From positions 62,001-126,000 of the forward strand of contig CADBXF010000016.1 in NCBI GenBank assembly GCA_902798585.1: 64,000 nucleotides of DNA, written 5' to 3'. Below the pieces are notes generated by a model. The model did no database searches. It saw only the letters and a list, made by a program, of their open reading frames with translations, and had not been told where the DNA came from. The DNA comes from an uncultured Lachnospiraceae bacterium (GTDB lineage Bacteria > Bacillota > Clostridia > Lachnospirales > Lachnospiraceae). How positions within the stretch are numbered: position 1 is the first letter of the stretch; every line of letters starts with the position of its first letter. The position numbers and the translations under genes are program-made. This document shows positions 1 through 64,000 of the stretch, one piece after another.

Positions 1-1092
1 CGTCGGCGGAATCACGCCGTCGTGCAGCGCGAGCACCGAGGCAATCGCCTCCACGGCGCCTGTCGCGCCCATCATATGGCCGGTCATCGATTTGGTGGAG
101 CTCACATGTAAATCGTAGGCCCGTTTTCCGAAGACCGCCTTCAGCGCTTTCGTCTCCATCGCATCGTTTAAGTGGGTTCCGGTTCCGTGCGCATTCACAT
201 AGATTTCATCCTCATCGGTGATTCCCGCCTCCGAGACTGCCGCGCGGATTGCGCGGATTGCGCCGTCTCCCTCCGGATCGGGCGCCGTGATATGATAAGC
301 GTCCGCCGTGTTGCCGTAGCCCACGATCTCCGCGTATATTTTCGCCCCGCGCGCTCTCGCGGACTCGTAGCTCTCAAGCACCAGAATTCCGGCGCCCTCG
401 CCCATGACAAAACCGCCGCGGCGCCTGTCGAACGGAAGGCTGCCCGTGCTCGGATCGTCCGAGAGGTTGAGCGCCTGACAGTTGATGAATCCGGCCATCG
501 CCAGCTCGTTGATGGAAGCCTCGCTTCCGCCCGCGATGATGGCGTCCGCATAACCGTGCTTGATTGCGCGGTATGCCTCGCCGATGGTATGTGTCGAGGT
601 CGCACAGGCCGTCACGACGGGAAGGGTCGGTCCCTTGGCGCCGAAGCGGATGGAGATGGCGCCGGTCGCCATGTTGCTGATCATCATCGGAACGAAGAAG
701 GGCGAAACCATGTCCGGTCCTTTTTCATAGAGTTTCGTGCTCTCGCGGATTGTCGAATTGATTCCGCCGATGCCCGAGCCGACATACACGCCGAAGCGCT
801 CCCGGTCGAGCCCGCTGTCGAGAATTCCGCTCTGCTCCACGGCCTGCTTTGCCGCCCCCATCGCATACTGCATATACAAATCCGACTTTCGAATCTCCTG
901 CACGGTGTCAATCCACGCCTTCGGGTCAAAGCCCTTCACCTCGGCGTCGAGACTGACCTTCAGGCGGCTCGCGTCAAACCGTTCGATTTTTCCGATACCG
1001 CACACGCCGGCCTGCAGGTTCCCCCAAAAGGTCTCAAGATCATTTCCCACGGGAGAAATCACTCCCATTCCGGTTACCACAACTCTAGACAT
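1..1092 (-). CDS. fabF: 3-oxoacyl-ACP synthase II (FabF), C-terminus cut by window start
   Basis: Condensing enzyme that extends acyl-ACP with malonyl-ACP in type II fatty-acid synthesis. The reading frame is open to the window edge, giving 364 codons of an expected ~410. The Cys-His-His thiolase-fold triad is visible: Cys162 in TACATST, His301 in NAHGTGTH and His338 in KSMTGHMMGATG, with Lys333 beside it. It starts with MSRVVVTGMG. The start codon overlaps the end of fabG by 8 bp (fabG stop at 1085-1087), so the two are probably translationally coupled. It is the fifth gene of the fab operon seen here; further fab/acc genes probably lie beyond the edge, which is inference. Confidence 0.97.
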   Translation of the reverse strand, partial: MSRVVVTGMGVISPVGNDLETFWGNLQAGVCGIGKIERFDASRLKVSLDAEVKGFDPKAWIDTVQEIRKSDLYMQYAMGAAKQAVEQSGILDSGLDRERFGVYVGSGIGGINSTIRESTKLYEKGPDMVSPFFVPMMISNMATGAISIRFGAKGPTLPVVTACATSTHTIGEAYRAIKHGYADAIIAGGSEASINELAMAGFINCQALNLSDDPSTGSLPFDRRRGGFVMGEGAGILVLESYESARARGAKIYAEIVGYGNTADAYHITAPDPEGDGAIRAIRAAVSEAGITDEDEIYVNAHGTGTHLNDAMETKALKAVFGKRAYDLHVSSTKSMTGHMMGATGAVEAIASVLALHDGVIPPT

Positions 1093-1825
1093 ACATTCCT
1101 CCGTCCACTTTCAACACGGTTCCGGTGATATAGCGCGAGCTGTCGCCCGCAAGGAACAGAACGGCATCCGCCACATCCTCCGGTTCCCCCAGTCTGCCGA
1201 GAGGCAGAAGTTTCAAAAGTTCATTGCGCGCCTCCTCGGGAAGCGCCGCAGTCATCTCCGTTGCGATGTATCCGGGCGCCACCGCGTTGCAGCGAATGTT
1301 CCGCGCGCCGTACTCCTTCGCAATCGTCTTCGTAAATCCGACCAGACCGGCCTTCGCTGCAGCATAGTTCGCCTGCCCGCGGTTGCCCATCAAACCGACG
1401 ACGGAGCTTATGTTGATTATGCTTCCGCTCCGCTTCCGCATCATGCTTCTCACAAAGGCCTTCGTAACGAAAATGGCGCCCTTCAGATCGACATCAATCA
1501 CAGTGTCGATGTCTTCGGTGCTCAGGCCGGGCAAAATGTTATCCCGCGTGATTCCCGCATTGTTCACAAGAATGTCGACGCTGCCGAAATCCCGAAGCAC
1601 TTCCGCGGCCGCCGTCTCAACCTGCGAGGCATCGCTGATATCGCACAGATACAGCTTCGCGGTAACTCCGAGCTCCCTGCAGGAGGCAATCGCCGCCTCG
1701 GCAGCCTCTCCGCCTCTCGTGGCGAAGATTGCGAGATTCGCTCCCGCAGCGGCAAATTTCCGCGCGATTGCGGCTCCGATTCCTCTTGTTCCGCCGGTGA
1801 TAACGGCTGTCTTTCCAGTTAGCAT
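1085..1825 (-). CDS. fabG: 3-oxoacyl-ACP reductase FabG
   Basis: NADPH-dependent reduction of 3-oxoacyl-ACP in fatty-acid elongation. At 246 residues it has normal family length. It shows the SDR cofactor motif GGTRGIG at residues 11-17, NNAG at 88-91, and the catalytic Ser141, Tyr154 and Lys158 (YAAAK). A GGAGG ribosome-binding site lies just before the ATG. Its stop overlaps the fabF start, and it follows fabD after a short gap. An FabG role, rather than another SDR, rests on this operon position as well as on the motifs. Confidence 0.97.
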   Translation of the reverse strand: MLTGKTAVITGGTRGIGAAIARKFAAAGANLAIFATRGGEAAEAAIASCRELGVTAKLYLCDISDASQVETAAAEVLRDFGSVDILVNNAGITRDNILPGLSTEDIDTVIDVDLKGAIFVTKAFVRSMMRKRSGSIINISSVVGLMGNRGQANYAAAKAGLVGFTKTIAKEYGARNIRCNAVAPGYIATEMTAALPEEARNELLKLLPLGRLGEPEDVADAVLFLAGDSSRYITGTVLKVDGGMYV

Positions 1826-1849
1826 GGTTTCCTCCCGTCCGCTCCGCGG

Positions 1850-2776
1850 TTATTCTCCGCGAAGCCCGTTTACGCAGGCGCGAAGCGTTTCCGCATCGCT
1901 CACACCGAAAATCTTCGCCCCCGGCACCGTGCGCTTCACAAAGCCGGACAGCGTCTTTCCGGGACCGCACTCGACGAAGGTATCAACACCCGCTTCCGCG
2001 AGATTCCGAAGCGTCGCCTCAAAGCGCACACTGTGCGAAATCTGCGAGGAAATCGTGTCTGCGATAAGCTCCGCCTCCTCCGGATACGGCTCCGCCGTAA
2101 GGTTGGCGTAGATCGGTATTTTCGGACCGGCGAGCGGCATTTTCCATAAAAACTCCCGAAGGCTGTCCGAAGCGCTCTCCATGTACGGCGTATGGAACGG
2201 CCCGCCCACGGCAAGCTCGACAAATCGCACGCCGCGCTTTGCCAGCTCTTCCTTCACCGCCTCGACGGCTTCGGTTCTGCCGGAGACGACAACCTGTCCC
2301 GGGCAGTTGTAATTCACCGGGTACACTCCCGCTTCCGCGCAGAGCGCCTCCAGCTCGGCGGTGTCCATCCGAAGCACTGCAATCATGCTTCCCGACTGCG
2401 CCTCCGCTGCCTTCTGCATCAGCATTCCGCGGCAGTACACAAGCCGGAACGCATCCTCGCCGCTGAGGATTCCCGCCTCCGCAACCGCCGCAATCTCCCC
2501 GAGGGAAAATCCTGCGACGGCGTCGGGACTCACTCCGTTTTCGCGAAGCGCAACGGCCGCCGCAAGGTCGGCGAGGAACAGGCACGGCTGCGTGTTGTCC
2601 GTACGCTTCAGTTCCTCCTCCGTCCCTTCGAACATCTGCGCAAGCGTTCCCGGACGGATTTTCTCCGCCGCGCCGAAGAGAGTTTGAACGCCGGCGCTCA
2701 TCTCATATAATTCTCTGCCCATCCCGGGGTACTGACTCCCCTGGCCTGCAAACAAAAAAGCAATCTTTCCCATCAT
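1850..2776 (-). CDS. fabD: Malonyl-CoA:ACP transacylase FabD
   Basis: Transfers malonyl from CoA to ACP to supply the elongation cycle. The 308 residues match the family length. The GQGSQ oxyanion motif lies at residues 11-15, the nucleophile Ser91 is in GFSLGE, and the partner His193 is in GGPFHTPYM. There are two adjacent ATG codons; the first is used here, and the second (2773) would shorten the protein by one residue. It lies between fabK and fabG in the operon. Confidence 0.96.
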   Translation of the reverse strand: MMGKIAFLFAGQGSQYPGMGRELYEMSAGVQTLFGAAEKIRPGTLAQMFEGTEEELKRTDNTQPCLFLADLAAAVALRENGVSPDAVAGFSLGEIAAVAEAGILSGEDAFRLVYCRGMLMQKAAEAQSGSMIAVLRMDTAELEALCAEAGVYPVNYNCPGQVVVSGRTEAVEAVKEELAKRGVRFVELAVGGPFHTPYMESASDSLREFLWKMPLAGPKIPIYANLTAEPYPEEAELIADTISSQISHSVRFEATLRNLAEAGVDTFVECGPGKTLSGFVKRTVPGAKIFGVSDAETLRACVNGLRGE

Positions 2777-2829
2777 TTCCCCTGCATAATCTCACTGCGG
2801 CAACCGGCTGCTCCGTGCCGCTTCATTTC

Positions 2830-3783
2830 TTACGGCAACAGCGCCTGCGCCGTTCCCGCTCCGAGCAGTTTTTTCGCATCCGCACAGATTCCGCGGACAA
2901 TGTCGCTGCAGCTGTCCTCCGTCCGGACCAGGCCTGCAATCTGGCCGCACATGCATGAGCCGTTCTGAACATCGCCCTCGATCGCCGCCCGGCGAAGCGC
3001 TCCCGCACCCATCGCCTCAAGCTCCCCGGGCGTCGTGTTCGGATCGTGCTCCTTCTCGGCAAATGCCCGCGTCATGCGGTTTTTAAGCGCCCGCACGGGA
3101 TGGCCCAAAGTCTTGCCGGTCACGATGGTATCGCGATCCTTCGCGGCAATCACTTTCGCCTTGTAGTTCGCGTGCACATTGCACTCCTTCGCGGTCAGGA
3201 AGCGGGTTCCCATCTGGATGCCCTGCGCTCCCAGAAGAAGCGCTGCGGCCATTCCGCGACCGTCGGCGATTCCGCCTGCTGCAATCACGGGGATTGAAAC
3301 GGCGTCAACCACCTGCGGCACAAGCGCCATCGTGGTTGTCTCCCCGACATGTCCGCCGGACTCACAGCCCTCGGCAATCACGGCGGAAGCGCCCATGCGC
3401 TCCACCATCACCGCGAGCGTCACGCTCGCAACCACGCAGATGACCTTCACCCCGGCCGCCTTTAAGTCGTTCATGTACTGCTGCGGGTTGCCGGCTCCTG
3501 TCGTAACGACCGGAATCTTTTCCTCGCACACGACCCTGACCGCCTCCGCAATAAACGGACTCATCAACATAAGGTTTACGCCGAACGGCCGGTCGGTCAG
3601 CGTCTTCGCCCTGCGAATCTGCTCCCGCAGCTGCTCTCCGTTGGAGTTCATCGCCGCAATCAATCCGAGGCCTCCGGCGTTGGAGACCGCCGCCGCAAGC
3701 TCTGCGTCGGCGATCCATGCCATGCCGCCCTGAAACACCGGATAATCGATATGAAGCATCTCACATATCGGATTTTTTCCCAT
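2830..3783 (-). CDS. fabK: FMN-dependent enoyl-ACP reductase FabK
   Basis: Last reduction of the fatty-acid elongation cycle, done by the flavin enzyme FabK instead of FabI. The protein is a TIM barrel of the nitronate monooxygenase/FabK family. It starts MGKNPICEMLHIDYPVFQGG and carries PVIAAGGIADG and GAQGIQMGTRF, the phosphate/FMN-binding loops of this family. The start at 3783 (317 residues) is preferred because GGGAGG sits 7 nt before it; an in-frame ATG at 3804 has no good site. The setting between acpP and fabD argues for FabK and against a 2-nitropropane dioxygenase. Confidence 0.93.
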   Translation of the reverse strand: MGKNPICEMLHIDYPVFQGGMAWIADAELAAAVSNAGGLGLIAAMNSNGEQLREQIRRAKTLTDRPFGVNLMLMSPFIAEAVRVVCEEKIPVVTTGAGNPQQYMNDLKAAGVKVICVVASVTLAVMVERMGASAVIAEGCESGGHVGETTTMALVPQVVDAVSIPVIAAGGIADGRGMAAALLLGAQGIQMGTRFLTAKECNVHANYKAKVIAAKDRDTIVTGKTLGHPVRALKNRMTRAFAEKEHDPNTTPGELEAMGAGALRRAAIEGDVQNGSCMCGQIAGLVRTEDSCSDIVRGICADAKKLLGAGTAQALLP

Positions 3784-3864
3784 GGTAATCCTCCCGTAAA
3801 TCACTCAGATTCCGACTTCGCAAAACCGTTCTGTTCCCGGTTCCACGAAGTCCGCTCCGCACGC

Positions 3865-4092
3865 TCAGGCCTTCTGTGCAGCTACAAGTTCCGCGAGCTT
3901 CTCAATCGTCGTGATCTCCTGCGTAAGCTCAATCTTGCAGTCAAGCTCCTCCTGCATCTGCATCACAAGCTCCATGATGTCGAGGGAGTCCAGACCGATC
4001 TCCGTAAAACGGTCCGTCGCCGAAATCTCGGACGCATCCTTGTCCAGATATTCCGCAATGATACGAATGATGGTTGCCTTAATGTCTTCCAT
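3865..4092 (-). CDS. acpP: Acyl carrier protein
   Basis: Small acidic carrier of growing acyl chains, 75 residues. The phosphopantetheine attachment Ser36 is in the canonical GLDSLDIMELV. It is the first gene of the fab operon, with AGGAG about 8 nt before the ATG. The 5' region holds a perfect TTGACA-N3-TGTCAA palindrome and, further up, the MerR-type promoter. No fabH or fapR lies upstream; the next gene is the divergent MerR-type regulator. Confidence 0.97.
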   Translation of the reverse strand: MEDIKATIIRIIAEYLDKDASEISATDRFTEIGLDSLDIMELVMQMQEELDCKIELTQEITTIEKLAELVAAQKA

Positions 4093-4114
4093 GATTGTCT
4101 CCTTTTTTGTCGCT

Positions 4115-4129
4115 TTGACAGTTTGTCAA
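4115..4129. promoter_or_regulatory. Perfect palindrome TTGACAGTTTGTCAA in the acpP leader
   Basis: Six-base arms around a 3-base centre, 23 bp before the acpP start and just upstream of its ribosome-binding site. It resembles the TTTGA/TCAAA arms of FabT-type operators of streptococcal fab genes, but no fabT-like gene is in the window. It could be an operator for an unlinked repressor or a chance dyad. Confidence 0.35.
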
Positions 4130-4184
4130 CTTGGTTTTTGGTTTATTTTCCGCCGAAATTTCGCCCTCCATCCTCGAAAAATGA

Positions 4185-4213
4185 TTGCGAAATCGCGGCA
4201 CCGTTGCTATAAT
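4185..4213 (+). promoter_or_regulatory. Promoter of the MerR-type regulator gene
   Basis: TTGCGA (4185-4190), 17-nt spacer, TATAAT (4208-4213), reading toward the regulator. Its -10 overlaps the -10 of the fab promoter on the other strand, and the GGGGGTTACCCCC dyad falls at its predicted transcription start. A protein bound there would be expected to repress this gene while acting on the fab promoter. Confidence 0.65.
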
Positions 4214-4239
4214 AATCTTGGGGGTTACCCCCAGGTCAA
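4209..4239 (-). promoter_or_regulatory. fab operon promoter with 19-bp MerR-type spacer
   Basis: Reading toward acpP there is TTGACC (4239-4234), a 19-nt spacer, then TATTAT (4214-4209). A 19-bp spacer is the hallmark of MerR-activated promoters, where the activator untwists the DNA. The spacer contains the dyad GGGGGTTACCCCC (4220-4232). The -10 overlaps the -10 of the divergent regulator gene. Confidence 0.75.
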
Positions 4240-4240
4240 G
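4217..4240. promoter_or_regulatory. Candidate MerR-family operator dyad
   Basis: CTTG and CAAG ends enclose a GGGGGTTACCCCC inverted repeat. It sits inside the 19-bp spacer of the acpP promoter, the standard place for a MerR-family operator. The assignment to the adjacent regulator is inferred from location and architecture. Confidence 0.6.
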
Positions 4241-4276
4241 AGCTTTTTTCAAATATTGATAGGAGGTTACGAAATC

Positions 4277-5128
4277 ATGTTTTCCGAGGAGGAACTGCAG
4301 GAGAAACGAAGGGAGTATTCCCTCTCCGTCGGCCAGTTTGCAAAGCTTTGCGTCACGACAAGAGACACGCTCCGCCACTATTACGAATTGAATATTCTCC
4401 TTCCCTGGGTGGATCCGACCAACGGCTATCACTACTATTCCGCGTCGCAGATCAGCTCGTTTTTCTTCATCACGACGATGCGGCAGGCCGGGTGTTCGCT
4501 CGCCGAAATCGGCAACATTATCCACAGCCTCTCGAAGGAGAGCATCGTCAAACTTGTCAACGCGAGGATTCTCGATCTGCAGCGCGAGCTCTTCAACATC
4601 AACAAGCAAATTGCCGCGCTTCACCTCGGAATGTGGATTCTCGGACAGTTTGAGAACCGAAAGCCGGGCGTGCCCTTCCTCTCCGCCATTCCGCCGCTGA
4701 GCGTCACGAAGACCCCCATACAGAACCGGAACGACTCCTTCCATACCGCGGATATCGCCAAGGATATCTCCGCGCATCTGGCGCGCGCGGCGGAAGATGA
4801 AACCCTCGTCACCTTCCCCTCGGGCGTCACCATCGCCTACGAGGATCTCTGCCGCGGGCATTACGCCTACAACAATGTCATCAGCCTCTCTCTTCTCCCC
4901 GCGGACGGCGTCTCGAAGTTTCCGCTTCAGGGTCAGCGCGCGGTATTGTGCTACCACGACCACTATGCGTCGGACATCGACCGCACCTACGCCCGCATCG
5001 CGGCGTATATAAAAAAGAACAGGCTCAAGGCCTGTTCCGATTTGTTCTCCGTAAGTCTGATCAATCTCTACGACAATGAGAAGACCAACCACGCTTACTA
5101 CAAGTATTTGTTTGTCTGCGTCGAGTGA
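4277..5128 (+). CDS. MerR-family transcriptional regulator divergent from the fab operon
   Basis: 283 residues. The N-terminal ~70 residues form a MerR winged helix with YSLSVGQFAKLCVTTRDTLRHYYE and the NGYHYYSASQI wing typical of the family. A coiled-coil dimer helix follows at about 80-120, then a C-terminal ~150-residue domain of the effector-binding kind (GyrI/BmrR-like by layout; the ligand is not recognisable). AGGAGG lies 9 nt before the chosen ATG; the frame is open further upstream but has no site there. Its gene faces acpP across overlapping promoters, so I infer it senses a lipid-related or amphipathic ligand and controls fab genes. Confidence 0.85.
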   Translation: MFSEEELQEKRREYSLSVGQFAKLCVTTRDTLRHYYELNILLPWVDPTNGYHYYSASQISSFFFITTMRQAGCSLAEIGNIIHSLSKESIVKLVNARILDLQRELFNINKQIAALHLGMWILGQFENRKPGVPFLSAIPPLSVTKTPIQNRNDSFHTADIAKDISAHLARAAEDETLVTFPSGVTIAYEDLCRGHYAYNNVISLSLLPADGVSKFPLQGQRAVLCYHDHYASDIDRTYARIAAYIKKNRLKACSDLFSVSLINLYDNEKTNHAYYKYLFVCVE

Positions 5129-5171
5129 ACAACACTCCGTGCGCACACGGAAAACCGATTTCCCGCACGCA

Positions 5172-5756
5172 CTACGAATACATCCGGATAATCTCCTCCG
5201 CAATCTGTCTCCGCGGAATGCAGCGATCCATCGCCTGCTTCTCGATATAGCGGTGCGCCTCGGGTTCGGACATGTTCAGCTCGCTGATTAAAAGCCATTT
5301 TGCGCGGTTTACCACCCGAATCTCACCCATCTTCTCCTCGAAGGAGAGCTCTTTTTTCTCGGTGACCCGGATGCGCTCCCGCGATGCCGCCATCCACGCG
5401 AGCGCAACTGCTGTCGTCGCGCGGGTCAACGGCTTGGCAAGAATATAGACACCGTTTCGAATCGTCCGGTCGAGCATGTCCGGATACTCCTCGCCCTTGA
5501 CCAGAAGAAGCGGAATTGTGTTGCGCTGCTCCGCGATGTCCGTCGCAAGCCGGAGTCCGCTGCCGTCCGAGAGCGGCGAGTTGATAATCACAAAGTCGAA
5601 GGCCCTCTCGGCGAGGACGCGTTTGGCTGCGCTGACATTTTCCGCCGTGCAGACCGGCGAATACCGATTCTCGGGAAGAAGCGAGCGCATGGTATCGACG
5701 AAGCCGGTCGAAGACGACACGAGTAGAATGCTGTAAATGCGCACTTCAAGGCTCAT
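5172..5756 (-). CDS. ANTAR-domain RNA-binding regulator with degenerate receiver
   Basis: 194 residues. Residues ~7-125 have a receiver-like fold and ~139-192 an ANTAR domain, which binds RNA hairpins and prevents transcription termination. The receiver has lost its chemistry: the acidic pair is Ser14-Ser15, the phospho-acceptor position is Asn59 (FVIINSPLSDG), and only the late Lys108 remains. It is therefore probably not switched by phosphorylation. It is the last gene of the gltB/glnA operon, after glnA, and ends convergently with the MerR gene. A role in antitermination of nitrogen genes is inferred from this position and from the hairpin leaders in the window. Confidence 0.88.
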   Translation of the reverse strand: MSLEVRIYSILLVSSSTGFVDTMRSLLPENRYSPVCTAENVSAAKRVLAERAFDFVIINSPLSDGSGLRLATDIAEQRNTIPLLLVKGEEYPDMLDRTIRNGVYILAKPLTRATTAVALAWMAASRERIRVTEKKELSFEEKMGEIRVVNRAKWLLISELNMSEPEAHRYIEKQAMDRCIPRRQIAEEIIRMYS

Positions 5757-5801
5757 TTTGCGCTCCTCCTTTCCGGGTTTTTCAAGACGCCTGTTCCGGC
5801 G

Positions 5802-7007
5802 TTAAGGGCAATAGATTCGAACGACCTCTTCCGGCAAATGCGCCTTGATAAACGCGCTTGCACCGGCGATTTTTCTCGCGTCCGCGAGGCATCCCGGAAG
5901 CTTCCGGAATCCTTTTATCTCCTCCTCGTTCGCGCGGAAGAAGTTGATATCCGCCGCCGGAGGAAGTTCCGTCTTCTGCGTAATTCCCTCAAGCGCCGCA
6001 TAAATCAAAACGGAAAATGCGAGATACGGATTGGCTGCGGGATCCGGCGAACGAAGCTCCGCGCGCCGGCTGCCGCCGGTAACCGCGGGAATCCGCACAA
6101 GCTGCGAGCGGTTCTCCTTCGACCACGAAATGTATCCGGGCGCCTTGCGAAGCCCGAGTCTCTTATAGGAATCCTCCGTCGGATTGAGAAACGCCGTCAT
6201 GTCCTCAACTCTTGACAGCACACCGGCAATCATTCCCTCGAACACCTCGTCCGCATCCGAATGTACGGACATATTGATGTGAAAACCGTTGCCCGGCATC
6301 TCCGGAATCGGCTTCGGCGAAAAATCGGCATACAGCCCGTTGCGCGCGGCCACCGTCCGGACGACGGTCTGGAATGTCAGCGCCTGATCTGCCGCCGTCA
6401 GCGCATCGGAGTACCGGAAATCAATCTCATTCTGGCCGGGGCCTTCCTCGTGGTGCGAGCTCTCGGGGCGGATTCCCATCTGCTCAAGCGTCAGACAAAT
6501 CTCGCGGCGGATATTTTCCCCGCGGTCCTCCGGAGCGATATCCATATATCCCGCCCTGTCATAGGGACGGTTGGTCGGCTGTCCCTTCTCGTCCTGCTCG
6601 AAGAGATAGAACTCCTGCTCTGCGCCGAACTCAAACGAATATCCTTCCTTCGCCGCATCGGCAACCGCCTTTTTGAGAATCGAGCGCGTGTCGCACTCAA
6701 ACGGCGTCCCGTCCGGGTAGGTGATACTGCAGAACATACGAACAACGCGCCCGTGTTCGGGGCGCCAGGGAAGCGGTGTCAGAGTGTCCGGGTCGGGATG
6801 AAGAATCAGATCCGATCGCGACTCATCACCGAATCCGGCAATGGCCGAAGCATCAAACGCGACCCCGTATTGGAACGCATGGGGCAGCTCCTCCGCAAGG
6901 ACGGAGATGTTTTTCTGTCGGCCGAACACATCGCAAAATGCAAGCCGGATGAATTTGACATCCTCCTCCGCTACATATTGCAGAACTTCATTTTTCGAAC
7001 ACTTCAT
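5802..7007 (-). CDS. glnA: Glutamine synthetase, GlnA (type I-like)
   Basis: ATP-dependent amidation of glutamate with ammonia. The 401 residues are a little shorter than typical GSI (~440). Catalytic landmarks are visible: FGAEQEFYLF (metal/glutamate), EGPGQNEIDFRYSDAL, GNGFHINMS and the arginine-rich GGSRRAELRSPDPAANPYLA. The start at 7007 has GGAGG 5 nt upstream; the frame extends upstream without a better site. It sits between gltB3 and the ANTAR gene, making a self-contained GS-GOGAT operon. It may be the main glutamine synthetase if the frameshifted glnN is inactive. Confidence 0.93.
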   Translation of the reverse strand: MKCSKNEVLQYVAEEDVKFIRLAFCDVFGRQKNISVLAEELPHAFQYGVAFDASAIAGFGDESRSDLILHPDPDTLTPLPWRPEHGRVVRMFCSITYPDGTPFECDTRSILKKAVADAAKEGYSFEFGAEQEFYLFEQDEKGQPTNRPYDRAGYMDIAPEDRGENIRREICLTLEQMGIRPESSHHEEGPGQNEIDFRYSDALTAADQALTFQTVVRTVAARNGLYADFSPKPIPEMPGNGFHINMSVHSDADEVFEGMIAGVLSRVEDMTAFLNPTEDSYKRLGLRKAPGYISWSKENRSQLVRIPAVTGGSRRAELRSPDPAANPYLAFSVLIYAALEGITQKTELPPAADINFFRANEEEIKGFRKLPGCLADARKIAGASAFIKAHLPEEVVRIYCP

Positions 7008-7072
7008 GACTTCCTCCTGACTTCCGTCCGGGGCGAATTCCCGCAAACGCCGCTGCAAACCCCTTTCGAAAA

Positions 7073-7801
7073 TTAATTCGCCACATACAACTGTTTATAC
7101 GGATTCCGGCTGTCCGGCGTCACCACGGTAAACGGCGAATTCATCACCGACTCCTCGTCGCATCCGAACAGACTGCAGTATTCCCGCACATATTCCCGAA
7201 TTTCCGCAAGATCGGCCTCTTCCGCGGGTCTCGCCGTCACCTGCCACGGGAAGGTGATATCCGCCGCATCGGTGCGGAGAAACATCTTGCCTCCGTGCAT
7301 TCCCGTGCACGGAAAATTGCCGACAATCCGGCTCGTCTTCTGCCCATCCTGCGGCAGACCGAGAACGACAATCACGCCGCCCGCCTGGTATTCCCCGAGA
7401 AAACTTCCGCAGGCTCCGCCGATCACCATCACCGGCACCTTGTCGCGGTATGCCTTCATGTGAATTCCGGCGCGGTATCCCGCGTTGCCGCGGACGAAAA
7501 TCCGGCCGCCGCGCATCGCATACCCCGCTGCATCGCCGATGTTCCCGTGCACCGTGATGCGACCTGCGTTCATCGTGTCACCGACGGCATCCTGCGCATT
7601 TCCGTGCACCGTGATGTCCGCGCCGTTCAAATACGCTCCGAGCGCATTGCCGGGCGTTCCCTCGATTGTAATCTCACGGTCGGACATTCCGGCCGCAATA
7701 AAACGCTGCCCCAGGCATTCCGAGAGCTCACAGACGCCGTCGTGCTCACGCAGCCACTCGTTCACTTCCCGATATCCGAGATTTCTCACATCAAGTTTCA
7801 T
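7073..7801 (-). CDS. Glutamate synthase GXGXG (GltB3) subunit
   Basis: 242 residues with the repeated G-x-x-G-x-x-x-G units of the right-handed beta helix that forms the C-terminal part of a full-length GltB. Glutamate synthase passes ammonia from glutamine to 2-oxoglutarate; this domain braces the other two. Here it is a separate polypeptide, as in archaeal-type enzymes. The gene starts where the FAD oxidoreductase gene ends (1-nt overlap) and precedes glnA. Similar GXGXG proteins exist in formylmethanofuran dehydrogenase, but the neighbours settle the call. Confidence 0.92.
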   Translation of the reverse strand: MKLDVRNLGYREVNEWLREHDGVCELSECLGQRFIAAGMSDREITIEGTPGNALGAYLNGADITVHGNAQDAVGDTMNAGRITVHGNIGDAAGYAMRGGRIFVRGNAGYRAGIHMKAYRDKVPVMVIGGACGSFLGEYQAGGVIVVLGLPQDGQKTSRIVGNFPCTGMHGGKMFLRTDAADITFPWQVTARPAEEADLAEIREYVREYCSLFGCDEESVMNSPFTVVTPDSRNPYKQLYVAN

Positions 7802-9033
7802 TATACCGCACCTCCGAACTTTTTTCTACGCTCATCCGCGGAAAATATAATGTTTCCTGCAGTCTCCTTCACCGCCTCGAAATCAATCTCCGACAGCGGT
7901 GTTTTCTCCCGAACGAGGGCCGTATAAATGCCCGCCCGGTCCGTCTCTCCGATCAGCATATAGCCGGCAAGCCGGTTGTCCTTAACGAAGAACCGCTTCA
8001 GCACATCGCCTCTCCGGATTTCACTCCGCTCTCCGTCGTAAGCTCCGGCCGACATAATGTGGAGTCCGAAGAAGCCGATGGAGTTCATGGGAATTCCCGT
8101 GGAGAAATCCGCCTCCCCGCCGGCCATGTTGATTCCCGCTGTCCGGCCCTGCATATAGGCGTTCGGGAGAATCGCCAGGACCCGGTTCGCCCCGATGGAA
8201 GCGTCATACCCTTCCGCACAGTCGCCGGCTGCATAGACATCGGAAATCGAAGTCCTCAGCTTCTCATTTACCACGATTCCGCGGTTTACGGTTCCTCCGA
8301 TGTTCTTAATCAATCCGGTATTCGCGCGGACACCCACCGCGAGTACCAGCACATCGAACGAAACCTCCGCGCCGCTCTTCATGGTCGCCCTGTTTCCCTC
8401 GAACTTCAAGACGCTGTCCGCGAGCAGGAAGCGAATTCCGTTCTTCTCGAGGTGCTTCTGAACGATTCCCGCGCATTCCGTATCGAGAATGCTCGAAAGC
8501 ACGCGGTCCGCGAGGTCACAAACGGTGATGCTGCCGACCCGTCCGTGAATACCCTCGGCGCATTTTAAGCCGATCAGACCGGCCCCGACGATAAACACCC
8601 GGGAGTCCTTCGTGATTGCGCTCTCGAGAGCCAATGCGTCGTCAAGTGTCATGAAGCCGAACTTCTTCGGCACGGTCTCGAGCCCTTCCATCGGCGGAAC
8701 GAACGGCGACGAGCCCGCCGCCACGCAAACGGTGTCATACGGCAAATGTTTCCCGTCCGAAAGGACAACCTCCTTCTTCTCCGGGTCAATCTCCTCCGCG
8801 GAGACGCCGTAGAGCACCTCGCATCCGTTCTTCCCGTAGAAGTCCGCGTCGCGATAGCGCATGCGCTCGCGGTCGGTCTTCCCCTCGAGGTAGTAGGAAA
8901 TCAGCGGGCGACTGTAAACCGGATGATTTTCCCTGGAAACAACCGTGATGGAGTCCTCGCTGCTTACGCTGCGGATTCCTTCGATAGCACCGATTGCGGC
9001 AGTGCCGTTGCCGATGATGACATGATGACGCAT
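7801..9033 (-). CDS. FAD/NAD(P)-dependent oxidoreductase of the glutamate synthase operon
   Basis: 410 residues of the class I pyridine-nucleotide-disulfide oxidoreductase fold, nitrite reductase/rubredoxin reductase branch. An N-terminal FAD site (IIGNGTAAIGA), an NAD(P) site (VFIVGAGLIGLKCAE, about residues 145-160) and the second FAD motif VYAAGDCAEG are visible. No CxxC redox-active disulfide is seen. It lies between the ferredoxin-like gene and gltB3, in the place a GltD-type subunit would have. I infer that it moves electrons between NAD(P)H and the iron-sulfur subunits of this GOGAT. Confidence 0.85.
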   Translation of the reverse strand: MRHHVIIGNGTAAIGAIEGIRSVSSEDSITVVSRENHPVYSRPLISYYLEGKTDRERMRYRDADFYGKNGCEVLYGVSAEEIDPEKKEVVLSDGKHLPYDTVCVAAGSSPFVPPMEGLETVPKKFGFMTLDDALALESAITKDSRVFIVGAGLIGLKCAEGIHGRVGSITVCDLADRVLSSILDTECAGIVQKHLEKNGIRFLLADSVLKFEGNRATMKSGAEVSFDVLVLAVGVRANTGLIKNIGGTVNRGIVVNEKLRTSISDVYAAGDCAEGYDASIGANRVLAILPNAYMQGRTAGINMAGGEADFSTGIPMNSIGFFGLHIMSAGAYDGERSEIRRGDVLKRFFVKDNRLAGYMLIGETDRAGIYTALVREKTPLSEIDFEAVKETAGNIIFSADERRKKFGGAV

Positions 9034-9099
9034 GATTCCTCCATATTCCGGGCAGTCCTCGGATGGAGGACTTCCCCTGGGTGGTTTCGTATGATTCTT

Positions 9100-9528
9100 C
9101 TATCGTTCCTCGTATACGATGGCCTTGTTCGGGCAGCCGGCGACGCAGGCCGGCGCTCCGCAGCTGTTGGACAGGCAGAGCTCGCATTTTTGCATGATTC
9201 CGTTCTCCGCCGGCGCAAGGGCGCCGTACGGACAGACAAGGACACAGGTCAGGCAGCCGACGCATTTGTCACGGTTGATCCGGACGACGCCGTCCTCCTT
9301 CCGGATGGCTCCTGCGATGCAGCTCTTTACGCACATCGGGTCCTCACAATGCCTGCAGGACACGGCGAAGGTGATTCGCTCGTCACCCTCCACATGGATG
9401 CGCGGATAGATGTCTTTTCCCTTCAGCGCCGCCGTCATGGATTTGATTCCGGAGTTTGCCCACGCACAGTTGTACTCGCACAAATGGCATCCGAGGCACC
9501 ATTCTTCATTGACATAGACTCGTTTCAT
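9100..9528 (-). CDS. Four-cluster 4Fe-4S ferredoxin-like subunit
   Basis: 142 residues carrying four groups of cysteines: 11/14/17/21, 58/61/66/70, 89/92/95/99 and 115/118/123-132. This is the arrangement of HycB/NrfC-type electron-transfer subunits. It has no signal peptide, so it should be cytoplasmic. Lying between gltB2 and the flavoprotein, it likely wires reducing power between the flavoprotein and the GltB2 FMN subunit. The fourth cysteine group is spaced irregularly, so the exact number of clusters is uncertain. Confidence 0.87.
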   Translation of the reverse strand: MKRVYVNEEWCLGCHLCEYNCAWANSGIKSMTAALKGKDIYPRIHVEGDERITFAVSCRHCEDPMCVKSCIAGAIRKEDGVVRINRDKCVGCLTCVLVCPYGALAPAENGIMQKCELCLSNSCGAPACVAGCPNKAIVYEER

Positions 9529-9536
9529 GCTGCCTC

Positions 9537-11042
9537 CTATTCCCCTGCATGCGAAATTCCGAGAATCTGCAGTTCCTTCTCCGTCAGGCCGACGCCGCGA
9601 AGCATCAGGCGGTTGCCGCGCAATGCCTCAATGGAGTTGATGCCCATGCCGCCGAGAATCTCCATAATCTCGTGGCGCCATGCGTTCATAAGGTTGATGA
9701 GACGCTGACTGCCGATGTCGGGATTTAAGCGCTTCACAAGGTCGGGCCGCTGCGTCGCAATGCCCCAGTTGCATTTTCCGCTCTGGCATGTGCGGCACAG
9801 ATGGCACCCGAGGGCCAGAACCGCCGCAGTTGCGATGTAGCAGGCATCCGCGCCCAGCGCAACGGCCTTCACCACATCGGCCGCGCTTCGGATGGAACCG
9901 CCCACGACAAGGGATACATTGCCGCGGATTCCTTCGTCGCGGAGTCTCTGGTCGACCGCCGCAAGGGCCAGCTCAATCGGGATTCCGACATTGTCCCGGA
10001 TTCTCGTGGGCGCCGCACCGGTACCGCCCCGGAAACCGTCAATCGCTATGATGTCCGCGCCGCTTCGCGCAATGCCGCTGGCGATCGCCGCAATGTTGTG
10101 AACCGCCGCCACCTTCACGATGACAGGCTTCTTGTAATCGGTTGCTTCCTTCAGGGAAAATACCAGCTGACGCAGATCCTCGATGGAGTAAATGTCGTGG
10201 TGCGGCGCCGGGGAGATGGCGTCCGACCCTTCCGGAATCATTCGTGTTCTCGACACATCGCCCACAATCTTTGCGCCCGGCAAATGGCCGCCGATGCCGG
10301 GCTTTGCGCCCTGACCCATTTTGATTTCCACGGCTGCACCGGCCTCAAGGTAGGCCTCATGCACGCCGAAGCGTCCGCTTGCCACCTGCACGATGGTGTG
10401 CGGACCGTACTGATAGAAATCCTCATGGAGTCCGCCCTCGCCGGTGTTGTAGAGGATACCGAGCTCCGTGGCAGCTCTCGCGAGGGAAGCGTGAGCATTG
10501 TAGCTGATGGAGCCGTAGCTCATGGCGGAGAACATTACGGGCATCGAAAGCTCAATCTGCGGCTCCAGCTTACAGGTAAGCTTTCCGTCCGAATCCCGAC
10601 CGACGCGCTGGGGCTTCTTTCCCAGGAACACCTTCGTCTCCATGGGCTCGCGCAGCGGGTCGATGGGCGGGTTGGTAACCTGGGAGGCGTTGATCAGAAT
10701 CTTGTCCCAATATACCGGCAGCGGCTTCGGGTTGCCCATGGAACTTAAGAGAACGCCGCCGCTGTTAGCCTGCTTGTAAATCTCCTTGATGGTTTCGTCC
10801 TGCCAGTTGGCATTTTCCCGAAGACGGCAGTCGCTCTTGACAATCTTCAATGCTCTGGTCGGGCAAAGCGAAACACAGCGCTGGCAATTGACGCATTTGC
10901 TCTCGTCGCTCAGCATCACCTTGTGGTCCGCATCGTATGTATGCACTTCGTTCGCGCACTGTCGCTCACATACGCGGCAGGCGATACAGCGGTTCTCGTT
11001 CCGAACCACTTCGAATTCCGGATAGATGAAATCGATTCCCAT
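9537..11042 (-). CDS. gltB: Glutamate synthase FMN subunit (GltB2) with N-terminal ferredoxin domain
   Basis: 501 residues. The N-terminus holds two 4Fe-4S motifs (CIACRVCERQC and CVNCQRCVSLCP). The remainder is the FMN-binding TIM barrel where 2-oxoglutarate plus ammonia become glutamate. Signatures include GQGAKPGIGGHLPG, IDGFRGGTGAAPT and VGGSIRSAADVVKA, plus the CRTCQSGKCNWG cysteines of the GltB cluster. It has neither the glutaminase nor the GXGXG domain; those are the flanking separate genes. It begins 4 bp after the gltB1 stop, so the two are surely co-transcribed. Confidence 0.95.
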   Translation of the reverse strand: MGIDFIYPEFEVVRNENRCIACRVCERQCANEVHTYDADHKVMLSDESKCVNCQRCVSLCPTRALKIVKSDCRLRENANWQDETIKEIYKQANSGGVLLSSMGNPKPLPVYWDKILINASQVTNPPIDPLREPMETKVFLGKKPQRVGRDSDGKLTCKLEPQIELSMPVMFSAMSYGSISYNAHASLARAATELGILYNTGEGGLHEDFYQYGPHTIVQVASGRFGVHEAYLEAGAAVEIKMGQGAKPGIGGHLPGAKIVGDVSRTRMIPEGSDAISPAPHHDIYSIEDLRQLVFSLKEATDYKKPVIVKVAAVHNIAAIASGIARSGADIIAIDGFRGGTGAAPTRIRDNVGIPIELALAAVDQRLRDEGIRGNVSLVVGGSIRSAADVVKAVALGADACYIATAAVLALGCHLCRTCQSGKCNWGIATQRPDLVKRLNPDIGSQRLINLMNAWRHEIMEILGGMGINSIEALRGNRLMLRGVGLTEKELQILGISHAGE

Positions 11043-11045
11043 ACC

Positions 11046-12146
11046 TTAGTACGCCCCTTCCCTGACTTTAACGATAACCGGCTCGCCGCCCGACGGCGCC
11101 CAGATGTTCGTAACCTCCGGCTCCATCACGCGGATGGCCGCTTCCTCACTTGCGATAAATACTTTGTCATCCTTTTCGCCGACCACCATGGAGCGCAGCT
11201 TCAGGCGGTCGTTTAACGCCATCAGCCCGCCGTCGAAGCCGAGCACGATGGAGAACGGGCCGGTGATTAGGAGGCTCGGGAACACGGTCCGCAGGTACTG
11301 CAGCTTCTGCTTTTCGTACGCATCCTGCTTTCCCTCGATGGTGCTCCAGAACGGCGCCGCAATGACATTGGCGGCCTCCGTAAGCGTCAGCCCCTGCACT
11401 CGCAGGAGATAGTCAAGAATATAGGTGATAACCTCGGTATCGGTCTGGAGGTTGCATTTGTAGCCGAACATCTCGATGAACCGGCGGTTCGCGTCGTAGG
11501 AGGAAATTTCGCCGTTGTGCACAACCGAATAATCGAGAAGCGTGAACGGATGCGCGCCGCCCCACCAGCCGGGGGTGTTGGTCGGATACCGGCCGTGCGC
11601 GGTCCAGCTGTACCCCTCGTACTCATCGAGGCAGTAGAAGCGCCCCACATCCTCGGGGAAACCGACGGCCTTGAAGGTTCCCATGTTCTTGCCGCTGGAG
11701 AAGACATATGCACCCTTCATTTCGGTGTTGATCTTCATGACCGTGCGTGCGACAAATTCCTTCTCGTCGAGCTGCAGGTCGGCAAGCACGGAGCGAAGCG
11801 GTGTCACAAAATACCGCCAGATAATCGGCTCGTCCGTAATCTCGGGAATCTTTCTCGTGGGAATCAGTTCGCCCTTGACCACCTCAAAGCTCTCCTTTAA
11901 GAATGCCTCGCACTCCTTCCGGGTATCGCGGCAGTCGAAGAACAGATGCAGCGCGTAGTAGTCCTTGTACTCGGGGTAAATGCCGTATCCGGCAAATCCG
12001 CCGCCGAGTCCGTTACTGCGGTCGTGCATCGGCTTCATCGATTCCATGATGGCCTCGCCGGTCATCTTCTTTCCTTCCCTTGAAATCACGGCGGCTATCG
12101 CACATCCGGACGGAATCCGGATTTCACCCTCTCGCATCCCAGCCAT
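11046..12146 (-). CDS. Glutamate synthase glutaminase subunit (GltB1, class II amidotransferase)
   Basis: 366 residues of Ntn-type glutamine amidotransferase: RYPTNTPGWWGGAHPF, SVVHNGEISSYDANRRF and QTDTEVITY are the conserved substrate-channel motifs. The expected nucleophile is Cys15 in PSGCAIAAV, where many relatives have CGI near the N-terminus, so N-terminal processing or internal use of this Cys is implied. The start at 12146 follows GGAGG by 7 nt. The frame stays open for about 70 more codons upstream, but those fall in the repeat-rich leader and look non-coding. It is the first gene of the GOGAT-GS-ANTAR operon. Confidence 0.92.
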   Translation of the reverse strand: MAGMREGEIRIPSGCAIAAVISREGKKMTGEAIMESMKPMHDRSNGLGGGFAGYGIYPEYKDYYALHLFFDCRDTRKECEAFLKESFEVVKGELIPTRKIPEITDEPIIWRYFVTPLRSVLADLQLDEKEFVARTVMKINTEMKGAYVFSSGKNMGTFKAVGFPEDVGRFYCLDEYEGYSWTAHGRYPTNTPGWWGGAHPFTLLDYSVVHNGEISSYDANRRFIEMFGYKCNLQTDTEVITYILDYLLRVQGLTLTEAANVIAAPFWSTIEGKQDAYEKQKLQYLRTVFPSLLITGPFSIVLGFDGGLMALNDRLKLRSMVVGEKDDKVFIASEEAAIRVMEPEVTNIWAPSGGEPVIVKVREGAY

Positions 12147-12195
12147 GGTTGGTTCCTCCTTGAAATAATCGCCCTCGCGAGCAAGCTCGCTCGGT

Positions 12196-12234
12196 GTACG
12201 TGCGCTCGGCAATCCCATCGCAGACTTCGTCTGC
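12196..12234. repeat. 39-bp direct repeat, copy A
   Basis: Matches 12281-12319 at 38 of 39 positions (one G/A difference). It contains the small palindrome GCAGACTTCGTCTGC. Only two copies were noticed in the window. Confidence 0.85.
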
Positions 12235-12280
12235 CGATTGCCCTCACCTTCGCAGAACTCGCTTCGCTCGTTCTGCTCAT

Positions 12281-12319
12281 GTACATGCGCTCGGCAATCC
12301 CATCGCAGACTTCGTCTGC
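12281..12319. repeat. 39-bp direct repeat, copy B
   Basis: Partner of 12196-12234, 85 bp apart start to start. Between the copies lies another short hairpin segment. The near identity suggests recent duplication. Confidence 0.85.
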
Positions 12320-12422
12320 TCCCGGTCTCGTTCCGCCGCTTCATCGAAAGCTTCGCTTTCATGAAGGCGTCCTCACGATTCCGCCCGCCGCCCGCGGGTG
12401 GGACTGCTCTCGCTTACCACGC

Positions 12423-12487
12423 AAAAAAATGAGCAAAGGCGCCACTTCCGTGTCGTCACTGACACAGAAATGAACGCCTTTGCTCAT
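12423..12487 (-). terminator. Long leader hairpin plus U-tract before gltB1 (attenuator candidate)
   Basis: On the transcribed strand an ATGAGCAAAGGCG arm pairs with CGCCTTTGCTCAT. An inner imperfect stem ends in GTGTC-AGTGAC-GACAC, followed by seven T residues. It begins almost at the predicted transcription start. The apical loop is a hexaloop with A at position 1 and G at position 4, as in RNA targets of ANTAR proteins. I call it an intrinsic terminator placed so that the operon is off unless antiterminated; the ANTAR link is inferred. Confidence 0.7.
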
Positions 12488-12495
12488 TTGTCCGC

Positions 12496-12524
12496 ATTTT
12501 AATGCCTCATCAAGGATTTGTCAA
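12496..12524 (-). promoter_or_regulatory. Promoter of the gltB1 operon
   Basis: TTGACA (12524-12519), 17-nt spacer, TAAAAT (12501-12496), a near-consensus sigma-A promoter. The predicted start lies at the base of the attenuator hairpin. Confidence 0.8.
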
Positions 12525-12582
12525 GCAGTTTTTTTCGGTTTTTTTGAATGTGTTTCGAACGGAAATGCTCTCTCTTTCTATC

Positions 12583-14061
12583 TTATAAAGCGCCGTTTCC
12601 TTTGTTCGACTCATCGCCGCCGAAGGGGAACATTTCGTCGAAGAAAGGGAATCCGTTGCCGAAAGGCGTCTCCCCGGACTGTCCCGACTGTCCGGATTGT
12701 CCGGACCGGCCGTCCTTTCCGCTCTGTCCCCGGTTGTCCTGATTCTCCCGGCTCTTCCCGCTGTCCTCTGCGGTCTTCTGTCCGTCCGGAAGCGCAGACT
12801 TTCTGCGAACCGCAAGCGTCACTTTGATCTCCAGCGTCTCGCCCTTGCGGTATACCGTGAGCGTCACCACATCTCCCTCCGAGCCTGCGCCGATCAGGCT
12901 GACAAGCTCCTCGGTGCCGGTGATTTCCTCGCCGTTTACCTTGGTGATGATATCGTCTGCCTTAAGGCCTGCCTTTTCCGCCGGGCTGCCTTCCTCGACC
13001 TCGGCTACCGCAGCACCGGAGAGACCGAACGCCTGATACTGACTGTCAAGATTGTAAACTGAGACCCCGATGTAGGTCTTCTCGATATAGCCGTTCTCGA
13101 TGATGCTTTTGATGATGCCGATGACACTGTTCATCGGGATGGCAAATCCCACATTGTCGATGGAAGCCGTTCCCGAGGAACCGCTGCTGGAATACTTGGC
13201 GTTGGTGATGCCGATAACCTCACCGTATGTGTTGAACAGCGCGCCGCCGGAGTTTCCGGAGTTGATGGCGCAGTCGGTCTGAATCAGAGTCATTGCGTTG
13301 TTGTTGATGGTAACCTTGCGGTTCAATGCACTGATATCTCCGTGGGTGAGGGAAAATGTCAGTTCTCCGAGGGGGTTGCCGATGGCTACAACGCTGTCGC
13401 CGACTCTGAGGGTGTCGGAGTCGCCGACCACAACCGTCTGCAGATTTTTTGCGTCCACCTTCAAAACAGCGATGTCGTTGCTCTCGTCATAGCCGACGAG
13501 CGCAGCGTCGTACACCGTGTCGTCATAGGTTGTCACCTTGATCTTGTCTGCGTTTTCCACAACATGGTAATTGGTCACGATGTAGCCGTCGGCGGTGAGA
13601 ATAAAACCGGATCCGGAAGCTGCTGCCGTGGTTCGGTATCCGAAGTAGTTCGTGGTCACCGAGGTTGTGGCGATACCTACCGTTGCGTTCACATTGGCCG
13701 CGTAGATATCCGCCGCCGACAGCTCTTTATCTTTGGAGACCGCCGTCGTTTCCACCTTCGCGTTGTTTCTGGTGCCCACAAGAATTTCCGACACCGTCTC
13801 CGCATCGGCTTCGGCAACTGTTGCCGTAGCTTTTCCGGTCCATCTGCCGAACGCCGCCGTACTGCCGGCGCCGATCAGGCCTCCTAAGAGGGAACAGCCG
13901 AGGGCCACCGCCAAAATACCGGCAAATCTCTTCTTTCGCGGTTTCGCCGTCTCCTGCACCGCCGTTGTCGCAGAACCGATGTTCTGCGGATATCCCACCC
14001 AAGCTGCATTCTCATTTGCGGTATTCGTTGTGTTCATTGTATCGTCCGTATTGTCATACAT
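12583..14061 (-). CDS. HtrA/DegP-like membrane serine protease
   Basis: 492 residues from the ATG at 14061. A cytoplasmic N-terminus (~1-44) precedes a single membrane helix (~45-71), then an exported trypsin-like protease with His166 (TNYHVV), Asp196 (NDIAVLKVD) and Ser271 (GNSGGAL). A PDZ domain follows at about 330-420. The C-terminal ~60 residues are a low-complexity Gly/Ser/Gln-rich tail ending in a Phe/Gly-rich stretch. It degrades or refolds damaged extracytoplasmic proteins. It lies downstream of a two-component operon with a terminator between; control by that system, as CssRS controls htrA in Bacillus, is inferred. Confidence 0.93.
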   Translation of the reverse strand: MYDNTDDTMNTTNTANENAAWVGYPQNIGSATTAVQETAKPRKKRFAGILAVALGCSLLGGLIGAGSTAAFGRWTGKATATVAEADAETVSEILVGTRNNAKVETTAVSKDKELSAADIYAANVNATVGIATTSVTTNYFGYRTTAAASGSGFILTADGYIVTNYHVVENADKIKVTTYDDTVYDAALVGYDESNDIAVLKVDAKNLQTVVVGDSDTLRVGDSVVAIGNPLGELTFSLTHGDISALNRKVTINNNAMTLIQTDCAINSGNSGGALFNTYGEVIGITNAKYSSSGSSGTASIDNVGFAIPMNSVIGIIKSIIENGYIEKTYIGVSVYNLDSQYQAFGLSGAAVAEVEEGSPAEKAGLKADDIITKVNGEEITGTEELVSLIGAGSEGDVVTLTVYRKGETLEIKVTLAVRRKSALPDGQKTAEDSGKSRENQDNRGQSGKDGRSGQSGQSGQSGETPFGNGFPFFDEMFPFGGDESNKGNGAL

Positions 14062-14143
14062 GGTAAGCACTCTCCTTTGCTTTGTTGTTGACCGCATTGT
14101 AACAGCGCTTTCTTAAATGAGCTTTAAAGAAAACCGTTTTTTC

Positions 14144-14178
14144 AAAAAAGATGCAGCATGCCGAAGGGCAGCTGCATC
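14144..14178 (-). terminator. Terminator after the histidine kinase gene
   Basis: GATGCAGC and GCTGCATC arms with an inner TGCC/GGCA stem, then six T residues on the minus strand. It separates the two-component operon from htrA. Confidence 0.8.
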
Positions 14179-14233
14179 CGCTTTATTTCCGTCAGTTTTA
14201 ATCATGCGCAGTTCTGAAAACCGCAGTTTCCCG

Positions 14234-15460
14234 TCATCCCGGAAAACTTGCCGTCACGACGAAGGACTCTCCGTCCGGGGACGATGCCCCGATTTTTCCG
14301 CCGTGCTCGTTCACAATGGCCTGAGCCATGGACAGACCGATGCCGTGGCCGCCCGTCTCGGAATTGCGGGACGCGTCCGTCCGGTAGAAGCGGTCGAACA
14401 CATGGCGGAGATTTTCCGCGGTGACGGGCGTGCTGCTCCGGTTTCCGACCCAGAGAAGAATCCGGCGCCCCTGCTTCTTCAGGTTCAGCTCGATTGGACT
14501 CCCTTTCGGCGAATACTTTACGGCATTGTCTAAGAGAATCGACACAAGACGCGCGATGGCCTTGTCATTTCCGCGCAGAGACAGAAGCGGCTCAATTCGG
14601 CATGTAAGCTCCTTCTCCTGTGAGGCAGCAAGCGTGGCAAAGGGCGCGGCCGTCTCCGCCACAACCTCCGAAAGCGGAAAATTCACCATTGGAAGCTTCC
14701 CGCCCGCTTCCTCCATGCGGGAGAGATACACCAGGTCGTCCGTGAGATCCCGAAGCCGTCCGATCTGCTGCCGGATGTCCGAGAGGGATGTATTTTCCCC
14801 GATGTCCATCTCCAGAACATCCACATTGGCATTGATAATCGTAAGCGGCGTCTTGATCTCGTGACCGGCGTCCGTGATGAACCTTTTTTGCCGCTCGTAG
14901 CTCTCCGCCACCGGACGCACAAACCGGCCGGCCAGAATGCAAATGATAACCGCGGTCAAAACATACCCGATCAGGGAAATCAAAATGCTCTGGAAGACAA
15001 AGTCGCGGAACAGCGAAAGCTTTCTTCCGCAGTCCAGAAAGGTGATTCGCGTATACTGTCCATCCGGGACCATCATATAGCGGAAATCCTCGATAAATCC
15101 GACCTCTCCGTCTTCGCCAAGGGCTGCCCGGATATACTTTTCCGCGGTCTCCCGATCGACCATATAGATCTTCGACATGTCGGCATACACCACTTCCCCG
15201 TCCGTCGAAAGAAGCGCAGAGAAGAAGCGGCTCTCATACATAATCTCCAGAGACATGCCGGAAGGCAACCACCGCGGCCGCCCCTCAGTGACCACCGGGA
15301 AGGTGCCTCCGTTCTCCGAGAGAATGGCGAGAGTGGTGTCCGCTTCCGTCACAACCGACCGATAGTTTAAAATGTTCATCCCCGCAACAATCACGGCGAG
15401 AAGGACAAAAAGCGAGGTCAGCGCCAATATGATAAACTTTCTCCGAAGTTTCTGAATCAT
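14234..15460 (-). CDS. Sensor histidine kinase (HisKA type)
   Basis: 408 residues with two membrane helices (~9-30 and ~155-180) bracketing an extracytoplasmic sensor of about 120 residues. The phospho-acceptor His200 (DAGHEIKTPLT) is followed by the HATPase domain, with LLDNAVKYSP (N box) and GGHGIGLSMAQAI (G box). Its gene overlaps the response regulator gene by 4 bp, so the two form one operon. The stimulus is unknown; the adjacent htrA suggests cell-envelope stress. Confidence 0.93.
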   Translation of the reverse strand: MIQKLRRKFIILALTSLFVLLAVIVAGMNILNYRSVVTEADTTLAILSENGGTFPVVTEGRPRWLPSGMSLEIMYESRFFSALLSTDGEVVYADMSKIYMVDRETAEKYIRAALGEDGEVGFIEDFRYMMVPDGQYTRITFLDCGRKLSLFRDFVFQSILISLIGYVLTAVIICILAGRFVRPVAESYERQKRFITDAGHEIKTPLTIINANVDVLEMDIGENTSLSDIRQQIGRLRDLTDDLVYLSRMEEAGGKLPMVNFPLSEVVAETAAPFATLAASQEKELTCRIEPLLSLRGNDKAIARLVSILLDNAVKYSPKGSPIELNLKKQGRRILLWVGNRSSTPVTAENLRHVFDRFYRTDASRNSETGGHGIGLSMAQAIVNEHGGKIGASSPDGESFVVTASFPG

Positions 15461-16128
15461 TTCTTTTCCTCCAGGGAATATCCTGCATTTCTCGATGCCT
15501 TGATGGCGATGTCCGCGGAAAGCGCGTCCAGCTTCTTTCGAAGGTAGGAGATGTAAACCCAGACCACATTGATCTCCACATCGGTGTCAAAGCCCCAGAT
15601 TCTCTCCAGAAAACGCTCCGTCGGAATGACATTGTGCGGATTGGACAGAAGCATCTCCATCATCTGAAACTCCTTGTTGGCGAGCCGGAAGCTGCCGGAG
15701 GGCGAGGAGAGCTCATAGGTTGCGCGGTCAAGCGTGACATTGCCCATGCGAATCCTGTTGTCCGCTGCCGTCCGGCTTCTCGTGACGGCGCGGATGCGGG
15801 CAAGGAGCTCTTTGGTATCGAAGGGCTTCGCGAGATAATCGTTGGCGCCGGAATCCAGCCCCAGGACCTTGTCCTCCACCTCGGACTTTGCCGTGAGCAT
15901 CAAAACCGGGAGGCTGCTGCCCGACTCTCGAAGCTTGCGAAGCACGGTGATGCCGTCCATCTTCGGCATCATGATATCCAAAACGGCCGCATCGTAGTTT
16001 CCACTCTGCAGATAGGCAAGGGCGTCCTCCCCGTCGTACACCGGATCCACCGAGTAATTGTTCTTCTCAAAGATTGTGACCAAAACGCGCGACAGCGCCT
16101 TCTCGTCCTCCGCAAGCAGAATCCGCAT
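15457..16128 (-). CDS. OmpR-type response regulator
   Basis: 223 residues: receiver (~1-120) with acidic Glu7/Asp8, phospho-acceptor Asp51 (VLDIMMPKMDG) and the late Lys in LAKPFD. A winged-helix DNA-binding domain follows (~127-219, ending in WVYISYLRKKLD). It overlaps the kinase gene, which is its evident partner. Which genes it controls is not shown; the downstream htrA is the obvious candidate. Confidence 0.94.
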   Translation of the reverse strand: MRILLAEDEKALSRVLVTIFEKNNYSVDPVYDGEDALAYLQSGNYDAAVLDIMMPKMDGITVLRKLRESGSSLPVLMLTAKSEVEDKVLGLDSGANDYLAKPFDTKELLARIRAVTRSRTAADNRIRMGNVTLDRATYELSSPSGSFRLANKEFQMMEMLLSNPHNVIPTERFLERIWGFDTDVEINVVWVYISYLRKKLDALSADIAIKASRNAGYSLEEKK

Positions 16129-16338
16129 AAAACCCTCCGTAAAGCCGTAATCGGCCGTGATTATCCGAAGAAACGGTCTGAAAAACCATCCCCGGCTCCC
16201 CGATTGTACCGCGGAAAGATTAAATCAACTTAAAACGACAGCCTTCCCCGGTACCCTCTTATAAAATATCATAGAAAGCACATCCTTGCAATTGCAACGC
16301 TCTGCAAAAAGGCCTGCGAATTTTTTCAAAAAAAGGGC
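16129..16338. other. Intergenic region between the two-component operon and glnN
   Basis: Divergent promoter region, AT-rich near 16258-16340. A TACAAT (minus strand, about 16203-16208) could be the -10 for the response regulator gene, but no matching -35 stands out. Nothing else convincing. Confidence 0.4.
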
Positions 16339-16367
16339 TTGACAATCGAAAAATACGGGTGTATAAA
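16339..16367 (+). promoter_or_regulatory. glnN promoter
   Basis: TTGACA (16339-16344), 17-nt spacer, TATAAA (16362-16367). The predicted transcription start is near 16374, immediately before the first leader hairpin. Confidence 0.8.
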
Positions 16368-16387
16368 TAGGCTCATGAAAGGCAACG

Positions 16388-16428
16388 GCGTCTTTGAGTA
16401 TTCACTCAGAGGCGCTTTCTCTTTTTTC
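16388..16428 (+). terminator. glnN leader hairpin 1 with T-rich tail
   Basis: GCGTCTTTGAGT pairs with ACTCAGAGGCGC around ATTC (G-U pairs included), followed by a TTTCTCTTTTTT tract. It has the form of an intrinsic terminator directly after the promoter, so an attenuator is likely. Confidence 0.6.
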
Positions 16429-16471
16429 AGAAAACAATTGCACATAAACGATTTCGGATTAAGAAAGGCAA

Positions 16472-16508
16472 AGGCGTCTTTCGTACCCACACGGTACGGG
16501 AGACGCCT
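16472..16508 (+). promoter_or_regulatory. glnN leader hairpin 2
   Basis: A 16-bp stem, AGGCGTCTTTCGTACC with GGTACGGGAGACGCCT, around loop CACAC, ending about 32 nt before the glnN start. The T-tract after it is poor. The 19-nt segment GAAAGGCAAAGGCGTCTTT (16463-16481) repeats 16377-16395 at 18 of 19 positions, so the 5' arm of hairpin 1 could also pair with the 3' arm of hairpin 2. Confidence 0.6.
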
Positions 16509-16539
16509 CTTCTGATTTCCGGAACGAAAGGAGAAAATT

Positions 16540-18667
16540 ATGAAGACAACGACAACGGTACCGGATTACTTCGGATGTGATGTGTTTGACGACAGAGTCA
16601 TGAAGGCGACTCTCTCCGCCAAGGTTTACGCATCTCTCCGCCGCACCATCGACGAGGGTGCGGAACTCGATGCAGGTGTTGCCAATGCCGTAGCGGAAGC
16701 GATGAAGGAATGGGCAGTAGGCAAGGGAGCAACACATTTTACGCACTGGTTCCAGCCGCTCACCGGTATCACCGCCGAGAAGCATGACAGCTTCATCTCC
16801 CCGTCTCCGGACGGCGGCGTAATCATGGAGTTTTCCGGCAAGGAGCTCATCAAGGGCGAGCCGGATGCATCCTCCTTCCCCAGCGGCGGCCTTCGCGCCA
16901 CCTTCGAGGCGAGAGGATACACCGCATGGGATCCTACTTCCTACGCATTCTTAAAGGGCAACACCCTTTGCATTCCCACCGCGTTCTGCTCCTACGGCGG
17001 ACACGCTCTGGACAAGAAGACCCCGCTGCTGCGCTCCATGGAGGCTCTCAGCAAGCAGGCACTTCGTATCCTTCGCCTCTTCGGCAACACCACGGCGAAG
17101 CGCGTCATCTCCTCCGTCGGACCGGAGCAGGAATACTTCCTCATTTCCAAGGAAATGTATGACAAGCGCCCTGACCTTCGGTTCACGGGCCGCACGCTCT
17201 TCGGTTCCAAGCCGCCGAAGGGACAGGAGCTTGACGATCACTACTTCGGCGTTATCAAGCCCGGCGTACAGGCCTACATGAAGGACCTGAACGAGGAACT
17301 CTGGAAGCTCGGCATCCTTGCGAAGACCGAGCACAACGAAGTGGCTCCCGCACAGCACGAGCTTGCGCCGATCTACTCCACCACCAACATCGCAACGGAC
17401 CACAACCAGTTGACGATGGAGATCATGCAGAAGGTTGCTGCCAAGCACGGTCTTGTCTGCCTGCTTCATGAGAAGCCTTTCGCAGGCGTGAACGGCTCCG
17501 GCAAACACAACAACTGGTCCATCGCAACGGACAACGGCCAGAACCTTCTCTCCCCCGGAGATACGCCTTATGAAAATGCACAGTTCCTGTTGTTCCTGTG
17601 CGCGGTCATCAAGGCCGTGGACGACTATCAGGATCTGCTCCGTCTCTCCGTAGCTACCGCCGGCAACGACCATCGTCTCGGCGCAAACGAGGCTCCGCCT
17701 GCAGTTATCTCGATGTTCTTAGGTGACGAGCTGAACGCCGTTTTGGAGGCGATCGACACCGATACACCTTACGCCGGAACCGAGAAGACCGTCATGAAGC
17801 TCGGCGTCGATGTGCTTCCGAAATTCAACCGCGATACGACCGACCGCAACCGTACGTCGCCGTTCGCATTTACCGGCAACAAGTTCGAGTTCCGTATGCT
17901 CGGCTCCTCGAACAGCATCGCCTGCGCAAACATCATGCTCAACAGTGCCGTTGCGGAATCGCTCAAGATTTACGCCGACCGTCTGGAGGGCGCCGAGAAC
18001 TTCGAGGACGCGCTGCACGCCATGATCAAGAAGACCATCAGGGATCACAAGCGCATCATCTTCAACGGCAACGGTTACGACGATGCATGGATCAAGGAAG
18101 CAACGGAGGTTCGCGGTCTTTCCAACTACCGCACGACGGCTTTCCAACTACCGCACGACGGCCGACTGCATGCCTCACCTTCTTGATAAGAAGAACGCCG
18201 ATATGCTCATCTCCCACGGTGTGTTCACCATGGACGAGCTTCGCTCCCGTGTTGATATCATGCTGGAGAACTACTGCAAGAGCGTTGCCATCGAGGCCAA
18301 CACCATGGTTGACATGGCCAAGACCCAGATCGCACCGGCAGTCGACAAATACGCATCGGATCTCGCAAGAGACGTCGCTGCGAAGAAGGCTGTGGACGGA
18401 TCGCTTCCGTGCCGCCGCGACAGCAGGCTGATTTCCAAGCTCTCCGCTCTCACCGATATCATCGACGAGCGCACGGAGGTTCTGGAGAGCACGATGGTTA
18501 CCCTCCGCGGTATCGAGGGAATCATTCCCGAGTCCGAGTTCATCCGCGACAAGGTTCTGCCTGCGATGACCGAGCTCCGTATCGCCTGCGATGAGGCTGA
18601 GACCATCACGGCGAGAGGCTACTGGCCGTACCCGACCTACGGCGATCTTCTCTTCAGCGTACGCTGA
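16540..18667 (+). pseudogene. glnN: Type III glutamine synthetase GlnN, frameshifted by a 22-bp tandem duplication
   Basis: GSIII makes glutamine from glutamate, ammonia and ATP; the family is ~700 residues. The first frame runs 16540-18186 (548 codons) and includes the catalytic core: [41 protein letters not shown] and [22 protein letters not shown] 22-bp segment at 18118-18139 is repeated exactly at 18140-18161. This shifts the frame and ends the protein 9 codons later. The lost frame continues to 18667 with the rest of the GSIII C-terminus. Removing one copy restores 701 codons. It may be a real reversible mutation or an assembly error. It has its own promoter and a GGAG site, and precedes amt. 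Confidence 0.93.
18118..18161. repeat. Perfect 22-bp tandem duplication inside glnN
   Basis: Copies at 18118-18139 and 18140-18161, both beginning CTTTCCAACTACC and ending CGACGG. Twenty-two is not a multiple of three, so the extra copy breaks the glnN frame. Replication slippage could remove it. Confidence 0.95.
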
Positions 18668-18681
18668 TAAACGGAAAATAA

Positions 18682-18731
18682 ACCGGGCGGTCTGGCGCAG
18701 CTCCGATGGAGAGTTTCGACAGCCGCCCGGT
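18682..18731 (+). promoter_or_regulatory. amt leader hairpin 1
   Basis: ACCGGGCGG (18682-18690) pairs with CCGCCCGGT (18723-18731). Inside is CTCC-GAT-GGAG, containing CCGATGGAG (18703-18711). There is no T-tract, so it is not an obvious terminator for glnN. Confidence 0.55.
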
Positions 18732-18773
18732 GGAAAATAGGTGCAGTAAAACAAAGGAAAAGGGGTTCCATGC

Positions 18774-18817
18774 CTCTGCAGCTACGACGGCCGATGGAGC
18801 CGAACGGACCTGCAGAG
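18774..18817 (+). promoter_or_regulatory. amt leader hairpin 2
   Basis: CTCTGCAG pairs with CTGCAGAG. Inside, CGGC and GCCG frame a loop containing the same CCGATGGAG (18791-18799) as hairpin 1. It ends about 10 nt before the amt ribosome-binding site, so it could affect translation. Confidence 0.55.
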
Positions 18818-18842
18818 AGTATTTACAAAGGAGGTGCTTGCA

Positions 18843-20597
18843 ATGTCAATCACCGATATTACATCAATTGTCACAAAAGAAGCATTTGGTATCTGGTTCC
18901 TGATCGGAGCCGCACTCGTCTTCTTCATGCAGGCCGGATTCGCCATGGTTGAGACCGGTTTCACCCGTGCGAAAAATGCCGGCAACATCATCATGAAGAA
19001 CCTCATGGATTTCTGTATCGGTACTGTCGTATTTGTACTGCTCGGTTTCTCTCTCATGATGGCCGAGGATTATGTATGCGGATTCATCGGCGTTCCGAAT
19101 CTTAAGATCTTCACCGATTTCGGCGGATTCCTTGAGGCAGGAATGGCTCCTTCCTTCGTATTCAACCTTGTGTTCTGCGCAACGGCAGCCACCATCGTGT
19201 CCGGCTCCATGGCAGAGCGCACGAAGTTCATCTCCTATTGTATTTACTCCGGCGTGATTTCGCTGTTTGTATATCCGATTGAAGCCGGCTGGGTTTGGAA
19301 CTCGCAGGGCTGGCTTGTAAAGCTCGGTTTCCACGATTTCGCAGGTTCCGCTGCCATCCACTCCGTCGGCGGTATCACCGCTTTGATCGGTGCGATCCTG
19401 GTTGGTCCCCGCCTTGGCAAATATGTTAAGGATAAGAGCGGCAAAGTTACGAAAGTTAACGCAATTCCCGGTCATGCCATCACCCTGGGTGCTCTCGGAT
19501 GCTTCATCCTGTGGTTCGGCTGGTACGGTTTCAACGGCGCTGCTGCCTGGGACGGAAACTCTCTTGCTTCCATCTTCGTCACCACGACGATCGCTCCGGC
19601 AGTTGCCACCTGCACGACTCTGTTGTACACCTGGATTAAGAACGGCAAGCCCGATGTCTCGATGTGCCTTAACGCCTCGCTTGCAGGTCTTGTAGGTATC
19701 ACCGCAGGCTGCGATGCTCTGGACGCTCTCGGCGCAAGCATCGTCGGTATCGTTTCCGGTATCCTGGTAGTCGTTGTTGTCGAAGTACTTGATCTGAAGT
19801 GCCATGTGGACGATCCCGTCGGTGCCGTCGGTGTGCATTTTGCGAACGGCATCTGGGGAACCATCGCCGTAGGTTTGCTGGCAAACCCGAAGGCTCCCGC
19901 CGGTTTGAAAGGTCTGTTCTACACCGGTAGTGCCAAGCTTGTAGGCGTTCAGACCCTTGGTATCGCTGCCATCCTTGCATGGACTGCAGTATGCATGACC
20001 ATCACATTTATGATTATCAAGAAGACCATCGGTCTCCGTGTTTCGCCCGAGGAAGAGATTCGCGGTCTGGACAGCACCGAGCACGGTCTTCCGAGTTCCT
20101 ACGCAGACTTCGCTCCCGCAGTTGCCGGTCTTCCTTACAGCTTCCCTGAGGCTGCCGATGCGGTTGCCGTTACCGGTGAGACGCCGGTTGCCGAGGCCGT
20201 TCCGGTGAAGAAGGTTGCCTCGGTTGTGGACGACGGTTCGCCGAAGTTCACAAAGATTGAAATTGTCTGCCGTGAATCCCGCTTCGAGCAGCTGAAGGAA
20301 GCCATGATGGGTATCGGCATCACCGGTATGACCGTCTCCCATGTGCTCGGCTGCGGTATTCAGAAGGGCAAACCGGAGTTCTATCGAGGTGTTCCGGTTG
20401 AGGCCACGCTGCTTCCCAAGATTCAGGTTGACATCGTCGTCGTAGCGGTTCCGGTCCGCAAGGTTATCGAGACCGCCAAGAAGGTGCTTTACACCGGACA
20501 TATCGGCGACGGCAAGATCTTCGTATACGATGTGGAAAATGTCATTAAAGTCCGCACCGGCGAGGAAGGTTACGACGCTTTACAAGACGTAGAATAA
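18843..20597 (+). CDS. amt: Ammonium transporter fused to a PII (GlnK) signalling domain
   Basis: 584 residues. Residues ~1-410 are a full Amt/Mep/Rh channel with about 11 helices and the conserved HDFAGSAAIHSVGG and VGVHFANGIWG histidines. A ~55-residue linker leads to a complete PII domain (~468-584) with a T-loop (KPEFYRGVPVEATLLPK, including a tyrosine), and the signature GDGKIFVYDVENVIKVRTGE. PII proteins sense ATP/ADP and 2-oxoglutarate and plug Amt channels; here sensor and channel are one chain. The start at 18843 has AAAGGAGG 8 nt before it; an in-frame GTG at 18834 overlaps that site. It lies between glnN and asnB. Confidence 0.95.
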   Translation: MSITDITSIVTKEAFGIWFLIGAALVFFMQAGFAMVETGFTRAKNAGNIIMKNLMDFCIGTVVFVLLGFSLMMAEDYVCGFIGVPNLKIFTDFGGFLEAGMAPSFVFNLVFCATAATIVSGSMAERTKFISYCIYSGVISLFVYPIEAGWVWNSQGWLVKLGFHDFAGSAAIHSVGGITALIGAILVGPRLGKYVKDKSGKVTKVNAIPGHAITLGALGCFILWFGWYGFNGAAAWDGNSLASIFVTTTIAPAVATCTTLLYTWIKNGKPDVSMCLNASLAGLVGITAGCDALDALGASIVGIVSGILVVVVVEVLDLKCHVDDPVGAVGVHFANGIWGTIAVGLLANPKAPAGLKGLFYTGSAKLVGVQTLGIAAILAWTAVCMTITFMIIKKTIGLRVSPEEEIRGLDSTEHGLPSSYADFAPAVAGLPYSFPEAADAVAVTGETPVAEAVPVKKVASVVDDGSPKFTKIEIVCRESRFEQLKEAMMGIGITGMTVSHVLGCGIQKGKPEFYRGVPVEATLLPKIQVDIVVVAVPVRKVIETAKKVLYTGHIGDGKIFVYDVENVIKVRTGEEGYDALQDVE

Positions 20598-20614
20598 TAT
20601 ACCCGGAAAGATGC

Positions 20615-20658
20615 AAACCACCGAAAGCCCCGCGATTGTGCGGGGTTTCGGGCGGTTT
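20615..20658 (+). terminator. Hairpin between amt and asnB
   Basis: A strong imperfect stem (AAACC-CCGAAA-CCCCGC against GCGGGG-TTTCGG-GGTTT) around a GATTGT loop, ending about 18 nt before asnB. No T-run beyond GGTTTG, so termination may be partial; it could instead be a regulatory or processing structure. Confidence 0.45.
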
Positions 20659-20675
20659 GTAAGAGGTGAAATACC

Positions 20676-22259
20676 ATGTGTTCCATTATCGGATATTGCG
20701 GGCCGGTAACAGACCCGAAAGCATTTACGGAAGGATTTGCCGCGACTGTCTCGCGCGGCCCCGATGACACAAAAATCATCGATACCGGGCGAGGCCTTCT
20801 CGGTTTTCACCGGCTGGCAATTATGGATTTGACAAGCGGCGGCATGCAGCCGTTCACACTTCAGGGCGACGCTGTCGTATGCAACGGCGAGCTGTACGGT
20901 TTCGCTGAAGAGAGAGCGCTTCTGATGAAGAAAGGGTATCATTTTACCAGCGATTCGGACTGCGAGATACTGCTTCCGATGTACCGCGAGTACGGCACGG
21001 ACATGTTCAAAAGACTCGATGCGGAGTTCGCATGCGTAATCTACGACAGCCGCACCGGCGAGTTTATCGCGGCGCGCGACCCGATCGGCATCCGCCCGCT
21101 GTACTACGGCTATGACAAAAACGGCGCCATCGTCTTCGCAAGCGAGCCCAAGAACCTTGTCGGCATGTGCGAACACATCATGCCCTTCCCTCCCGGGCAC
21201 TACTACAAGGGCGGCAAATTCCACTGCTACGACGACATTGCGGCCGCGCCGGTCATGAGCTCCGACGGGCTTGAGAAGGCGTGCGCCAAAATTCGCGAGA
21301 AGCTTATCGCAGGCGTTGAGAAGCGCCTCGTGGCGGACGCGAAAGTCGGCTTCCTGCTCTCCGGCGGTCTGGATTCCTCGCTGGTATGTGCCATCGCCGC
21401 GCGCAAGAGCAAGACTCCGATTCGCACCTTTGCCATCGGTATGAGCAAGGACGCCATCGACTTAAAATATGCAAAGCAGGTTGCCGATTTTATCGGCGCC
21501 GAGCACACCGAAGTATTCATGACGCCCGACGAGGTCATCTCCTATCTTCCGGAAGTCATCAGGCTTCTGGGAACCTTCGACATCACGACAATCCGCGCCA
21601 GCATGGGCATGTATCTCGTCTGCAAGGCCATCCATGAGCAGACGGACATCCGCGTACTGTTGACCGGCGAGATTTCCGATGAGCTTTTCGGCTACAAATA
21701 CACCGATTTCGCGCCGTCCGCCGAGGCCTTCCAGAAGGAGGCGCAGAAGCGGGTCCGCGAGCTGCATATGTACGATGTTCTCCGCGCCGACCGCTGCATC
21801 AGCGTGAACTCTCTGGAGGCGCGCGTTCCCTTCGGCGATCTCGATTTCGTGCGCTATGTCATGAGCCTCGATCCCGAGATGAAGCGCAACCGCTACAACA
21901 TGGGCAAGTACCTTCTCCGCCACGCGTTTGAGGGGCTTGAATATCTTCCGGATTCCATCCTGTGGCGCCAGAAGGCTGCATTTTCCGATGCGGTCGGTCA
22001 CTCGATGGTCGACATCTTGAAGGAGTACGCGGAGGGTCTCTACACGGACGAAGAATTTGAGGCAAAGCGCGCAAAATACACCCACGCACGGCCGTTCACG
22101 AAGGAATCGCTTCTCTACCGCGAAATCTTCGAGCGTTACTACCCCGGCCAGGCGGAAATGATTATCGATTTCTGGATGCCAAATCGTGAGTGGGAAGGTT
22201 GCAATGTCAATGATCCGTCGGCCCGCGTTCTCGCAAACTACGGCGCCAGCGGCGTATAA
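20676..22259 (+). CDS. asnB: Glutamine-hydrolysing asparagine synthetase AsnB
   Basis: 527 residues. The N-terminal class II glutaminase has the nucleophile Cys2 (MCSIIGY), RGPDD and CNGELYG. The C-terminal synthetase has the ATP-pyrophosphatase loop LLSGGLDSSL and the later GEISDELFGYKYT. It converts aspartate, glutamine and ATP to asparagine. It follows amt and is followed 15 nt later by pyrG, suggesting an operon. Its length suits the bacterial AsnB form. Confidence 0.95.
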   Translation: MCSIIGYCGPVTDPKAFTEGFAATVSRGPDDTKIIDTGRGLLGFHRLAIMDLTSGGMQPFTLQGDAVVCNGELYGFAEERALLMKKGYHFTSDSDCEILLPMYREYGTDMFKRLDAEFACVIYDSRTGEFIAARDPIGIRPLYYGYDKNGAIVFASEPKNLVGMCEHIMPFPPGHYYKGGKFHCYDDIAAAPVMSSDGLEKACAKIREKLIAGVEKRLVADAKVGFLLSGGLDSSLVCAIAARKSKTPIRTFAIGMSKDAIDLKYAKQVADFIGAEHTEVFMTPDEVISYLPEVIRLLGTFDITTIRASMGMYLVCKAIHEQTDIRVLLTGEISDELFGYKYTDFAPSAEAFQKEAQKRVRELHMYDVLRADRCISVNSLEARVPFGDLDFVRYVMSLDPEMKRNRYNMGKYLLRHAFEGLEYLPDSILWRQKAAFSDAVGHSMVDILKEYAEGLYTDEEFEAKRAKYTHARPFTKESLLYREIFERYYPGQAEMIIDFWMPNREWEGCNVNDPSARVLANYGASGV

Positions 22260-23876
<1,617 letters not shown>

Positions 23877-23933
23877 CGCCCCGGCTTTACGGCCGACCCT
23901 TCCGAATTTTCTTTGTATCCCGAGGTTCTGTCT

Positions 23934-25358
23934 ATGATTGCATCGTTTGACAAATTACACGAAGAGTGCGGCGTCTTCGGCGTCTATTCCGCGGAGCCCG
24001 TGCCGGCTGCCGAGATGGCCTACTACGGCCTTTATGCGCTGCAGCACCGCGGTCAGGAGAGCTGTGGTATCGTCGTCAACGACGACGGCATTTTCCGCTC
24101 ACACAAGGATGTCGGCCTCGTCTCGGATGTGTTCCCGCGGGAGGTGCTCGCCTCCTTCCCCGCAGCGACCATGGCGGTCGCCCACACCCGGTATGCCACC
24201 ACCGGCGGCTCCGGGCGGAGCAATGTCCAGCCGATTGAAGTCAACCATCAGAAAGGGAAAATGGCTCTCGCCCACAACGGAAACATCAGCAACGCCGCCG
24301 AGCTCCGCTCCGCGCTTGAGCTGACCGGCGCCATTTTCCATACCACGAGCGACACCGAGATTATCGCCTACCTTGTAACCAAGGAACGGCTCCTAAGCCC
24401 CTCCATCGAGGATGCGGTGAGCCGGGCGGTCGCGTCGCTGCAGGGTGCATTTTCCCTGATTGTCATGTCGGCGCAGAAGCTGATCTGTATCCGCGATCCC
24501 CACGGCTTCCGGCCGCTTTGCTACGGGCAGACGGCGGACGGCACCTACATCGTCGCCTCCGAGTCCTGCGCGCTGCACGCCGTCGGAGCAACACCGATCC
24601 GGGATGTGGAGCCCGGCGAAATGCTTGTCTTCAGCCGCGACGGCGTCGTCTCCCGGAAGGAGCACTGCGGAACCGCTCCGGTGCGCCACTGCATCTTTGA
24701 GTATATCTATTTTGCGAGGCCGGACTCCGTCATCGACGGTGTCTCCGTGCATGCGGCGAGGCTGCGTGCCGGCGAAATTCTCGCCCTCGCTCACCCGGCG
24801 GATGCGGACATTGTCATCGGCGTTCCGGACTCGGGCCTGGACGCGGCCATCGGCTATGCGCGGGCGTCCGGCATTCCCTACGGTATCGGGCTCATCAAAA
24901 ACAAATACATCGGACGGACTTTCATCAAGCCCTCCGGGCGGATGGATGCCGTCAAGATCAAGCTCGCCGCCGTGGAGGAGACCGTGAGGGACAAGCGCAT
25001 TGTCCTGATTGACGACTCCATCGTGCGCGGCACCACCTGTGCCCACATCGTGCGGATGCTCCGCGAGGCCGGCGCAAAGGAAATCCACATGCGCGTCACC
25101 GCGCCGCCCTTCCTGCACCCCTGCTACTACGGAACGGATGTGGACTCCGAGGACAATCTGATTGCATGCCGCCACACTGTCGCGGAGATTGCGGAAATTA
25201 TCGGCGTGGACACTCTCGGGTATCTCCCCGTGGACGAGCTTCCGGGCCTGTGCGGCAGCTCGGACATATGCAGCGCGTGCTTCGACGGCTCCTATCCGAC
25301 CCCGGTTCCCTCGGACACGCGAAAAGACCGCTTCGAACAACGCCTGTCAGAGCGATAA
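23934..25358 (+). CDS. purF: Amidophosphoribosyltransferase PurF
   Basis: 474 residues. First step of purine synthesis, using glutamine and PRPP. The predicted nucleophile is Cys12 (HEECGVFGVY), implying removal of an 11-residue propeptide as in the Bacillus-type enzyme. RTFIKPSGR and the PRPP loop VLIDDSIVRGTTC are present. Late cysteines (CRHTVAEI, then GLCGSSDICSACF) fit the 4Fe-4S cluster of that enzyme type. The start ATG has only a weak GAGG upstream; an in-frame TTG lies at 23913. Confidence 0.95.
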   Translation: MIASFDKLHEECGVFGVYSAEPVPAAEMAYYGLYALQHRGQESCGIVVNDDGIFRSHKDVGLVSDVFPREVLASFPAATMAVAHTRYATTGGSGRSNVQPIEVNHQKGKMALAHNGNISNAAELRSALELTGAIFHTTSDTEIIAYLVTKERLLSPSIEDAVSRAVASLQGAFSLIVMSAQKLICIRDPHGFRPLCYGQTADGTYIVASESCALHAVGATPIRDVEPGEMLVFSRDGVVSRKEHCGTAPVRHCIFEYIYFARPDSVIDGVSVHAARLRAGEILALAHPADADIVIGVPDSGLDAAIGYARASGIPYGIGLIKNKYIGRTFIKPSGRMDAVKIKLAAVEETVRDKRIVLIDDSIVRGTTCAHIVRMLREAGAKEIHMRVTAPPFLHPCYYGTDVDSEDNLIACRHTVAEIAEIIGVDTLGYLPVDELPGLCGSSDICSACFDGSYPTPVPSDTRKDRFEQRLSER

Positions 25359-25362
25359 ACTG

Positions 25363-25391
25363 TTTACAACAAATGCAAGAGAGCGTATAAT
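25363..25391 (+). promoter_or_regulatory. carA promoter
   Basis: TTTACA (25363-25368), 17-nt spacer, TATAAT (25386-25391), starting within the last codons to stop region of purF. It gives carAB their own promoter. Confidence 0.75.
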
Positions 25392-25394
25392 CAT

Positions 25395-25420
25395 TTTCGA
25401 TTGTGAGAACGATATCGAAA
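25395..25420. promoter_or_regulatory. Inverted repeat at the carA transcription start
   Basis: TTTCGAT and ATCGAAA arms separated by 12 nt, beginning 3 nt after the -10. It could be a repressor operator or a 5' hairpin. No PyrR-type attenuator is evident. Confidence 0.4.
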
Positions 25421-25453
25421 CCATAGAATCACTCAGGAAAGGTCGAAACCAAG

Positions 25454-26572
25454 ATGCGTGAATTTGACCGGAAAATAATAACGGAGGACGGTGCGGAATA
25501 TCTCGGCTACGGCTTCGGCGCCGACGGCGATGTTGTGTTGGAGCTGGTGTTCAACACCTCCATGGTCGGTTACCAGGAAATTCTCTCCGACCCCTCCTAC
25601 ACCGATCAGGCGGTCGTTATGACCTACCCTCTCATGGGCAACTACGGCATGTGCGACGACGACTATGAAACCGGCCGTCCGACCATCGGCGCGTTCCTTG
25701 TCCACGAATACAATGATGAACCCTCCAACTTCCGAAGCACCGAGTCGCTCGGAAGTGTCATGAAGCGCTTCGGTATTCCCGGCGTAAGCGGCCTGGATAC
25801 GCGAAAGCTGAACCGCTCCATCCGCGATTTAGGCTCCCGCAAGGTACTGATTACCACCCCGGCGACAACCCTGGAGGAGGGGCTTGCGGTAATCGAGCGC
25901 ACCGTTCTTCCGAAGGATGCCGTATCCCGGGTAAGCGGCAGCTCCGTCGAACTGTTCACACCGGACCCGGCTGCAGCGGAAAATACCGGGAAGCCTTTGC
26001 ATGTCGTCCTGATTGACTGCGGAATGAAACGAAACATTCTCCGCTCGCTCTTAGCGCGCGGCTGTGAAGTCACTGTAGTACCGTGGGATACGGACGCTGC
26101 AACCATCCGGCGTCTCGCGCCGGACGGCGTGATGCTCAGCAACGGACCCGGCGACCCGACCGAGGTTCCGCAGACCATCGCCACCGTCTCAGAGCTGCAC
26201 GGAACACTCCCGATCTTCGGCATTTGTCTCGGGCATCAGATTCTGTCGCTCTCGTACGGCGCCAAAACCTACAAGCTGAAATTCGGTCACCGCGGCGGAA
26301 ACCATCCCGTGCGGGATCTCGCAACGGGCCGCATCGAAATCACCTCGCAGAACCACTCCTACGCAGTGGACGAGAACAGTCTTGCGGAAACGCCGCTCAC
26401 GGTCACGCACAAAAACCTTCTCGATAACACCGTGGAGGGCGTCGCCTGCGAGGCGGACCGCGCATTCAGCGTGCAGTACCATCCGGAGAGTTCCCCCGGT
26501 CCGCAGGACAGCGCATATCTGTTCGATCGATTCATCCGTTTGATGGAGGCGTACCATGCCGAAAAGAACTGA
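25454..26572 (+). CDS. carA: Carbamoyl-phosphate synthase small subunit CarA
   Basis: 372 residues, the glutaminase subunit that feeds ammonia to CarB for pyrimidine and arginine synthesis. The N-terminal CarA domain ([27 protein letters not shown]) is followed by a class I glutaminase with the Cys in [10 protein letters not shown] and the His in YHPESSPGP. It overlaps the carB start by 17 bp, so the subunits are translationally coupled. Confidence 0.96.
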
Positions 26573-29500
26573 CATCAAAAAAGTACTGATTATCGGCTCC
26601 GGCCCGATTGTCATCGGACAGGCCGCCGAGTTTGACTACGCGGGAACGCAGGCCTGCCTCGCCCTCAAGGAGGAGGGCTACGAGGTCATCCTCTGCAACA
26701 GTAACCCCGCCACCATCATGACCGACACCGCCATCGCGGACAAGGTCTATATGGAGCCTTTGACGCTTGAATTTATCGCGAAAATCATCCGCTACGAGCG
26801 CCCGGACGCGCTGCTGCCCGGCATCGGCGGCCAGACCGGCCTAAACCTTGCGATGCAGCTGCAGAAGAAGGGCGTCCTCGCGGAGTGCCGCGTGGAACTG
26901 CTGGGAACGGACGGCCGCTCCATCGAGCGCGCGGAGGACCGTGAGCTTTTCAAGGAGCTCTGTGAGGAGCTCGGCGAGCCCGTGCTTCCCTCGGACATCG
27001 CCACCAACGAGGAGGACGGCGTCCGCATTGCCTCGGAGATCGGCTATCCTGTCGTGCTTCGCCCGGCGTTTACCCTCGGCGGAACCGGCGGCGGATTTGC
27101 CGACAACGAGGAGGAGTTCCTCCCGCTGCTTCGAAACGGCCTCTCCCTCTCCCCGGTTCATCAGGTGCTGATCGAAAAGAGCATCAAGGGCTTCAAGGAG
27201 ATCGAGTACGAGGTCATCCGCGACAAGAACGACACGGCCATCACCGTCTGCAACATGGAGAACCTGGACCCTGTCGGCATCCACACCGGCGACTCCATCG
27301 TCGTTTGCCCGTCGCAGACCTTGACCAACAAAGAATATCACATGCTTCGCGACAGCGCTCTTAAGATTATCCGCGCTCTGAAGATCGAGGGCGGCTGCAA
27401 TGTGCAGTTCGCGCTGGATCCGAAGTCGTTCCAATACTACTTAATCGAGGTCAACCCCCGCGTGTCGCGCTCGTCCGCTCTGGCGTCCAAAGCCAGCGGC
27501 TACCCCATCGCCCGCGTCTCCGCCAAGATCGGAATCGGCATGACGCTTGACGAGATCGCGCTCGCGAACACTCCGGCCTCCTTCGAGCCGGCTCTCGACT
27601 ATGTCGTCACGAAGATGCCGCGCTTCCCCTTCGACAAATTTGCCGACGCCGACAACTCCCTCTCCACCCAGATGAAGGCTACCGGCGAGACCATGAGTGT
27701 CGGCCGCACCTTTGAGGAGAGTCTCTTAAAGGGCATCCGTTCTTTGGAGACCGGCGTTTACCATCTGCACATGGCCAAGTTCGACGACATGCCTGCGGAT
27801 CAGCTTCTTTCGTACATCCGCATCGGCACCGACGACCGTATCTACGCCATCGCCGCTCTGCTGCGCCTCGGAATCGGCATCGACGAGATTGCCGAAGCGA
27901 CCGCCATCGACCGGTTCTTCCTCCGGAAGCTTCGCAACATCGTAGCCACGGAGCGCGAGCTGGCTTCGGCAAAGGGCGACCTGCAGGCGCTTCGCGAGGC
28001 CAAGCGGCTTGGATTTTCCGACCGCGCTGTCGGCGATTTCTGGGGCATGACGGAGCGTGAGGTTGCAGACCTTCGCGCCACCGAAGGCATCCGTCCGGTG
28101 TACAAGATGATTGACACCTGCGCATCGGAATTTGCCAGCTATGTTCCCTACTTCTACTCGACCTATGAGACGGAAAATGAATCCCTCGTCTCCGACCGCA
28201 GAAAGATCATCGTGCTCGGTTCCGGCCCCATCCGTATCGGCCAGGGCGTAGAGTTTGACTACTCCACCGTGCACGCCGTAAAGACCATCCGCGCCGCCGG
28301 CTACGAGGCAATTATCATCAACAATAACCCGGAGACCGTGTCCACCGACTATACATGCTCCGACAAGCTGTATTTTGAGCCCCTCTGCACCGAGGATGTC
28401 ATGAACATCATCGACCTCGAAAAGCCCGAGGGCGTCATCGCCACACTGGGCGGGCAGACCGCCATCAACTTAGCGGACTCCCTTGCCGCGCGGGGCGTTA
28501 AGATTATCGGCACGGACTGTGCCGCCATCGACCGCGCGGAGGACCGCGATCAGTTCGAGCATCTTTTGCTTACGCTCGGCATCCCTCAGCCGAAGGGTCA
28601 GGCCGTGACCAGCATCGAGGAAGGCGTCGCCGCTGCCGCAGCGATCGGCTATCCCGTTTTAGTCCGTCCGAGCTTCGTCTTAGGCGGCCGCGCGATGCAG
28701 ATCGTCTCCAAGGAGTCGGCGCTTCGCGAATACCTTCACACCGCCGTGGAGATCGCCCCTGACAAACCTGTTTTGGTGGACCGCTATATCCGCGGAAAGG
28801 AAGTCGAGGTGGACGCCGTCTGCGACGGAAAGAAGGTATTTGTCCCGGGCATCATGGAGCTTGTGGAGCGCACCGGCGTGCACTCCGGTGACTCCATCAG
28901 CGTCTATCCGCCCTACAGCCTCTCCGAGTCCGTGAAGAAGACCATTCTCCACTACACGGAAATGCTCGGCTTGGGCATCGGCATCGTAGGCCTGTTCAAC
29001 ATCCAGTTCATCGTGGACAAGAACGAAAAAGTATATATCATCGAGGTTAACCCCCGCTCTTCGAGAACGGTTCCCTTCCTCTCGAAGGCCACGGGCTACA
29101 GCCTTGCGGACATCGGAACAAGAGCCATCCTCGGGCACTCCTTGGAGGAGCAGGGCATCAACTTCCTGTACCCGCCGGAAAAGAAGCGCTTCTACGTCAA
29201 AGTGCCGTCGTTCTCCTTCTCGAAGCTTCGCGGCATGGACGCCTACCTCTCCCCGGAGATGAAGTCCACCGGCGAGGCCATCGGCTACGACGAGAAGCTG
29301 CACCGCGCGGCTTACAAGGCGCTGATCGCCTCCGGCCTTACGCTCAAGAACTACGGTACCGTCTTAGTCAGCGTCGCCGATGAGGACAAGGACGAGGTGG
29401 TTCCTCTCATTCGCCGCTTCTACGAGATGGGCTTCAACATCGAAGCGACATCCCTGACCGGCGAGGTGCTCCGTGAAAACGGAATCCGCACCAGAATCCG

Positions 29501-29729
29501 CAGAAAGCCCAGCGAAAACAGCGAGGAAGTCCTCGAGTCCATCCGCGCCGGATATGTCAGCTACATCATCAACACCCGGGCGATCCTCTCCGGTGTTCAC
29601 TACGGCGACGGTGTTGCCATCCGCCGCTGCGCAGCTGCCCACGGCACCGCAATGTTAACCTCCCTCGACACCGTCCGCATGCTTTTGGACGTCCTCGAGG
29701 AAATGACGCTGCGCATCTCCACCATTTAG
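26556..29729 (+). CDS. carB: Carbamoyl-phosphate synthase large subunit CarB
   Basis: 1057 residues, near the usual length. Two ATP-grasp halves (~1-545 and ~545-930) each carry the GSGP.IGQ..EFDY motif, followed by the allosteric MGS-like C-terminus. It makes carbamoyl phosphate from bicarbonate, ammonia and two ATP. Downstream, dapL follows after 38 nt. Confidence 0.97.
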
Positions 29730-29767
29730 ACTACCGAAAGTCAAAATAACCGAAAGGACCATGAACC

Positions 29768-30958
29768 ATGATCACCCCGAACATGAACTACGGCAATCTG
29801 AAAGATTCCTATCTCTTCTACAACATCTCGCAGAAGGTGAAAGCATATCAAAGTGCCCATCCCGGTGAACATCTCTACCGAATGGGAATCGGCGATGTAT
29901 CGCTCCCTCTGTGCGACGTCGTCATCAAGGCGCTTCACGAGGCCGTTGACGATCAGGCTGACGCCTCCCGTTTCCACGGCTACATGCCGGAATGCGGCGC
30001 TCCCTTCCTGCGCGAGACCATTGCCGCGCACTACAACGCCCGCGGCGTAAATCTCACGCCGGAGGATGTCTTCGTATCCAGCGGCGCCAGCGATGAGCTC
30101 GGAGATATTCTCGATCTCTTCGACCGCGGAGGAAGCTCGCTGATTATCGAGCCCGCATACCCCGCATATGTCGATGCCAATGTGATTGCCGGACGCAAAA
30201 TCATTCATCTTCCCTCCGGCCGCGACAACGGTTTCCTGCCGGAGCCGGACGACTCCGCTGTCGCCGACCTCATTTACCTCTGCTCCCCGAATAACCCTAC
30301 GGGCGCTGTATTTGACCGGGAGAAGCTCACAAAATGGGTGAATTTTGCGAATGAACACGGTTCGATTATCCTCTTTGATGCGGCCTATGAGGCATTTATC
30401 GAGGACCCTTCGCTTCCGCGCAGCATCTTTGAAATTCCCGGCGCGCGGACCTGCGCGATTGAAATCTGCTCGCTCTCCAAGACCGCCGGTTTCACCGGAA
30501 CGAGACTCGGTTACACCGTCATTCCGAGGGAGCTCGTCCGCAACGGAATGAATTTAAACGACATGTGGATTCGCAACCGCACCACCAAGACCAACGGCGT
30601 CTCCTACATCATCCAGAAGGGCGGCGCTGCGGTATTCACGGAGGAAGGACAGCGACAGATTCAGGAGAATCTTCGCGTATATAAAAACAACGCTTCCGTT
30701 GTCACGAAAGCGCTGGACCGTGCCGGCGTCTGGTACTGCGGCGGCAAAAACTCCCCTTACATCTGGATGCAGTGTCCGAACGGAACCGACAGCTGGGCAT
30801 TTTTCGACCGGCTGCTGCATGAGATTCAGGTCATCGGAACTCCGGGTGCCGGCTTCGGAACCTGCGGCGAAGGCTACTTCCGCTTCTCCATGTTCGGAAA
30901 TCCCGCCGACACCGCGGAAGCCGCAAAGCGCATCGAGCAGCTGCTCACCGCACATTGA
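29768..30958 (+). CDS. dapL: LL-diaminopimelate aminotransferase DapL
   Basis: 396 residues, a fold type I PLP aminotransferase. N-terminal YLFYNISQKVKAY and RMGIGDVSLPLCDVVIKAL are DapL-like. YLCSPNNPTGAVF and the PLP lysine in EICSLSKTAGFTGTRLGY are present. It makes LL-diaminopimelate from tetrahydrodipicolinate in one step for lysine and peptidoglycan. It uses glutamate as donor, which fits the nitrogen setting. Confidence 0.93.
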   Translation: MITPNMNYGNLKDSYLFYNISQKVKAYQSAHPGEHLYRMGIGDVSLPLCDVVIKALHEAVDDQADASRFHGYMPECGAPFLRETIAAHYNARGVNLTPEDVFVSSGASDELGDILDLFDRGGSSLIIEPAYPAYVDANVIAGRKIIHLPSGRDNGFLPEPDDSAVADLIYLCSPNNPTGAVFDREKLTKWVNFANEHGSIILFDAAYEAFIEDPSLPRSIFEIPGARTCAIEICSLSKTAGFTGTRLGYTVIPRELVRNGMNLNDMWIRNRTTKTNGVSYIIQKGGAAVFTEEGQRQIQENLRVYKNNASVVTKALDRAGVWYCGGKNSPYIWMQCPNGTDSWAFFDRLLHEIQVIGTPGAGFGTCGEGYFRFSMFGNPADTAEAAKRIEQLLTAH

Positions 30959-30990
30959 CGGTGTCCCGCAGCAAAATCGACAGACAGCAC

Positions 30991-31052
30991 AAAGGCTGAC
31001 TCCGCGGTAAGTCGCTCCCATCGGCAGCGCAACCGTCCGCAGTCAGCCTTTT
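30991..31052. terminator. Hairpin after dapL, possibly bidirectional
   Basis: AAAGGCTGACT pairs with AGTCAGCCTTTT around a ~39-nt loop that can fold further. It lies between dapL and the convergent VOC gene and has short T-runs in both directions. Confidence 0.6.
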
Positions 31053-31133
31053 GATTTCGACGCCGTACTTCAGTACTTCATCGGAAAGCTATTCCTCCGG
31101 AGAGGCCGTCGTTCTTCTGCGGAAAATGCCCTG

Positions 31134-31565
31134 CTATTTTCCCTCAACCTTCTTTATGAACTGCATCTGCGGGCTCTGCTCGCAGAGCTGCATCAGCTCA
31201 ATCTTCACGCCGTCCGGGTCGTGGGTCCAGCACTGCCAGTTGTAATCCGCGCCCTGCTTCGGCTCGTCATCCTGCGGTGCCCCGGTCTCCGTCACGCGCT
31301 TCCACGCCTCGTGGATATCGTCGACCGCAAGGCAGAGATGGAAGAAACCGATATTTTCATCCGCGAAAGGGAGTTCCTTCTTTCCGCCGTAGAACAGCTC
31401 GATGAACTGCCCTCCGCCGCCGTACAGATAAACAATCCACGGCTCTCCGTTCTCCGGTTTCGGAATATCGAAGGCTCTCTTAAATCCGAGCGTTTCCTCG
31501 TAAAATGCCACCGTCTTCTCCATGTCCTTCACGACAAATGCCGCATGTCCGATTCCCAATACCAT
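31134..31565 (-). CDS. VOC-family (glyoxalase I-like) protein
   Basis: 143 residues with two beta-alpha-beta-beta-beta modules: MVLGIGHAAFVVKDMEKTVAFYEETLGF and FFHLCLAVDDIHEAWKRV. Candidate metal ligands are His7, Glu in QFIELFYG, His in FHLCLAV and Glu in VKIELMQ, as in metal-using members. Lactoylglutathione lyase activity is possible, but the substrate cannot be told. AGGAGG lies 7 nt before the ATG at 31565; the longer upstream frame lacks a site. Confidence 0.85.
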   Translation of the reverse strand: MVLGIGHAAFVVKDMEKTVAFYEETLGFKRAFDIPKPENGEPWIVYLYGGGGQFIELFYGGKKELPFADENIGFFHLCLAVDDIHEAWKRVTETGAPQDDEPKQGADYNWQCWTHDPDGVKIELMQLCEQSPQMQFIKKVEGK

Positions 31566-31602
31566 AATCCTGCCTCCTTTGCATCTGTATCGCAAGCGGG
31601 GA

Positions 31603-32718
31603 TTATTTTTCCCACCATCGCTCTGTGTAATTCCCGATCTCCCGCAAGTCGACAATCTCGCCGATTCGCGGCGTTGCAATGCGCACGCCGAGCTTCGCTG
31701 CAAGCTCCGTATCTCTGCGTGGCGGCTCATCCCAGTCGTGCGTAGAGAGGACAAACGCCCCCCAGTGTACGGGAATCATCCATGCCGCATGCACATCCAA
31801 AGCCACCTGCACGGACTGCTCCGGCATCATGTGAACCGAAGCCCAGCCTTCGTTGTATTGTCCGGATTCCGCAAGCAGCAGATCAACCGCTCCGAGGCGC
31901 TCATAAACCTCCGAAAAATGCTTCGCATACCCGCTGTCCCCGGTGTAAAACAGCGTGTGCGACGCGTCCGCGACATGCACTCCGACACACAGTGTCGCGG
32001 CGCCGAGCCCGCGTCCGCCGGAATGCTGCGCCGGCGTAAAAGTCAGTGTAACTCCGGCGATTGTAACCGCCTCCCAGGGCTGCATCGCGTAAATCTTTGA
32101 AGCGTCGATTCCCCATCCCTGCAGAATTCCGTCGATGCCGTCAGGGACGACATAACAGCCGACCCGGCTGTCGAGCGCAAGAACGGAATCATAGTCCAAG
32201 TGGTCATAATGGTCGTGCGAGAGAAACAAAATATCAATCTCCGGCATGTCCTCCGCAGTAACCGGAACCTCGGAAAACCGGCGCGGCCCGACCCCGAGCA
32301 CACCGATTTTCTTACTCAGCACGGGGTCAAAGAGAAGGTTTACACTGCCCATCTGCACGAGGGATGACGAATGGCCGAGCCAGATTACCTTAAGCTCCCC
32401 GTCGGCAGCGCGCGAAATCGCCCCGGGCTTCACAACGGGTATGGTTCTCTCCGGCTTTGTGCGGCTTTTCTGCCGCACATCCGGCGTCGGCGTAACTGCG
32501 GGCGTCCCCGAAAGGTTCGTCTCCCCGCCGGGCGAAACTGTCTCTGTGGGAGACGCGACTCCCGTCGTCACATTCCCGTCTTCCGGATTGCCGGTCGCTT
32601 CGGCTCCGCTCCGCCGGTTGCTCCCGCGGTCCCCGCGCAGGCCGCACGAAACCGCCCCTGCCGCCAAACCGGCAAGGACAAGAAGCATAATAAAGATTTG
32701 CTGTCGCACTCTCCTCAC
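31603..32718 (-). CDS. Exported metallo-beta-lactamase-fold hydrolase (UlaG-like), possible lipoprotein
   Basis: 371 residues. A short signal peptide (~1-24) ends in GAVSC, a loose lipobox. About 75 residues of Thr/Pro/Gly-rich linker follow, then an MBL domain with HDHYDH, the His in PAQHSGG, FYTGDSGY and a late HWGAF. This is the UlaG/NAPE-PLD-like branch, which acts on phosphoesters or lactones; the substrate is unknown. The linker suggests an enzyme held away from the membrane. Confidence 0.85.
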   Translation of the reverse strand: MRRVRQQIFIMLLVLAGLAAGAVSCGLRGDRGSNRRSGAEATGNPEDGNVTTGVASPTETVSPGGETNLSGTPAVTPTPDVRQKSRTKPERTIPVVKPGAISRAADGELKVIWLGHSSSLVQMGSVNLLFDPVLSKKIGVLGVGPRRFSEVPVTAEDMPEIDILFLSHDHYDHLDYDSVLALDSRVGCYVVPDGIDGILQGWGIDASKIYAMQPWEAVTIAGVTLTFTPAQHSGGRGLGAATLCVGVHVADASHTLFYTGDSGYAKHFSEVYERLGAVDLLLAESGQYNEGWASVHMMPEQSVQVALDVHAAWMIPVHWGAFVLSTHDWDEPPRRDTELAAKLGVRIATPRIGEIVDLREIGNYTERWWEK

Positions 32719-32767
32719 GGCCTCACCTCCCGAAGAGCAACCCTTGCAGGCAGCACGGACCTACGCC

Positions 32768-33460
32768 TTACGCCTCGTCGCACAAAAATGTTGCATATCC
32801 CATATCGTAAACGCGGATTTTCATGCCGCGCATCTCCTCGATTGTATAGGAGGCAGCGCCCTTGAGAATCGCCTCCGAGCCCGCGATCAACCGGGGAATC
32901 AAATCCGGCTTCACGGGGATGGACGAATGCGAGGGCCAGACCTCATCGAAGTCGCCGATACGCTCCGCAAGGAGCTTCATACTACAGTTGTAGTTCCGCA
33001 TACTTCTATGGTTTCCGAACATGTAGATGCGGCCGTTCTGAACCGGGTCGCCGCCGACAAGAACGCGCGCATTCACATCTAAAACCGTAATGCTTCCGGG
33101 CGTATGCCCCGGCATTTCGATGATTTCGAGAGGCCTTCCGCCGAGATCAATCACATCGCCGCCACGAACCGGAAGGATTTCCGCGGTTCCGCCCTTTGAG
33201 CGATATAACGACTCCTCTGCGGGATGCATGTAAACCTTTGCAAACTGCGCATTGCTTCCGGTATGGTCGCCGTCGGAATGCGTGTTGAGAAGCGACACCG
33301 GAAGCTTCGTGAGCCGCTCCGCGATATCCTTCGCGTCATGCGTCATCATTCCGGAGTCAATCAAAAGCGCCCTCTCCGTTCCCGTGAGCAGGAAGAACCG
33401 AACCATTCCGTCCTCCATGCGCCATGTCGTATCATTGATTTTGACGATTTCACATCCCAT
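32768..33460 (-). CDS. Metallo-beta-lactamase-fold hydrolase (glyoxalase II-like)
   Basis: 230 residues with no signal peptide. The metal motif is NTHSDGDHTGS (residues 59-69), where the second His of the usual HxHxDH is Asp63; the later EMPGHTPGS, VGGDPVQ and WPSHSSIPV supply other ligands. It belongs to the broad thioesterase/lactonase-like group. It precedes an unrelated exported MBL protein on the same strand. Substrate unknown. Confidence 0.85.
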   Translation of the reverse strand: MGCEIVKINDTTWRMEDGMVRFFLLTGTERALLIDSGMMTHDAKDIAERLTKLPVSLLNTHSDGDHTGSNAQFAKVYMHPAEESLYRSKGGTAEILPVRGGDVIDLGGRPLEIIEMPGHTPGSITVLDVNARVLVGGDPVQNGRIYMFGNHRSMRNYNCSMKLLAERIGDFDEVWPSHSSIPVKPDLIPRLIAGSEAILKGAASYTIEEMRGMKIRVYDMGYATFLCDEA

Positions 33461-33521
33461 TTTACACCTCTCGTGCGGGCTTTCCCTTCCCGCCTTATGA
33501 AAAATAAACCTCTTCCCCTGT

Positions 33522-34706
33522 TTAACGCCTCTCCCCGCGGAGAGCCGTGAGTCCCGTTATCAGCCGCTTCACGCCGTCCTCGCACAGCGCACGCGGGCAT
33601 GCAACATTCATTCGCAGATGATGCGCGCCGCCGGTTCCGTATTGAACACCGTTGCTCACGAAAAGCCCTGTCTCTGTGCGAAGATAGTCCGCGATCCCGC
33701 GGCTGTCGCCGGGGTAGGCGCTCACATCGATCCACAACAGGTAGGTAGCCTCTCCGGGCACCACATGCACATCGGGAAGCGCCTTTGCAAGCTCCTCCTC
33801 GACAAATCTGCGGTTTTCGAAGACATAGTCGCGCATCGCGTCAAGCCACGCGCCGCCTTTTTCGAACGCCGCAATCGCGGCAACCGTCGCAAACGCATTC
33901 GGCTCGGCGACCTCGTCGGTGTTGATTGCGCGCCACACCTTATGGCGAAGCACCGGATCCGGAACATAGACCGCAGCCGTCTGCAGCCCCGCAATGTTGA
34001 ACGCCTTCGTCGGCGCGATGCAGGTGATGCTCACCTCTTCGCAGGTATCCGAAACCGCCGCAAACGGAACATACTCCCTTCCGGGCTTCGTGATGTCGCA
34101 GTGAATCTCATCGGAAATCACCGTCACATGGTATTGCTTCGCCAGCTCACCGATTCGCGCGAGCGTCCCGCGGTCCCAGATTTTCCCGACCGGGTTGTGC
34201 GGATTACACAGAATCATGAGATTCGTCTGCGGATCCGCCAGTTTTTTCTCAAGATCCGCGAGATCCATCGCATACTCCCCGTCCCGGTACACAAGCGGGC
34301 TCTCCGAGACGCGGCAGCCGTTATTTTTAATGCAGTTAAAGAAAATGTTGTACACCGGCGTCTGAATTACGACATTCTCATTCGGCGTCGTAAGCTTCCG
34401 CACAATCGAGGAGATTGCGGGAATCACTCCGGTCACAAACAACAGCCCGTCCCGGTCCATTGCAAGACCGTGGCGCTCCTTCCACCATTGTCCGTAGGCG
34501 TCCCGAAAGCGGTCCGACACCTCCGTATACCCGAAGATGCCGTTGGCAAGCCGCTCCGCAAGCGCTTCGCGGATTTCCGGAGCCGTCGCAAAATCCATGT
34601 CCGCAACCCACATCGGAAGCTCGCCCGCTGCAACCTCCCATTTGGAAGCATCCGTCCCGCTGCGGTCGATTACGGTGTCAAAATCGTATCTCTTTTTCGT
34701 CTGCAT
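33522..34706 (-). CDS. PatB/MalY-type PLP C-S lyase or aminotransferase
   Basis: 394 residues of a fold type I enzyme. N-terminal MWVADMDFATAPEI, the substrate loop LCNPHNPVGKIW, SDEIHCDI and the PLP lysine in APTKAFNIAGLQ match cystathionine beta-lyases of the PatB/MalY group. They usually cleave cystathionine to homocysteine or break other C-S bonds. The start at 34706 has a GGGGGG stretch upstream; an ATG at 34730 is less likely. Confidence 0.9.
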   Translation of the reverse strand: MQTKKRYDFDTVIDRSGTDASKWEVAAGELPMWVADMDFATAPEIREALAERLANGIFGYTEVSDRFRDAYGQWWKERHGLAMDRDGLLFVTGVIPAISSIVRKLTTPNENVVIQTPVYNIFFNCIKNNGCRVSESPLVYRDGEYAMDLADLEKKLADPQTNLMILCNPHNPVGKIWDRGTLARIGELAKQYHVTVISDEIHCDITKPGREYVPFAAVSDTCEEVSITCIAPTKAFNIAGLQTAAVYVPDPVLRHKVWRAINTDEVAEPNAFATVAAIAAFEKGGAWLDAMRDYVFENRRFVEEELAKALPDVHVVPGEATYLLWIDVSAYPGDSRGIADYLRTETGLFVSNGVQYGTGGAHHLRMNVACPRALCEDGVKRLITGLTALRGERR

Positions 34707-34748
34707 CGTGTATCCCCCCTGTATTTTCAAAACGCCGTCGTTCGCCGC

Positions 34749-35627
34749 CTACCGCAGCCACTCCGGCCGGTCTTCGGTCGCCCCGATTGCGTAGCAGACG
34801 ATTTTCGTCTTCGCCGGGTCGATCTTGTCCTTCTCGATTATCAGCTCGCCGATTTCCGCAGCGCGAATCGTGCCGGAGCCCGGGTTGAATACGCTGTCAA
34901 TCTTCGAGGAAATCTCCGCATCCACATTCGAATATTCAAACGCAAGCGTCGTGTTGATGAGCTTGCAGTTCTTCATCACGAGATTGTCAATGTAGCACAT
35001 GCCCTGAAGGCTCTCGATGGTGCAGTTCACAAGCGTAAGATTTTTCGAGTTCCAGCCGAGGTACTCGCCCGAGATGAAGGAATCGTACACGGTGATGTCC
35101 TCGCTGTTCCAAAATGCGTCCTTCGTCAGAAGCCGCGAATTGTGAATCACTGCGCGCTTCACGCCGTCGAAGGAATAATTTCCGTCGAGAGTCAGACCGT
35201 CGACCTCCATATCCGAACAATTCATCGCAAAATAGTCCCCGTTTGCGACGGAAACATTCGTAAGCTTCACATCGTTACAGGTCCAGAGCGTCTCTTTTGC
35301 GTCGGTAAACGCCACATCCGTAAGCGAAATCCCGCTGCTTCTGCGGAAGTTCTTCGGCGCCTGAATCACCGCATTGTTGACGGCGATGTCGCTTGTGTAC
35401 CATACGCCCGCGCGCGCCATCTCAAACCAGGTACAGTTGTCGGCCTTCACATGGCTGCAGTACCACAGCGGATATTTCCAGCGAAATAACGAGCCGGTCA
35501 GCTCGATATTACGGCTCTCCTTAAGCGGCGACTCTCCCCTGTCGAACACGCAGTCCGTAATCTTGAGGTCGCGACTGCCGAAGAGAGCTCTCTCGCCCGT
35601 ATACAATTGTTGTTTTATCTCATTCAT
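34749..35627 (-). CDS. DUF3737-like beta-helix protein
   Basis: 292 residues made of short repeats such as NVELTGSLF, LTNVSVANGDYF and ITVYDSFISGEYLGWNSKNLTLVNC, the pattern of a right-handed parallel beta helix. It has no signal peptide. The start (MNEIKQQLYTGERALFGSRDL) and repeats match my memory of DUF3737, a family of unknown function. The gene ends 18 nt before the patB-like start region and follows a glycosidase-like gene by 4 nt, so it may be co-transcribed and act on carbohydrate. Confidence 0.75.
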   Translation of the reverse strand: MNEIKQQLYTGERALFGSRDLKITDCVFDRGESPLKESRNIELTGSLFRWKYPLWYCSHVKADNCTWFEMARAGVWYTSDIAVNNAVIQAPKNFRRSSGISLTDVAFTDAKETLWTCNDVKLTNVSVANGDYFAMNCSDMEVDGLTLDGNYSFDGVKRAVIHNSRLLTKDAFWNSEDITVYDSFISGEYLGWNSKNLTLVNCTIESLQGMCYIDNLVMKNCKLINTTLAFEYSNVDAEISSKIDSVFNPGSGTIRAAEIGELIIEKDKIDPAKTKIVCYAIGATEDRPEWLR

Positions 35628-35631
35628 AGGT

Positions 35632-37362
35632 TTACTCCCATCGTAGTTTTATAAACTGACCGGGCACAAGAATCACATCCGCCGCATACTCCGCAGCCGG
35701 CGTAAAATCCTCCCAGAGCCGCTCCTCACGCACCGGTATTTCGCGTCCGCCTGCGATGTCGACGAGAGCCCGCACCTTATGCCTCGTGCGAAGCGTCACC
35801 GTATCGGGGCGAAGGTCTTCCTTCACATAGCGGTACAAAATCATGCTTCCGTCGTCATAGACGAAGGCTGAGAAGTTTCGCCCGCTCACATACTCTCCGT
35901 CGGTAAGCACGCGCTTAAGAACATCCGTTGCCGCCTTCGGCATCGTATAAAGATCGGCGTCAAGCTCCGGAACCGCCAGAATATAAAGCCGTCCCTTTCC
36001 GTACGCGCGCCGCAGAAGAAGCGTGCTGTGCACATCCGAGTCCCCGCCGTTGAGAAGCGACCACGAATCGTTGTTGCCGTGCACAATCTCCGGGAAAAGA
36101 GCCGGCGATCTGTGCTCCGCAAAACCCGCAAACAATCCCGTGATGTGATACCGCGTCACCGGAATTTTCCGCCCGGTAAGCCGCGCCTCCGTAAGTCCTG
36201 CCGCGCGAAGCGCATCCCCGGCCTCCCGGAAGAAACCGCTTGTAATCACCGCAATACCGCCGTTTCGCACATAGCCCTCGAGCTTTTTCACAATCTCCTT
36301 ATCCGCCGCAGCGCTCTCGGTGAGAAGCATTCGCGGCGCCTTCTCCGGGAAGAAGGGCGTCGGCTCCGTCGGCACGCCGAGCATGCCGAGGCGCATCTCA
36401 AGATGGTTTTCCCCGCTCGACGCAAACGGCACATACACCGGCACACCGCACGGCTTTCCGAGGTCGTCAAGCATCGCGTCAATCTTCCGAAGCTGCAACC
36501 CCATCGGAGCGACGAACGCATTGTCAATCAAATCGCTCCACTGAAAATGCATCAGTTCCTTCGCCCCGGCAAACGCCGTCAGATACGCCTGCTCGAGGTA
36601 CCGGTCCACGGACCAGCAGGCGTAGGTGTCGAACCATCCGCCGCCGTTTCGCCCGGGCCAGGCATTTTCCATATAGCGAACCAGCGAATAGCTCAGATAC
36701 TCCGGCAGATGCTGGTCCGTATATGCGGGGCTCCGCGTCTCCGTCCCGATGTATGTCGCATCGAAGATGTCTCTCTGAACCTCCGGGACATACCCCGTAA
36801 AATGGTACGACTCGCGCCAGTTCGGATACTTGATAATCATGCGAACCTTCGGATTCACGGCCTTCGCCGGCCCGACCGTGAGATTCTCCGAGACATCCCG
36901 CATAAGCTCGCGCCGGAAGGTCACCCAGTCGCGGTCTCCCTTTTCGCGGATGCACCGCTCGCAGGTACAGTTCGTAAAATAAAAATCATCGAGAATAATC
37001 TCATCAAACAGGGCGGCCGTGCGCTCTGCAATCTCCTTTAACCGAGCACGCATCGCCGGGTCGGTGTAGCAGAAGGTCCCGAACAAACGCTGTTTCCCCG
37101 GCTCCGCGCCCGCAAAATCATCGACGGTCGCGGTGATTCCGCCGGAGACCTCCATCCCCTGCTTCGCAAGAAAATCCCGAATCATCACAAGCTGCCCTGT
37201 TTCCACATCGATACTGTTCCGGTGCGTCTCCAGGTATACCTTGTCAATCCCGATGTATTTCGCGAGAAATGCGCAGTCCGACGCAAGCTGCTCCTGCGTA
37301 AACCCGGCGGCAACCTCCGCCGGAATGTACACCGCCGTCTTGAAGTTTCTGTAATTCCCCAT
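35632..37362 (-). CDS. Large glycosidase-like protein of unknown substrate
   Basis: 576 residues, no signal peptide. The N-terminal ~330 residues look like a TIM barrel, with DEIILDDFYFTNCTCERCIREKG carrying acidic residues and a CTCERC cysteine pair typical of some glycoside hydrolase-like families. Residues ~330-480 resemble the class I amidotransferase-like domain of GH42 trimerisation regions (LLTESAAADKEIVKKLEGYVRNGGIAVITSG). The C-terminus is beta-rich. I do not recognise a named family with certainty, so this is function by resemblance only. AGGAG lies 6 nt before the ATG at 37362. Confidence 0.6.
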   Translation of the reverse strand: MGNYRNFKTAVYIPAEVAAGFTQEQLASDCAFLAKYIGIDKVYLETHRNSIDVETGQLVMIRDFLAKQGMEVSGGITATVDDFAGAEPGKQRLFGTFCYTDPAMRARLKEIAERTAALFDEIILDDFYFTNCTCERCIREKGDRDWVTFRRELMRDVSENLTVGPAKAVNPKVRMIIKYPNWRESYHFTGYVPEVQRDIFDATYIGTETRSPAYTDQHLPEYLSYSLVRYMENAWPGRNGGGWFDTYACWSVDRYLEQAYLTAFAGAKELMHFQWSDLIDNAFVAPMGLQLRKIDAMLDDLGKPCGVPVYVPFASSGENHLEMRLGMLGVPTEPTPFFPEKAPRMLLTESAAADKEIVKKLEGYVRNGGIAVITSGFFREAGDALRAAGLTEARLTGRKIPVTRYHITGLFAGFAEHRSPALFPEIVHGNNDSWSLLNGGDSDVHSTLLLRRAYGKGRLYILAVPELDADLYTMPKAATDVLKRVLTDGEYVSGRNFSAFVYDDGSMILYRYVKEDLRPDTVTLRTRHKVRALVDIAGGREIPVREERLWEDFTPAAEYAADVILVPGQFIKLRWE

Positions 37363-37490
37363 GCCCTTCTCCTTTACCCCGTGTGAGATTACTTTCAATT
37401 TACACCATTTGCGTCTGCCGGAAAATGGTTTATCCTTTCCGTTGACATTTTCCGCGGGCGCCTGTGCTGCGGCAACGCCATGTTGACACG

Positions 37491-37521
37491 AAAAAGCGGC
37501 GAACCGTCTCCGGTCCGCCGC
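37491..37521 (-). terminator. Terminator of the surface-protein gene
   Basis: GCGGCGGACCG and CGGTTCGCCGC arms around GAGA, followed by five T residues on the minus strand, 29 nt after the stop. Confidence 0.85.
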
Positions 37522-37549
37522 CATAGTCTGTCCTGTTGTAATCAATCGA

Positions 37550-40500
37550 TTACTCTGCCGCCTCGTCCTTCTTTCTTCTGTAGATCACTACCAAGATGAA
37601 CATAGCAGCTGCCGCGGTAAGCAAAATCGTCCAAACTGCAGTATTTGCGGTATCTGCCGTCTTCGGGGACTCTGCCTTTCCACTCTCGTTCTGCTTCTCC
37701 TCTTTCTTCTCCTCCTCGGGCTCCTCTTCCTTCTCGACCTCGAGAGTTGTTACAACCTCGCCGTCCTCGAAGTAGATGTGAAGCTCATATACACCGGGCT
37801 GCAGTGTATCGAGGTAGGACTTCTTAATCGTCAGATCCAAACTACCGGCCTTTGCGATGTACGCATCCTTCGGAGGCTGAACCTTGCCGATCTCGAAGTA
37901 ACGATATTTGCCGAAAGTCAACTCATCGTGAACATTGCTCTTAACAACAAATCTCTGATCGCCGTTTACAATCTCGTGCTTCACGGTGTAGACAATCTTC
38001 TCGGCTTCCTTAACGGAAACATCGTAACCGCCTTCCGCATCCTTGTACTTAACAACAAGCGGAAGCTTTTCGTATGCCTTCGAGCTGTCGAAACCGGAAA
38101 CCATATCCTCGGTGACATCGAGCGTCGTCACTTCGTTGTTTGTCATGGTAATGACAACCTTCATGCCCGTGAGATCGAGTCTGTCACCTACGGTGTACTC
38201 CTTCTTAGCGTCATCCGGAATCTTAATCTCAATCGACTTGATTTCCGCGGGAAGCTTCTCAAGAACTCTCTTCTCGGTCTCCTGGCATCCCTCGTGGATG
38301 CATTTGCGGTACTCAAAACCATCCTCGAATACCGTGGGCTCCTTGCCCATGATCCAGTTGCCGAACTCATGTCCGAGCGCGTCAATGTCCTCTGTTCTCG
38401 AGCTGAGAACTTCGCCGCACGACTTGCACTCTACAACAAAGGTCTCGGAACCCTTTTCCAGGCAGGTTGCATCTGCATGCTTCGTTTCGTCTTCCTTCTC
38501 CTCACCCGGAACATGCTCCGCCTTCAGCGTGATTACGGCATAAGCAACCTGAACAGCGGCGGTGTAATCCGGATCCGCATCTTCCCGACCGACCAGGCTG
38601 TAAAAGAATTCATACAGGTCATCCTCGTTCAAGACAAGTCCGTCCTGTTCCTCTGTCTTGCCCGTCAGCATATTGTATCTCTCGGTATCAAACAATTCCG
38701 CAAACTTCAAAGTATTGATATACTCAATGCTTTCTACTGCCACCGGCTTACCGCCGTATGTCGCTTTGCAGGTCAGACCGTTGAGTATCGTGTTGCTCGT
38801 GTCGCCTTCATTGGCGATTGCAACAATAAGCTTGTAAGTCTTATCACCCTTCACGGTGAATGCCTTTCCGTTCCACGGAGCCAGGTTCTCAGCCGTAAGT
38901 TCCGTGTCGGCGTCAAGAAGCTTAACATCGCAGAAGTAGTCGCTCGCGAGTCCGCTGATCGAATAGTTCATGCGAGGCGCTTCGATATCTGCCCCGCGAA
39001 CAACAGCGGCCAGCGGCTGAATATCAACAATCGGAGTGCGACTGCCGATCTTCGTACCGCACAGGAGCGTATCGATGTCAATCGAGAACTCCGCCGAAAC
39101 AAACTTCGGGTAGATTACATAAGACTTCGAATAGCTCTTGCGGAGCTCATAGTTGTTGTTGCTTACACTGCAGACGCCAACCACATAGTAGCCGGCATCA
39201 ATGCAATCATCCTCTGCGAACGGAATTGCTTTTCCGTTGCTCTTGAGGCCGAGGGTAAGGATGCACTCATCACCCTCAACAAGGTCTTTGGCGTTCACAG
39301 CCGCCGTCGGAAGCTGCTGCTTTCCGTTGTATCTGGTCATCAGACTGTCCTCATCCCAGATTACGGAAACCGGCTTCGGGTTAATCGCGAAAGCCTTCTC
39401 CTCGGAACCGTCGGTGCTGCCTTCAAGCACATACTTCTCGGTATCGCTGATGGTTGCAACAGCCGTATAGTTTCCTGCGTTCTTAGCTTCGCCTTCCTTC
39501 ACGGTTACCGAAACGGTGCACTCGTCATCGCCTACGAGCGAACCCTCGGGAATCGTCACGCTCGGTACATGCGACTTTCCGTCGTATTCGAACGCAAGCG
39601 TATCCTCGTCCCAAACAAGGGAGATGGTCTTCGCTTCGGTCTTGAGAGCAACCGGAGCCGTCGTAGCGGTATAAATACCGTTCGCCGCCACCTTGACCGT
39701 AATCGTCGTCTCGCCGACCCCGACAATCACAATCTTGCCGTTCTCGTCGACGACAGCGATGCTTTCGTCATTGCTTACAAAGGATACAGCGCCGGTCGCC
39801 TTCGTATAATCGATTGCAAACGGCTCCGCGCCGTAGGTCTTCGTAATCTTCGCCTCCGTCAGAGTGATGGAGCCGGGCTGCGTCTTTTTTGCAACATTAA
39901 TGGTATAAGTGTACTTTTTATCGCCGTATTTTACTTCGACTTCCCGATTATTCCCGGCATTCTGCGTAACCGTATTGTAGTTGGTTACCATTGCGGGTGT
40001 CACTTCGATTTCTTCCGTCTTTACGGTTGTGTTACCGCTGACGCGGGTATATTTGCGGACAATCTTGACATTGGTCAGATCCAGCGCATCGCCCTCGGTA
40101 TAGTCCTTCTTCGCTTCGGAAGCGTTAAGGGTTTCCGAGCTCATATTGAGCCAGCCGGAGTAGATTTTGATGTCCTTGGTAATCGTCATCGTATCGAAGT
40201 TGAACGGTGTCGAAAGATCGATGCTGGTGTACCATCCGTCAAATATATGTCCCGCAGGGCATGTCGGATTGTCGGGAATATCGCTCTTATCAATCAGCTT
40301 GCCGTGCTCAACCGTAATCGGATAATCCGTGAAACTGTGGCGGGGTCTGGTCTCATTGTTGTCTTCTCTTGCAACGAAGGTTACCGTATGATATACAACC
40401 TTTGCCTTCCAGTTCGCAACAACCTCGATATTGCTTTCCACAACCGAGTCGGTGCTGAACGGATTTCCGTTCAGTGTCCATCCCTCGAATGTGAAATTCG

Positions 40501-42478
40501 CATCGGTAGGATTCGGAACGGAACCCGAAGGAATCTTGAAGTCCGAACCAACATAAACCTCAACATCTCTTCCGCCGTGGCCGTTCATCTTGAATGTAAC
40601 CTTGGGATAGGTTGCGGTCTTCGCCGTCAGGGTGAGCGGTCCCGTGACAGCGGAATTGAAATCGTACTTCTGATTGCCGTTGAACCAGCCGAGGAAATAC
40701 TCATGCTCACCCTTAGCGGTGATGTTCTCGGGCTCTGCAGCCTTCTCGCCGGAAACAACATACTGCGTTTCCACCGTCTCGTTAATCAGGTTGTTGTCGC
40801 GGAATACAACTTCGTAAGCGTTGCCCCACTTCGAGTATACCGGCGTGTCGGCGGTAATATCCTGTGTAAAGTCAAACTTTTCCGTGCAGTTGATATCCTT
40901 GTACCAACCGAGGAAAATGTGCTTTGCGCCGTTGGTCGTCTGATTGCAGGTGGGCGAAGGAATCTTATCCTCGGGAATCTTGGTTCCGATTCCTACCTGA
41001 ATCGCAGAAACGATACCGTTCGGGAAATTGTGGCGTGCTCTTCCGTTCGCATCTACCGAGTAGAAGGTCACGGTTGCTTCGTTAGCAACGCGCTTCACCC
41101 ACAATTCAACGGGCTTGGTAATCTTCGTGGAAAGATCGTAATCGCTGTAGACATATCTTCCGTATCTGTAGGTCCGGGTCTGCAGAGTCGTGGTCATGCC
41201 CGGGCGCTGCAGAGATTCCGGAATCTCAACCGCTTGGTTGTAGCGAACGCGAACCTCCGCGGACGAGTTGCCGTCATGAATTGTTACCTTAACTTCGTAT
41301 ACAACCTGAACCTCATCCGTGGTCGTACGGCAAATCTCATTGCCGTTCGCATCGCGGAGGATTACATTGCAGCGGAAGATTGCACCGTTGCGGGCAATCA
41401 CTCTGCCGGAATTCGGCGCATTGTCCGAGGTAATCTCAAGCGTGTCGGTAATGGTCTTCCACTGTCCGTTGGAATAGAATGTGGAAGCCGGCTCCGTCTT
41501 GGAGATGCTCGTCTCGCCGTTAATCAGCGGGCAGTCAACAAACTCATCGCTGCCGGGGCGCTTCTCCTGCCAGTTGAACACAAAGATCATTCCGGGCTTG
41601 TATTCTACATTTTCCACCTTGGCATTCAAACTGAATTCAGGAGCAAAGCCGTACTCGTTGTTATACTGATTATAGAAAGGATAGTCGATCGGCTGCTTCG
41701 TAATCGCAACAACCGGCTTCGGCTTCTCCTTGTATTCAACGAAGAGCTCCTTCGCTCCGAGAATCGGGCTGTTGCTGCTCCAGGCATTGTAATAATACAC
41801 ACCGTCAATCGAGTATCTGTCGTAAATCGCAACTAAGTCATAACCCTCGCGGTTGGTAACCGCAGCGGGAATCGTAACAGCCGTGCGATATGCGGTCGTC
41901 GTCGATGCAATCGGAGTTCCGAGGACGCCGTCCTCGCCGGGCTTCTCGTAGAATACCACCTCCGAGCTGTAATCAACCTTCGCCTTTTCGGAGCTAACCT
42001 GGCCCTCGCGCTGTACGCTGCCGGCATAGCTCTTCTTGAGACGGTAGATGACGAAAATGCAGAAGTACTCGGAGCCGTTCACTGCGTAATTCAGCTCCTG
42101 TCCCTTAACCTCATAGGTATCGGAGGCATTCACGGAAGTCACTCCCGTTACATTTTCCTTCGTATGGGTCTCAAGCTCTAAGGCACCGGCATCGATACCG
42201 TAGCTGCGATACCATGTGCAGGTCACATAATAAGTCTCGCTTTTCTTGAGGGAGGTGAATCTCGCCCCGGCCGTAAATGCCGGCTTGAATGTCTCATCCT
42301 CACCGTTTGCAACCGTCATCGTGTACTTGTAGTTCACCGGCTGCAAAGTAATCTGTCCCGACGGTTCGGCACTTGCTGTCTTCACCGCCTCTGTTCCAAC
42401 CATTCCTACCATCAGGACCAGAGTCAATACCCAGGCCATGATCCGCATGAATCGTGAGAACTTTCCATAGTTCTTCAT
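37550..42478 (-). CDS. 1642-residue sortase-type surface protein with InlB repeats and Ig-like domains
   Basis: A signal peptide (~1-38, ending TASAEP) leads to an N-terminal beta region (~40-430). About four InlB/Listeria-Bacteroides repeats follow (~430-810; HIFLGWYKD, YFLGWFNG, FTFEGWTLNG, HIFDGWYTS). Next come Big_3-like and MBG-like modules (~810-1190), a region with CxxC pairs (ECKSCGEV, RKCIHEGCQ, ~1400-1470), another Big_3-like domain and a C-terminal beta domain. It ends with a Glu/Lys linker, SPKTAD, a membrane helix and RRKKDEAAE, a variant LPxTG signal. It is probably attached to the cell wall and involved in adhesion. Its composition seems more AT-rich than neighbours. Its promoter carries LytTR-like repeats. 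Confidence 0.9.
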   Translation of the reverse strand: MKNYGKFSRFMRIMAWVLTLVLMVGMVGTEAVKTASAEPSGQITLQPVNYKYTMTVANGEDETFKPAFTAGARFTSLKKSETYYVTCTWYRSYGIDAGALELETHTKENVTGVTSVNASDTYEVKGQELNYAVNGSEYFCIFVIYRLKKSYAGSVQREGQVSSEKAKVDYSSEVVFYEKPGEDGVLGTPIASTTTAYRTAVTIPAAVTNREGYDLVAIYDRYSIDGVYYYNAWSSNSPILGAKELFVEYKEKPKPVVAITKQPIDYPFYNQYNNEYGFAPEFSLNAKVENVEYKPGMIFVFNWQEKRPGSDEFVDCPLINGETSISKTEPASTFYSNGQWKTITDTLEITSDNAPNSGRVIARNGAIFRCNVILRDANGNEICRTTTDEVQVVYEVKVTIHDGNSSAEVRVRYNQAVEIPESLQRPGMTTTLQTRTYRYGRYVYSDYDLSTKITKPVELWVKRVANEATVTFYSVDANGRARHNFPNGIVSAIQVGIGTKIPEDKIPSPTCNQTTNGAKHIFLGWYKDINCTEKFDFTQDITADTPVYSKWGNAYEVVFRDNNLINETVETQYVVSGEKAAEPENITAKGEHEYFLGWFNGNQKYDFNSAVTGPLTLTAKTATYPKVTFKMNGHGGRDVEVYVGSDFKIPSGSVPNPTDANFTFEGWTLNGNPFSTDSVVESNIEVVANWKAKVVYHTVTFVAREDNNETRPRHSFTDYPITVEHGKLIDKSDIPDNPTCPAGHIFDGWYTSIDLSTPFNFDTMTITKDIKIYSGWLNMSSETLNASEAKKDYTEGDALDLTNVKIVRKYTRVSGNTTVKTEEIEVTPAMVTNYNTVTQNAGNNREVEVKYGDKKYTYTINVAKKTQPGSITLTEAKITKTYGAEPFAIDYTKATGAVSFVSNDESIAVVDENGKIVIVGVGETTITVKVAANGIYTATTAPVALKTEAKTISLVWDEDTLAFEYDGKSHVPSVTIPEGSLVGDDECTVSVTVKEGEAKNAGNYTAVATISDTEKYVLEGSTDGSEEKAFAINPKPVSVIWDEDSLMTRYNGKQQLPTAAVNAKDLVEGDECILTLGLKSNGKAIPFAEDDCIDAGYYVVGVCSVSNNNYELRKSYSKSYVIYPKFVSAEFSIDIDTLLCGTKIGSRTPIVDIQPLAAVVRGADIEAPRMNYSISGLASDYFCDVKLLDADTELTAENLAPWNGKAFTVKGDKTYKLIVAIANEGDTSNTILNGLTCKATYGGKPVAVESIEYINTLKFAELFDTERYNMLTGKTEEQDGLVLNEDDLYEFFYSLVGREDADPDYTAAVQVAYAVITLKAEHVPGEEKEDETKHADATCLEKGSETFVVECKSCGEVLSSRTEDIDALGHEFGNWIMGKEPTVFEDGFEYRKCIHEGCQETEKRVLEKLPAEIKSIEIKIPDDAKKEYTVGDRLDLTGMKVVITMTNNEVTTLDVTEDMVSGFDSSKAYEKLPLVVKYKDAEGGYDVSVKEAEKIVYTVKHEIVNGDQRFVVKSNVHDELTFGKYRYFEIGKVQPPKDAYIAKAGSLDLTIKKSYLDTLQPGVYELHIYFEDGEVVTTLEVEKEEEPEEEKKEEKQNESGKAESPKTADTANTAVWTILLTAAAAMFILVVIYRRKKDEAAE

Positions 42479-42596
42479 ACCGTTTCCTCCGTTTTTCTCT
42501 CGCTGTCCTCAACACAACAAAAACATACGCCCTACGCACTTGCGACACTTGTTCATGATGTCACGGGACTGCACACTATTTCATTTAAACACTGTG

Positions 42597-42625
42597 ATTT
42601 TAATGAATTCAAGCGATAAAGTAAA
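42597..42625 (-). promoter_or_regulatory. Promoter of the surface-protein gene
   Basis: TTTACT (42625-42620), 17-nt spacer, TAAAAT (42602-42597). The -35 is weak, as expected for an activator-dependent promoter. The predicted mRNA has a ~110-nt leader. Confidence 0.6.
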
Positions 42626-42632
42626 CTCCAAC

Positions 42633-42660
42633 TTGAGTAAAAAAATGACCGTTTGAGTAA
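42633..42660. promoter_or_regulatory. LytTR-type direct repeats upstream of the surface-protein promoter
   Basis: TTGAGTAA at 42633-42640 and again at 42653-42660, exactly 20 bp apart (two helical turns), beginning 8 bp upstream of the -35. The second lies in ACCGTTTGAG, close to the usual LytTR half-site pattern. A LytTR regulator is encoded next door. Confidence 0.6.
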
Positions 42661-42742
42661 TCCGGAGTGATTTTTGCCCGTTTTATGTGGTTTCAGCCCG
42701 TATTATACACTCTGTTCATGCATATTCATGATTTTATGCAAC

Positions 42743-42774
42743 AAAAAAGCGGGGGCGATTTTTCGCGCCCCCGC
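42743..42774 (-). terminator. Terminator of the LytTR two-component operon
   Basis: GCGGGGGCG and CGCCCCCGC arms around a short A-rich loop, followed by six T residues on the minus strand, ~40 nt after the kinase stop. Confidence 0.9.
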
Positions 42775-42813
42775 GTCGACGGTCACTGATTCTACAGAAG
42801 TAGCATTCTTGTT

Positions 42814-44172
42814 TTATATGGATTCCGACTTATCGGCATCCATCTTGGCGTGAACATACATCATGACGGAAACACAGAACATCCCCGGCTCATAGGAGAA
42901 GTTTACAAGTCCGTTGTACCGTGCCACAATGTCGCGTACGGACTCGGTTCCGAGGCCCTCTCCGTCGTGCTTTGTAGACATGTACCGGCCCTTGGCATTC
43001 TGCACGGGAACCGTCAGACAGGTGTTATCCACCGTGAATGCTACAACGCCGTCGCTCCGGAAACCGCCGCGGATTGTCACAAGATTGTGCTCGCAATCCT
43101 GCTTCGCGCAGGCATCTACGGCATTTTCCAAGAGATTGCCGAGCAACACGGCAAGATCGCTCTTCCCGATACCGATTTCCTCGGGGAGCGAAAACTCCGC
43201 GCGGAACTCCGTCCCCTGATTCGCTGCAAGATGCGAAAAATAAGTCAGAACGGCATTGGCTGTCATATTCTCGCAGAAAGCAATCGGCTCATCGAGACGG
43301 TGTATTTTGCGGAACTCGTCGATGTAGCGGCGCAGCCCCTCCTCGTCCCGATTGTCCGCGATGGACTCGAGAACCGCGATGTGATGACGCAGATCGTGCT
43401 TGGTCTTTCTCGCGTCGCGGATACGCTTGCTCAGGTCGTTGTATTCCATAACCTGCACGGCGAGCGTCTGATTCACCGCGCGGACCTCAAGCAGCTTATT
43501 GTGCTCCAGGACCATTCGTATAATCATGTGGTAAATCAGGAACGAGGCCGCATCGATTGCGAGAAGATACAGCACATTGGTCAGATGGGATGCGCATTCC
43601 AGCGAGCTGCCCGAATGATACAGATTCTGCATCCAGAAGAGATAAAAGGCCGCCGGAACCAGCCAGCAGTATTTCCAGACCGTACTCTCCCCCTCCTTGC
43701 CCAGAATGGAAACGATATCCTTGTAGATTGCGAGGCCGAAGGGAACGAAAATGATAATAACGGCAAGCACGATGGTTACGGACGCCGTCCAGCAGTAACC
43801 GCGATACGCGAGCTCGCGGTTCCATTTGATTTCGATGTATTTGCCGGTGAGAGAAGTGAGACCGCCGATTGTGTAGAGCATAAAAAAGACAAAGAGCAGC
43901 TTTCCGACATGATCCTTGATTGCAATCAAAAGAAGCGTAACCAGAATAATCGACTGCATGATTTCAACAAACGCGCCGATTCTGACATTGTGCATGATTC
44001 GCGCTCCGGCATAGGAGAGCGCAACCCAGCTGATCCCCATCAAAGTAAAGCAGACCGCCGCGAGTTTCTGAGAGCGTCTCGCGCGGTCACGAAGCATTAA
44101 AAATGCAAAAAAGATAATCGGTGCACTGCGAAGCGTCGAGTACACGATAAATTCGGCATGCGAATAGCCCAT
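42814..44172 (-). CDS. AgrC-like sensor histidine kinase (GHKL)
   Basis: 452 residues from the ATG at 44172. The N-terminal ~220 residues contain six or seven membrane helices. A coiled linker leads to a DHp-like helix with the likely phospho-acceptor His259 (KTKHDLRHH), then a GHKL ATPase domain with NLLENAVDAC and GEGLGTESVRDI. It lacks a large extracellular domain, as is usual for peptide-sensing AgrC-type kinases. It starts 1 nt after the response regulator stop. No cognate peptide gene was found nearby. Confidence 0.9.
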   Translation of the reverse strand: MGYSHAEFIVYSTLRSAPIIFFAFLMLRDRARRSQKLAAVCFTLMGISWVALSYAGARIMHNVRIGAFVEIMQSIILVTLLLIAIKDHVGKLLFVFFMLYTIGGLTSLTGKYIEIKWNRELAYRGYCWTASVTIVLAVIIIFVPFGLAIYKDIVSILGKEGESTVWKYCWLVPAAFYLFWMQNLYHSGSSLECASHLTNVLYLLAIDAASFLIYHMIIRMVLEHNKLLEVRAVNQTLAVQVMEYNDLSKRIRDARKTKHDLRHHIAVLESIADNRDEEGLRRYIDEFRKIHRLDEPIAFCENMTANAVLTYFSHLAANQGTEFRAEFSLPEEIGIGKSDLAVLLGNLLENAVDACAKQDCEHNLVTIRGGFRSDGVVAFTVDNTCLTVPVQNAKGRYMSTKHDGEGLGTESVRDIVARYNGLVNFSYEPGMFCVSVMMYVHAKMDADKSESI

Positions 44173-44173
44173 T

Positions 44174-44899
44174 CTATCGGCCTCCCTTGCGAAGGTTGCG
44201 GAAGAGATAATCCGCGTGCATCTGTCGAAGCTCGGCTCTGCGCGCGCGGCTCGTCGGGACAACGGCCCCGCCCTGCAGGTAGACCGCATCCTCATCGATA
44301 TTCATGATCTGTCCGAGATTGACGATGATGCCCTTCGTGCAGGTGGCAAACTCGCCGCGGGAACAGAGAAGATTTTCCATCTCCGCCTGCGAAATCCACA
44401 CGCTGCGCGTCTCGCCGTCCGTGAGATGAATCTCCACTTTGTGATTGCTGTAGGAAGTATAGACGATATCGTTTAAGCGGCACTTGCTCTCATCGGGCAG
44501 AATGATATACCGCTCCTGTTCATATTGCGAAAGATCGATGCTCTTAAGCATCCGAAGGACATCCGTCGTGCCGTACGGCTTTAAGAGATAGTAATCCGCG
44601 CTCACGGCATAGCTCTCTGCCGCAAAATCATTGCTCGAAGTGATAAAGGCAATCCGGACAATCGAATCCTGCTTGCGAATCTCCCGGGCGGTAGCGATTC
44701 CCGTCAAATCGCCGTCCATGAAAATGTCGAGAAAAATCAGGTCATACTGTCCCGGCATAAACGACTTAAGCAGCGCCTCGCCGCTGTCATACACCTCGAT
44801 GGTGTCCTGCCCGTAGCCCATCTCCGCAAGACAGGTCTGCAGCTCGCGCTCAAGATGTGCTGAATCCTCTCGCCGGTCATCCGTGATTGCTATCCTCAT
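44174..44899 (-). CDS. LytTR-type response regulator
   Basis: 241 residues: receiver (~1-120) with Asp7/Asp8, phospho-acceptor Asp58 (FLDIFMDG) and Lys in LLKPYG. A LytTR DNA-binding domain follows (~135-236) with RLNDIVYTSYSNHKVEIHL and FATCTKGIIVNLGQIMNIDEDAVYL. LytTR proteins bind direct repeats spaced about two helical turns, matching those upstream of the surface-protein gene. Paired with the following kinase gene. Confidence 0.93.
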   Translation of the reverse strand: MRIAITDDRREDSAHLERELQTCLAEMGYGQDTIEVYDSGEALLKSFMPGQYDLIFLDIFMDGDLTGIATAREIRKQDSIVRIAFITSSNDFAAESYAVSADYYLLKPYGTTDVLRMLKSIDLSQYEQERYIILPDESKCRLNDIVYTSYSNHKVEIHLTDGETRSVWISQAEMENLLCSRGEFATCTKGIIVNLGQIMNIDEDAVYLQGGAVVPTSRARRAELRQMHADYLFRNLRKGGR

Positions 44900-44971
44900 G
44901 TCGAACTCCTCAGAATATCCTCTTCACCGCAGCTACGCGCACGCGCGCGTTTATTATGTAGTGACAGTGTG

Positions 44972-45000
44972 ATGATAGCACAGAAACGGGCGCAGGGCAA
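44972..45000 (-). promoter_or_regulatory. Promoter of the LytTR two-component operon
   Basis: TTGCCC (45000-44995), 17-nt spacer, TATCAT (44977-44972). A moderate match. No TTGAGTAA-type repeat is seen next to it, so autoregulation is not evident. Confidence 0.5.
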
Positions 45001-45025
45001 TACAAACTTGCGTTTTCGCGCTTTT

Positions 45026-45511
45026 TCAATCGATTTGAAGACGCTTTCCGTCGAGAACCGCCTCCGCAAGACAATCGTCCGGCGTATATACGAGTTTTAA
45101 CGAAAAATAAGGCGCATTTTCCGCGAGAAGACGGAAGAAGATTTTGTCCCCCTCCCAGATCGGCAGGTCGCAAACGCGGTCAATCTCCACCCAGACAAGC
45201 TCGCCCTCGTCGCACGGTCCCGGTGTCCCCGTGAAGCCGTCCGCCGTATACAGGTGCATGTACTCCGTCACATTGTCCCCGTAGACAAAGGTGACAATCC
45301 CCCGCGCACGGTAGGAAGTGAGCGTGAGTCCGGTCTCCTCCGCGACCTCCCGTTTGAGACACTCGTCGGGACTCTCGCCGAACAGAAAATGTCCGCCGAC
45401 TCCGATGTACTTGTCCCGGTTGATATCCTGCTGCTTCTTCACGCGGTGCAGCATCAGATACCGCCCGTCCGACTCGATATAACACAGTGTGGTCAATTCC
45501 GGCTGTTTCAT
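45026..45511 (-). CDS. Nudix hydrolase (MutT-like)
   Basis: 161 residues. The Nudix box GHFLFGESPDECLKREVAEETGL (G-x5-E-x7-REVxEExGL) starts near residue 38. The family hydrolyses nucleoside diphosphate derivatives; the N-terminal LCYIESDGRYLMLHRVKKQQD is like 8-oxo-dGTPase subfamily members. The ATG overlaps the gtrA stop by 4 bp. Confidence 0.9.
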   Translation of the reverse strand: MKQPELTTLCYIESDGRYLMLHRVKKQQDINRDKYIGVGGHFLFGESPDECLKREVAEETGLTLTSYRARGIVTFVYGDNVTEYMHLYTADGFTGTPGPCDEGELVWVEIDRVCDLPIWEGDKIFFRLLAENAPYFSLKLVYTPDDCLAEAVLDGKRLQID

Positions 45512-45996
45512 GCTTTCTCCTCCCCGCTCCCGCAGGCGGCTTCCTCTTTCCCGTCTCCGCTCCCGCAGGCAGCTTCCCCCGCGACAGCCGTGTCAATGCT
45601 TCTGCCGAACACGAAAAATCGCTGGTACAAATACTCCGTAATCAGGTTGGTTCCCATCGCAAGACCGTCCGCAAGCGCTGCCGGCCATCCGCAGCTCTTC
45701 GTGAGGAAGCGCACGCCCCAGGCGGAGAGCGGCGCGAACACCGCATAGAAGGCTGCGACCTTCGCCATCGCGACGGGAACATTTGCCGCCGACTGAAAGG
45801 TAAACTTCCGGTTGAGCGTAAAATTCCAAAGCACCGACAAAACGAGTCCGCACAGGTAGCATGCCCAGCTCGGGAGCGATGTCAGCTTCTCCAAAACAAA
45901 GATGGACGAGGCCTGAATGATGCCCGCACTCGCGGAAAACAGGGTAAATTTAACGGCGCGAACGGCTTCTTTCCTGTCTGCGGAAGTTGTTTTCAT
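45508..45996 (-). CDS. GtrA-family membrane protein
   Basis: 162 residues with four membrane helices and the family signature NFTLNRKFTF after helix 2. GtrA proteins are linked to moving lipid-linked sugars or to teichoic and polysaccharide modification. The C-terminal ~25 residues contain a duplicated AACGSG(D/E) unit encoded by a short imperfect DNA repeat (about 45527-45573). GGAGG precedes the start at 45996. Confidence 0.88.
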   Translation of the reverse strand: MKTTSADRKEAVRAVKFTLFSASAGIIQASSIFVLEKLTSLPSWACYLCGLVLSVLWNFTLNRKFTFQSAANVPVAMAKVAAFYAVFAPLSAWGVRFLTKSCGWPAALADGLAMGTNLITEYLYQRFFVFGRSIDTAVAGEAACGSGDGKEEAACGSGEEKA

Positions 45997-46050
45997 GGAT
46001 GATTCCTCCGATTCTGCAAGTCCGCTTATAGGTATAGCCGATTCACGCCG

Positions 46051-46086
46051 AAAAATCAAGCCTGCCCGGGGATTCTCACCCGGCAG
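46051..46086 (-). terminator. Terminator of the thi/cytX operon
   Basis: CTGCCGGG and CCCGGGCAG arms followed by GCTTGATTTTT on the minus strand, about 55 nt past the cytX stop. The T-run is slightly displaced. Confidence 0.55.
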
Positions 46087-46140
46087 TGTATGCGCTTATC
46101 CTGCGATGTCTCCCGCTGCTTCCGCATTTTCCGAAGCAGC

Positions 46141-47340
46141 TTACGCTTCCGCGGAAGTCTTCGCTTTCCGGTCACTCCCCGCAAACAACCGCGCGGTAAG
46201 CAGACACAGTGCAACCGTCGCCAGCATGTCGGGAACCGTGTATCCGACCGGAATATCCACGCGCATCAGAAGACGGTAAATCACAAAGCCTGCAGCCCAG
46301 ATGACAAGGTTCCGGATGTCGAACGCCCGCTTCTCCCCGGTTCTGCGGAGAAGGAAGAAATCCGCAATCAGCACGGCAATCATCGGGGCAAACACCGAGC
46401 CGATAAAGTATAAAAAGTCCGTGATATCGTCCATCGGAAAGAAAATCGCACCGACGGTACCGATGACGGCGACAATGATTCCGACCGTTTTGCCGCGGAG
46501 CTTCTTCGAAACCGACTCGCTTGAGACACCCGCCGAATATGCGTCGAGAAATGTGGTGGTCACCGTGGAAAATACGATAATCAGCAGGCCGACAACGCCG
46601 AGCCCCGCCTTCACGACAATCGCGGCGATGTCCGACTCCGCCGTGAAGATGGCAGAGCCCATGCCGATGAGGTACATCCAGCAGCTCACGATGCCGTATA
46701 CGACAGCGCTCACAGCGGTCGCGCGCACGGGCTTTTCCGCATCCCTTGTGTAATCGCTGATCAGCGGGAGCCACGACAACGGCATCGCAACCGACAGCTC
46801 AAGCGCAGCGCCGAAGCTCATCGCCTCGCCTGCCGCCTCATGGACTGTCCCGTCGCCGAAGATGATAAAGCTCAGGATGACCGTGAGAATAAAAAGCGCT
46901 GCCATCGCAACGGTATTTACCTTGCCGAGGTTCTGAATCCCGATGAAAATCCAGAGGACAATCAGTCCGCCGATCAACAGGCACCACACCCATTTCATGT
47001 TCGCGCCGCGAATTCCGCCGGCCGCCCCCGCGCCGTCGTAGATCATGATGGCGGTCCATCCGACCAGCTGGACAATGTTGAGCACGGAAAATAAAAGCCC
47101 GCCCTTTTCGCCGAAGCTGCGCTTCGTTATCTCCATCGAGCTCTCGCGCATTTTGCCTCCGATGAGGCCTGCAAAAAACAGGAGCGCGCAGCCGATGATA
47201 TGTCCGAGCACAATCGCAAGCAGACCCTTGCCGAGGCCGAGCGGTGCGAAAGCGGTTCCCGTCAGAATCTCCGCGATGGACACCGCGGCGCCGAACCAGA
47301 TCAAACCGTTTTCAAACACGGAAGTTCTCTTCTGTTCCAT
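46141..47340 (-). CDS. cytX: CytX-like hydroxymethylpyrimidine transporter
   Basis: 399 residues with about 12 helices of the NCS1 nucleobase/cation symporter family. The N-terminal ENGLIWFGAAVSIAEILTGT is typical of CytX. It lies last in the TPP-riboswitch operon and starts 1 nt after the thiD stop. CytX is a predicted importer of the HMP precursor; that context supports the call. Confidence 0.92.
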   Translation of the reverse strand: MEQKRTSVFENGLIWFGAAVSIAEILTGTAFAPLGLGKGLLAIVLGHIIGCALLFFAGLIGGKMRESSMEITKRSFGEKGGLLFSVLNIVQLVGWTAIMIYDGAGAAGGIRGANMKWVWCLLIGGLIVLWIFIGIQNLGKVNTVAMAALFILTVILSFIIFGDGTVHEAAGEAMSFGAALELSVAMPLSWLPLISDYTRDAEKPVRATAVSAVVYGIVSCWMYLIGMGSAIFTAESDIAAIVVKAGLGVVGLLIIVFSTVTTTFLDAYSAGVSSESVSKKLRGKTVGIIVAVIGTVGAIFFPMDDITDFLYFIGSVFAPMIAVLIADFFLLRRTGEKRAFDIRNLVIWAAGFVIYRLLMRVDIPVGYTVPDMLATVALCLLTARLFAGSDRKAKTSAEA

Positions 47341-47341
47341 C

Positions 47342-48154
47342 TCACTCCGCCTCCTTTGCGTACTCGCCGGTAAGCGCAAAAGCGTGAGCCATCGGCCCCG
47401 CGCCGCGCCCCAGATTAAGCATCGCCGAGAGTGCGTCGGAGATGTATTTTTTCGCTCTTCCGACCGACTCCTTCAGCGAAAAGCCCTTCGCGAGATTCGC
47501 GGCGATGGCGCTTGAAAGCGTGCAGCCCGTGCCGTGGGTATTCGGATTGTCGATGCGTCTTCCCGTAAACCAGGTCAGTTCGCCGTCTGCATACAGAAGA
47601 TCGTTGGCGTCGTTAACGCTGTGTCCTCCCTTGAGAAGCACCGCGCAGCCGTAAGCGTCGCCGATTTGTTTTGCTGCGGCTTCCATGTCCGCCTCGCCGG
47701 TGATTGTCATCGCGGAGAGCACTTCCGCCTCGGAGATGTTGGGCGTCACGACGCTCGCAATCGGAAACAGTTCCTCCGTCAGCGTCCGGACGGCGTCGGT
47801 CTTCATCAAAGCCGAACCCGAGGTCGCAACCATCACCGGATCGACGACGATATTTTTCGCGCCGTACCGGCGAAGACGCTCCGAAATCACGCGGATCAGA
47901 TCGGAGTTTGCCACCATGCCGATCTTGACCGCATCCGGCCGGATATCCTCAAAAATCATGTCGATTTGCTCGCCGAGAAACTCCGCGGACGACTCGAGAA
48001 TCGAACGAACCCCCGTCGTGTTCTGCGCCGTGAGCGCCGTCACCGCGCTCATCGCATACACTCCGTTCATCGTCATCGTCTTGATGTCCGCTTGGATTCC
48101 GGCGCCTCCGCTGCAGTCGCTTCCCGCAACGGTCAATGCAGTTTTCATTTTCAT
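47342..48154 (-). CDS. thiD: Hydroxymethylpyrimidine (phosphate) kinase ThiD
   Basis: 270 residues from the ATG at 48154 (a second in-frame ATG lies 6 nt downstream). The ribokinase-like fold shows AGSDCSGGAGIQADIKT at the start and the anion-hole motif NTHGTGCTLSSA near the end. It phosphorylates HMP and HMP-P for thiamine synthesis. It stands between thiE and cytX. Confidence 0.96.
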   Translation of the reverse strand: MKMKTALTVAGSDCSGGAGIQADIKTMTMNGVYAMSAVTALTAQNTTGVRSILESSAEFLGEQIDMIFEDIRPDAVKIGMVANSDLIRVISERLRRYGAKNIVVDPVMVATSGSALMKTDAVRTLTEELFPIASVVTPNISEAEVLSAMTITGEADMEAAAKQIGDAYGCAVLLKGGHSVNDANDLLYADGELTWFTGRRIDNPNTHGTGCTLSSAIAANLAKGFSLKESVGRAKKYISDALSAMLNLGRGAGPMAHAFALTGEYAKEAE

Positions 48155-48273
48155 TGTTGCATTCCTTTCTTTGCATTGTTTTATATCGCGGCACAAGGTG
48201 GTGCCCCCGGTGTACCGCACAGTATGCGGATTGCTCCGCATAACTACCCTGAAGCAAAATCTTCCCGGGGCCT

Positions 48274-48918
48274 TTATTCCCCGGAAAATGTCTCTTCCGC
48301 AAGCGCGCGCAGCCTTCGGCTCGCAGCCTCGATATCGGGCGCCCCGAAGACGGCGCTCACGATTGCCGCGCCGGCGATGCCCGTCCCGCGAAGCTTCGGA
48401 AGATTTTTCTCGTTAATGCCGCCGATTGCCACAACCGGCACGGAGACTGCCCTGCAGATGGCCGCAAGCGTCTCCCGCGGCATCACGCCGACATCGGTCT
48501 TTGTGGATGTGGAAAACACCGCTCCCGCGCCGAGGCAGTCCGCCCCGTCGTTGACCGCGGCAATCGCCTCCTCCACGGAATGAACCGACACGCCGATCAT
48601 CATGCTTTCGCCGACTCTCGCCCTCACCTCCGCGGCCGCCGTATCGTCCTGCCCGACATGCACGCCGTCCGCACCGCACGCGATTGCAACATCGACATTG
48701 TCGTTGATGAAAAGCGGCACGCCGTATCGCCGGCACAGCGGTGCAATCTGCATCGCCTCCTCCGAAAAGGCCGCATCATCGAGTTCCTTCTCGCGGAGCT
48801 GTATGCAGGTCGCGCCGCCCTTAAGCGCCGCCTCCACCTGCTCATACAAACTCTGTTCGCCGGTCCATGCGCGGTCGGTAACCGCATACAAAAGCATCGT
48901 CCTTCTATCGCACTTCAT
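48274..48918 (-). CDS. thiE: Thiamine-phosphate synthase ThiE
   Basis: 214 residues from the ATG at 48918. The TIM-barrel motifs are LYAVTDR, CIQLREKEL, FINDNVDVAIACGADGVHVGQDD, GAGAVFSTSTK and VAIGGI. It joins HMP-PP and thiazole-P into thiamine phosphate. The start lies inside the end of thiM (14-nt overlap). Confidence 0.96.
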   Translation of the reverse strand: MKCDRRTMLLYAVTDRAWTGEQSLYEQVEAALKGGATCIQLREKELDDAAFSEEAMQIAPLCRRYGVPLFINDNVDVAIACGADGVHVGQDDTAAAEVRARVGESMMIGVSVHSVEEAIAAVNDGADCLGAGAVFSTSTKTDVGVMPRETLAAICRAVSVPVVAIGGINEKNLPKLRGTGIAGAAIVSAVFGAPDIEAASRRLRALAEETFSGE

Positions 48919-49725
48919 ACTTCGCTCTCCCCTCAAACTGCCCGGGCGTCATCCGGAAGACCGCGTCGATGATGTAGTTGCGATAGGTCGCATTTCCGTC
49001 CGCGGGAAGCAGCCGCTCAAACGCAATCTCACCGGCGATTCCCATCGCACAAACCGCTGCTGCGGCTGCCGCAAGCGTATCTCCCGGATTCGCGGTGACA
49101 TACGCAGCCGTCAACGCCGAAAGCTGGCATCCCGTCCCCGTGACCGAGGACATCATCGGGTGGCCGTTTCGAATGCAATACGCCTTCTCCCCGTCCGTCA
49201 CGATATCGATAGCGCCCGTGACGGCGACCACCGTGTTCCACGCTTCGCAACTGCCTTAAGGAACGAGACCGCAGCCCCGAGCCGCTCCTCCGTAACACTG
49301 TCCGCTGCATCGGCGTCCACGCCCTTCGTCGTTCCGGTTCCTCCGGCGAGCGCGCGAATCTCGGACATATTGCCGCGCACAACCGCAAATTTCACCTCCG
49401 AAAGGAGTCGTTTCGCCGTCTCCGTTCGAAGCTTCGACGCCCCCGCGCCGACCGGGTCGAGAACTACGGGATGACCGAGTTCATTGGCTTTCCTTCCGGC
49501 AATCAGCATCGCTCCGACCGTCCGCCCGTTGAGCGTCCCGATGTTTATGTTGAGCCCTCCGCAAAGCGCCGTAATCTCGGCAGCTTCATCCGCATCGTCC
49601 GCCATGATCGGCGAAGCGCCGCAGGCGAGTAAAATGTTTGCGCAGCCCTCGACGGTCACATAGTTGGTGATGTTGTGAATCAGCGGGCTGTTCGCTCTCA
49701 CCTTCGCAAGATACTCTCCGTTCAT
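48905..49725 (-). pseudogene. thiM: Hydroxyethylthiazole kinase ThiM, frameshifted
   Basis: ThiM phosphorylates hydroxyethylthiazole for thiamine salvage (~270 residues). Here the first frame (49725-49198) reads NSPLIHNITNYVTVEGCAN and continues to KAVAKRG, then runs into a wrong frame and a stop. The remainder in the next frame (through 48905) has VVAVTGAIDIVTDG and SSVTGTGCQLSALTAAY, the anion-hole motif. One missing base near 49237-49245 explains it. The combined length, about 273 codons, matches intact ThiM. It may be a real mutation or a sequencing error. The ATG overlaps the thiW stop by 4 bp. Confidence 0.9.
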
Positions 49726-50279
49726 GCGCGCTCCTTTCCCGCCGAAGCCTTCTCCCGGGAAGGCTCATGCACCGACTCCTGCATCGCCGCAATCATCCCG
49801 TTTCTGCGAAGCCCGTACACAATACCCGCGGACAGAATCGCCCCCGCAGCCGTCGAGATTAAGAACGGCACGATATATGCGTAAAATGCCACCTTCGTCG
49901 CGTCCTGTCCCATCAGAAGTACAGCTATCGGATACGCTCCGAGTCCTCCCAGCACCGCTGTTCCGAACACCTCCGCAAGCAGTGTCGCGGGAATATTTTT
50001 CGTCTTGTGAAAGACAATTCCGCACAGAAGCGCGCCGAGCATGCTTCCCGGAAATGCAAGCAGGCTCCCGAGTCCGGTCAGATTGCGGACAAGTGATGCG
50101 ACAAAGGCCGCCCCCACACCGTACCACGGTCCGAGCGTCACCGCGCACAGAATATTAACCATATGCTGAACCGGGGCGCATTTGCTTCCGAGAACGGGGA
50201 AGGAAAACATACTCCCCACAACGGCAACCGCGCAAAACATGCCGGCCAGCGTAAGTTTCATGACAGCATTTCGTTTCAT
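49722..50279 (-). CDS. thiW: ThiW, S component of a thiamine-precursor ECF transporter
   Basis: 185 residues with about five or six membrane helices; starts MKRNAVMKLTLAGMFCAVAVVGSMFSFPVLGSK. ThiW binds the thiazole precursor and works with shared ECF energising subunits, not seen here. First gene after the TPP riboswitch. AAGGAG lies before the ATG at 50279; an ATG at 50261 is a possible alternative. Confidence 0.92.
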   Translation of the reverse strand: MKRNAVMKLTLAGMFCAVAVVGSMFSFPVLGSKCAPVQHMVNILCAVTLGPWYGVGAAFVASLVRNLTGLGSLLAFPGSMLGALLCGIVFHKTKNIPATLLAEVFGTAVLGGLGAYPIAVLLMGQDATKVAFYAYIVPFLISTAAGAILSAGIVYGLRRNGMIAAMQESVHEPSREKASAGKERA

Positions 50280-50311
50280 TTTCCATCGCTCCTTTTCGAT
50301 TCTTTGCAGCA

Positions 50312-50342
50312 ACAAAAAAACAGGAGGCACCGCGCAGATGTC
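50312..50342 (-). terminator. Intrinsic terminator of the TPP riboswitch
   Basis: CAGGAG and CTCCTG close a stem, followed by seven T residues on the minus strand, between riboswitch and thiW. It is probably formed when TPP is bound. Confidence 0.75.
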
Positions 50343-50357
50343 TCCTGGTAATATCTT

Positions 50358-50452
50358 TGTGTCGACTTCCTACGGCGGCATGATCCGCATCAGGTAAAGG
50401 GTCGAAGCTCTCTGCTTCCTCTCAGCCCGGTTCACGGACTCCCCTGTCTTAT
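50358..50452 (-). ncRNA. TPP riboswitch (THI element)
   Basis: On the minus strand the conserved blocks occur in order: GGGGAGTCCG, GGCTGAGAGG, GACCCTTTACCTGATGCGGAT and CATGCCGCCGTAGG-AAG. These are the TPP aptamer signatures. It is followed by a terminator and thiW-thiM-thiE-thiD-cytX, whose expression it should reduce when thiamine pyrophosphate is plentiful. Confidence 0.97.
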
Positions 50453-50559
50453 TCGTTTTTGCAAGAGCAGTTATACCTTATCACCGCCGAAAATGCAAGT
50501 GTTTTTTGAAACTTTTTGCCTGCCGTCTCCTGCATCGGCATTTTCCTTTCCCCGACCGG

Positions 50560-51444
50560 TCATTTTTTCTTAACCGGAATCCAGATTGCACTGTGATAAT
50601 CCGGAGAATTCGGATCCTCTTCGCCGTACCACTCGATGTTTACCCGACCCGGGAACTCAAAATCCGGATTGCCCGGCATCCATTCTCGGAAGATTTTTGT
50701 GTTTACCTCCTGAAGCGCCTTGGGGTTTTGGCCGAAGCAGTCGAAGATTGCCCAGTCGGAATCCGGAAGCTCGTAAACGGTCAGGCCTTCCGGTACTTCA
50801 CCGCCCTTGTATATGCCTGCAACGATATAGCGGAAACTGCCGCCGCCGACATCATCGACACAAACGCCGTACTCGCCGATGCTGTTATCCGCAATCGCCT
50901 TTTCAATGGCATTTGCCGGTGCATTTCCCTTCCAGACATTGTTCGCATATTTTACGCGGATTTCATCCCAGAATTTGGGAATCTCAATGTAAGCGGTTTC
51001 TCCGTCAAATACTCCTGCAAAGCCGATCACCGTAAAGCCGACCATGGTTTTAATCCTGTAATCCATCTTGTTCCCTCCGTGAATCGTAATCTCAATTTTC
51101 AGAGGAAGAAATGGCTTGATCGGCGCGCCTTCCCGCACCTGCGAAGGGCTCGCGCCATGGAAGCGGGAAAATGCTTTCGCAAAGCTTTCCGGCGTTTCAT
51201 AGCGGTAACGGTAGGCAATATCGATGATTTTCTCATTCGTTTCCCGAAGATCCAAAGCTGCCCGGTACAATCTGCGGTTTCGGATATACTCCGAAAGCCC
51301 GTACCCGGTCATCACGGAAAATCCCTTCTGAAAAAAGAACGAGGACGCAAACACCTGATCGGCAACATCCTGCGCGCTGATGTCGTCCTCCAGATGCTCT
51401 TCCATGTAATCGACAGCTTTCCGAATGCTGGTAAGCCACTCCAT
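50560..51444 (-). CDS. AraC-family regulator with GyrI-like effector domain
   Basis: 294 residues. The N-terminal ~110 residues are an AraC-type double helix-turn-helix (ISAQDVADQVFASSFFFQKGFSVMTGYGLSEYIRNRRL then IIDIAYRYRYETPESFAKAFSRFHG). The C-terminal ~155 residues are GyrI-like, as in Rob/BmrR-type multidrug sensors, ending YHSAIWIPVKKK. It may control a nearby gene such as the Nudix/serine-hydrolase fusion upstream; the target is not known. Confidence 0.92.
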   Translation of the reverse strand: MEWLTSIRKAVDYMEEHLEDDISAQDVADQVFASSFFFQKGFSVMTGYGLSEYIRNRRLYRAALDLRETNEKIIDIAYRYRYETPESFAKAFSRFHGASPSQVREGAPIKPFLPLKIEITIHGGNKMDYRIKTMVGFTVIGFAGVFDGETAYIEIPKFWDEIRVKYANNVWKGNAPANAIEKAIADNSIGEYGVCVDDVGGGSFRYIVAGIYKGGEVPEGLTVYELPDSDWAIFDCFGQNPKALQEVNTKIFREWMPGNPDFEFPGRVNIEWYGEEDPNSPDYHSAIWIPVKKK

Positions 51445-51532
51445 CTGTCACACTCCTTCCCCCGGATGATTTCATTCTACATGGAGTTACAAGAGATATC
51501 CTGTCTATTTCTGTTCGATTCTGTCCCGTGTG

Positions 51533-53026
51533 TCAATCGCAGGATGTCAGCGCTTCCACGCCGGATTCGGCCTGGTCTGCATCGGGATTTTTGTTCGTCA
51601 TCACGACGGCGATCTCCCCGGTCACTGTATTCATCTTCAACATGCACTGCCCGTTCTCTCCCCAGCCCTGCGACACCGCCGTATCATCGCCGCGGCGGAA
51701 CAGGCCGAGCCCTACCCACGAAAAATTCTCTGTCGGCTTGAGCATCTCCCGTGCCGAAACGCTGCTTAGGATTGCGCTTCTGCCGTTTACCGCCTCGATA
51801 AATGCCTCCGCAATTGCCATCAATTCGCCCGGCGTGCTCCACAAGCCCGAAGCTGCAAGGTCCGGAATCTGCGGGTATTTTCCGGGAATCAGGGAACCTT
51901 CGCTGTCGTATCCCGAAGCCATTTTCCGACTCTGTTCCCGAAGTTCAAGATTCCGGAGCGAGGCAAAGAAGGTCTTCCTGAGGCGAAGCGGAGCAAAGAT
52001 AAGGTTTTCGACCGTGTCTTCAAAGCTGCACTGCGTAACCTCCTGAATCAGCAATTGCAGCACACAGTACCCCGCGTCGCTGTATTCAAATTCCGTTCCG
52101 GGCCGTTTTTCCGCGACAGCCCGTCGATTATTGTATGCCGTCCTGCCCTCGAGAACATCAAGCACACTGATTTTCGCGTCGCTGCGACGAAGTCCGTAAA
52201 AGGAATCCTCCCCGTCGACGATTCCCGCGGTATGACTGAGAAGCATCCGTATCGTCGCATCGCTTTCCGTTCCGTCCGCCGCCGACAGCTTCCACTGCCG
52301 AAGATAGTTATTGACCGGGTCGTCAATGCGGAGAAGTCCCTGCTCTTCAAGCTTCATCACGGTCATCGCCGTAATAAACTTGGAGATTGAGCAGGCCGGA
52401 AAAGCAGTATTCCCGTCCACCGAAATCGCATTTTCCTTATCGGCAGCTCCGTCATATTTCAAAATCTCTCTTCCGGCAGCGTCTCTGTAGGCGCAGCTTA
52501 CCCCCGGAAACCGCTCATAAATCTGCCGCTCGGGACTGTCGGAAGCAAGATTCCCGTACTCCTTAAGCGCCAAATATTCCCGCTGGTAGGAACCTCTTTT
52601 TTCCTCGCTCACATCGGCATAGGACTCATGCTTTGCGAACAATCCGATTGCATCCTGCAGCGGAATCCACTCCGGCTGTACGCCGCGGCGCTTTTCCGCT
52701 TCGGTCAGTTTCATCTGCCCTTTTCCTACCGCTTCGCAGACAAAAAAATACCCCGAATAGCGGTATTCCTCGTAATACTCGCACATAAACAGAAACCGTC
52801 GAAGCGGGCGGACGAGGTACCCCGTTTCCTCCTCGACCTCGCGAACCACGCAGTCCTCCGGAGTCTCTCCTTCCTCCAAACCGCCGCCCGGCAAGAGCCA
52901 CCAGCCGGAATTCAGCTCATGCGTAAGAAGAATTTTCCCGTCCTGCACAATGACCGCCCGGCAGCCTTCCCGCGTCTTTGTATATGTTTCAAACCGGTTT
53001 GCACCGAGTATTTCTATGGTTTTCAT
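51533..53026 (-). CDS. Nudix hydrolase fused to a class C beta-lactamase-like serine hydrolase
   Basis: 497 residues in one frame. Residues ~1-150 are a Nudix domain with box GGGLEEGETPEDCVVREVEEETGY at 47-70. Residues ~170-490 are a beta-lactamase/penicillin-binding-protein-like domain with S213-I-S-K216. The usual YxN is Y315-S-D317, and a Gly-Trp-Gly stands near 454-456 where a third KTG/HxG motif is expected. No signal peptide, so the hydrolase half should be cytoplasmic. Its function is unclear: nucleotide clean-up joined to an esterase, peptidase or amidase. Confidence 0.88.
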   Translation of the reverse strand: MKTIEILGANRFETYTKTREGCRAVIVQDGKILLTHELNSGWWLLPGGGLEEGETPEDCVVREVEEETGYLVRPLRRFLFMCEYYEEYRYSGYFFVCEAVGKGQMKLTEAEKRRGVQPEWIPLQDAIGLFAKHESYADVSEEKRGSYQREYLALKEYGNLASDSPERQIYERFPGVSCAYRDAAGREILKYDGAADKENAISVDGNTAFPACSISKFITAMTVMKLEEQGLLRIDDPVNNYLRQWKLSAADGTESDATIRMLLSHTAGIVDGEDSFYGLRRSDAKISVLDVLEGRTAYNNRRAVAEKRPGTEFEYSDAGYCVLQLLIQEVTQCSFEDTVENLIFAPLRLRKTFFASLRNLELREQSRKMASGYDSEGSLIPGKYPQIPDLAASGLWSTPGELMAIAEAFIEAVNGRSAILSSVSAREMLKPTENFSWVGLGLFRRGDDTAVSQGWGENGQCMLKMNTVTGEIAVVMTNKNPDADQAESGVEALTSCD

Positions 53027-53054
53027 GTTACCCCCTTTTTCGTAAACACAGTCC

Positions 53055-53699
53055 TTAATCGATTTTTAAAAACTCCCGTTCTTTACGAAAATCCATTCGT
53101 GATAAAGCTTTCCCGTTAGGAAGCGGGGTTCTTGTCCGAAGAACGGTTTTATATCCGATCTCCTTCATTTTCGCTGAAAGAAGCGCCTCGTCCACCGGAT
53201 GATGCACCGAATCGAGCCTGTCAAATGTATGTAAATACGGGGAATCCGATACCCACTGCGCATCATCCGTATCAATCTGAATCACGCAGGAGACATATTC
53301 CGGATTCACCTTACAAGCCACCCTCTGAAACACCTCATACCCAATGTACTCAACAAGGAGGTTGGCTATCAGCAGCTGCGCCTCGGGAAGCCGGTCCGCA
53401 TCGCAGGTCAAATCCAGCTTCAGACACTTCAGCACATCCGACAGACCGGCATACCTTTCCGAAACCGTGCGAAGATAATCTCCGTTGATATCTATACCGT
53501 AAACCGTCTGATACTTACTCCGGCGCACATGCTCCAGGCCGTTTCCGCCGGCAACTCCGAGCACCATCGCAGTACAGGCCGGATAAGCTTCCAGCTGCTC
53601 CTCCATAATCCCGTTCATCGTCTGAAGTTGTTTTACGGAATCAAGGCTCATATGATTCTCATAATCATCCAAACTGATTTCTTCCCACGGATTACTCAT
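53055..53699 (-). CDS. SAM-dependent methyltransferase
   Basis: 214 residues, class I Rossmann type: VLGVAGGNGLEHV is motif I (~residues 46-58), YGIDINGDYL motif II. A later LIANLLVEYIGYEVF is a motif IV-like stretch. Substrate unknown. It lies between two serine-hydrolase fusion genes on the same strand, with short gaps (28 and 29 nt), so it may be co-transcribed with them. Confidence 0.8.
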   Translation of the reverse strand: MSNPWEEISLDDYENHMSLDSVKQLQTMNGIMEEQLEAYPACTAMVLGVAGGNGLEHVRRSKYQTVYGIDINGDYLRTVSERYAGLSDVLKCLKLDLTCDADRLPEAQLLIANLLVEYIGYEVFQRVACKVNPEYVSCVIQIDTDDAQWVSDSPYLHTFDRLDSVHHPVDEALLSAKMKEIGYKTVLRTRTPLPNGKALSRMDFRKEREFLKID

Positions 53700-53728
53700 A
53701 ACACTCCCTGCCGGTTATATTTTTTCGC

Positions 53729-55777
53729 TTATGCCCGCGACAGCAGCACAACCGTCTCGATATGTCTCGTGTAAGGGAACATATCGACCGGGCGGATGCG
53801 TGTTACGCTCCATCCCTTCTTTACGAAAAGGGCGAGGTCGCGCTGCAGAGTCTCCGGATCGCAGGAGACATAGACAACCTTCGAGGGACGAAGCGTGTCA
53901 ACCGCCGTGATAAACTCCGGCGTACTTCCGGAACGGGGCGGATCCATGATTACCACATCGACCGCCTCCTTTGCCGCGGCAAGCGACAGCATATATCGTC
54001 CGGCATCGTCGTTCACGAAGGAAATGTTCGCGACTCCGTTTCGCTTGGCATTGCTCTGGGCGTCGCGCACCGCATCGCGGTTCAGTTCGACGCCGATGAC
54101 CTCCTTCGCCTTCCCCGCGGCACACATGCCGATGGTTCCGGTACCGCAATAGGCATCGATTACGCGCTCCGTTCCGGTCAGCCCAGCAAAGGACAGCGCC
54201 GTGTCATACAGCATCTGCGTCTGCTCGGAGTTCACCTGGAAGAAGGCCGACGGCGATATGCGGAAGCGCAGTCCGCACAGTACATCCTCGATATATCCGC
54301 GGCCGTACAGAACAATGTTCCGCTCCCCTAAAACCATGCTGGTATCGCGGTCATTGATGTTCAAAACCACCGTGGAAATCTCCGGATGACGCCGAACCAG
54401 CTCCCTCGTAAAATTGTTCTTCGAAGGAAAGACGGGATCCGTAACGACAAGCACGACCATAATCTCGCTTCCGCCCTGCGCAACGCGAATCAGCGCATGC
54501 CGAAGCATTCCGGTCCCCTTGTCCTCGTCGTAAATCCGGATTTTGAATGATTTTGCGAGCTCGCATAGAGTATGCAAAATGGCCGTTGCACTGCGGTTCT
54601 CGATTCCGCAGTCGCGCACCGGCACGATTCGATGACTCTTCTCCTCGTAAATTCCCGTAAAAATATTGCCTTTTTTATCGCGGCCGAAGACCCCGTGCAC
54701 CTTGTTTCGATAGTGTGTCGGGTGTTCTGCCGGCACAATCGGCTCCGGCCTGGCAAAGCGGTCGAGAAGAATCCGAACGGTCTTCTGCTTCTTCGCAAGC
54801 TGCTCCTCATAGGGCACTCCCTGATAGTCGCAGCCCCCGCATTTTTTCGCATACGGACATATCACCGAAGGCTCCTGCCCCGTCTGTTTTCCGGTATCCG
54901 CGGCGGAACGCTTCCCGGTTTCCTCCGGAAACAGGTATTCCGCAACCAGCCGGTCCACTTCATCCGAGTGGTCCGGATTATCGGAGAGCAGTGAGAGAAC
55001 TATCCCGGTCTTCGGGAAAATGTAGCTGCGCTGGCCCCATTTTCCGCTGATTCGGACACCGCCGTAATACGGCCACATGCAATAACCGTAACCGCCCTCG
55101 CGGCACGGCTGCTGCGCGGACGAAGCCATCGCAAGATACTCCGCGGAGACGATGCGTTTGCCCTCAAGCACACCGCCGCTGCACACGAGAAGGCCGATCC
55201 GGCCGAGCTCATGAACCGTAAGCTTCATGCCGGAAGCGCCGTAAAACCAGCCCTTCGGGCACCGCTCGCAGGTCGCGCCGTAGATGTGCAGCGGATGAAG
55301 CAGATTGTCCGTGAGAAACTCCCATACATCGCCGCCGAGGGCCTGTGCAAGCGCTACGCCGACAAGGTATGCGGAAATGTTGCTGTAATTGTAGGTGCGC
55401 TCCGTCCCCACCGGGCAGGACAGCGCAAACGAGAGGTAATCATCCCCCTCCGCACGGAACGGAAAACCGGGAACCGACATACACAAAAGCCGCGCAACGG
55501 TAATCTCTGAAAACGCAGCTTTCTGCTTATCCTCCATCGCATCGACATACTCCTGCGGAAGGTAGGAAAGGATGCCGCGGTTTAAGTCAAACAGCCCGCG
55601 GTCCCACGCGATTCCCACTCCGAGCGAGAGAATTGCCTTCGTCACGGAATAGACCGGGTAGCGCGTCTTCTTCACATCGCCGAAGCGGTTTGTGACGACG
55701 CCGTTCTCGAGCAGCTCAATCCCGTACACCTTCAGCTTCCTCTTCTGTATCTCCCCGCAAAATGCCTCGAAATCCAT
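53729..55777 (-). CDS. Beta-lactamase-like serine hydrolase fused to 23S rRNA m5U methyltransferase (RlmD/RumA-like)
   Basis: 682 residues in one frame. Residues ~1-285 are a class C beta-lactamase-like domain with intact S44-V-T-K47, Y131-S-N133 and K246-W-G248. Residues ~305-682 are a uracil-5 methyltransferase: iron-sulfur cysteines 307, 313, 316 and 390, SAM motif DAYCGTGTIG (541-550), DPPRSG (612-617), nucleophile Cys639 (VSCDP) and Glu674. The N-terminal TRAM domain common in RlmD is absent, its place taken by the hydrolase. No signal peptide. The methyltransferase should modify rRNA uracil; why a serine hydrolase is attached is unknown. It begins 1 nt after the preceding stop. Confidence 0.9.
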   Translation of the reverse strand: MDFEAFCGEIQKRKLKVYGIELLENGVVTNRFGDVKKTRYPVYSVTKAILSLGVGIAWDRGLFDLNRGILSYLPQEYVDAMEDKQKAAFSEITVARLLCMSVPGFPFRAEGDDYLSFALSCPVGTERTYNYSNISAYLVGVALAQALGGDVWEFLTDNLLHPLHIYGATCERCPKGWFYGASGMKLTVHELGRIGLLVCSGGVLEGKRIVSAEYLAMASSAQQPCREGGYGYCMWPYYGGVRISGKWGQRSYIFPKTGIVLSLLSDNPDHSDEVDRLVAEYLFPEETGKRSAADTGKQTGQEPSVICPYAKKCGGCDYQGVPYEEQLAKKQKTVRILLDRFARPEPIVPAEHPTHYRNKVHGVFGRDKKGNIFTGIYEEKSHRIVPVRDCGIENRSATAILHTLCELAKSFKIRIYDEDKGTGMLRHALIRVAQGGSEIMVVLVVTDPVFPSKNNFTRELVRRHPEISTVVLNINDRDTSMVLGERNIVLYGRGYIEDVLCGLRFRISPSAFFQVNSEQTQMLYDTALSFAGLTGTERVIDAYCGTGTIGMCAAGKAKEVIGVELNRDAVRDAQSNAKRNGVANISFVNDDAGRYMLSLAAAKEAVDVVIMDPPRSGSTPEFITAVDTLRPSKVVYVSCDPETLQRDLALFVKKGWSVTRIRPVDMFPYTRHIETVVLLSRA

Positions 55778-55778
55778 A

Positions 55779-56408
55779 TCACTCCTGTTCCTGCGAAGCG
55801 GCGTTGACGACCGTGTTCTTCTCCACGAGAAACGCCCGCACCTTCTCTAAGAGCATCGCGTCCCGAATCAGTTCAAGATCCTCATTCTTCGCAAATTCCT
55901 TCTCATCGGTATAACCGTACGCCTCCAAAAGGTACGGCATAACCTTCTCCATTTCATCGTCGGAAAATGTAATCTTCTCTCTCTGCGCAATCGCGCGAAG
56001 AACCGCGCTCTGGCGCACATCCGCGTCGGAGGTCTCGCGGACTTTCGCACGGAATTCCTCCTCGGTCATGTGATAATTCTGCGCAAGATAATCCGCAAAA
56101 TCCATGTGCAGATACTCGGCTTCCGAAAGGAACGCCTTCATTGCGCTCTCATAAGCCGCGTCCGCCTCCCGCTTTGCGGCGCGGCCGAATTTCGTCCGCG
56201 ACATCACGGCGTCCAAAACCGCCTGCCCGGCATCACGGCCGCCTGCATCCACCGTCAAACCGCGGTACCTGCCGAGCCTTACCACGACATGCCCGTTGGA
56301 AAAATCCCAATATAAAACCCACGCCAGAGCAATCAGCACGATAAGTGCAATCGCTCCGGCGACCAGAATAATCTTCTTTTTTGCCGAACCCGGCTTCTCT
56401 TTCTTCAT
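55779..56408 (-). CDS. Membrane-anchored trigger-factor-like protein
   Basis: 209 residues from the ATG at 56408. A short basic N-terminus, one membrane helix (~13-33), then HVVVRLGRYRGLTV, reminiscent of the LG-Y-G segment of trigger-factor proteins. A helical C-terminus rich in Glu/Lys (~80-205) resembles trigger factor/SurA helices. It may be an extracytoplasmic chaperone lacking a clear peptidyl-prolyl isomerase domain. GAGGAG precedes the start. It is directly upstream of the hydrolase/RlmD fusion. Confidence 0.6.
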   Translation of the reverse strand: MKKEKPGSAKKKIILVAGAIALIVLIALAWVLYWDFSNGHVVVRLGRYRGLTVDAGGRDAGQAVLDAVMSRTKFGRAAKREADAAYESAMKAFLSEAEYLHMDFADYLAQNYHMTEEEFRAKVRETSDADVRQSAVLRAIAQREKITFSDDEMEKVMPYLLEAYGYTDEKEFAKNEDLELIRDAMLLEKVRAFLVEKNTVVNAASQEQE

Positions 56409-56456
56409 GTCGACTCCTCGTCCACTCCCACACATTTTCCCTTGTTTTTCTATGTT

Positions 56457-57383
56457 CTACTCTTGTCGTAAGAGAGTGACTATTGCCTCCTTGGTCGGCG
56501 GCTGCGACCCTTCGGTCATGCATGCTCCGGCGGAGACCGCCATCGCGTAGCGGATGATGTCCCGAAAATGAAGCCCGGAGTCGAGGCCGTACGCAATCGC
56601 CGCCGTCATGGCGTCTCCCGCGCCGACCGGCGACTTGACTTCCACCTTCTTCGAAGGCACATGAACCGTCTCGACACCGTCGCAGAAGACGGCGCCGTCG
56701 GCGCCCAGGGAAACCGCAACGAACTTCGGTCCCTTGGAGAGCAGATCCTCAGCCTTATCCTTTGCCCAGGCAATCATCGCCGCACGGCTCTCGAATTTGC
56801 CGCGAACGCCGTACAGAGCCATCAGTTCCGGCAGATTCGGCTTGATATAATCCGGCGCCGCCTCAAGACCGCGGCGCAGAAGAATGCCGCTTGTGTCGAG
56901 AAAGACACGGCAGTTGCACTGGTGCAGCATCTCCGTCATACGCTTATAGGTATCCTCCGGAACGCCCGCGGGAGCGCTTCCGCTCAGCACAAAGAGCGTG
57001 CCCGATTTGGCATGATACCGGATTCTCTCGAACAAATCGTCAAGCTCCTCCGGCAGAACATGCGGCCCGGGCTCATCAAACTCGGTCATGCCGAATTTGC
57101 TTCGCACCTTGAGGTTGCATCGGGTTTCCCCCTTCACGGGGATGAAATCCGACATAATCATCTGCTGCTTCAGCTGTTCGCGAATGGTCTCGCCCATGCT
57201 TCCGCCGATCAGACCGCACGCCATCGTGGGCTTGTTGAGCACACGAAGGGTTTTGGCGACATTGATTCCCTTGCCGCCCGCATCGATTCTTATGTTTTTC
57301 AGGCGATTGACGCCGCCGACCACAAAGTCATCCACCTCTGCCGTCTTGTCGATGGCCGGGTTCATCGTTACCGTGACAATCAT
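56457..57383 (-). CDS. PfkB-family sugar-phosphate kinase (1-phosphofructokinase-like)
   Basis: 308 residues. The N-terminal VTMNPAIDKTAEVDDFVVGGVNRL and DAGGKGINVAK are typical of FruK/LacC. The late SPVGAGDAMTAAIAYGL holds the catalytic Asp and anion hole. No PTS gene lies next to it, so fructose 1-phosphate versus tagatose 6-phosphate cannot be settled. Its ATG overlaps the preceding phospholipase-like stop by 1 nt. Confidence 0.9.
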   Translation of the reverse strand: MIVTVTMNPAIDKTAEVDDFVVGGVNRLKNIRIDAGGKGINVAKTLRVLNKPTMACGLIGGSMGETIREQLKQQMIMSDFIPVKGETRCNLKVRSKFGMTEFDEPGPHVLPEELDDLFERIRYHAKSGTLFVLSGSAPAGVPEDTYKRMTEMLHQCNCRVFLDTSGILLRRGLEAAPDYIKPNLPELMALYGVRGKFESRAAMIAWAKDKAEDLLSKGPKFVAVSLGADGAVFCDGVETVHVPSKKVEVKSPVGAGDAMTAAIAYGLDSGLHFRDIIRYAMAVSAGACMTEGSQPPTKEAIVTLLRQE

Positions 57384-58195
57384 TATACACTCTCCGAATT
57401 CGGCCTGCCGCCGAATGTAAATCCCGTATACTCCGGAAGCCCCTCATTCCGGTACAAGTCGTCGCAACACCGCTCAATCGCCTCACTCGCGGGCAGTGTC
57501 GCCTCCTCGTATGCCGCCATCAGTTCCTTAAGAACCGGACGGGCACTCTCGCTCGGCTCGTGTGACAGAAGAAGACTTGCCACCTTATCGCCGCGGTCCG
57601 CATACCCGCAGACCTTGCATACCACGCGGCGCAGCACGGGATTGTCCGTGCGCGTGAGATACAGGGATGCCTTCATCCCGATGAGGCACTGCATAATCTC
57701 GTCGGCGTTTACGCCGAGATAAAACGGCGCAATCACCTCCGCATATTCGCGGAACACTGCCAGATGGCCGCCCGCCTTGAAAGTCATCGGGTCCTTGCCG
57801 TCCTGCTTCATGAGATATCTCTCGTACTCCATCTCCAGCTTGCCGTGCGTCACTCCGATCTCGTCCTTGCGGCCGTTCACTATCGGATGGCAGTAGGCGT
57901 CCAGAAACAGATGGCAGAGCACGCCGTAGTAATACACCAGCTGACGGTCGTCCTCCGAGTTGCGAATCACCATCGCAGCGTTCGCATAGAACTCGGAAAA
58001 TTCCGTGTGATGGAGCTTATGTCCGAACTTCGAAACGGAGGACTCCACCCCGAAATGGTGATAAAACAGCAAATCCGGACCGTGCAGTCCGATCAGATAC
58101 AACGGCAAATGCCGGCGGATCAGGCTCTTCGTGTCCGGAGACAGTTTCTTGAAAACATCGATTCCGAATCTGCGATGTGCATAGCAGGAAGGCAT
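57383..58195 (-). CDS. Zinc-dependent phospholipase C-like protein
   Basis: 270 residues. The start MPSCYAHRRFG and the spaced histidine/aspartate clusters GLHGPDLLFYHH, HKLHHTEFSEFY and GVLCHLFLDAYCHPIV match the zinc phospholipase C/S1-P1 nuclease-like family. It lacks a signal peptide, unlike toxin phospholipases, so it may act on intracellular lipid or an unknown substrate. It is co-transcribed with the PfkB kinase gene (TAATG overlap). Confidence 0.85.
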   Translation of the reverse strand: MPSCYAHRRFGIDVFKKLSPDTKSLIRRHLPLYLIGLHGPDLLFYHHFGVESSVSKFGHKLHHTEFSEFYANAAMVIRNSEDDRQLVYYYGVLCHLFLDAYCHPIVNGRKDEIGVTHGKLEMEYERYLMKQDGKDPMTFKAGGHLAVFREYAEVIAPFYLGVNADEIMQCLIGMKASLYLTRTDNPVLRRVVCKVCGYADRGDKVASLLLSHEPSESARPVLKELMAAYEEATLPASEAIERCCDDLYRNEGLPEYTGFTFGGRPNSESV

Positions 58196-58230
58196 ATTAC
58201 CATCTCCTTTTCTCCCTTGGTCTGCAAAAC

Positions 58231-58256
58231 GGCAGCGCAGTTTTGGCTGCGCTGCC
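58231..58256 (-). terminator. Hairpin after the GH9 gene
   Basis: Perfect GGCAGCGCAG/CTGCGCTGCC stem with a 6-nt loop, followed by GTTTTG on the minus strand, ~50 nt past the GH9 stop. A TATACT (58274-58269, minus) just before it could be the -10 of the phospholipase operon, in which case the hairpin would sit at the start of that transcript. Confidence 0.65.
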
Positions 58257-58307
58257 GACTGCCTATTCAGTATAGCACATTTGCCTCCGCAATTCCATAC
58301 CAACTTA

Positions 58308-60053
58308 TCAACAATCGCCGACTGTCAGGGAGTTCAGATACGCCGCGACGAAAACTGCGGGAGAATTCCAGTAGATTGCGATTTCATTGGTGTCTGCAGA
58401 GTCTGTGACATCAAGGAAGCACTTCGCTGCGGGAACCCCGGCAAGCCGCTCCTTCACCCAAGGATAATTGTTTCTGTTGTTCGGGCCTCCCGAGATCAGG
58501 CCGGGCACCGGAGCCTCGATTCCGTCCGCAGCCGAAGGTCTGTGGTGCGGGAACATAATCTGCCGCTCACCGTATCCCGTGATAAAGGAGAGATCCATCG
58601 CGTTTCGTCCGAGCGCGTAATCGAGCTGTCCGATTGCCCCGCAAAGCATGTCCTCTCTTCCGGTCAGAAGGGTGTTCATAATCATCGCCATCGCATTGCC
58701 CATGCTCGTGAGAATGCTTCCCCACTCGTATCTGGTCGCGGGAATTGCCGTGCCGTAGCCGGACGCCTTCACCGTGAGAAGCGCCCACTCGCTGCGGCGC
58801 AAAAACGCCTCCTTCAGATCGTCGTACAGGACCGCTCCGGCAGCCTCCTTGAGATCAAACAGACAGCACAGCGCACCGAGGCCGCTGACATCCGTCCACC
58901 CGAACTGCGTGAGCTTCCTCCCCTCGCGGCAGAAGCCTTCCGCCGCCTCGCGGTACATCGTCTCACCGGTGGCCGCAAAGAGTTCGCACGCCGCCCAGAA
59001 ACGCTCGTCGCGGTCGCTTCCGTCCCCGTACCAGCCGGTCATCAACCCCATCGGATTGCGGTACGGGCGATTGTCCGCATGCTCCGCAAGCCACTGCCAG
59101 CCGCGTTTTGCCGCCGCAAGACAATCATCGGCAAACGCCGCATCATACGGACGGTAGACGCGCGCCGCCAGAGCAAGCGCCGCAACGGCATCTCCGGTCG
59201 CACAGCGCGAAATCGGCGACAGATACTCCGGCATCTCGTCCTCCTCGGGCATGATGAACCCCGCGAATCGCTCGGTCGTCAGTTTGTGATAGAAAGCGCC
59301 GTCCGACCGCTGCATTTGAAGAATCCATGCAAGCTCAAAGCGGGCCTCATTCAAAATGTCCGGGATTCCGTTTCCGCTCTCGGGAATACCGAGCTCATCC
59401 CCGCATCCCTCCGGGAACAGCTTCCATGCGTACAGCAAATGCCCCACCGTCACCGCGCCGGGTCCGACATATTTTCCGAAATCTCCGGCATCATGCCAGC
59501 CGCCGGCAATTCTCCGCGGCTTCGGCGCCTCGCCGAGAGGCTCCTCAAGCGGCGGCAAATCCTTCGGGAACCACGGCGGAAGCGGACGATCCTTAGGAAG
59601 CGGAGGCTCCGGCCTGCGCCATTCCTCAACCTCCTTCGTGTGGCACGCCGGATGACAGTACACCCCGGCATGCTCCTCCTTAAGCTCGTCGCATCTCTGG
59701 TAGTAGAGCCCCTTGATCAATGCGTTCGTCACTTCTCTCCAGGGCCTTTCTGCAACCGTGAAACTGCGGCTTTCACCGGCGCCTGCAAGCGTGTAGCGCC
59801 CCGGAGCCAGCTCTCCGAGCGAAAGAAGTGCGACCGTATCTCCGGACGCAGCGTCCTCCTTCGGCAGGACATCGGAAAATGCCTTCACCGTTCCGCCGTC
59901 CTCCGCCGTCAGAACATAGTCTCCGGCTTTCGTCACGGCCACCTCCTTCGGAAGCTTCGGCGCATACCCGAGCTGGTTTATACGAATACCGGGCAATGCC
60001 TCCCCTTCGTTCGGATCCTGCCACAAAAGCGGCTTCTTCATATCTTCGTTCAT
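58308..60053 (-). CDS. Cytoplasmic glycoside hydrolase family 9 (endo- or exo-glucanase-like)
   Basis: 581 residues. An N-terminal Ig-like domain (~20-100; IRINQLGYAPKLPKEVAV is the CelD_N signature) precedes the (alpha/alpha)6 catalytic domain. GGWHDAGDFGKYV holds catalytic Asp188 and Asp191, FPHHRPS the conserved histidine region, and SADTNEIAIYWNSP the acid Glu. No signal peptide is present, so it probably cleaves imported oligosaccharides. A Pro/Lys/Glu-rich stretch at ~148-180 interrupts the start of the barrel. An Fe-alcohol dehydrogenase gene lies upstream on the same strand. Confidence 0.92.
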   Translation of the reverse strand: MNEDMKKPLLWQDPNEGEALPGIRINQLGYAPKLPKEVAVTKAGDYVLTAEDGGTVKAFSDVLPKEDAASGDTVALLSLGELAPGRYTLAGAGESRSFTVAERPWREVTNALIKGLYYQRCDELKEEHAGVYCHPACHTKEVEEWRRPEPPLPKDRPLPPWFPKDLPPLEEPLGEAPKPRRIAGGWHDAGDFGKYVGPGAVTVGHLLYAWKLFPEGCGDELGIPESGNGIPDILNEARFELAWILQMQRSDGAFYHKLTTERFAGFIMPEEDEMPEYLSPISRCATGDAVAALALAARVYRPYDAAFADDCLAAAKRGWQWLAEHADNRPYRNPMGLMTGWYGDGSDRDERFWAACELFAATGETMYREAAEGFCREGRKLTQFGWTDVSGLGALCCLFDLKEAAGAVLYDDLKEAFLRRSEWALLTVKASGYGTAIPATRYEWGSILTSMGNAMAMIMNTLLTGREDMLCGAIGQLDYALGRNAMDLSFITGYGERQIMFPHHRPSAADGIEAPVPGLISGGPNNRNNYPWVKERLAGVPAAKCFLDVTDSADTNEIAIYWNSPAVFVAAYLNSLTVGDC

Positions 60054-60089
60054 CGTTTGCTACCCCCGTACAATCATCCTTTCCGTTAT

Positions 60090-61268
60090 TTACAGCATCG
60101 CGCGATAGATTTCCGTGCACGCCGCCGTATCCAGCGTGAGGAAGCCGCCGATGGTGCCGTTTCCTCCGTCGCCGTAGCACAGCGTCTCGACGAGTTTCGG
60201 AATATCCTCTTCCTTCGCTCCGAGTTCCGCAAAATTGCGCGGCATTCCGAGGCCGGTCAAGAAGTTCTGCAGCGCCTTGATGCCCGCCTTGGCCGTCGCC
60301 TCCGGATTCGCAAAATCCATCGGGCACCCCCAGACGCGGTTCGCCACCTGCGCAAAACGCATCACCGCGTGCGGAAGCTCATAGGAGAACACTGCGGGCA
60401 TCGTCACCGCAAGTCCCGAGCCGTGGGAGCAGTCGTAGAGCGCGGAAAGCTCATGCTCGATCTGATGGCTGAGCCAGTCCTGGCTGCGGCCGACGCCGCA
60501 GGAGTTGTTGTGCGCCATCATTCCGGCCCACATAATGTTGGCTCGCGCCTCATAGTTGTTCGGATCCTCGATTACGCGGGGACCTTCCTTTACGAGCGTC
60601 ATCATCAGCGCCTCAATCATGCGGTCGGTCACCTCGACCTCCTGCGTGTGGGTGATGTAGCGCTCATAGAGATGCGCCAGAATATCCGTAATTCCGGAGG
60701 CCGTCTGGAACGGCGGAAGCGTCTGCGTGAGGGCCGGATTCAAAATGCTGAACTTCGGGCGGAGCGCATCGCTTCCCGTGCCGCGCTTGAACATTCCCTC
60801 TTCCTTCGTGATTACGCTGTCACCGCTTCCCTCACTGCCGGCTGCCGCGATGGTCAGAACGGTTCCGACCGGAAGGGCCTTCGCCACATGCGCCTTTCCG
60901 CAGTAAAAATCCCAGAAATCACCGTCGTACAAAACGCCCGCGGCAATCGCCTTCGAGGAGTCAATCGTGCTGCCGCCGCCGACAGCCAGCACGAAGTCAA
61001 CGCCCTCTCTCCGGCACAGCTCGATGCCCTCATACACAAGACCGCTGCGCGGATTCGGCTTCACGCCGCCGAGCTCGACATACGGAATGCCGGCTGCATC
61101 CAGCGACGCCTTCACACGGTCAAGCAAGCCCGAGCGAACCACGCTGCCGCCGCCGTAATGAATCAAAACCTTCGTGCCGCCGAACCGCGTTACATATGCG
61201 CCGGCCTGATTTTCCGTCTCCTTTCCGAACACGAAACATGTCGGTGAGTAAAACACGAAATTATTCAT
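60090..61268 (-). CDS. Iron-containing alcohol dehydrogenase
   Basis: 392 residues of the Fe-ADH (group III) family. GGGSTIDSSKAIAAG is the NAD(P)-binding motif and HNNSCGVGRSQDWLSHQIEHELSALYDCSHGSGLAV carries the metal-binding histidines. It resembles NADPH-dependent butanol dehydrogenases (YqdH type), so it likely reduces an aldehyde in fermentation. The start MNNFVFYSPTCFVFGK at 61268 fits the family; the upstream frame does not. Confidence 0.93.
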   Translation of the reverse strand: MNNFVFYSPTCFVFGKETENQAGAYVTRFGGTKVLIHYGGGSVVRSGLLDRVKASLDAAGIPYVELGGVKPNPRSGLVYEGIELCRREGVDFVLAVGGGSTIDSSKAIAAGVLYDGDFWDFYCGKAHVAKALPVGTVLTIAAAGSEGSGDSVITKEEGMFKRGTGSDALRPKFSILNPALTQTLPPFQTASGITDILAHLYERYITHTQEVEVTDRMIEALMMTLVKEGPRVIEDPNNYEARANIMWAGMMAHNNSCGVGRSQDWLSHQIEHELSALYDCSHGSGLAVTMPAVFSYELPHAVMRFAQVANRVWGCPMDFANPEATAKAGIKALQNFLTGLGMPRNFAELGAKEEDIPKLVETLCYGDGGNGTIGGFLTLDTAACTEIYRAML

Positions 61269-61381
61269 AGAAACCCCTTCCTGCGGCTCCCGGCCGCTTC
61301 CTTTTTCTCTTGTTTCCGCTCCTGTGCCCCACCGTTTTCGGACGAAGCCGCGCACAACCCCTGCCGGTCCGCCCCGGGAAA

Positions 61382-62134
61382 TCACCCGGCGTACGGACTG
61401 TCAAACTCCGCCTCGCACTTGCGCACGGCAGCCTCGAGCGTCATGCCCGTGAACGACTGCGCGCTGAGATGCCGGCCGGACTTCTTATCGTCGGCGAAGA
61501 CACCGACAACAATGCCGGGGATGGTGCTCTCCGGCGCATTCGGCGCACCGGGACCGCCGAGATCGGTTCTGCACCAGCCGGGATCGGCGAGATTGATCAT
61601 GACATCGGTTCCCTGCACCGTCGAGCCGAGGTCGATTGTAATCTTGTCAAGCGCCGCTTTGCTCGCGGAATACCCCGCCTGACACACATCGAGCGCAATG
61701 CCGCTTGTGGTGTTGACGATGCGCCCCGTTCCCCGTGCAATCATCTTCGGCATAAAATGATAGCAAATCATCGCCGGCGCAATCGTATTGACCGCGAAAC
61801 TCACCGTATAATCCTCAACCGGCGTCTGAAAACAGTTTTTCCGATATGCAATCTGGATTCCGGCATTGTTCAAAACGATATCCACCGGAACCTCAAGTCC
61901 GTCAATCTCCTCGCACATGCGCTTAACCGCGTCGGGGTCTCCGAGATCCGCCTCCACGGCATACGCCTGTACACCGTACGCCTTCACCTCGCGCATCACG
62001 CGCTCCGTGTGTTCAAGGCTGCGGCTGTGCAGAATCAGATTGCATCCCTGGCGCGCCATAAACTGCGCCGTGAGAAAACCGATGCCGCGTGCTGCGCCTG
62101 TTATCAACGCCCATTTTCCTTTGACCGAATACAT
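61382..62134 (-). CDS. Short-chain dehydrogenase/reductase
   Basis: 250 residues. ITGAARGIGFLTAQF is the NAD(P) motif, NNAG follows at ~91-94, and the catalytic Ser/Tyr/Lys appear as TTSGIALDVCQAGYSASKAAL. Substrate unknown. It lies upstream of the Fe-ADH gene on the same strand with a ~110-nt gap. Confidence 0.9.
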   Translation of the reverse strand: MYSVKGKWALITGAARGIGFLTAQFMARQGCNLILHSRSLEHTERVMREVKAYGVQAYAVEADLGDPDAVKRMCEEIDGLEVPVDIVLNNAGIQIAYRKNCFQTPVEDYTVSFAVNTIAPAMICYHFMPKMIARGTGRIVNTTSGIALDVCQAGYSASKAALDKITIDLGSTVQGTDVMINLADPGWCRTDLGGPGAPNAPESTIPGIVVGVFADDKKSGRHLSAQSFTGMTLEAAVRKCEAEFDSPYAG

Positions 62135-62378
62135 GCTTTGTCATCCTCCCTTTCTCTGTGTGAACCGCGGGGTCTGATAAAACAGTATACCGATTTTTCT
62201 TGATTTTCAATGTAATTAGGAATACACTTTATGTTGAATGTTGTTCTCCGGGGCGCCTCCCCGAAAAATATTCCATAAACCGAGCCGCCTCGTCCGTATC
62301 TATGTTGAACCGGGCAAACGGGATGTCAGATTGCGGGCGACACTTCCGAAATGGCGCGGGCTCGAAGGAAGGAGTTTC

Positions 62379-62903
62379 ATGGACAGCCTTGACGCGATTC
62401 GGAATCGCCGACAGGACGGTTTGATACGCATATACGAAGAGTATCATGCGTATCTGTTTCAGGTCGTCCTTGCAATTGTCGGGCAACGGGAAGACGCCGA
62501 GGATGTCACTGCAGATCTGTTTCTCCGACTGTGGGAATCCCCGCCGGCGTACCACCCGGGCAACGGCCATCGCGGTTACCTTGCAACAATCGCCCGAAAC
62601 CGCGCCATCGACCGCGTTCGGGCCAACCGAAAGACCATCCCCATCGACACTGCGGAGGAGGCCGACCTCGGAGCCGTTCCCTCCTCGGAAAATGAGATCG
62701 TGAACGAGATTGCCGTGGAGGAGGTTCTCGCACTCATGACGCCCGCAGAGCGGGAAATCGTCTCGATGAAGCATCTTCTCGGACTCACCTTCCGCGAGAT
62801 TGCAGAGGCGACCGGAAAGCCGCAGGGAACCGTGGCCTGGATTTACCGTGAGACCGTCAAAAAAATCAGGAGGTGCGGATATGACACAAACGAACAATCC
62901 TAA
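62379..62903 (+). CDS. ECF-type RNA polymerase sigma factor
   Basis: 174 residues. Region 2 (YHAYLFQVVLAIVGQREDAEDVTADLFLRLWE) and region 4 (MTPAEREIVSMKHLLGLTFREIAEATGKPQGTVAWIYRETVKKI) are clear, with no regions 1 or 3. AAGGAAGGAG precedes the ATG at 62379. It overlaps the following membrane-protein gene by 23 bp, a usual arrangement for sigma and anti-sigma partners. Confidence 0.93.
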   Translation: MDSLDAIRNRRQDGLIRIYEEYHAYLFQVVLAIVGQREDAEDVTADLFLRLWESPPAYHPGNGHRGYLATIARNRAIDRVRANRKTIPIDTAEEADLGAVPSSENEIVNEIAVEEVLALMTPAEREIVSMKHLLGLTFREIAEATGKPQGTVAWIYRETVKKIRRCGYDTNEQS

Positions 62904-63651
62904 CAATCGACCGGATTGGGAGCAGGCATTTGCCGAATACGCCCGCGAATCCGCGCCGGATCTTCTTCCCCGGATTCTCGCCGGAATCGATTCCTCCGGC
63001 GTGCCGTCCGCAGAGAGCAGCCCCGACACGCCGGTCCGGAATACTTCTTCCGGAAGAAGGCAGACACGGTTTACGCGGCGGGTTTTGTACTCTGCCGCCG
63101 GAATTGCAGCTGCGGTGCTTGTCGGTCTTCTGGTCCTCCGGCCGCTTCTGCTTGCAGACAGAAACTCCGCCTCGCTGAAGGATATTGCGGAACCGCAGAT
63201 ATCTGTCACATCCCCGTCGGATGGCTCGCATCCCGCCGCCGATCACCGTGACGGCGAGCATGCCTTACGGCCGGACAAAAAATCGCCGGACAACCAGGAT
63301 ATCGCGAATCTTTCGCCCGATTGGTTCTTCGCTTCGTGGTCGCGTGCGGAGGCGCCGAGTGTGGAGGCGCAGAGTGCGGAGGCGGAATCTCCCAAAACCG
63401 TTACTTTGAAAAATGTTCGTCTCGAAACACACGCAGCCAACACTGCGACTGACGCCGTCAGCGAGCCGGCAGAAGAACCAATCGATAACCTTTTCCTGCT
63501 GTATATCGACGATGTCATGCAGAAAAAAGTCCTTGTCCGCTCCGACAGTCTCTCTCCGGACAACGAATACAAACAGCTGACATTTCGTTTTGTCACAACG
63601 CTTTACATCGATAATGAATATTGGCTTGTTCTTGAGCCGGTGCTGAACTGA
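62881..63651 (+). CDS. Single-pass membrane protein, putative anti-sigma factor
   Basis: 256 residues. A cytoplasmic segment (~1-66) contains WEQAFAEYARESAPDLLPRI; one membrane helix (~68-91); an extracytoplasmic domain of ~165 residues with a Glu/Ala-rich middle. No zinc-binding HxxxCxxC anti-sigma motif is seen. The role as sigma antagonist is inferred from the 23-bp overlap with the sigma gene and the topology. Confidence 0.75.
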   Translation: MTQTNNPNNRPDWEQAFAEYARESAPDLLPRILAGIDSSGVPSAESSPDTPVRNTSSGRRQTRFTRRVLYSAAGIAAAVLVGLLVLRPLLLADRNSASLKDIAEPQISVTSPSDGSHPAADHRDGEHALRPDKKSPDNQDIANLSPDWFFASWSRAEAPSVEAQSAEAESPKTVTLKNVRLETHAANTATDAVSEPAEEPIDNLFLLYIDDVMQKKVLVRSDSLSPDNEYKQLTFRFVTTLYIDNEYWLVLEPVLN

Positions 63652-63676
63652 CAACCATACAAAACAATACAAAAAC

Positions 63677-63711
63677 GCCGCCGCGGTCATCCCGCAGCGG
63701 CATTATTTTCG
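63677..63711. terminator. Terminator between the sigma/anti-sigma pair and the convergent last gene
   Basis: GCCGC-GCGG and CCGC-GCGGC arms with one mismatch, followed by ATTATTTT on the plus strand; an A-run on the other side may let it act in both directions. Confidence 0.7.
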
Positions 63712-63746
63712 TTCGAATACTCTTGCGGTCCGAATCGCAACAGTCT

Positions 63747-64000
63747 TTACTGTGCCTTGTCATCCGCCTTCGAATCGTCGTCCTTCGCTTCGTCCTTCTT
63801 ATCCTCCGCCGGCTTCATACCGTTGACAACCTTGTCGATGACGGTATTGCACTTGTACTCCAGCGCAAGATAAGGCAGCCCGAATTGCTCCACGGCGTCA
63901 TCGTATGTCTTCTTCTCCGTCACATAGGTGTCATTGATATACTTGTCGAGAAGTTCTTTGCTGAAAGGAAGCTTCAATTGATCGAACGCCGCGAGCTTCA
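63747..64000 (-). CDS. C-terminal part of an unidentified protein running off the window
   Basis: About 84 codons of the end of a gene; the frame is open to the right edge, so the true start is outside. Visible are a helix-rich segment (FSKELLDKYINDTYVTEKKTYDDAVEQFG, LALEYKCNTVIDKVV) and a charged Lys/Glu/Asp tail. An internal TTG at 63977 is not a convincing start. The helical end is reminiscent of trigger-factor/foldase C-termini, but I do not recognise it. Confidence 0.6.
   Translation of the reverse strand, partial: KLAAFDQLKLPFSKELLDKYINDTYVTEKKTYDDAVEQFGLPYLALEYKCNTVIDKVVNGMKPAEDKKDEAKDDDSKADDKAQ

Follow-up and report, generated by a model that had tools for sequence, protein, structure and literature searches.

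How is the gene for a 1642-residue surface protein of an uncultured Lachnospiraceae bacterium controlled, and what part does the two-component system encoded next to it play? The window, by which we mean the whole 64,000-nucleotide stretch analysed, contains a module of three minus-strand genes, for a response regulator, a sensor kinase and the surface protein, and an earlier interpretation made from the letters alone (the sequence-only reading) had proposed that LytTR repeats place the last of these under the control of the first. As judged from the sequences compared here, it is highly probable that the LytTR regulator binds a pair of half-sites, the putative operator, and activates the surface-protein gene. 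The parts of the module on which this view depends are the following.

37550..42478, minus strand: surface protein (the candidate target) of 1642 residues, with Listeria-Bacteroides repeats, Big_3 and an N-terminal signal-like sequence
44174..44899, minus strand: response regulator of 241 residues, with a receiver and a LytTR DNA-binding domain, and with FATCTKG in place of FxRxHxS
42814..44172, minus strand: sensor histidine kinase of 452 residues from the likely start ATG 44172, with a seven-helix membrane sensor and a GHKL ATPase
42749..42774, minus strand: intrinsic terminator-like hairpin with a T run, 3' of the kinase gene

By inspection, the surface protein ends in SPKTADT, a hydrophobic stretch and a basic tail, a sortase-type signal, and a sorting motif ([ST]PKT[AGS]D or TGDT) with a tail closes 11 of 11 complete surface proteins, also by inspection. 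Two sortase homologues are encoded in the genome; an adhesion role is plausible for a putatively wall-anchored repeat protein. Both domains of the regulator score above their Pfam cut-offs (Response_reg, 54.4 bits against 30.2; LytTR, 34.2 bits against 22.6). The FxRxHxS motif is absent from 29 of 29 aligned relatives of the regulator, 24 of which carry [CS]TKG at that place; the motif marks AgrA/VirR-like members of the family, and the LytTR domain of the regulator passes the Pfam cut-off without it. When the PDB was searched by sequence with the regulator, the alignments shown covered the receiver domain and no match to the LytTR domain was seen among them. For the kinase, ATG 44172, directly past the regulator stop, is the most likely start, and the start of the longest open reading frame, 44295, was set aside in its favour. 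Because the hairpin (42774-42749) lies between the kinase gene and the surface-protein gene, the latter would have a promoter and a transcription unit of its own.

The kinase was described by the sequence-only reading as AgrC-like, a description that holds for its cytoplasmic half and fails for its seven-helix sensor. The ATPase domain is of the GHKL type (HATPase_c_5, 52 bits), the H-D-x-R-x-H box is invariant (H259, D260, R262 and H264 in 13 of 13 kinases), and the best PDB fold match of the AlphaFold model (mean pLDDT 77, pTM 0.50) is the AgrC cytoplasmic kinase 6e52, among many kinases. The top fold matches judged are cytoplasmic parts of kinases, none of which bears on the sensor domain; the membrane domain is predicted to have about seven helices, with no relatives identified. 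Peptide quorum sensing, in which the kinase would read a secreted peptide and so tie the surface coating to cell density, is compatible with the operator proposed here, and the AgrC-like cytoplasmic kinase would suit it, as would a double-glycine-leader peptide that the genome encodes together with a C39 exporter; we nevertheless consider it unlikely. A search of the genome for AgrB gave no match, in a test whose control was weak (one of 14 control genomes scored, and below the cut-off). No small open reading frame is common to the genus between the regulator and the surface gene or in the 700 bp upstream of the regulator, and around ten genus modules the sharing of small frames is limited to near-identical species or to short chance matches. 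Moreover, the double-glycine peptide adjoins another kinase and LytTR regulator, the sensor of the kinase is a seven-helix one, and in a distant relative the same regulator-kinase pair has an RND efflux operon as its neighbour, a hint that the signal may be a small molecule or envelope stress. What is found of an Agr-type peptide system is thus the AgrC-like kinase core, and what is missing is AgrB and an AgrD-like peptide. Since there is no AgrB, no shared small frame and a peptide only at the other LytTR locus, the cell-density or peptide control that had been suggested for the module is unsupported; the search for small peptide genes that went with it yielded none conserved at the module and one double-glycine peptide elsewhere.

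That peptide lies at the site of the one other LytTR gene of the genome (L091, G000:C37, 4687-10751), where an AgrC-like kinase, a LytTR regulator, a C39-peptidase ABC exporter and an HlyD-like protein are encoded. It is read within ORF 7104-7514 (MFKTLNQNEMMTVNGGGHYI...), and by position the peptide and the C39 exporter belong to this locus. The regulator there has a classic-looking loop, MIRTHKS, and direct repeats TGTCGTTCATCAA stand exactly 20 bp apart at 5974/5994 and at 7126/7146. With its own repeat, this second regulator offers a useful internal contrast to the one studied here.

The features between the kinase gene and the surface-protein gene are given below in the sense of the latter.

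42653..42660, minus strand: distal LytTR half-site TTACTCAA (extended form ACTCAAACGG, 42658-42649), in which TACTCAAA is invariant in 13 of 13 genus promoters
42633..42640, minus strand: proximal LytTR half-site TTACTCAA (extended form ACTCAAGTTG, 42638-42629), in which TACTC is invariant in 13 of 13 genus promoters
42597..42625, minus strand: promoter with a weak -35 TTTACT (42625-42620), a 17-bp spacer and a -10 TAAAAT (42602-42597)
42667..42706, minus strand: two further 20-bp tandem units, 80% alike, directly upstream of the pair, possibly degenerate extra half-sites

On the plus strand the pair is the direct repeat TTGAGTAA at 42633-42640 and 42653-42660, 20 bp from start to start, and in the sense of the surface-protein gene it reads TTACTCAA-N12-TTACTCAA. 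The repeats that the sequence-only reading had placed before a weak -35 box of the 1642-residue gene were located in this way; the proximal 8-mer is separated by 7 bp from the -35, which agrees with TTGACA at 4 of 6 positions, the -10 starts 36 bp past the proximal ACTC, and the ATG of the surface gene, at 42478, follows about 120 nt past the promoter. LytTR sites are described in three papers as pairs of 9-bp direct repeats, separated by 11-13 bp, that usually lie 4-11 bp upstream of the -35 and are bound cooperatively on one face of the DNA (PMC6193735, PMC2714321, PMC4064291). A period of 20-21 bp and a gap of 7 bp fall within the range of these published sites, and the window pair has the geometry of a LytTR operator, that is, direct repeats about 20-22 bp apart that lie 4-11 bp upstream of a -35. 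The exact pair occurs once in the 64-kb window and likewise once in the 2.59-Mb genome, in which two or three mismatches admit 10 further places, against 10 for a reversed-pattern control, and in which the 21-bp version of the pair has no counterpart at two mismatches or fewer. As the pair is unique in the genome and none stands upstream of the regulator gene itself, the system looks like a private circuit in this genome. The tandem units at 42667-42706 share the 20-bp period of the pair and are possibly decayed additional half-sites.

Searching 22 genomes of the genus with the regulator gave close relatives (about 52-72% identity) at 13 loci in 12 genomes besides our own, one genome having two. 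Counting the window, the genus offers 13 readable loci, and in every one of them a tandem half-site TACTCAAAC lies between the kinase gene and the giant surface gene. It is present between the kinase and the next gene in all 11 loci that continue past the kinase; in genome G016 the contig (L080) breaks after the kinase, and the pair and the surface gene are found at the start of another contig (L119). The locus L087 of G017, a genome that is 82% complete, was left out as unreadable, its contig ending inside the kinase. In all cases the gene past the pair is a giant surface-type frame, which runs off the contig in L085 and L088. The period of the repeat is 20 bp in eight of the 13 promoters and 21 bp in five, and most columns that flank the invariant TACTCAAA (distal) and TACTC (proximal) vary. 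In the 12 promoters measured, the distance from the proximal ACTC to the start of the -10 is always 35-37 bp, and the hexamer that stands 17 bp before the -10 agrees with TTGACA at 1-4 of 6 positions, and at three or fewer in eight of them, from which we infer a promoter build that would be activator-dependent. The pattern TACTCAAAN{12,13}TACTC was found in 12 of 13 regulator-bearing genomes of the genus and in none of the nine that lack the regulator (Fisher p 2e-5), a comparison in which only the absence from the nine genomes is an independent test, as the pattern was composed after the regulator loci had been read. The regulator-bearing genome without a match is G017, in which the contig breaks off within the kinase gene; a reversed control pattern gave six matches in five genus genomes. 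No pair was seen within 700 bp upstream of the regulator gene, where autoregulation would place it, at any of the 14 genus loci, one of them being the window. A few bases past the -10, at roughly the expected transcription start, an inverted copy of the half-site core, TGTTTGAG, is seen in the L078, L079, L082, L083 and L119 promoters; the window has GTTTAAA there.

The following sequence of events would account for this arrangement. The kinase (42814-44172) would respond to an extracellular or membrane signal and, as its family suggests, phosphorylate the regulator (44174-44899), whose operator would be the two TTACTCAA half-sites. Two regulator molecules may then sit on one face of the DNA, one at each half-site and two helical turns from each other, as the geometry implies, and bring RNA polymerase to a promoter whose -10 is usable and whose -35 is weak. 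The surface-protein gene would thereby be turned on, activation rather than repression being suggested by the position of the site and the weakness of the -35. A regulator that uses the pair to repress the surface gene, or that does both according to its phosphorylation state, is a doubtful alternative. PlnC and PlnD, LytTR regulators of one locus, are reported to have opposite effects through the same repeats (PMC2714321), and the -35 of the window promoter is tolerable at 4/6 and might allow some basal activity. However, the pair stands upstream of the -35 and not over the core promoter, and this, together with the poor -35 of most genus promoters, suits activation.

More distant relatives bear on which protein uses the site. 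A scan of contigs with the regulator gave 25 loci, and in 8 of 8 distant ones (L016-L022 and L028; regulator about 50% identical) the same half-sites, ACTCAAACGG and mostly ACTCGAACGG, stand exactly 20 bp apart, about 35 bp before a TATAAT-like box. The pair precedes the regulator's own operon in these loci, a target different from that of the genus. In L016, where the proteins were typed, the order is BTAD-type activator, regulator, kinase, a protein without assignment, HlyD and AcrB-type efflux genes; by inspection the other distant loci have the same order, as far as the stretches and the ORF listing resolve it. There the regulator-kinase pair is apparently part of an operon that regulates itself and that also holds genes for a BTAD activator and, downstream, for RND-type efflux; Sarcina sp. 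DSM 11001 is among the carriers of this version. What the distant loci have in common with the genus is the site together with the regulator and the kinase, and not the target, which suggests that the protein using the site is the regulator. Together, these comparisons (13 of 13 genus loci, 8 of 8 distant loci, and co-occurrence) strongly support the prediction that the giant surface protein is under the control of the LytTR repeats. Among remote relatives of the regulator (47% identity or less: L023-L026 and L120-L122), no such pair was seen near the regulator in the stretches read; in L121 and L122 the regulator is again beside a giant frame, with Listeria-Bacteroides repeats in L121. The still weaker loci among the 25 were scanned for the pair only. 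A stricter pattern built on ACTCRAA did no better than background, with 9 matches (in 7 of 299 genomes) where the control gave 14, and it misses our own site, the second copy of which is ACTCAAG; four of those 299 genomes have relatives of the regulator at E 1e-45 or better.

That the conserved pair is used by another DNA-binding protein is very unlikely. A point against the regulator is that it lacks the FxRxHxS loop tied to DNA binding in VirR and AgrA, and the distant operons do contain a gene for a BTAD-type activator; SARP/BTAD-type activators also use direct repeats. Against this, presence and absence of the pair track the regulator across the genus genomes, the BTAD protein has no match in the 22 genus genomes (in a search without a positive control, and hence weak), and the genome's one further LytTR gene goes with a different 20-bp-spaced repeat, TGTCGTTCATCAA. 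A chance repeat in an AT-rich intergenic region can be dismissed, for although dinucleotide shuffling of the 335-bp region produces, in 68 of 2000 cases, an exact 8-mer that recurs directly at a distance of 18-24 bp, and the pair judged from one genome alone is only mildly unusual, its retention in genus and distant loci among mostly variable flanking columns makes it significant.

The pair is a well-evidenced candidate addition to the LytTR-operator class, in which half-site polarity and the DNA-contact loop differ from those of the best-known members. On the opposite strand the half-site reads C[AC]GTTTGAGTA, which resembles the AlgR site CCGTTTGGC (PMC4064291). The PlnC/PlnD sites of Lactobacillus plantarum are likewise sites of LytTR response regulators, with a consensus TACGTTAAT read towards the promoter, whereas the GTT core here points away from it (ACTCAAACNG towards the promoter); they serve bacteriocin genes under quorum sensing, and here no peptide is linked (PMC2714321). 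The VirSR system of Clostridium perfringens resembles the present one in its clostridial kinase and regulator, its secreted products and the two imperfect direct repeats of its VirR boxes, but VirR needs FxRxHrS for DNA binding, where the regulator here has FATCTKG (PMC2688746). With AgrCA of Staphylococcus aureus the module shares a LytTR regulator, an AgrC-like cytoplasmic kinase and a poor -35/-10 arrangement, and it differs in having no AgrB match, an apparently dedicated single target and another DNA-contact loop (PMC4227749). LytTR regulatory systems of Streptococcus mutans such as HdrRM have, as here, 9-bp repeats with 11-12 bp between them and 4-11 bp from the -35; HdrRM, however, pairs its regulator with an inhibitory membrane protein in an autoregulated operon, in contrast to the two-component pair described here, which has no site upstream of its own gene (PMC6193735). 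BtsSR of Escherichia coli also combines a seven-transmembrane sensor kinase, a LytTR regulator and a narrow target; it binds pyruvate and drives a transporter gene, and its likeness to the kinase here is one of description (PMC10653868). A search for an S. mutans ComE consensus gave nothing, and literature searches on LytTR regulators with surface proteins or adhesins in Lachnospiraceae, the rumen and Clostridia listed no description of this module. The comparison provides a concrete candidate operator, TACTCAAAC[TG]G with a period of 20-21 bp and 35-37 bp to the -10, for LytTR regulators of commensal gut Lachnospiraceae that are devoid of the AgrA/VirR motif for DNA contact. Control of the cell surface in this group has apparently received little attention.

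Compared with their regulators, the surface proteins change much more quickly. In the closest species pair (L078 and L079) the regulators are 96.7%, the kinases 94.0% and the surface proteins 60.3% identical, and between the window and L078 the values are 71.5%, 68.5% and 34.9%; in several comparisons the C-terminal part with its sorting signal is better kept than the rest of the surface protein. Fast evolution of large surface proteins is common. We tentatively propose a module, shared by a rumen-type Lachnospiraceae genus, in which a constant switch, made of a dedicated LytTR two-component system with a TKG loop unlike that of AgrA for DNA contact, a reversed-polarity operator and a non-peptide signal, governs a hypervariable coat, the coat diversifying, for example, under phage or host pressure while the circuit stays fixed. 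A conserved switch set against a fast-changing coat raises the questions of which pressure acts on the coat and to which signal the kinase responds.

As to further targets, the sole two-mismatch near match in our own genome (G000:C24) was rejected, lying by a terminator-like hairpin at the apparent 3' end of a coding sequence and not being promoter-shaped. Across the genus, five pattern matches fall away from regulator loci (G002:C8, G008:C125, G009:C66, G012:C17 and G015:C7), a number within the six matches of the control; an EamA transporter gene follows two of them, in two closely related species, and a giant frame follows a third. G002:C8, which has no clear gene, and G012:C17, which looks like chance, were discarded as targets, and a wider regulon in the genus is suggestive only. 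An EamA transporter gene is found directly upstream of the regulator in one species (L083, 1893-3589); in two other species (L116 and L117, reverse strands) it lies elsewhere and has a promoter-shaped pair of half-sites in front of it. In L083 and L117 it is followed by a SIMPL/DUF541-type gene. The EamA transporter is a possible second target. In L115, at about 2840-2865 (G008:C125), a half-site pair stands before a second giant frame of more than 900 residues with no Pfam match, possibly a second surface target.

Follow-up and report, generated by a model that had tools for sequence, protein, structure and literature searches.

An S12-family serine hydrolase and an RlmD-family RNA m5U methyltransferase are joined in one protein encoded in a 64,000-nucleotide stretch of DNA from an uncultured Lachnospiraceae bacterium (the window), and the same fusion is conserved in 11 other genomes. 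The catalytic residues of both halves are present, unfused relatives of the methyltransferase that lack the TRAM domain just as the fused copy does are common in Lachnospirales, and the hydrolase subfamily is also joined to other partners and shows exceptionally low divergence in three species pairs. On this evidence, we consider it somewhat probable that the protein comprises two independently folded, tethered enzymes and that the hydrolase is a portable passenger domain.

Results

The fusion is intact and kept across one genus

The fusion ORF (positions 53,729–55,777, minus strand) encodes 682 amino acids plus a stop; its ATG start codon, with AGGAG 4 nt upstream, follows immediately on the stop codon of a trigger-factor-C-like gene. 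The encoded protein is ordered as the S12 hydrolase (residues 1–282), a linker (283–306) and the RlmD-family methyltransferase (307–682). A sequence-only reading of this DNA had proposed such a fusion, and named a frameshift or assembly error at the junction, or domains always separate in relatives, as what could overturn it. Searching the genus indicated that the two domains are fused in 12 of the 22 genomes, that of the window included, in one open frame with no stop in any of them, the 11 further copies showing 62–67% identity; the G010 copy is cut short by its contig end close to the C-terminus. The fusion is therefore real, and these 11 further intact copies rule out a frameshift or assembly artefact as its source.

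The same reading had proposed a search for the range of the fusion, and among the sampled Lachnospirales and Bacillota it was found in one genus only. Using a whole-fusion profile against 398 phylum and 392 order genomes, both halves were recovered together only in the window's genome, with few candidates scored per genome at a threshold of 1e-130, so that a very different S12–RlmD fusion could be missed. Among the matches listed for TIGR00479 in 199 Bacillota genomes, one other frame exceeded 620 aa (G484, 835 aa); it was rejected as a second fusion, being upstream sequence read through into a TRAM-bearing RlmD.

The gene lies in a conserved cluster. The upstream trigger-factor-C-like gene (55,779–56,435, minus; PF05698) is kept in relatives, and a PfkB/1-phosphofructokinase-like gene (56,457–57,383, minus; family read from the sequence, not scanned) is found at the same place in fused and unfused relatives with 67–83% identity. 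Beside this PfkB-like cluster, the window carries a glycosyl hydrolase family 9 enzyme (58,308–60,053). In a tree of the neighbouring PfkB-like and phospholipase-C-like genes, G008, which carries an unfused methyltransferase, falls within a fused clade, so that G008 has either lost the fusion or had the gene replaced. PADLOC matched the methyltransferase half only, with no match to the hydrolase half, and a defence role was set aside on this ground.

The N-terminal half is a complete S12-family hydrolase

The hydrolase domain (54,932–55,777, minus) was assigned by Pfam, AF2 modelling and fold matching. PF00144 matched residues 37–269 (E 6e-20, 72 bits against a cut-off of 27), and the domain modelled alone by AF2 adopted a complete fold (pLDDT 96.6, pTM 0.94). 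Alignment of 33 homologues indicated that S44 and K47 of the SxxK motif (S44-V-T-K47; 55,637–55,648, minus), and Y131 and N133 of the YSN motif (residues 131–133; 55,379–55,387, minus), are invariant. The third, KTG-like motif reads K246-W-G248 here (55,034–55,042, minus); K246 is invariant in the 12 fusions, but close kin carry K/R-x-[G/N/S/K], with positions 247–248 variable, a looser pattern than KWG.

Of the description 'class C beta-lactamase-like', the complete S12-family hydrolase stands, whereas the class C label is too specific: the nearest structures are Lsa45 and NylB, and the NCBIfam bla_class_C equivalog (cut-off 415 bits) is absent from the best 25 NCBIfam matches of the fusion, the 25th of which scored 22 bits. 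Both Leptospira Lsa45 (8dc1; an esterase-active penicillin-binding protein; Z 34.1) and the 6-aminohexanoate-dimer hydrolase NylB (Z ~31) share the S12 fold over the whole hydrolase domain, at 1.8–2.4 Å and 19–21% identity, but they are longer proteins whose solved chains carry no methyltransferase fusion. Judged by its residues, the hydrolase half looks catalytically intact, and it would probably act on small esters or amides.

The methyltransferase lacks a TRAM domain, as do unfused orthologues

The methyltransferase domain (residues 307–682; 53,732–54,859, minus) matched TIGR00479 (rumA) over residues 306–674 with 352.1 bits against a cut-off of 183.55; this match spans model positions 57–432, and the fusion ORF contains no TRAM domain. 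The stricter RlmD model NF009639 gave 213.6 bits, below its cut-off of 458, and the RlmC equivalog models gave 218.8 bits, well below theirs of 558. As the sequence-only reading had stated for both halves, the motifs are intact: the Fe-S cluster motif C307-x5-CGGC316 (54,830–54,859, minus), invariant in the 12 fusions, with the fourth Fe-S cysteine C390 (54,608–54,610, minus); the SAM-binding motif VIDAYCGTGTIG at residues 539–550 (54,128–54,163, minus); DPPRSG at 612–617 (53,927–53,944, minus); the catalytic S638-C639 (53,861–53,866, minus), invariant and with the nucleophile C639 aligned to C408 of Streptococcus pneumoniae RlmCD; and the general base E674 (53,756–53,758, minus), equivalent to E443 of RlmCD.

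RlmCD (SP_1029; 5xj1, 5zq0) was the best match of this half in both fold and sequence, and shares with it the catalytic cysteine and the general-base glutamate. RlmCD has a TRAM domain and no Fe-S cysteines (PMC5614603), and carries no hydrolase, whereas the fused copy has the Fe-S cysteines and lacks TRAM. Three residues with a part in the U747 activity of RlmCD, F145, Q162 and N249 (PMC6235398), are not kept in the fused copy, which has I, E and S instead. Besides the fused copy, the genome encodes two further RlmD paralogues, both with TRAM-like N-termini, and one of them (L002), which keeps TRAM, scores higher against RlmCD than the fused copy does. Because L002 is closer to RlmCD and the U747 residues are not kept, positions 747 and 1939 are unproven as targets of the fused copy. 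Among known relatives, E. coli RlmC (RumB) is a TRAM-less m5U methyltransferase (PMC5614603), in this respect like the fused copy but without a hydrolase. The YfjO-like paralogues of Bacillus and Acholeplasma are extra RlmD-family copies of unknown function, some of them TRAM-less (PMC7226160); that paper mentions no hydrolase fusion, and the likeness to the fused copy lies in this description.

It had been proposed that the hydrolase replaces the TRAM domain. This was not borne out: unfused orthologues in G008, G018 and other Lachnospirales are TRAM-less too, and hence TRAM was not replaced. The unfused methyltransferase of G008 lies at the same syntenic place and starts MATIGKCPYSNRCGGC, and that of G018 is cut by a contig end. 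Across Lachnospirales, unfused TRAM-less members of the fused-type subgroup occur commonly, and some of them have long basic tails at the N-terminus. In two genomes (G001 and G013), the same site is occupied by an RlmD copy that does bear TRAM. One further TRAM-less RlmD (L092:712-2970) begins with ~260 residues of Lys/Gly/Glu-rich repeats.

The linker (residues 283–306; 54,860–54,931, minus) is of low complexity and predicted to be disordered, with pLDDT below 50 at residues 284–305 in the model of the full fusion; that model had a pTM of 0.45, and interdomain placement was therefore not interpreted. Comparison of the 12 fusions indicated that linker length and sequence differ widely. Within the linker, a possible internal GTG start at codon 305 (54,863–54,865, minus), with AGGAG upstream, is present in the window only; the 11 other fusions do not conserve it.

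The hydrolase subfamily has several partners and diverse neighbours

A search of 397 family genomes placed the close hydrolase subfamily in roughly ten genera, where most members stand alone at ~290 aa; kin are also fused to NUDIX in G007 (L041), to HAD-NUDIX in G110 (L057) and to GNAT in G018 (L043). The fused hydrolases cluster together in the domain tree (support 77/76), which is compatible with a single fusion event. Plasmids, phages and viral contigs held no close hydrolase relative, only distant S12 proteins of at most ~31% identity, and mobile carriage of the hydrolase was rejected accordingly.

TcdA and MtaB are tRNA t6A enzymes. One standalone hydrolase gene (L040:6474-9872) overlaps the stop of a TcdA-like gene and is followed by an MtaB-like gene, both named from the sequence, not scanned. 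Such genes lie beside this one standalone copy only, and a tRNA-modification neighbourhood was discarded as a candidate; the other standalone copies have mixed neighbourhoods with no RNA-modification neighbours. In G094 (L098:4919-8025), a standalone hydrolase is flanked on one side by a NUDIX-type gene and on the other by a second, different S12-type gene (names again from the sequence, not scanned), an arrangement that echoes the NUDIX/S12 pairing of the window.

There, a NUDIX–S12 fusion gene of a different S12 subfamily (51,533–53,026, minus; assigned by Pfam) is found, which also occurs near the fusion in G012, G016 and G005. Its protein has 82–85% identity to the copies in these three genomes, the backbone genes being more diverged, and its dS of 0.5–0.9, against 1.0 to saturated for backbone genes, suggests that this NUDIX–S12 fusion has also been horizontally exchanged.

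The hydrolase half diverges less than the other genes compared in three species pairs

Synonymous divergence was compared between the hydrolase half and other genes. The hydrolase dS was 0.03 in G009/G015, against 0.22–0.46 in seven other genes; 0.19 in G020/G011, against 0.60–2.11 in four other genes; and 0.45 in G016/G021, against 1.0–1.85 in seven other genes; in each of the three pairs, every other gene in the comparison gave a higher value. Two control pairs showed no such dip. Supporting this, the identity peak was located over the hydrolase half, being confined in one pair to the second part of that half. The hydrolase half thus appears to have passed between species separately from the remainder of the gene, presumably by recombination, with the reservation that the genus genomes are drafts whose provenance is not stated; some may be metagenome-assembled, and chimeric assembly could mimic half-gene exchange. 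In unsaturated pairs, dN/dS reached ~0.4 for the hydrolase and was 0.05–0.16 for the methyltransferase, which indicates purifying selection on each half, less strict on the hydrolase.

Discussion

In the explanation that we favour, two separately folded enzymes are tethered and the hydrolase is the movable part. The C-terminal part would be a TRAM-less RlmD-family RNA m5U methyltransferase, the third paralogue in its genome, and the N-terminal part a cytoplasmic S12 serine hydrolase, complete in itself, in which Ser44, Lys47 and Tyr131 would serve to form an acyl-enzyme. The hydrolase would come from a portable subfamily whose members occur alone or joined to NUDIX, HAD-NUDIX and GNAT enzymes, and would have been placed, most likely once, ahead of a methyltransferase gene that already lacked TRAM and lay in a conserved cluster; interspecies recombination may later have exchanged the hydrolase, with ends close to the start codon and to the linker. 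The main gain from the fusion would then be co-expression rather than joint chemistry. Against this explanation, two deep clades within the genus have retained the fusion, so that the activities could be coupled, and a single fusion origin is moderately supported (77/76), the methyltransferase tree being unresolved. More tentatively, the S12 enzyme could spread by half-gene recombination among Lachnospiraceae and be maintained through in-frame fusion to host enzymes unrelated to it (RNA methyltransferase, NUDIX, HAD-NUDIX and GNAT), perhaps under selection for detoxification or resistance.

The methyltransferase might instead carry the hydrolase to the nascent 50S, where cleavage of an ester or amide, for example in a ribosome-binding antibiotic, would protect translation. 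The conserved active-site residues fit this idea, the exchange of the hydrolase half resembles that of a resistance-like trait, and m5U747 is close to the telithromycin site (PMC4605293); but the same subfamily is joined to NUDIX, HAD-NUDIX and GNAT enzymes, standalone copies sit in mixed neighbourhoods and PADLOC does not match the hydrolase half, which leaves this explanation unlikely and a ribosome-docked function possible but unsupported. The variety of partners, together with the invariance of the catalytic residues, likewise makes a scaffold for ribosome docking, one of the roles first suggested for the hydrolase, unlikely. About as improbable as a hydrolase addressed to the ribosome is a functional coupling, with the methyltransferase tuned by a hydrolase that senses or processes some metabolite, or with both enzymes working in the same RNA-related pathway. 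The long persistence of the fusion in the genus and the standalone copy between TcdA-like and MtaB-like genes speak for it, but G008 and G018 keep the methyltransferase unfused, the remaining standalone copies lack RNA-modification neighbours and the linker varies in length.

It is similarly doubtful that the fusion yields two proteins in practice, separated by internal initiation at codon 305 or by proteolysis in the linker; the disordered linker and the GTG with its upstream AGGAG in the window would allow this, but the 11 other fusions do not keep that start. Least probable is that the hydrolase serves as a non-catalytic scaffold or as an RNA-binding substitute for TRAM. It does occupy the position that TRAM takes in RlmD and RlmCD; however, orthologues without either TRAM or hydrolase exist, the catalytic residues are invariant and the linker is flexible.

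The searched literature, consisting of open-licence papers, holds no report of an S12–RlmD fusion, and this domain architecture is kept across one Lachnospiraceae genus. The finding also draws notice to the TRAM-less RlmD subgroup that is common in Lachnospirales. If the hydrolase is indeed a passenger domain, the fusion would offer a tractable case of an enzyme spreading via fusion to unrelated genes, and would caution against inferring function from fusion partners (Rosetta-stone inference).
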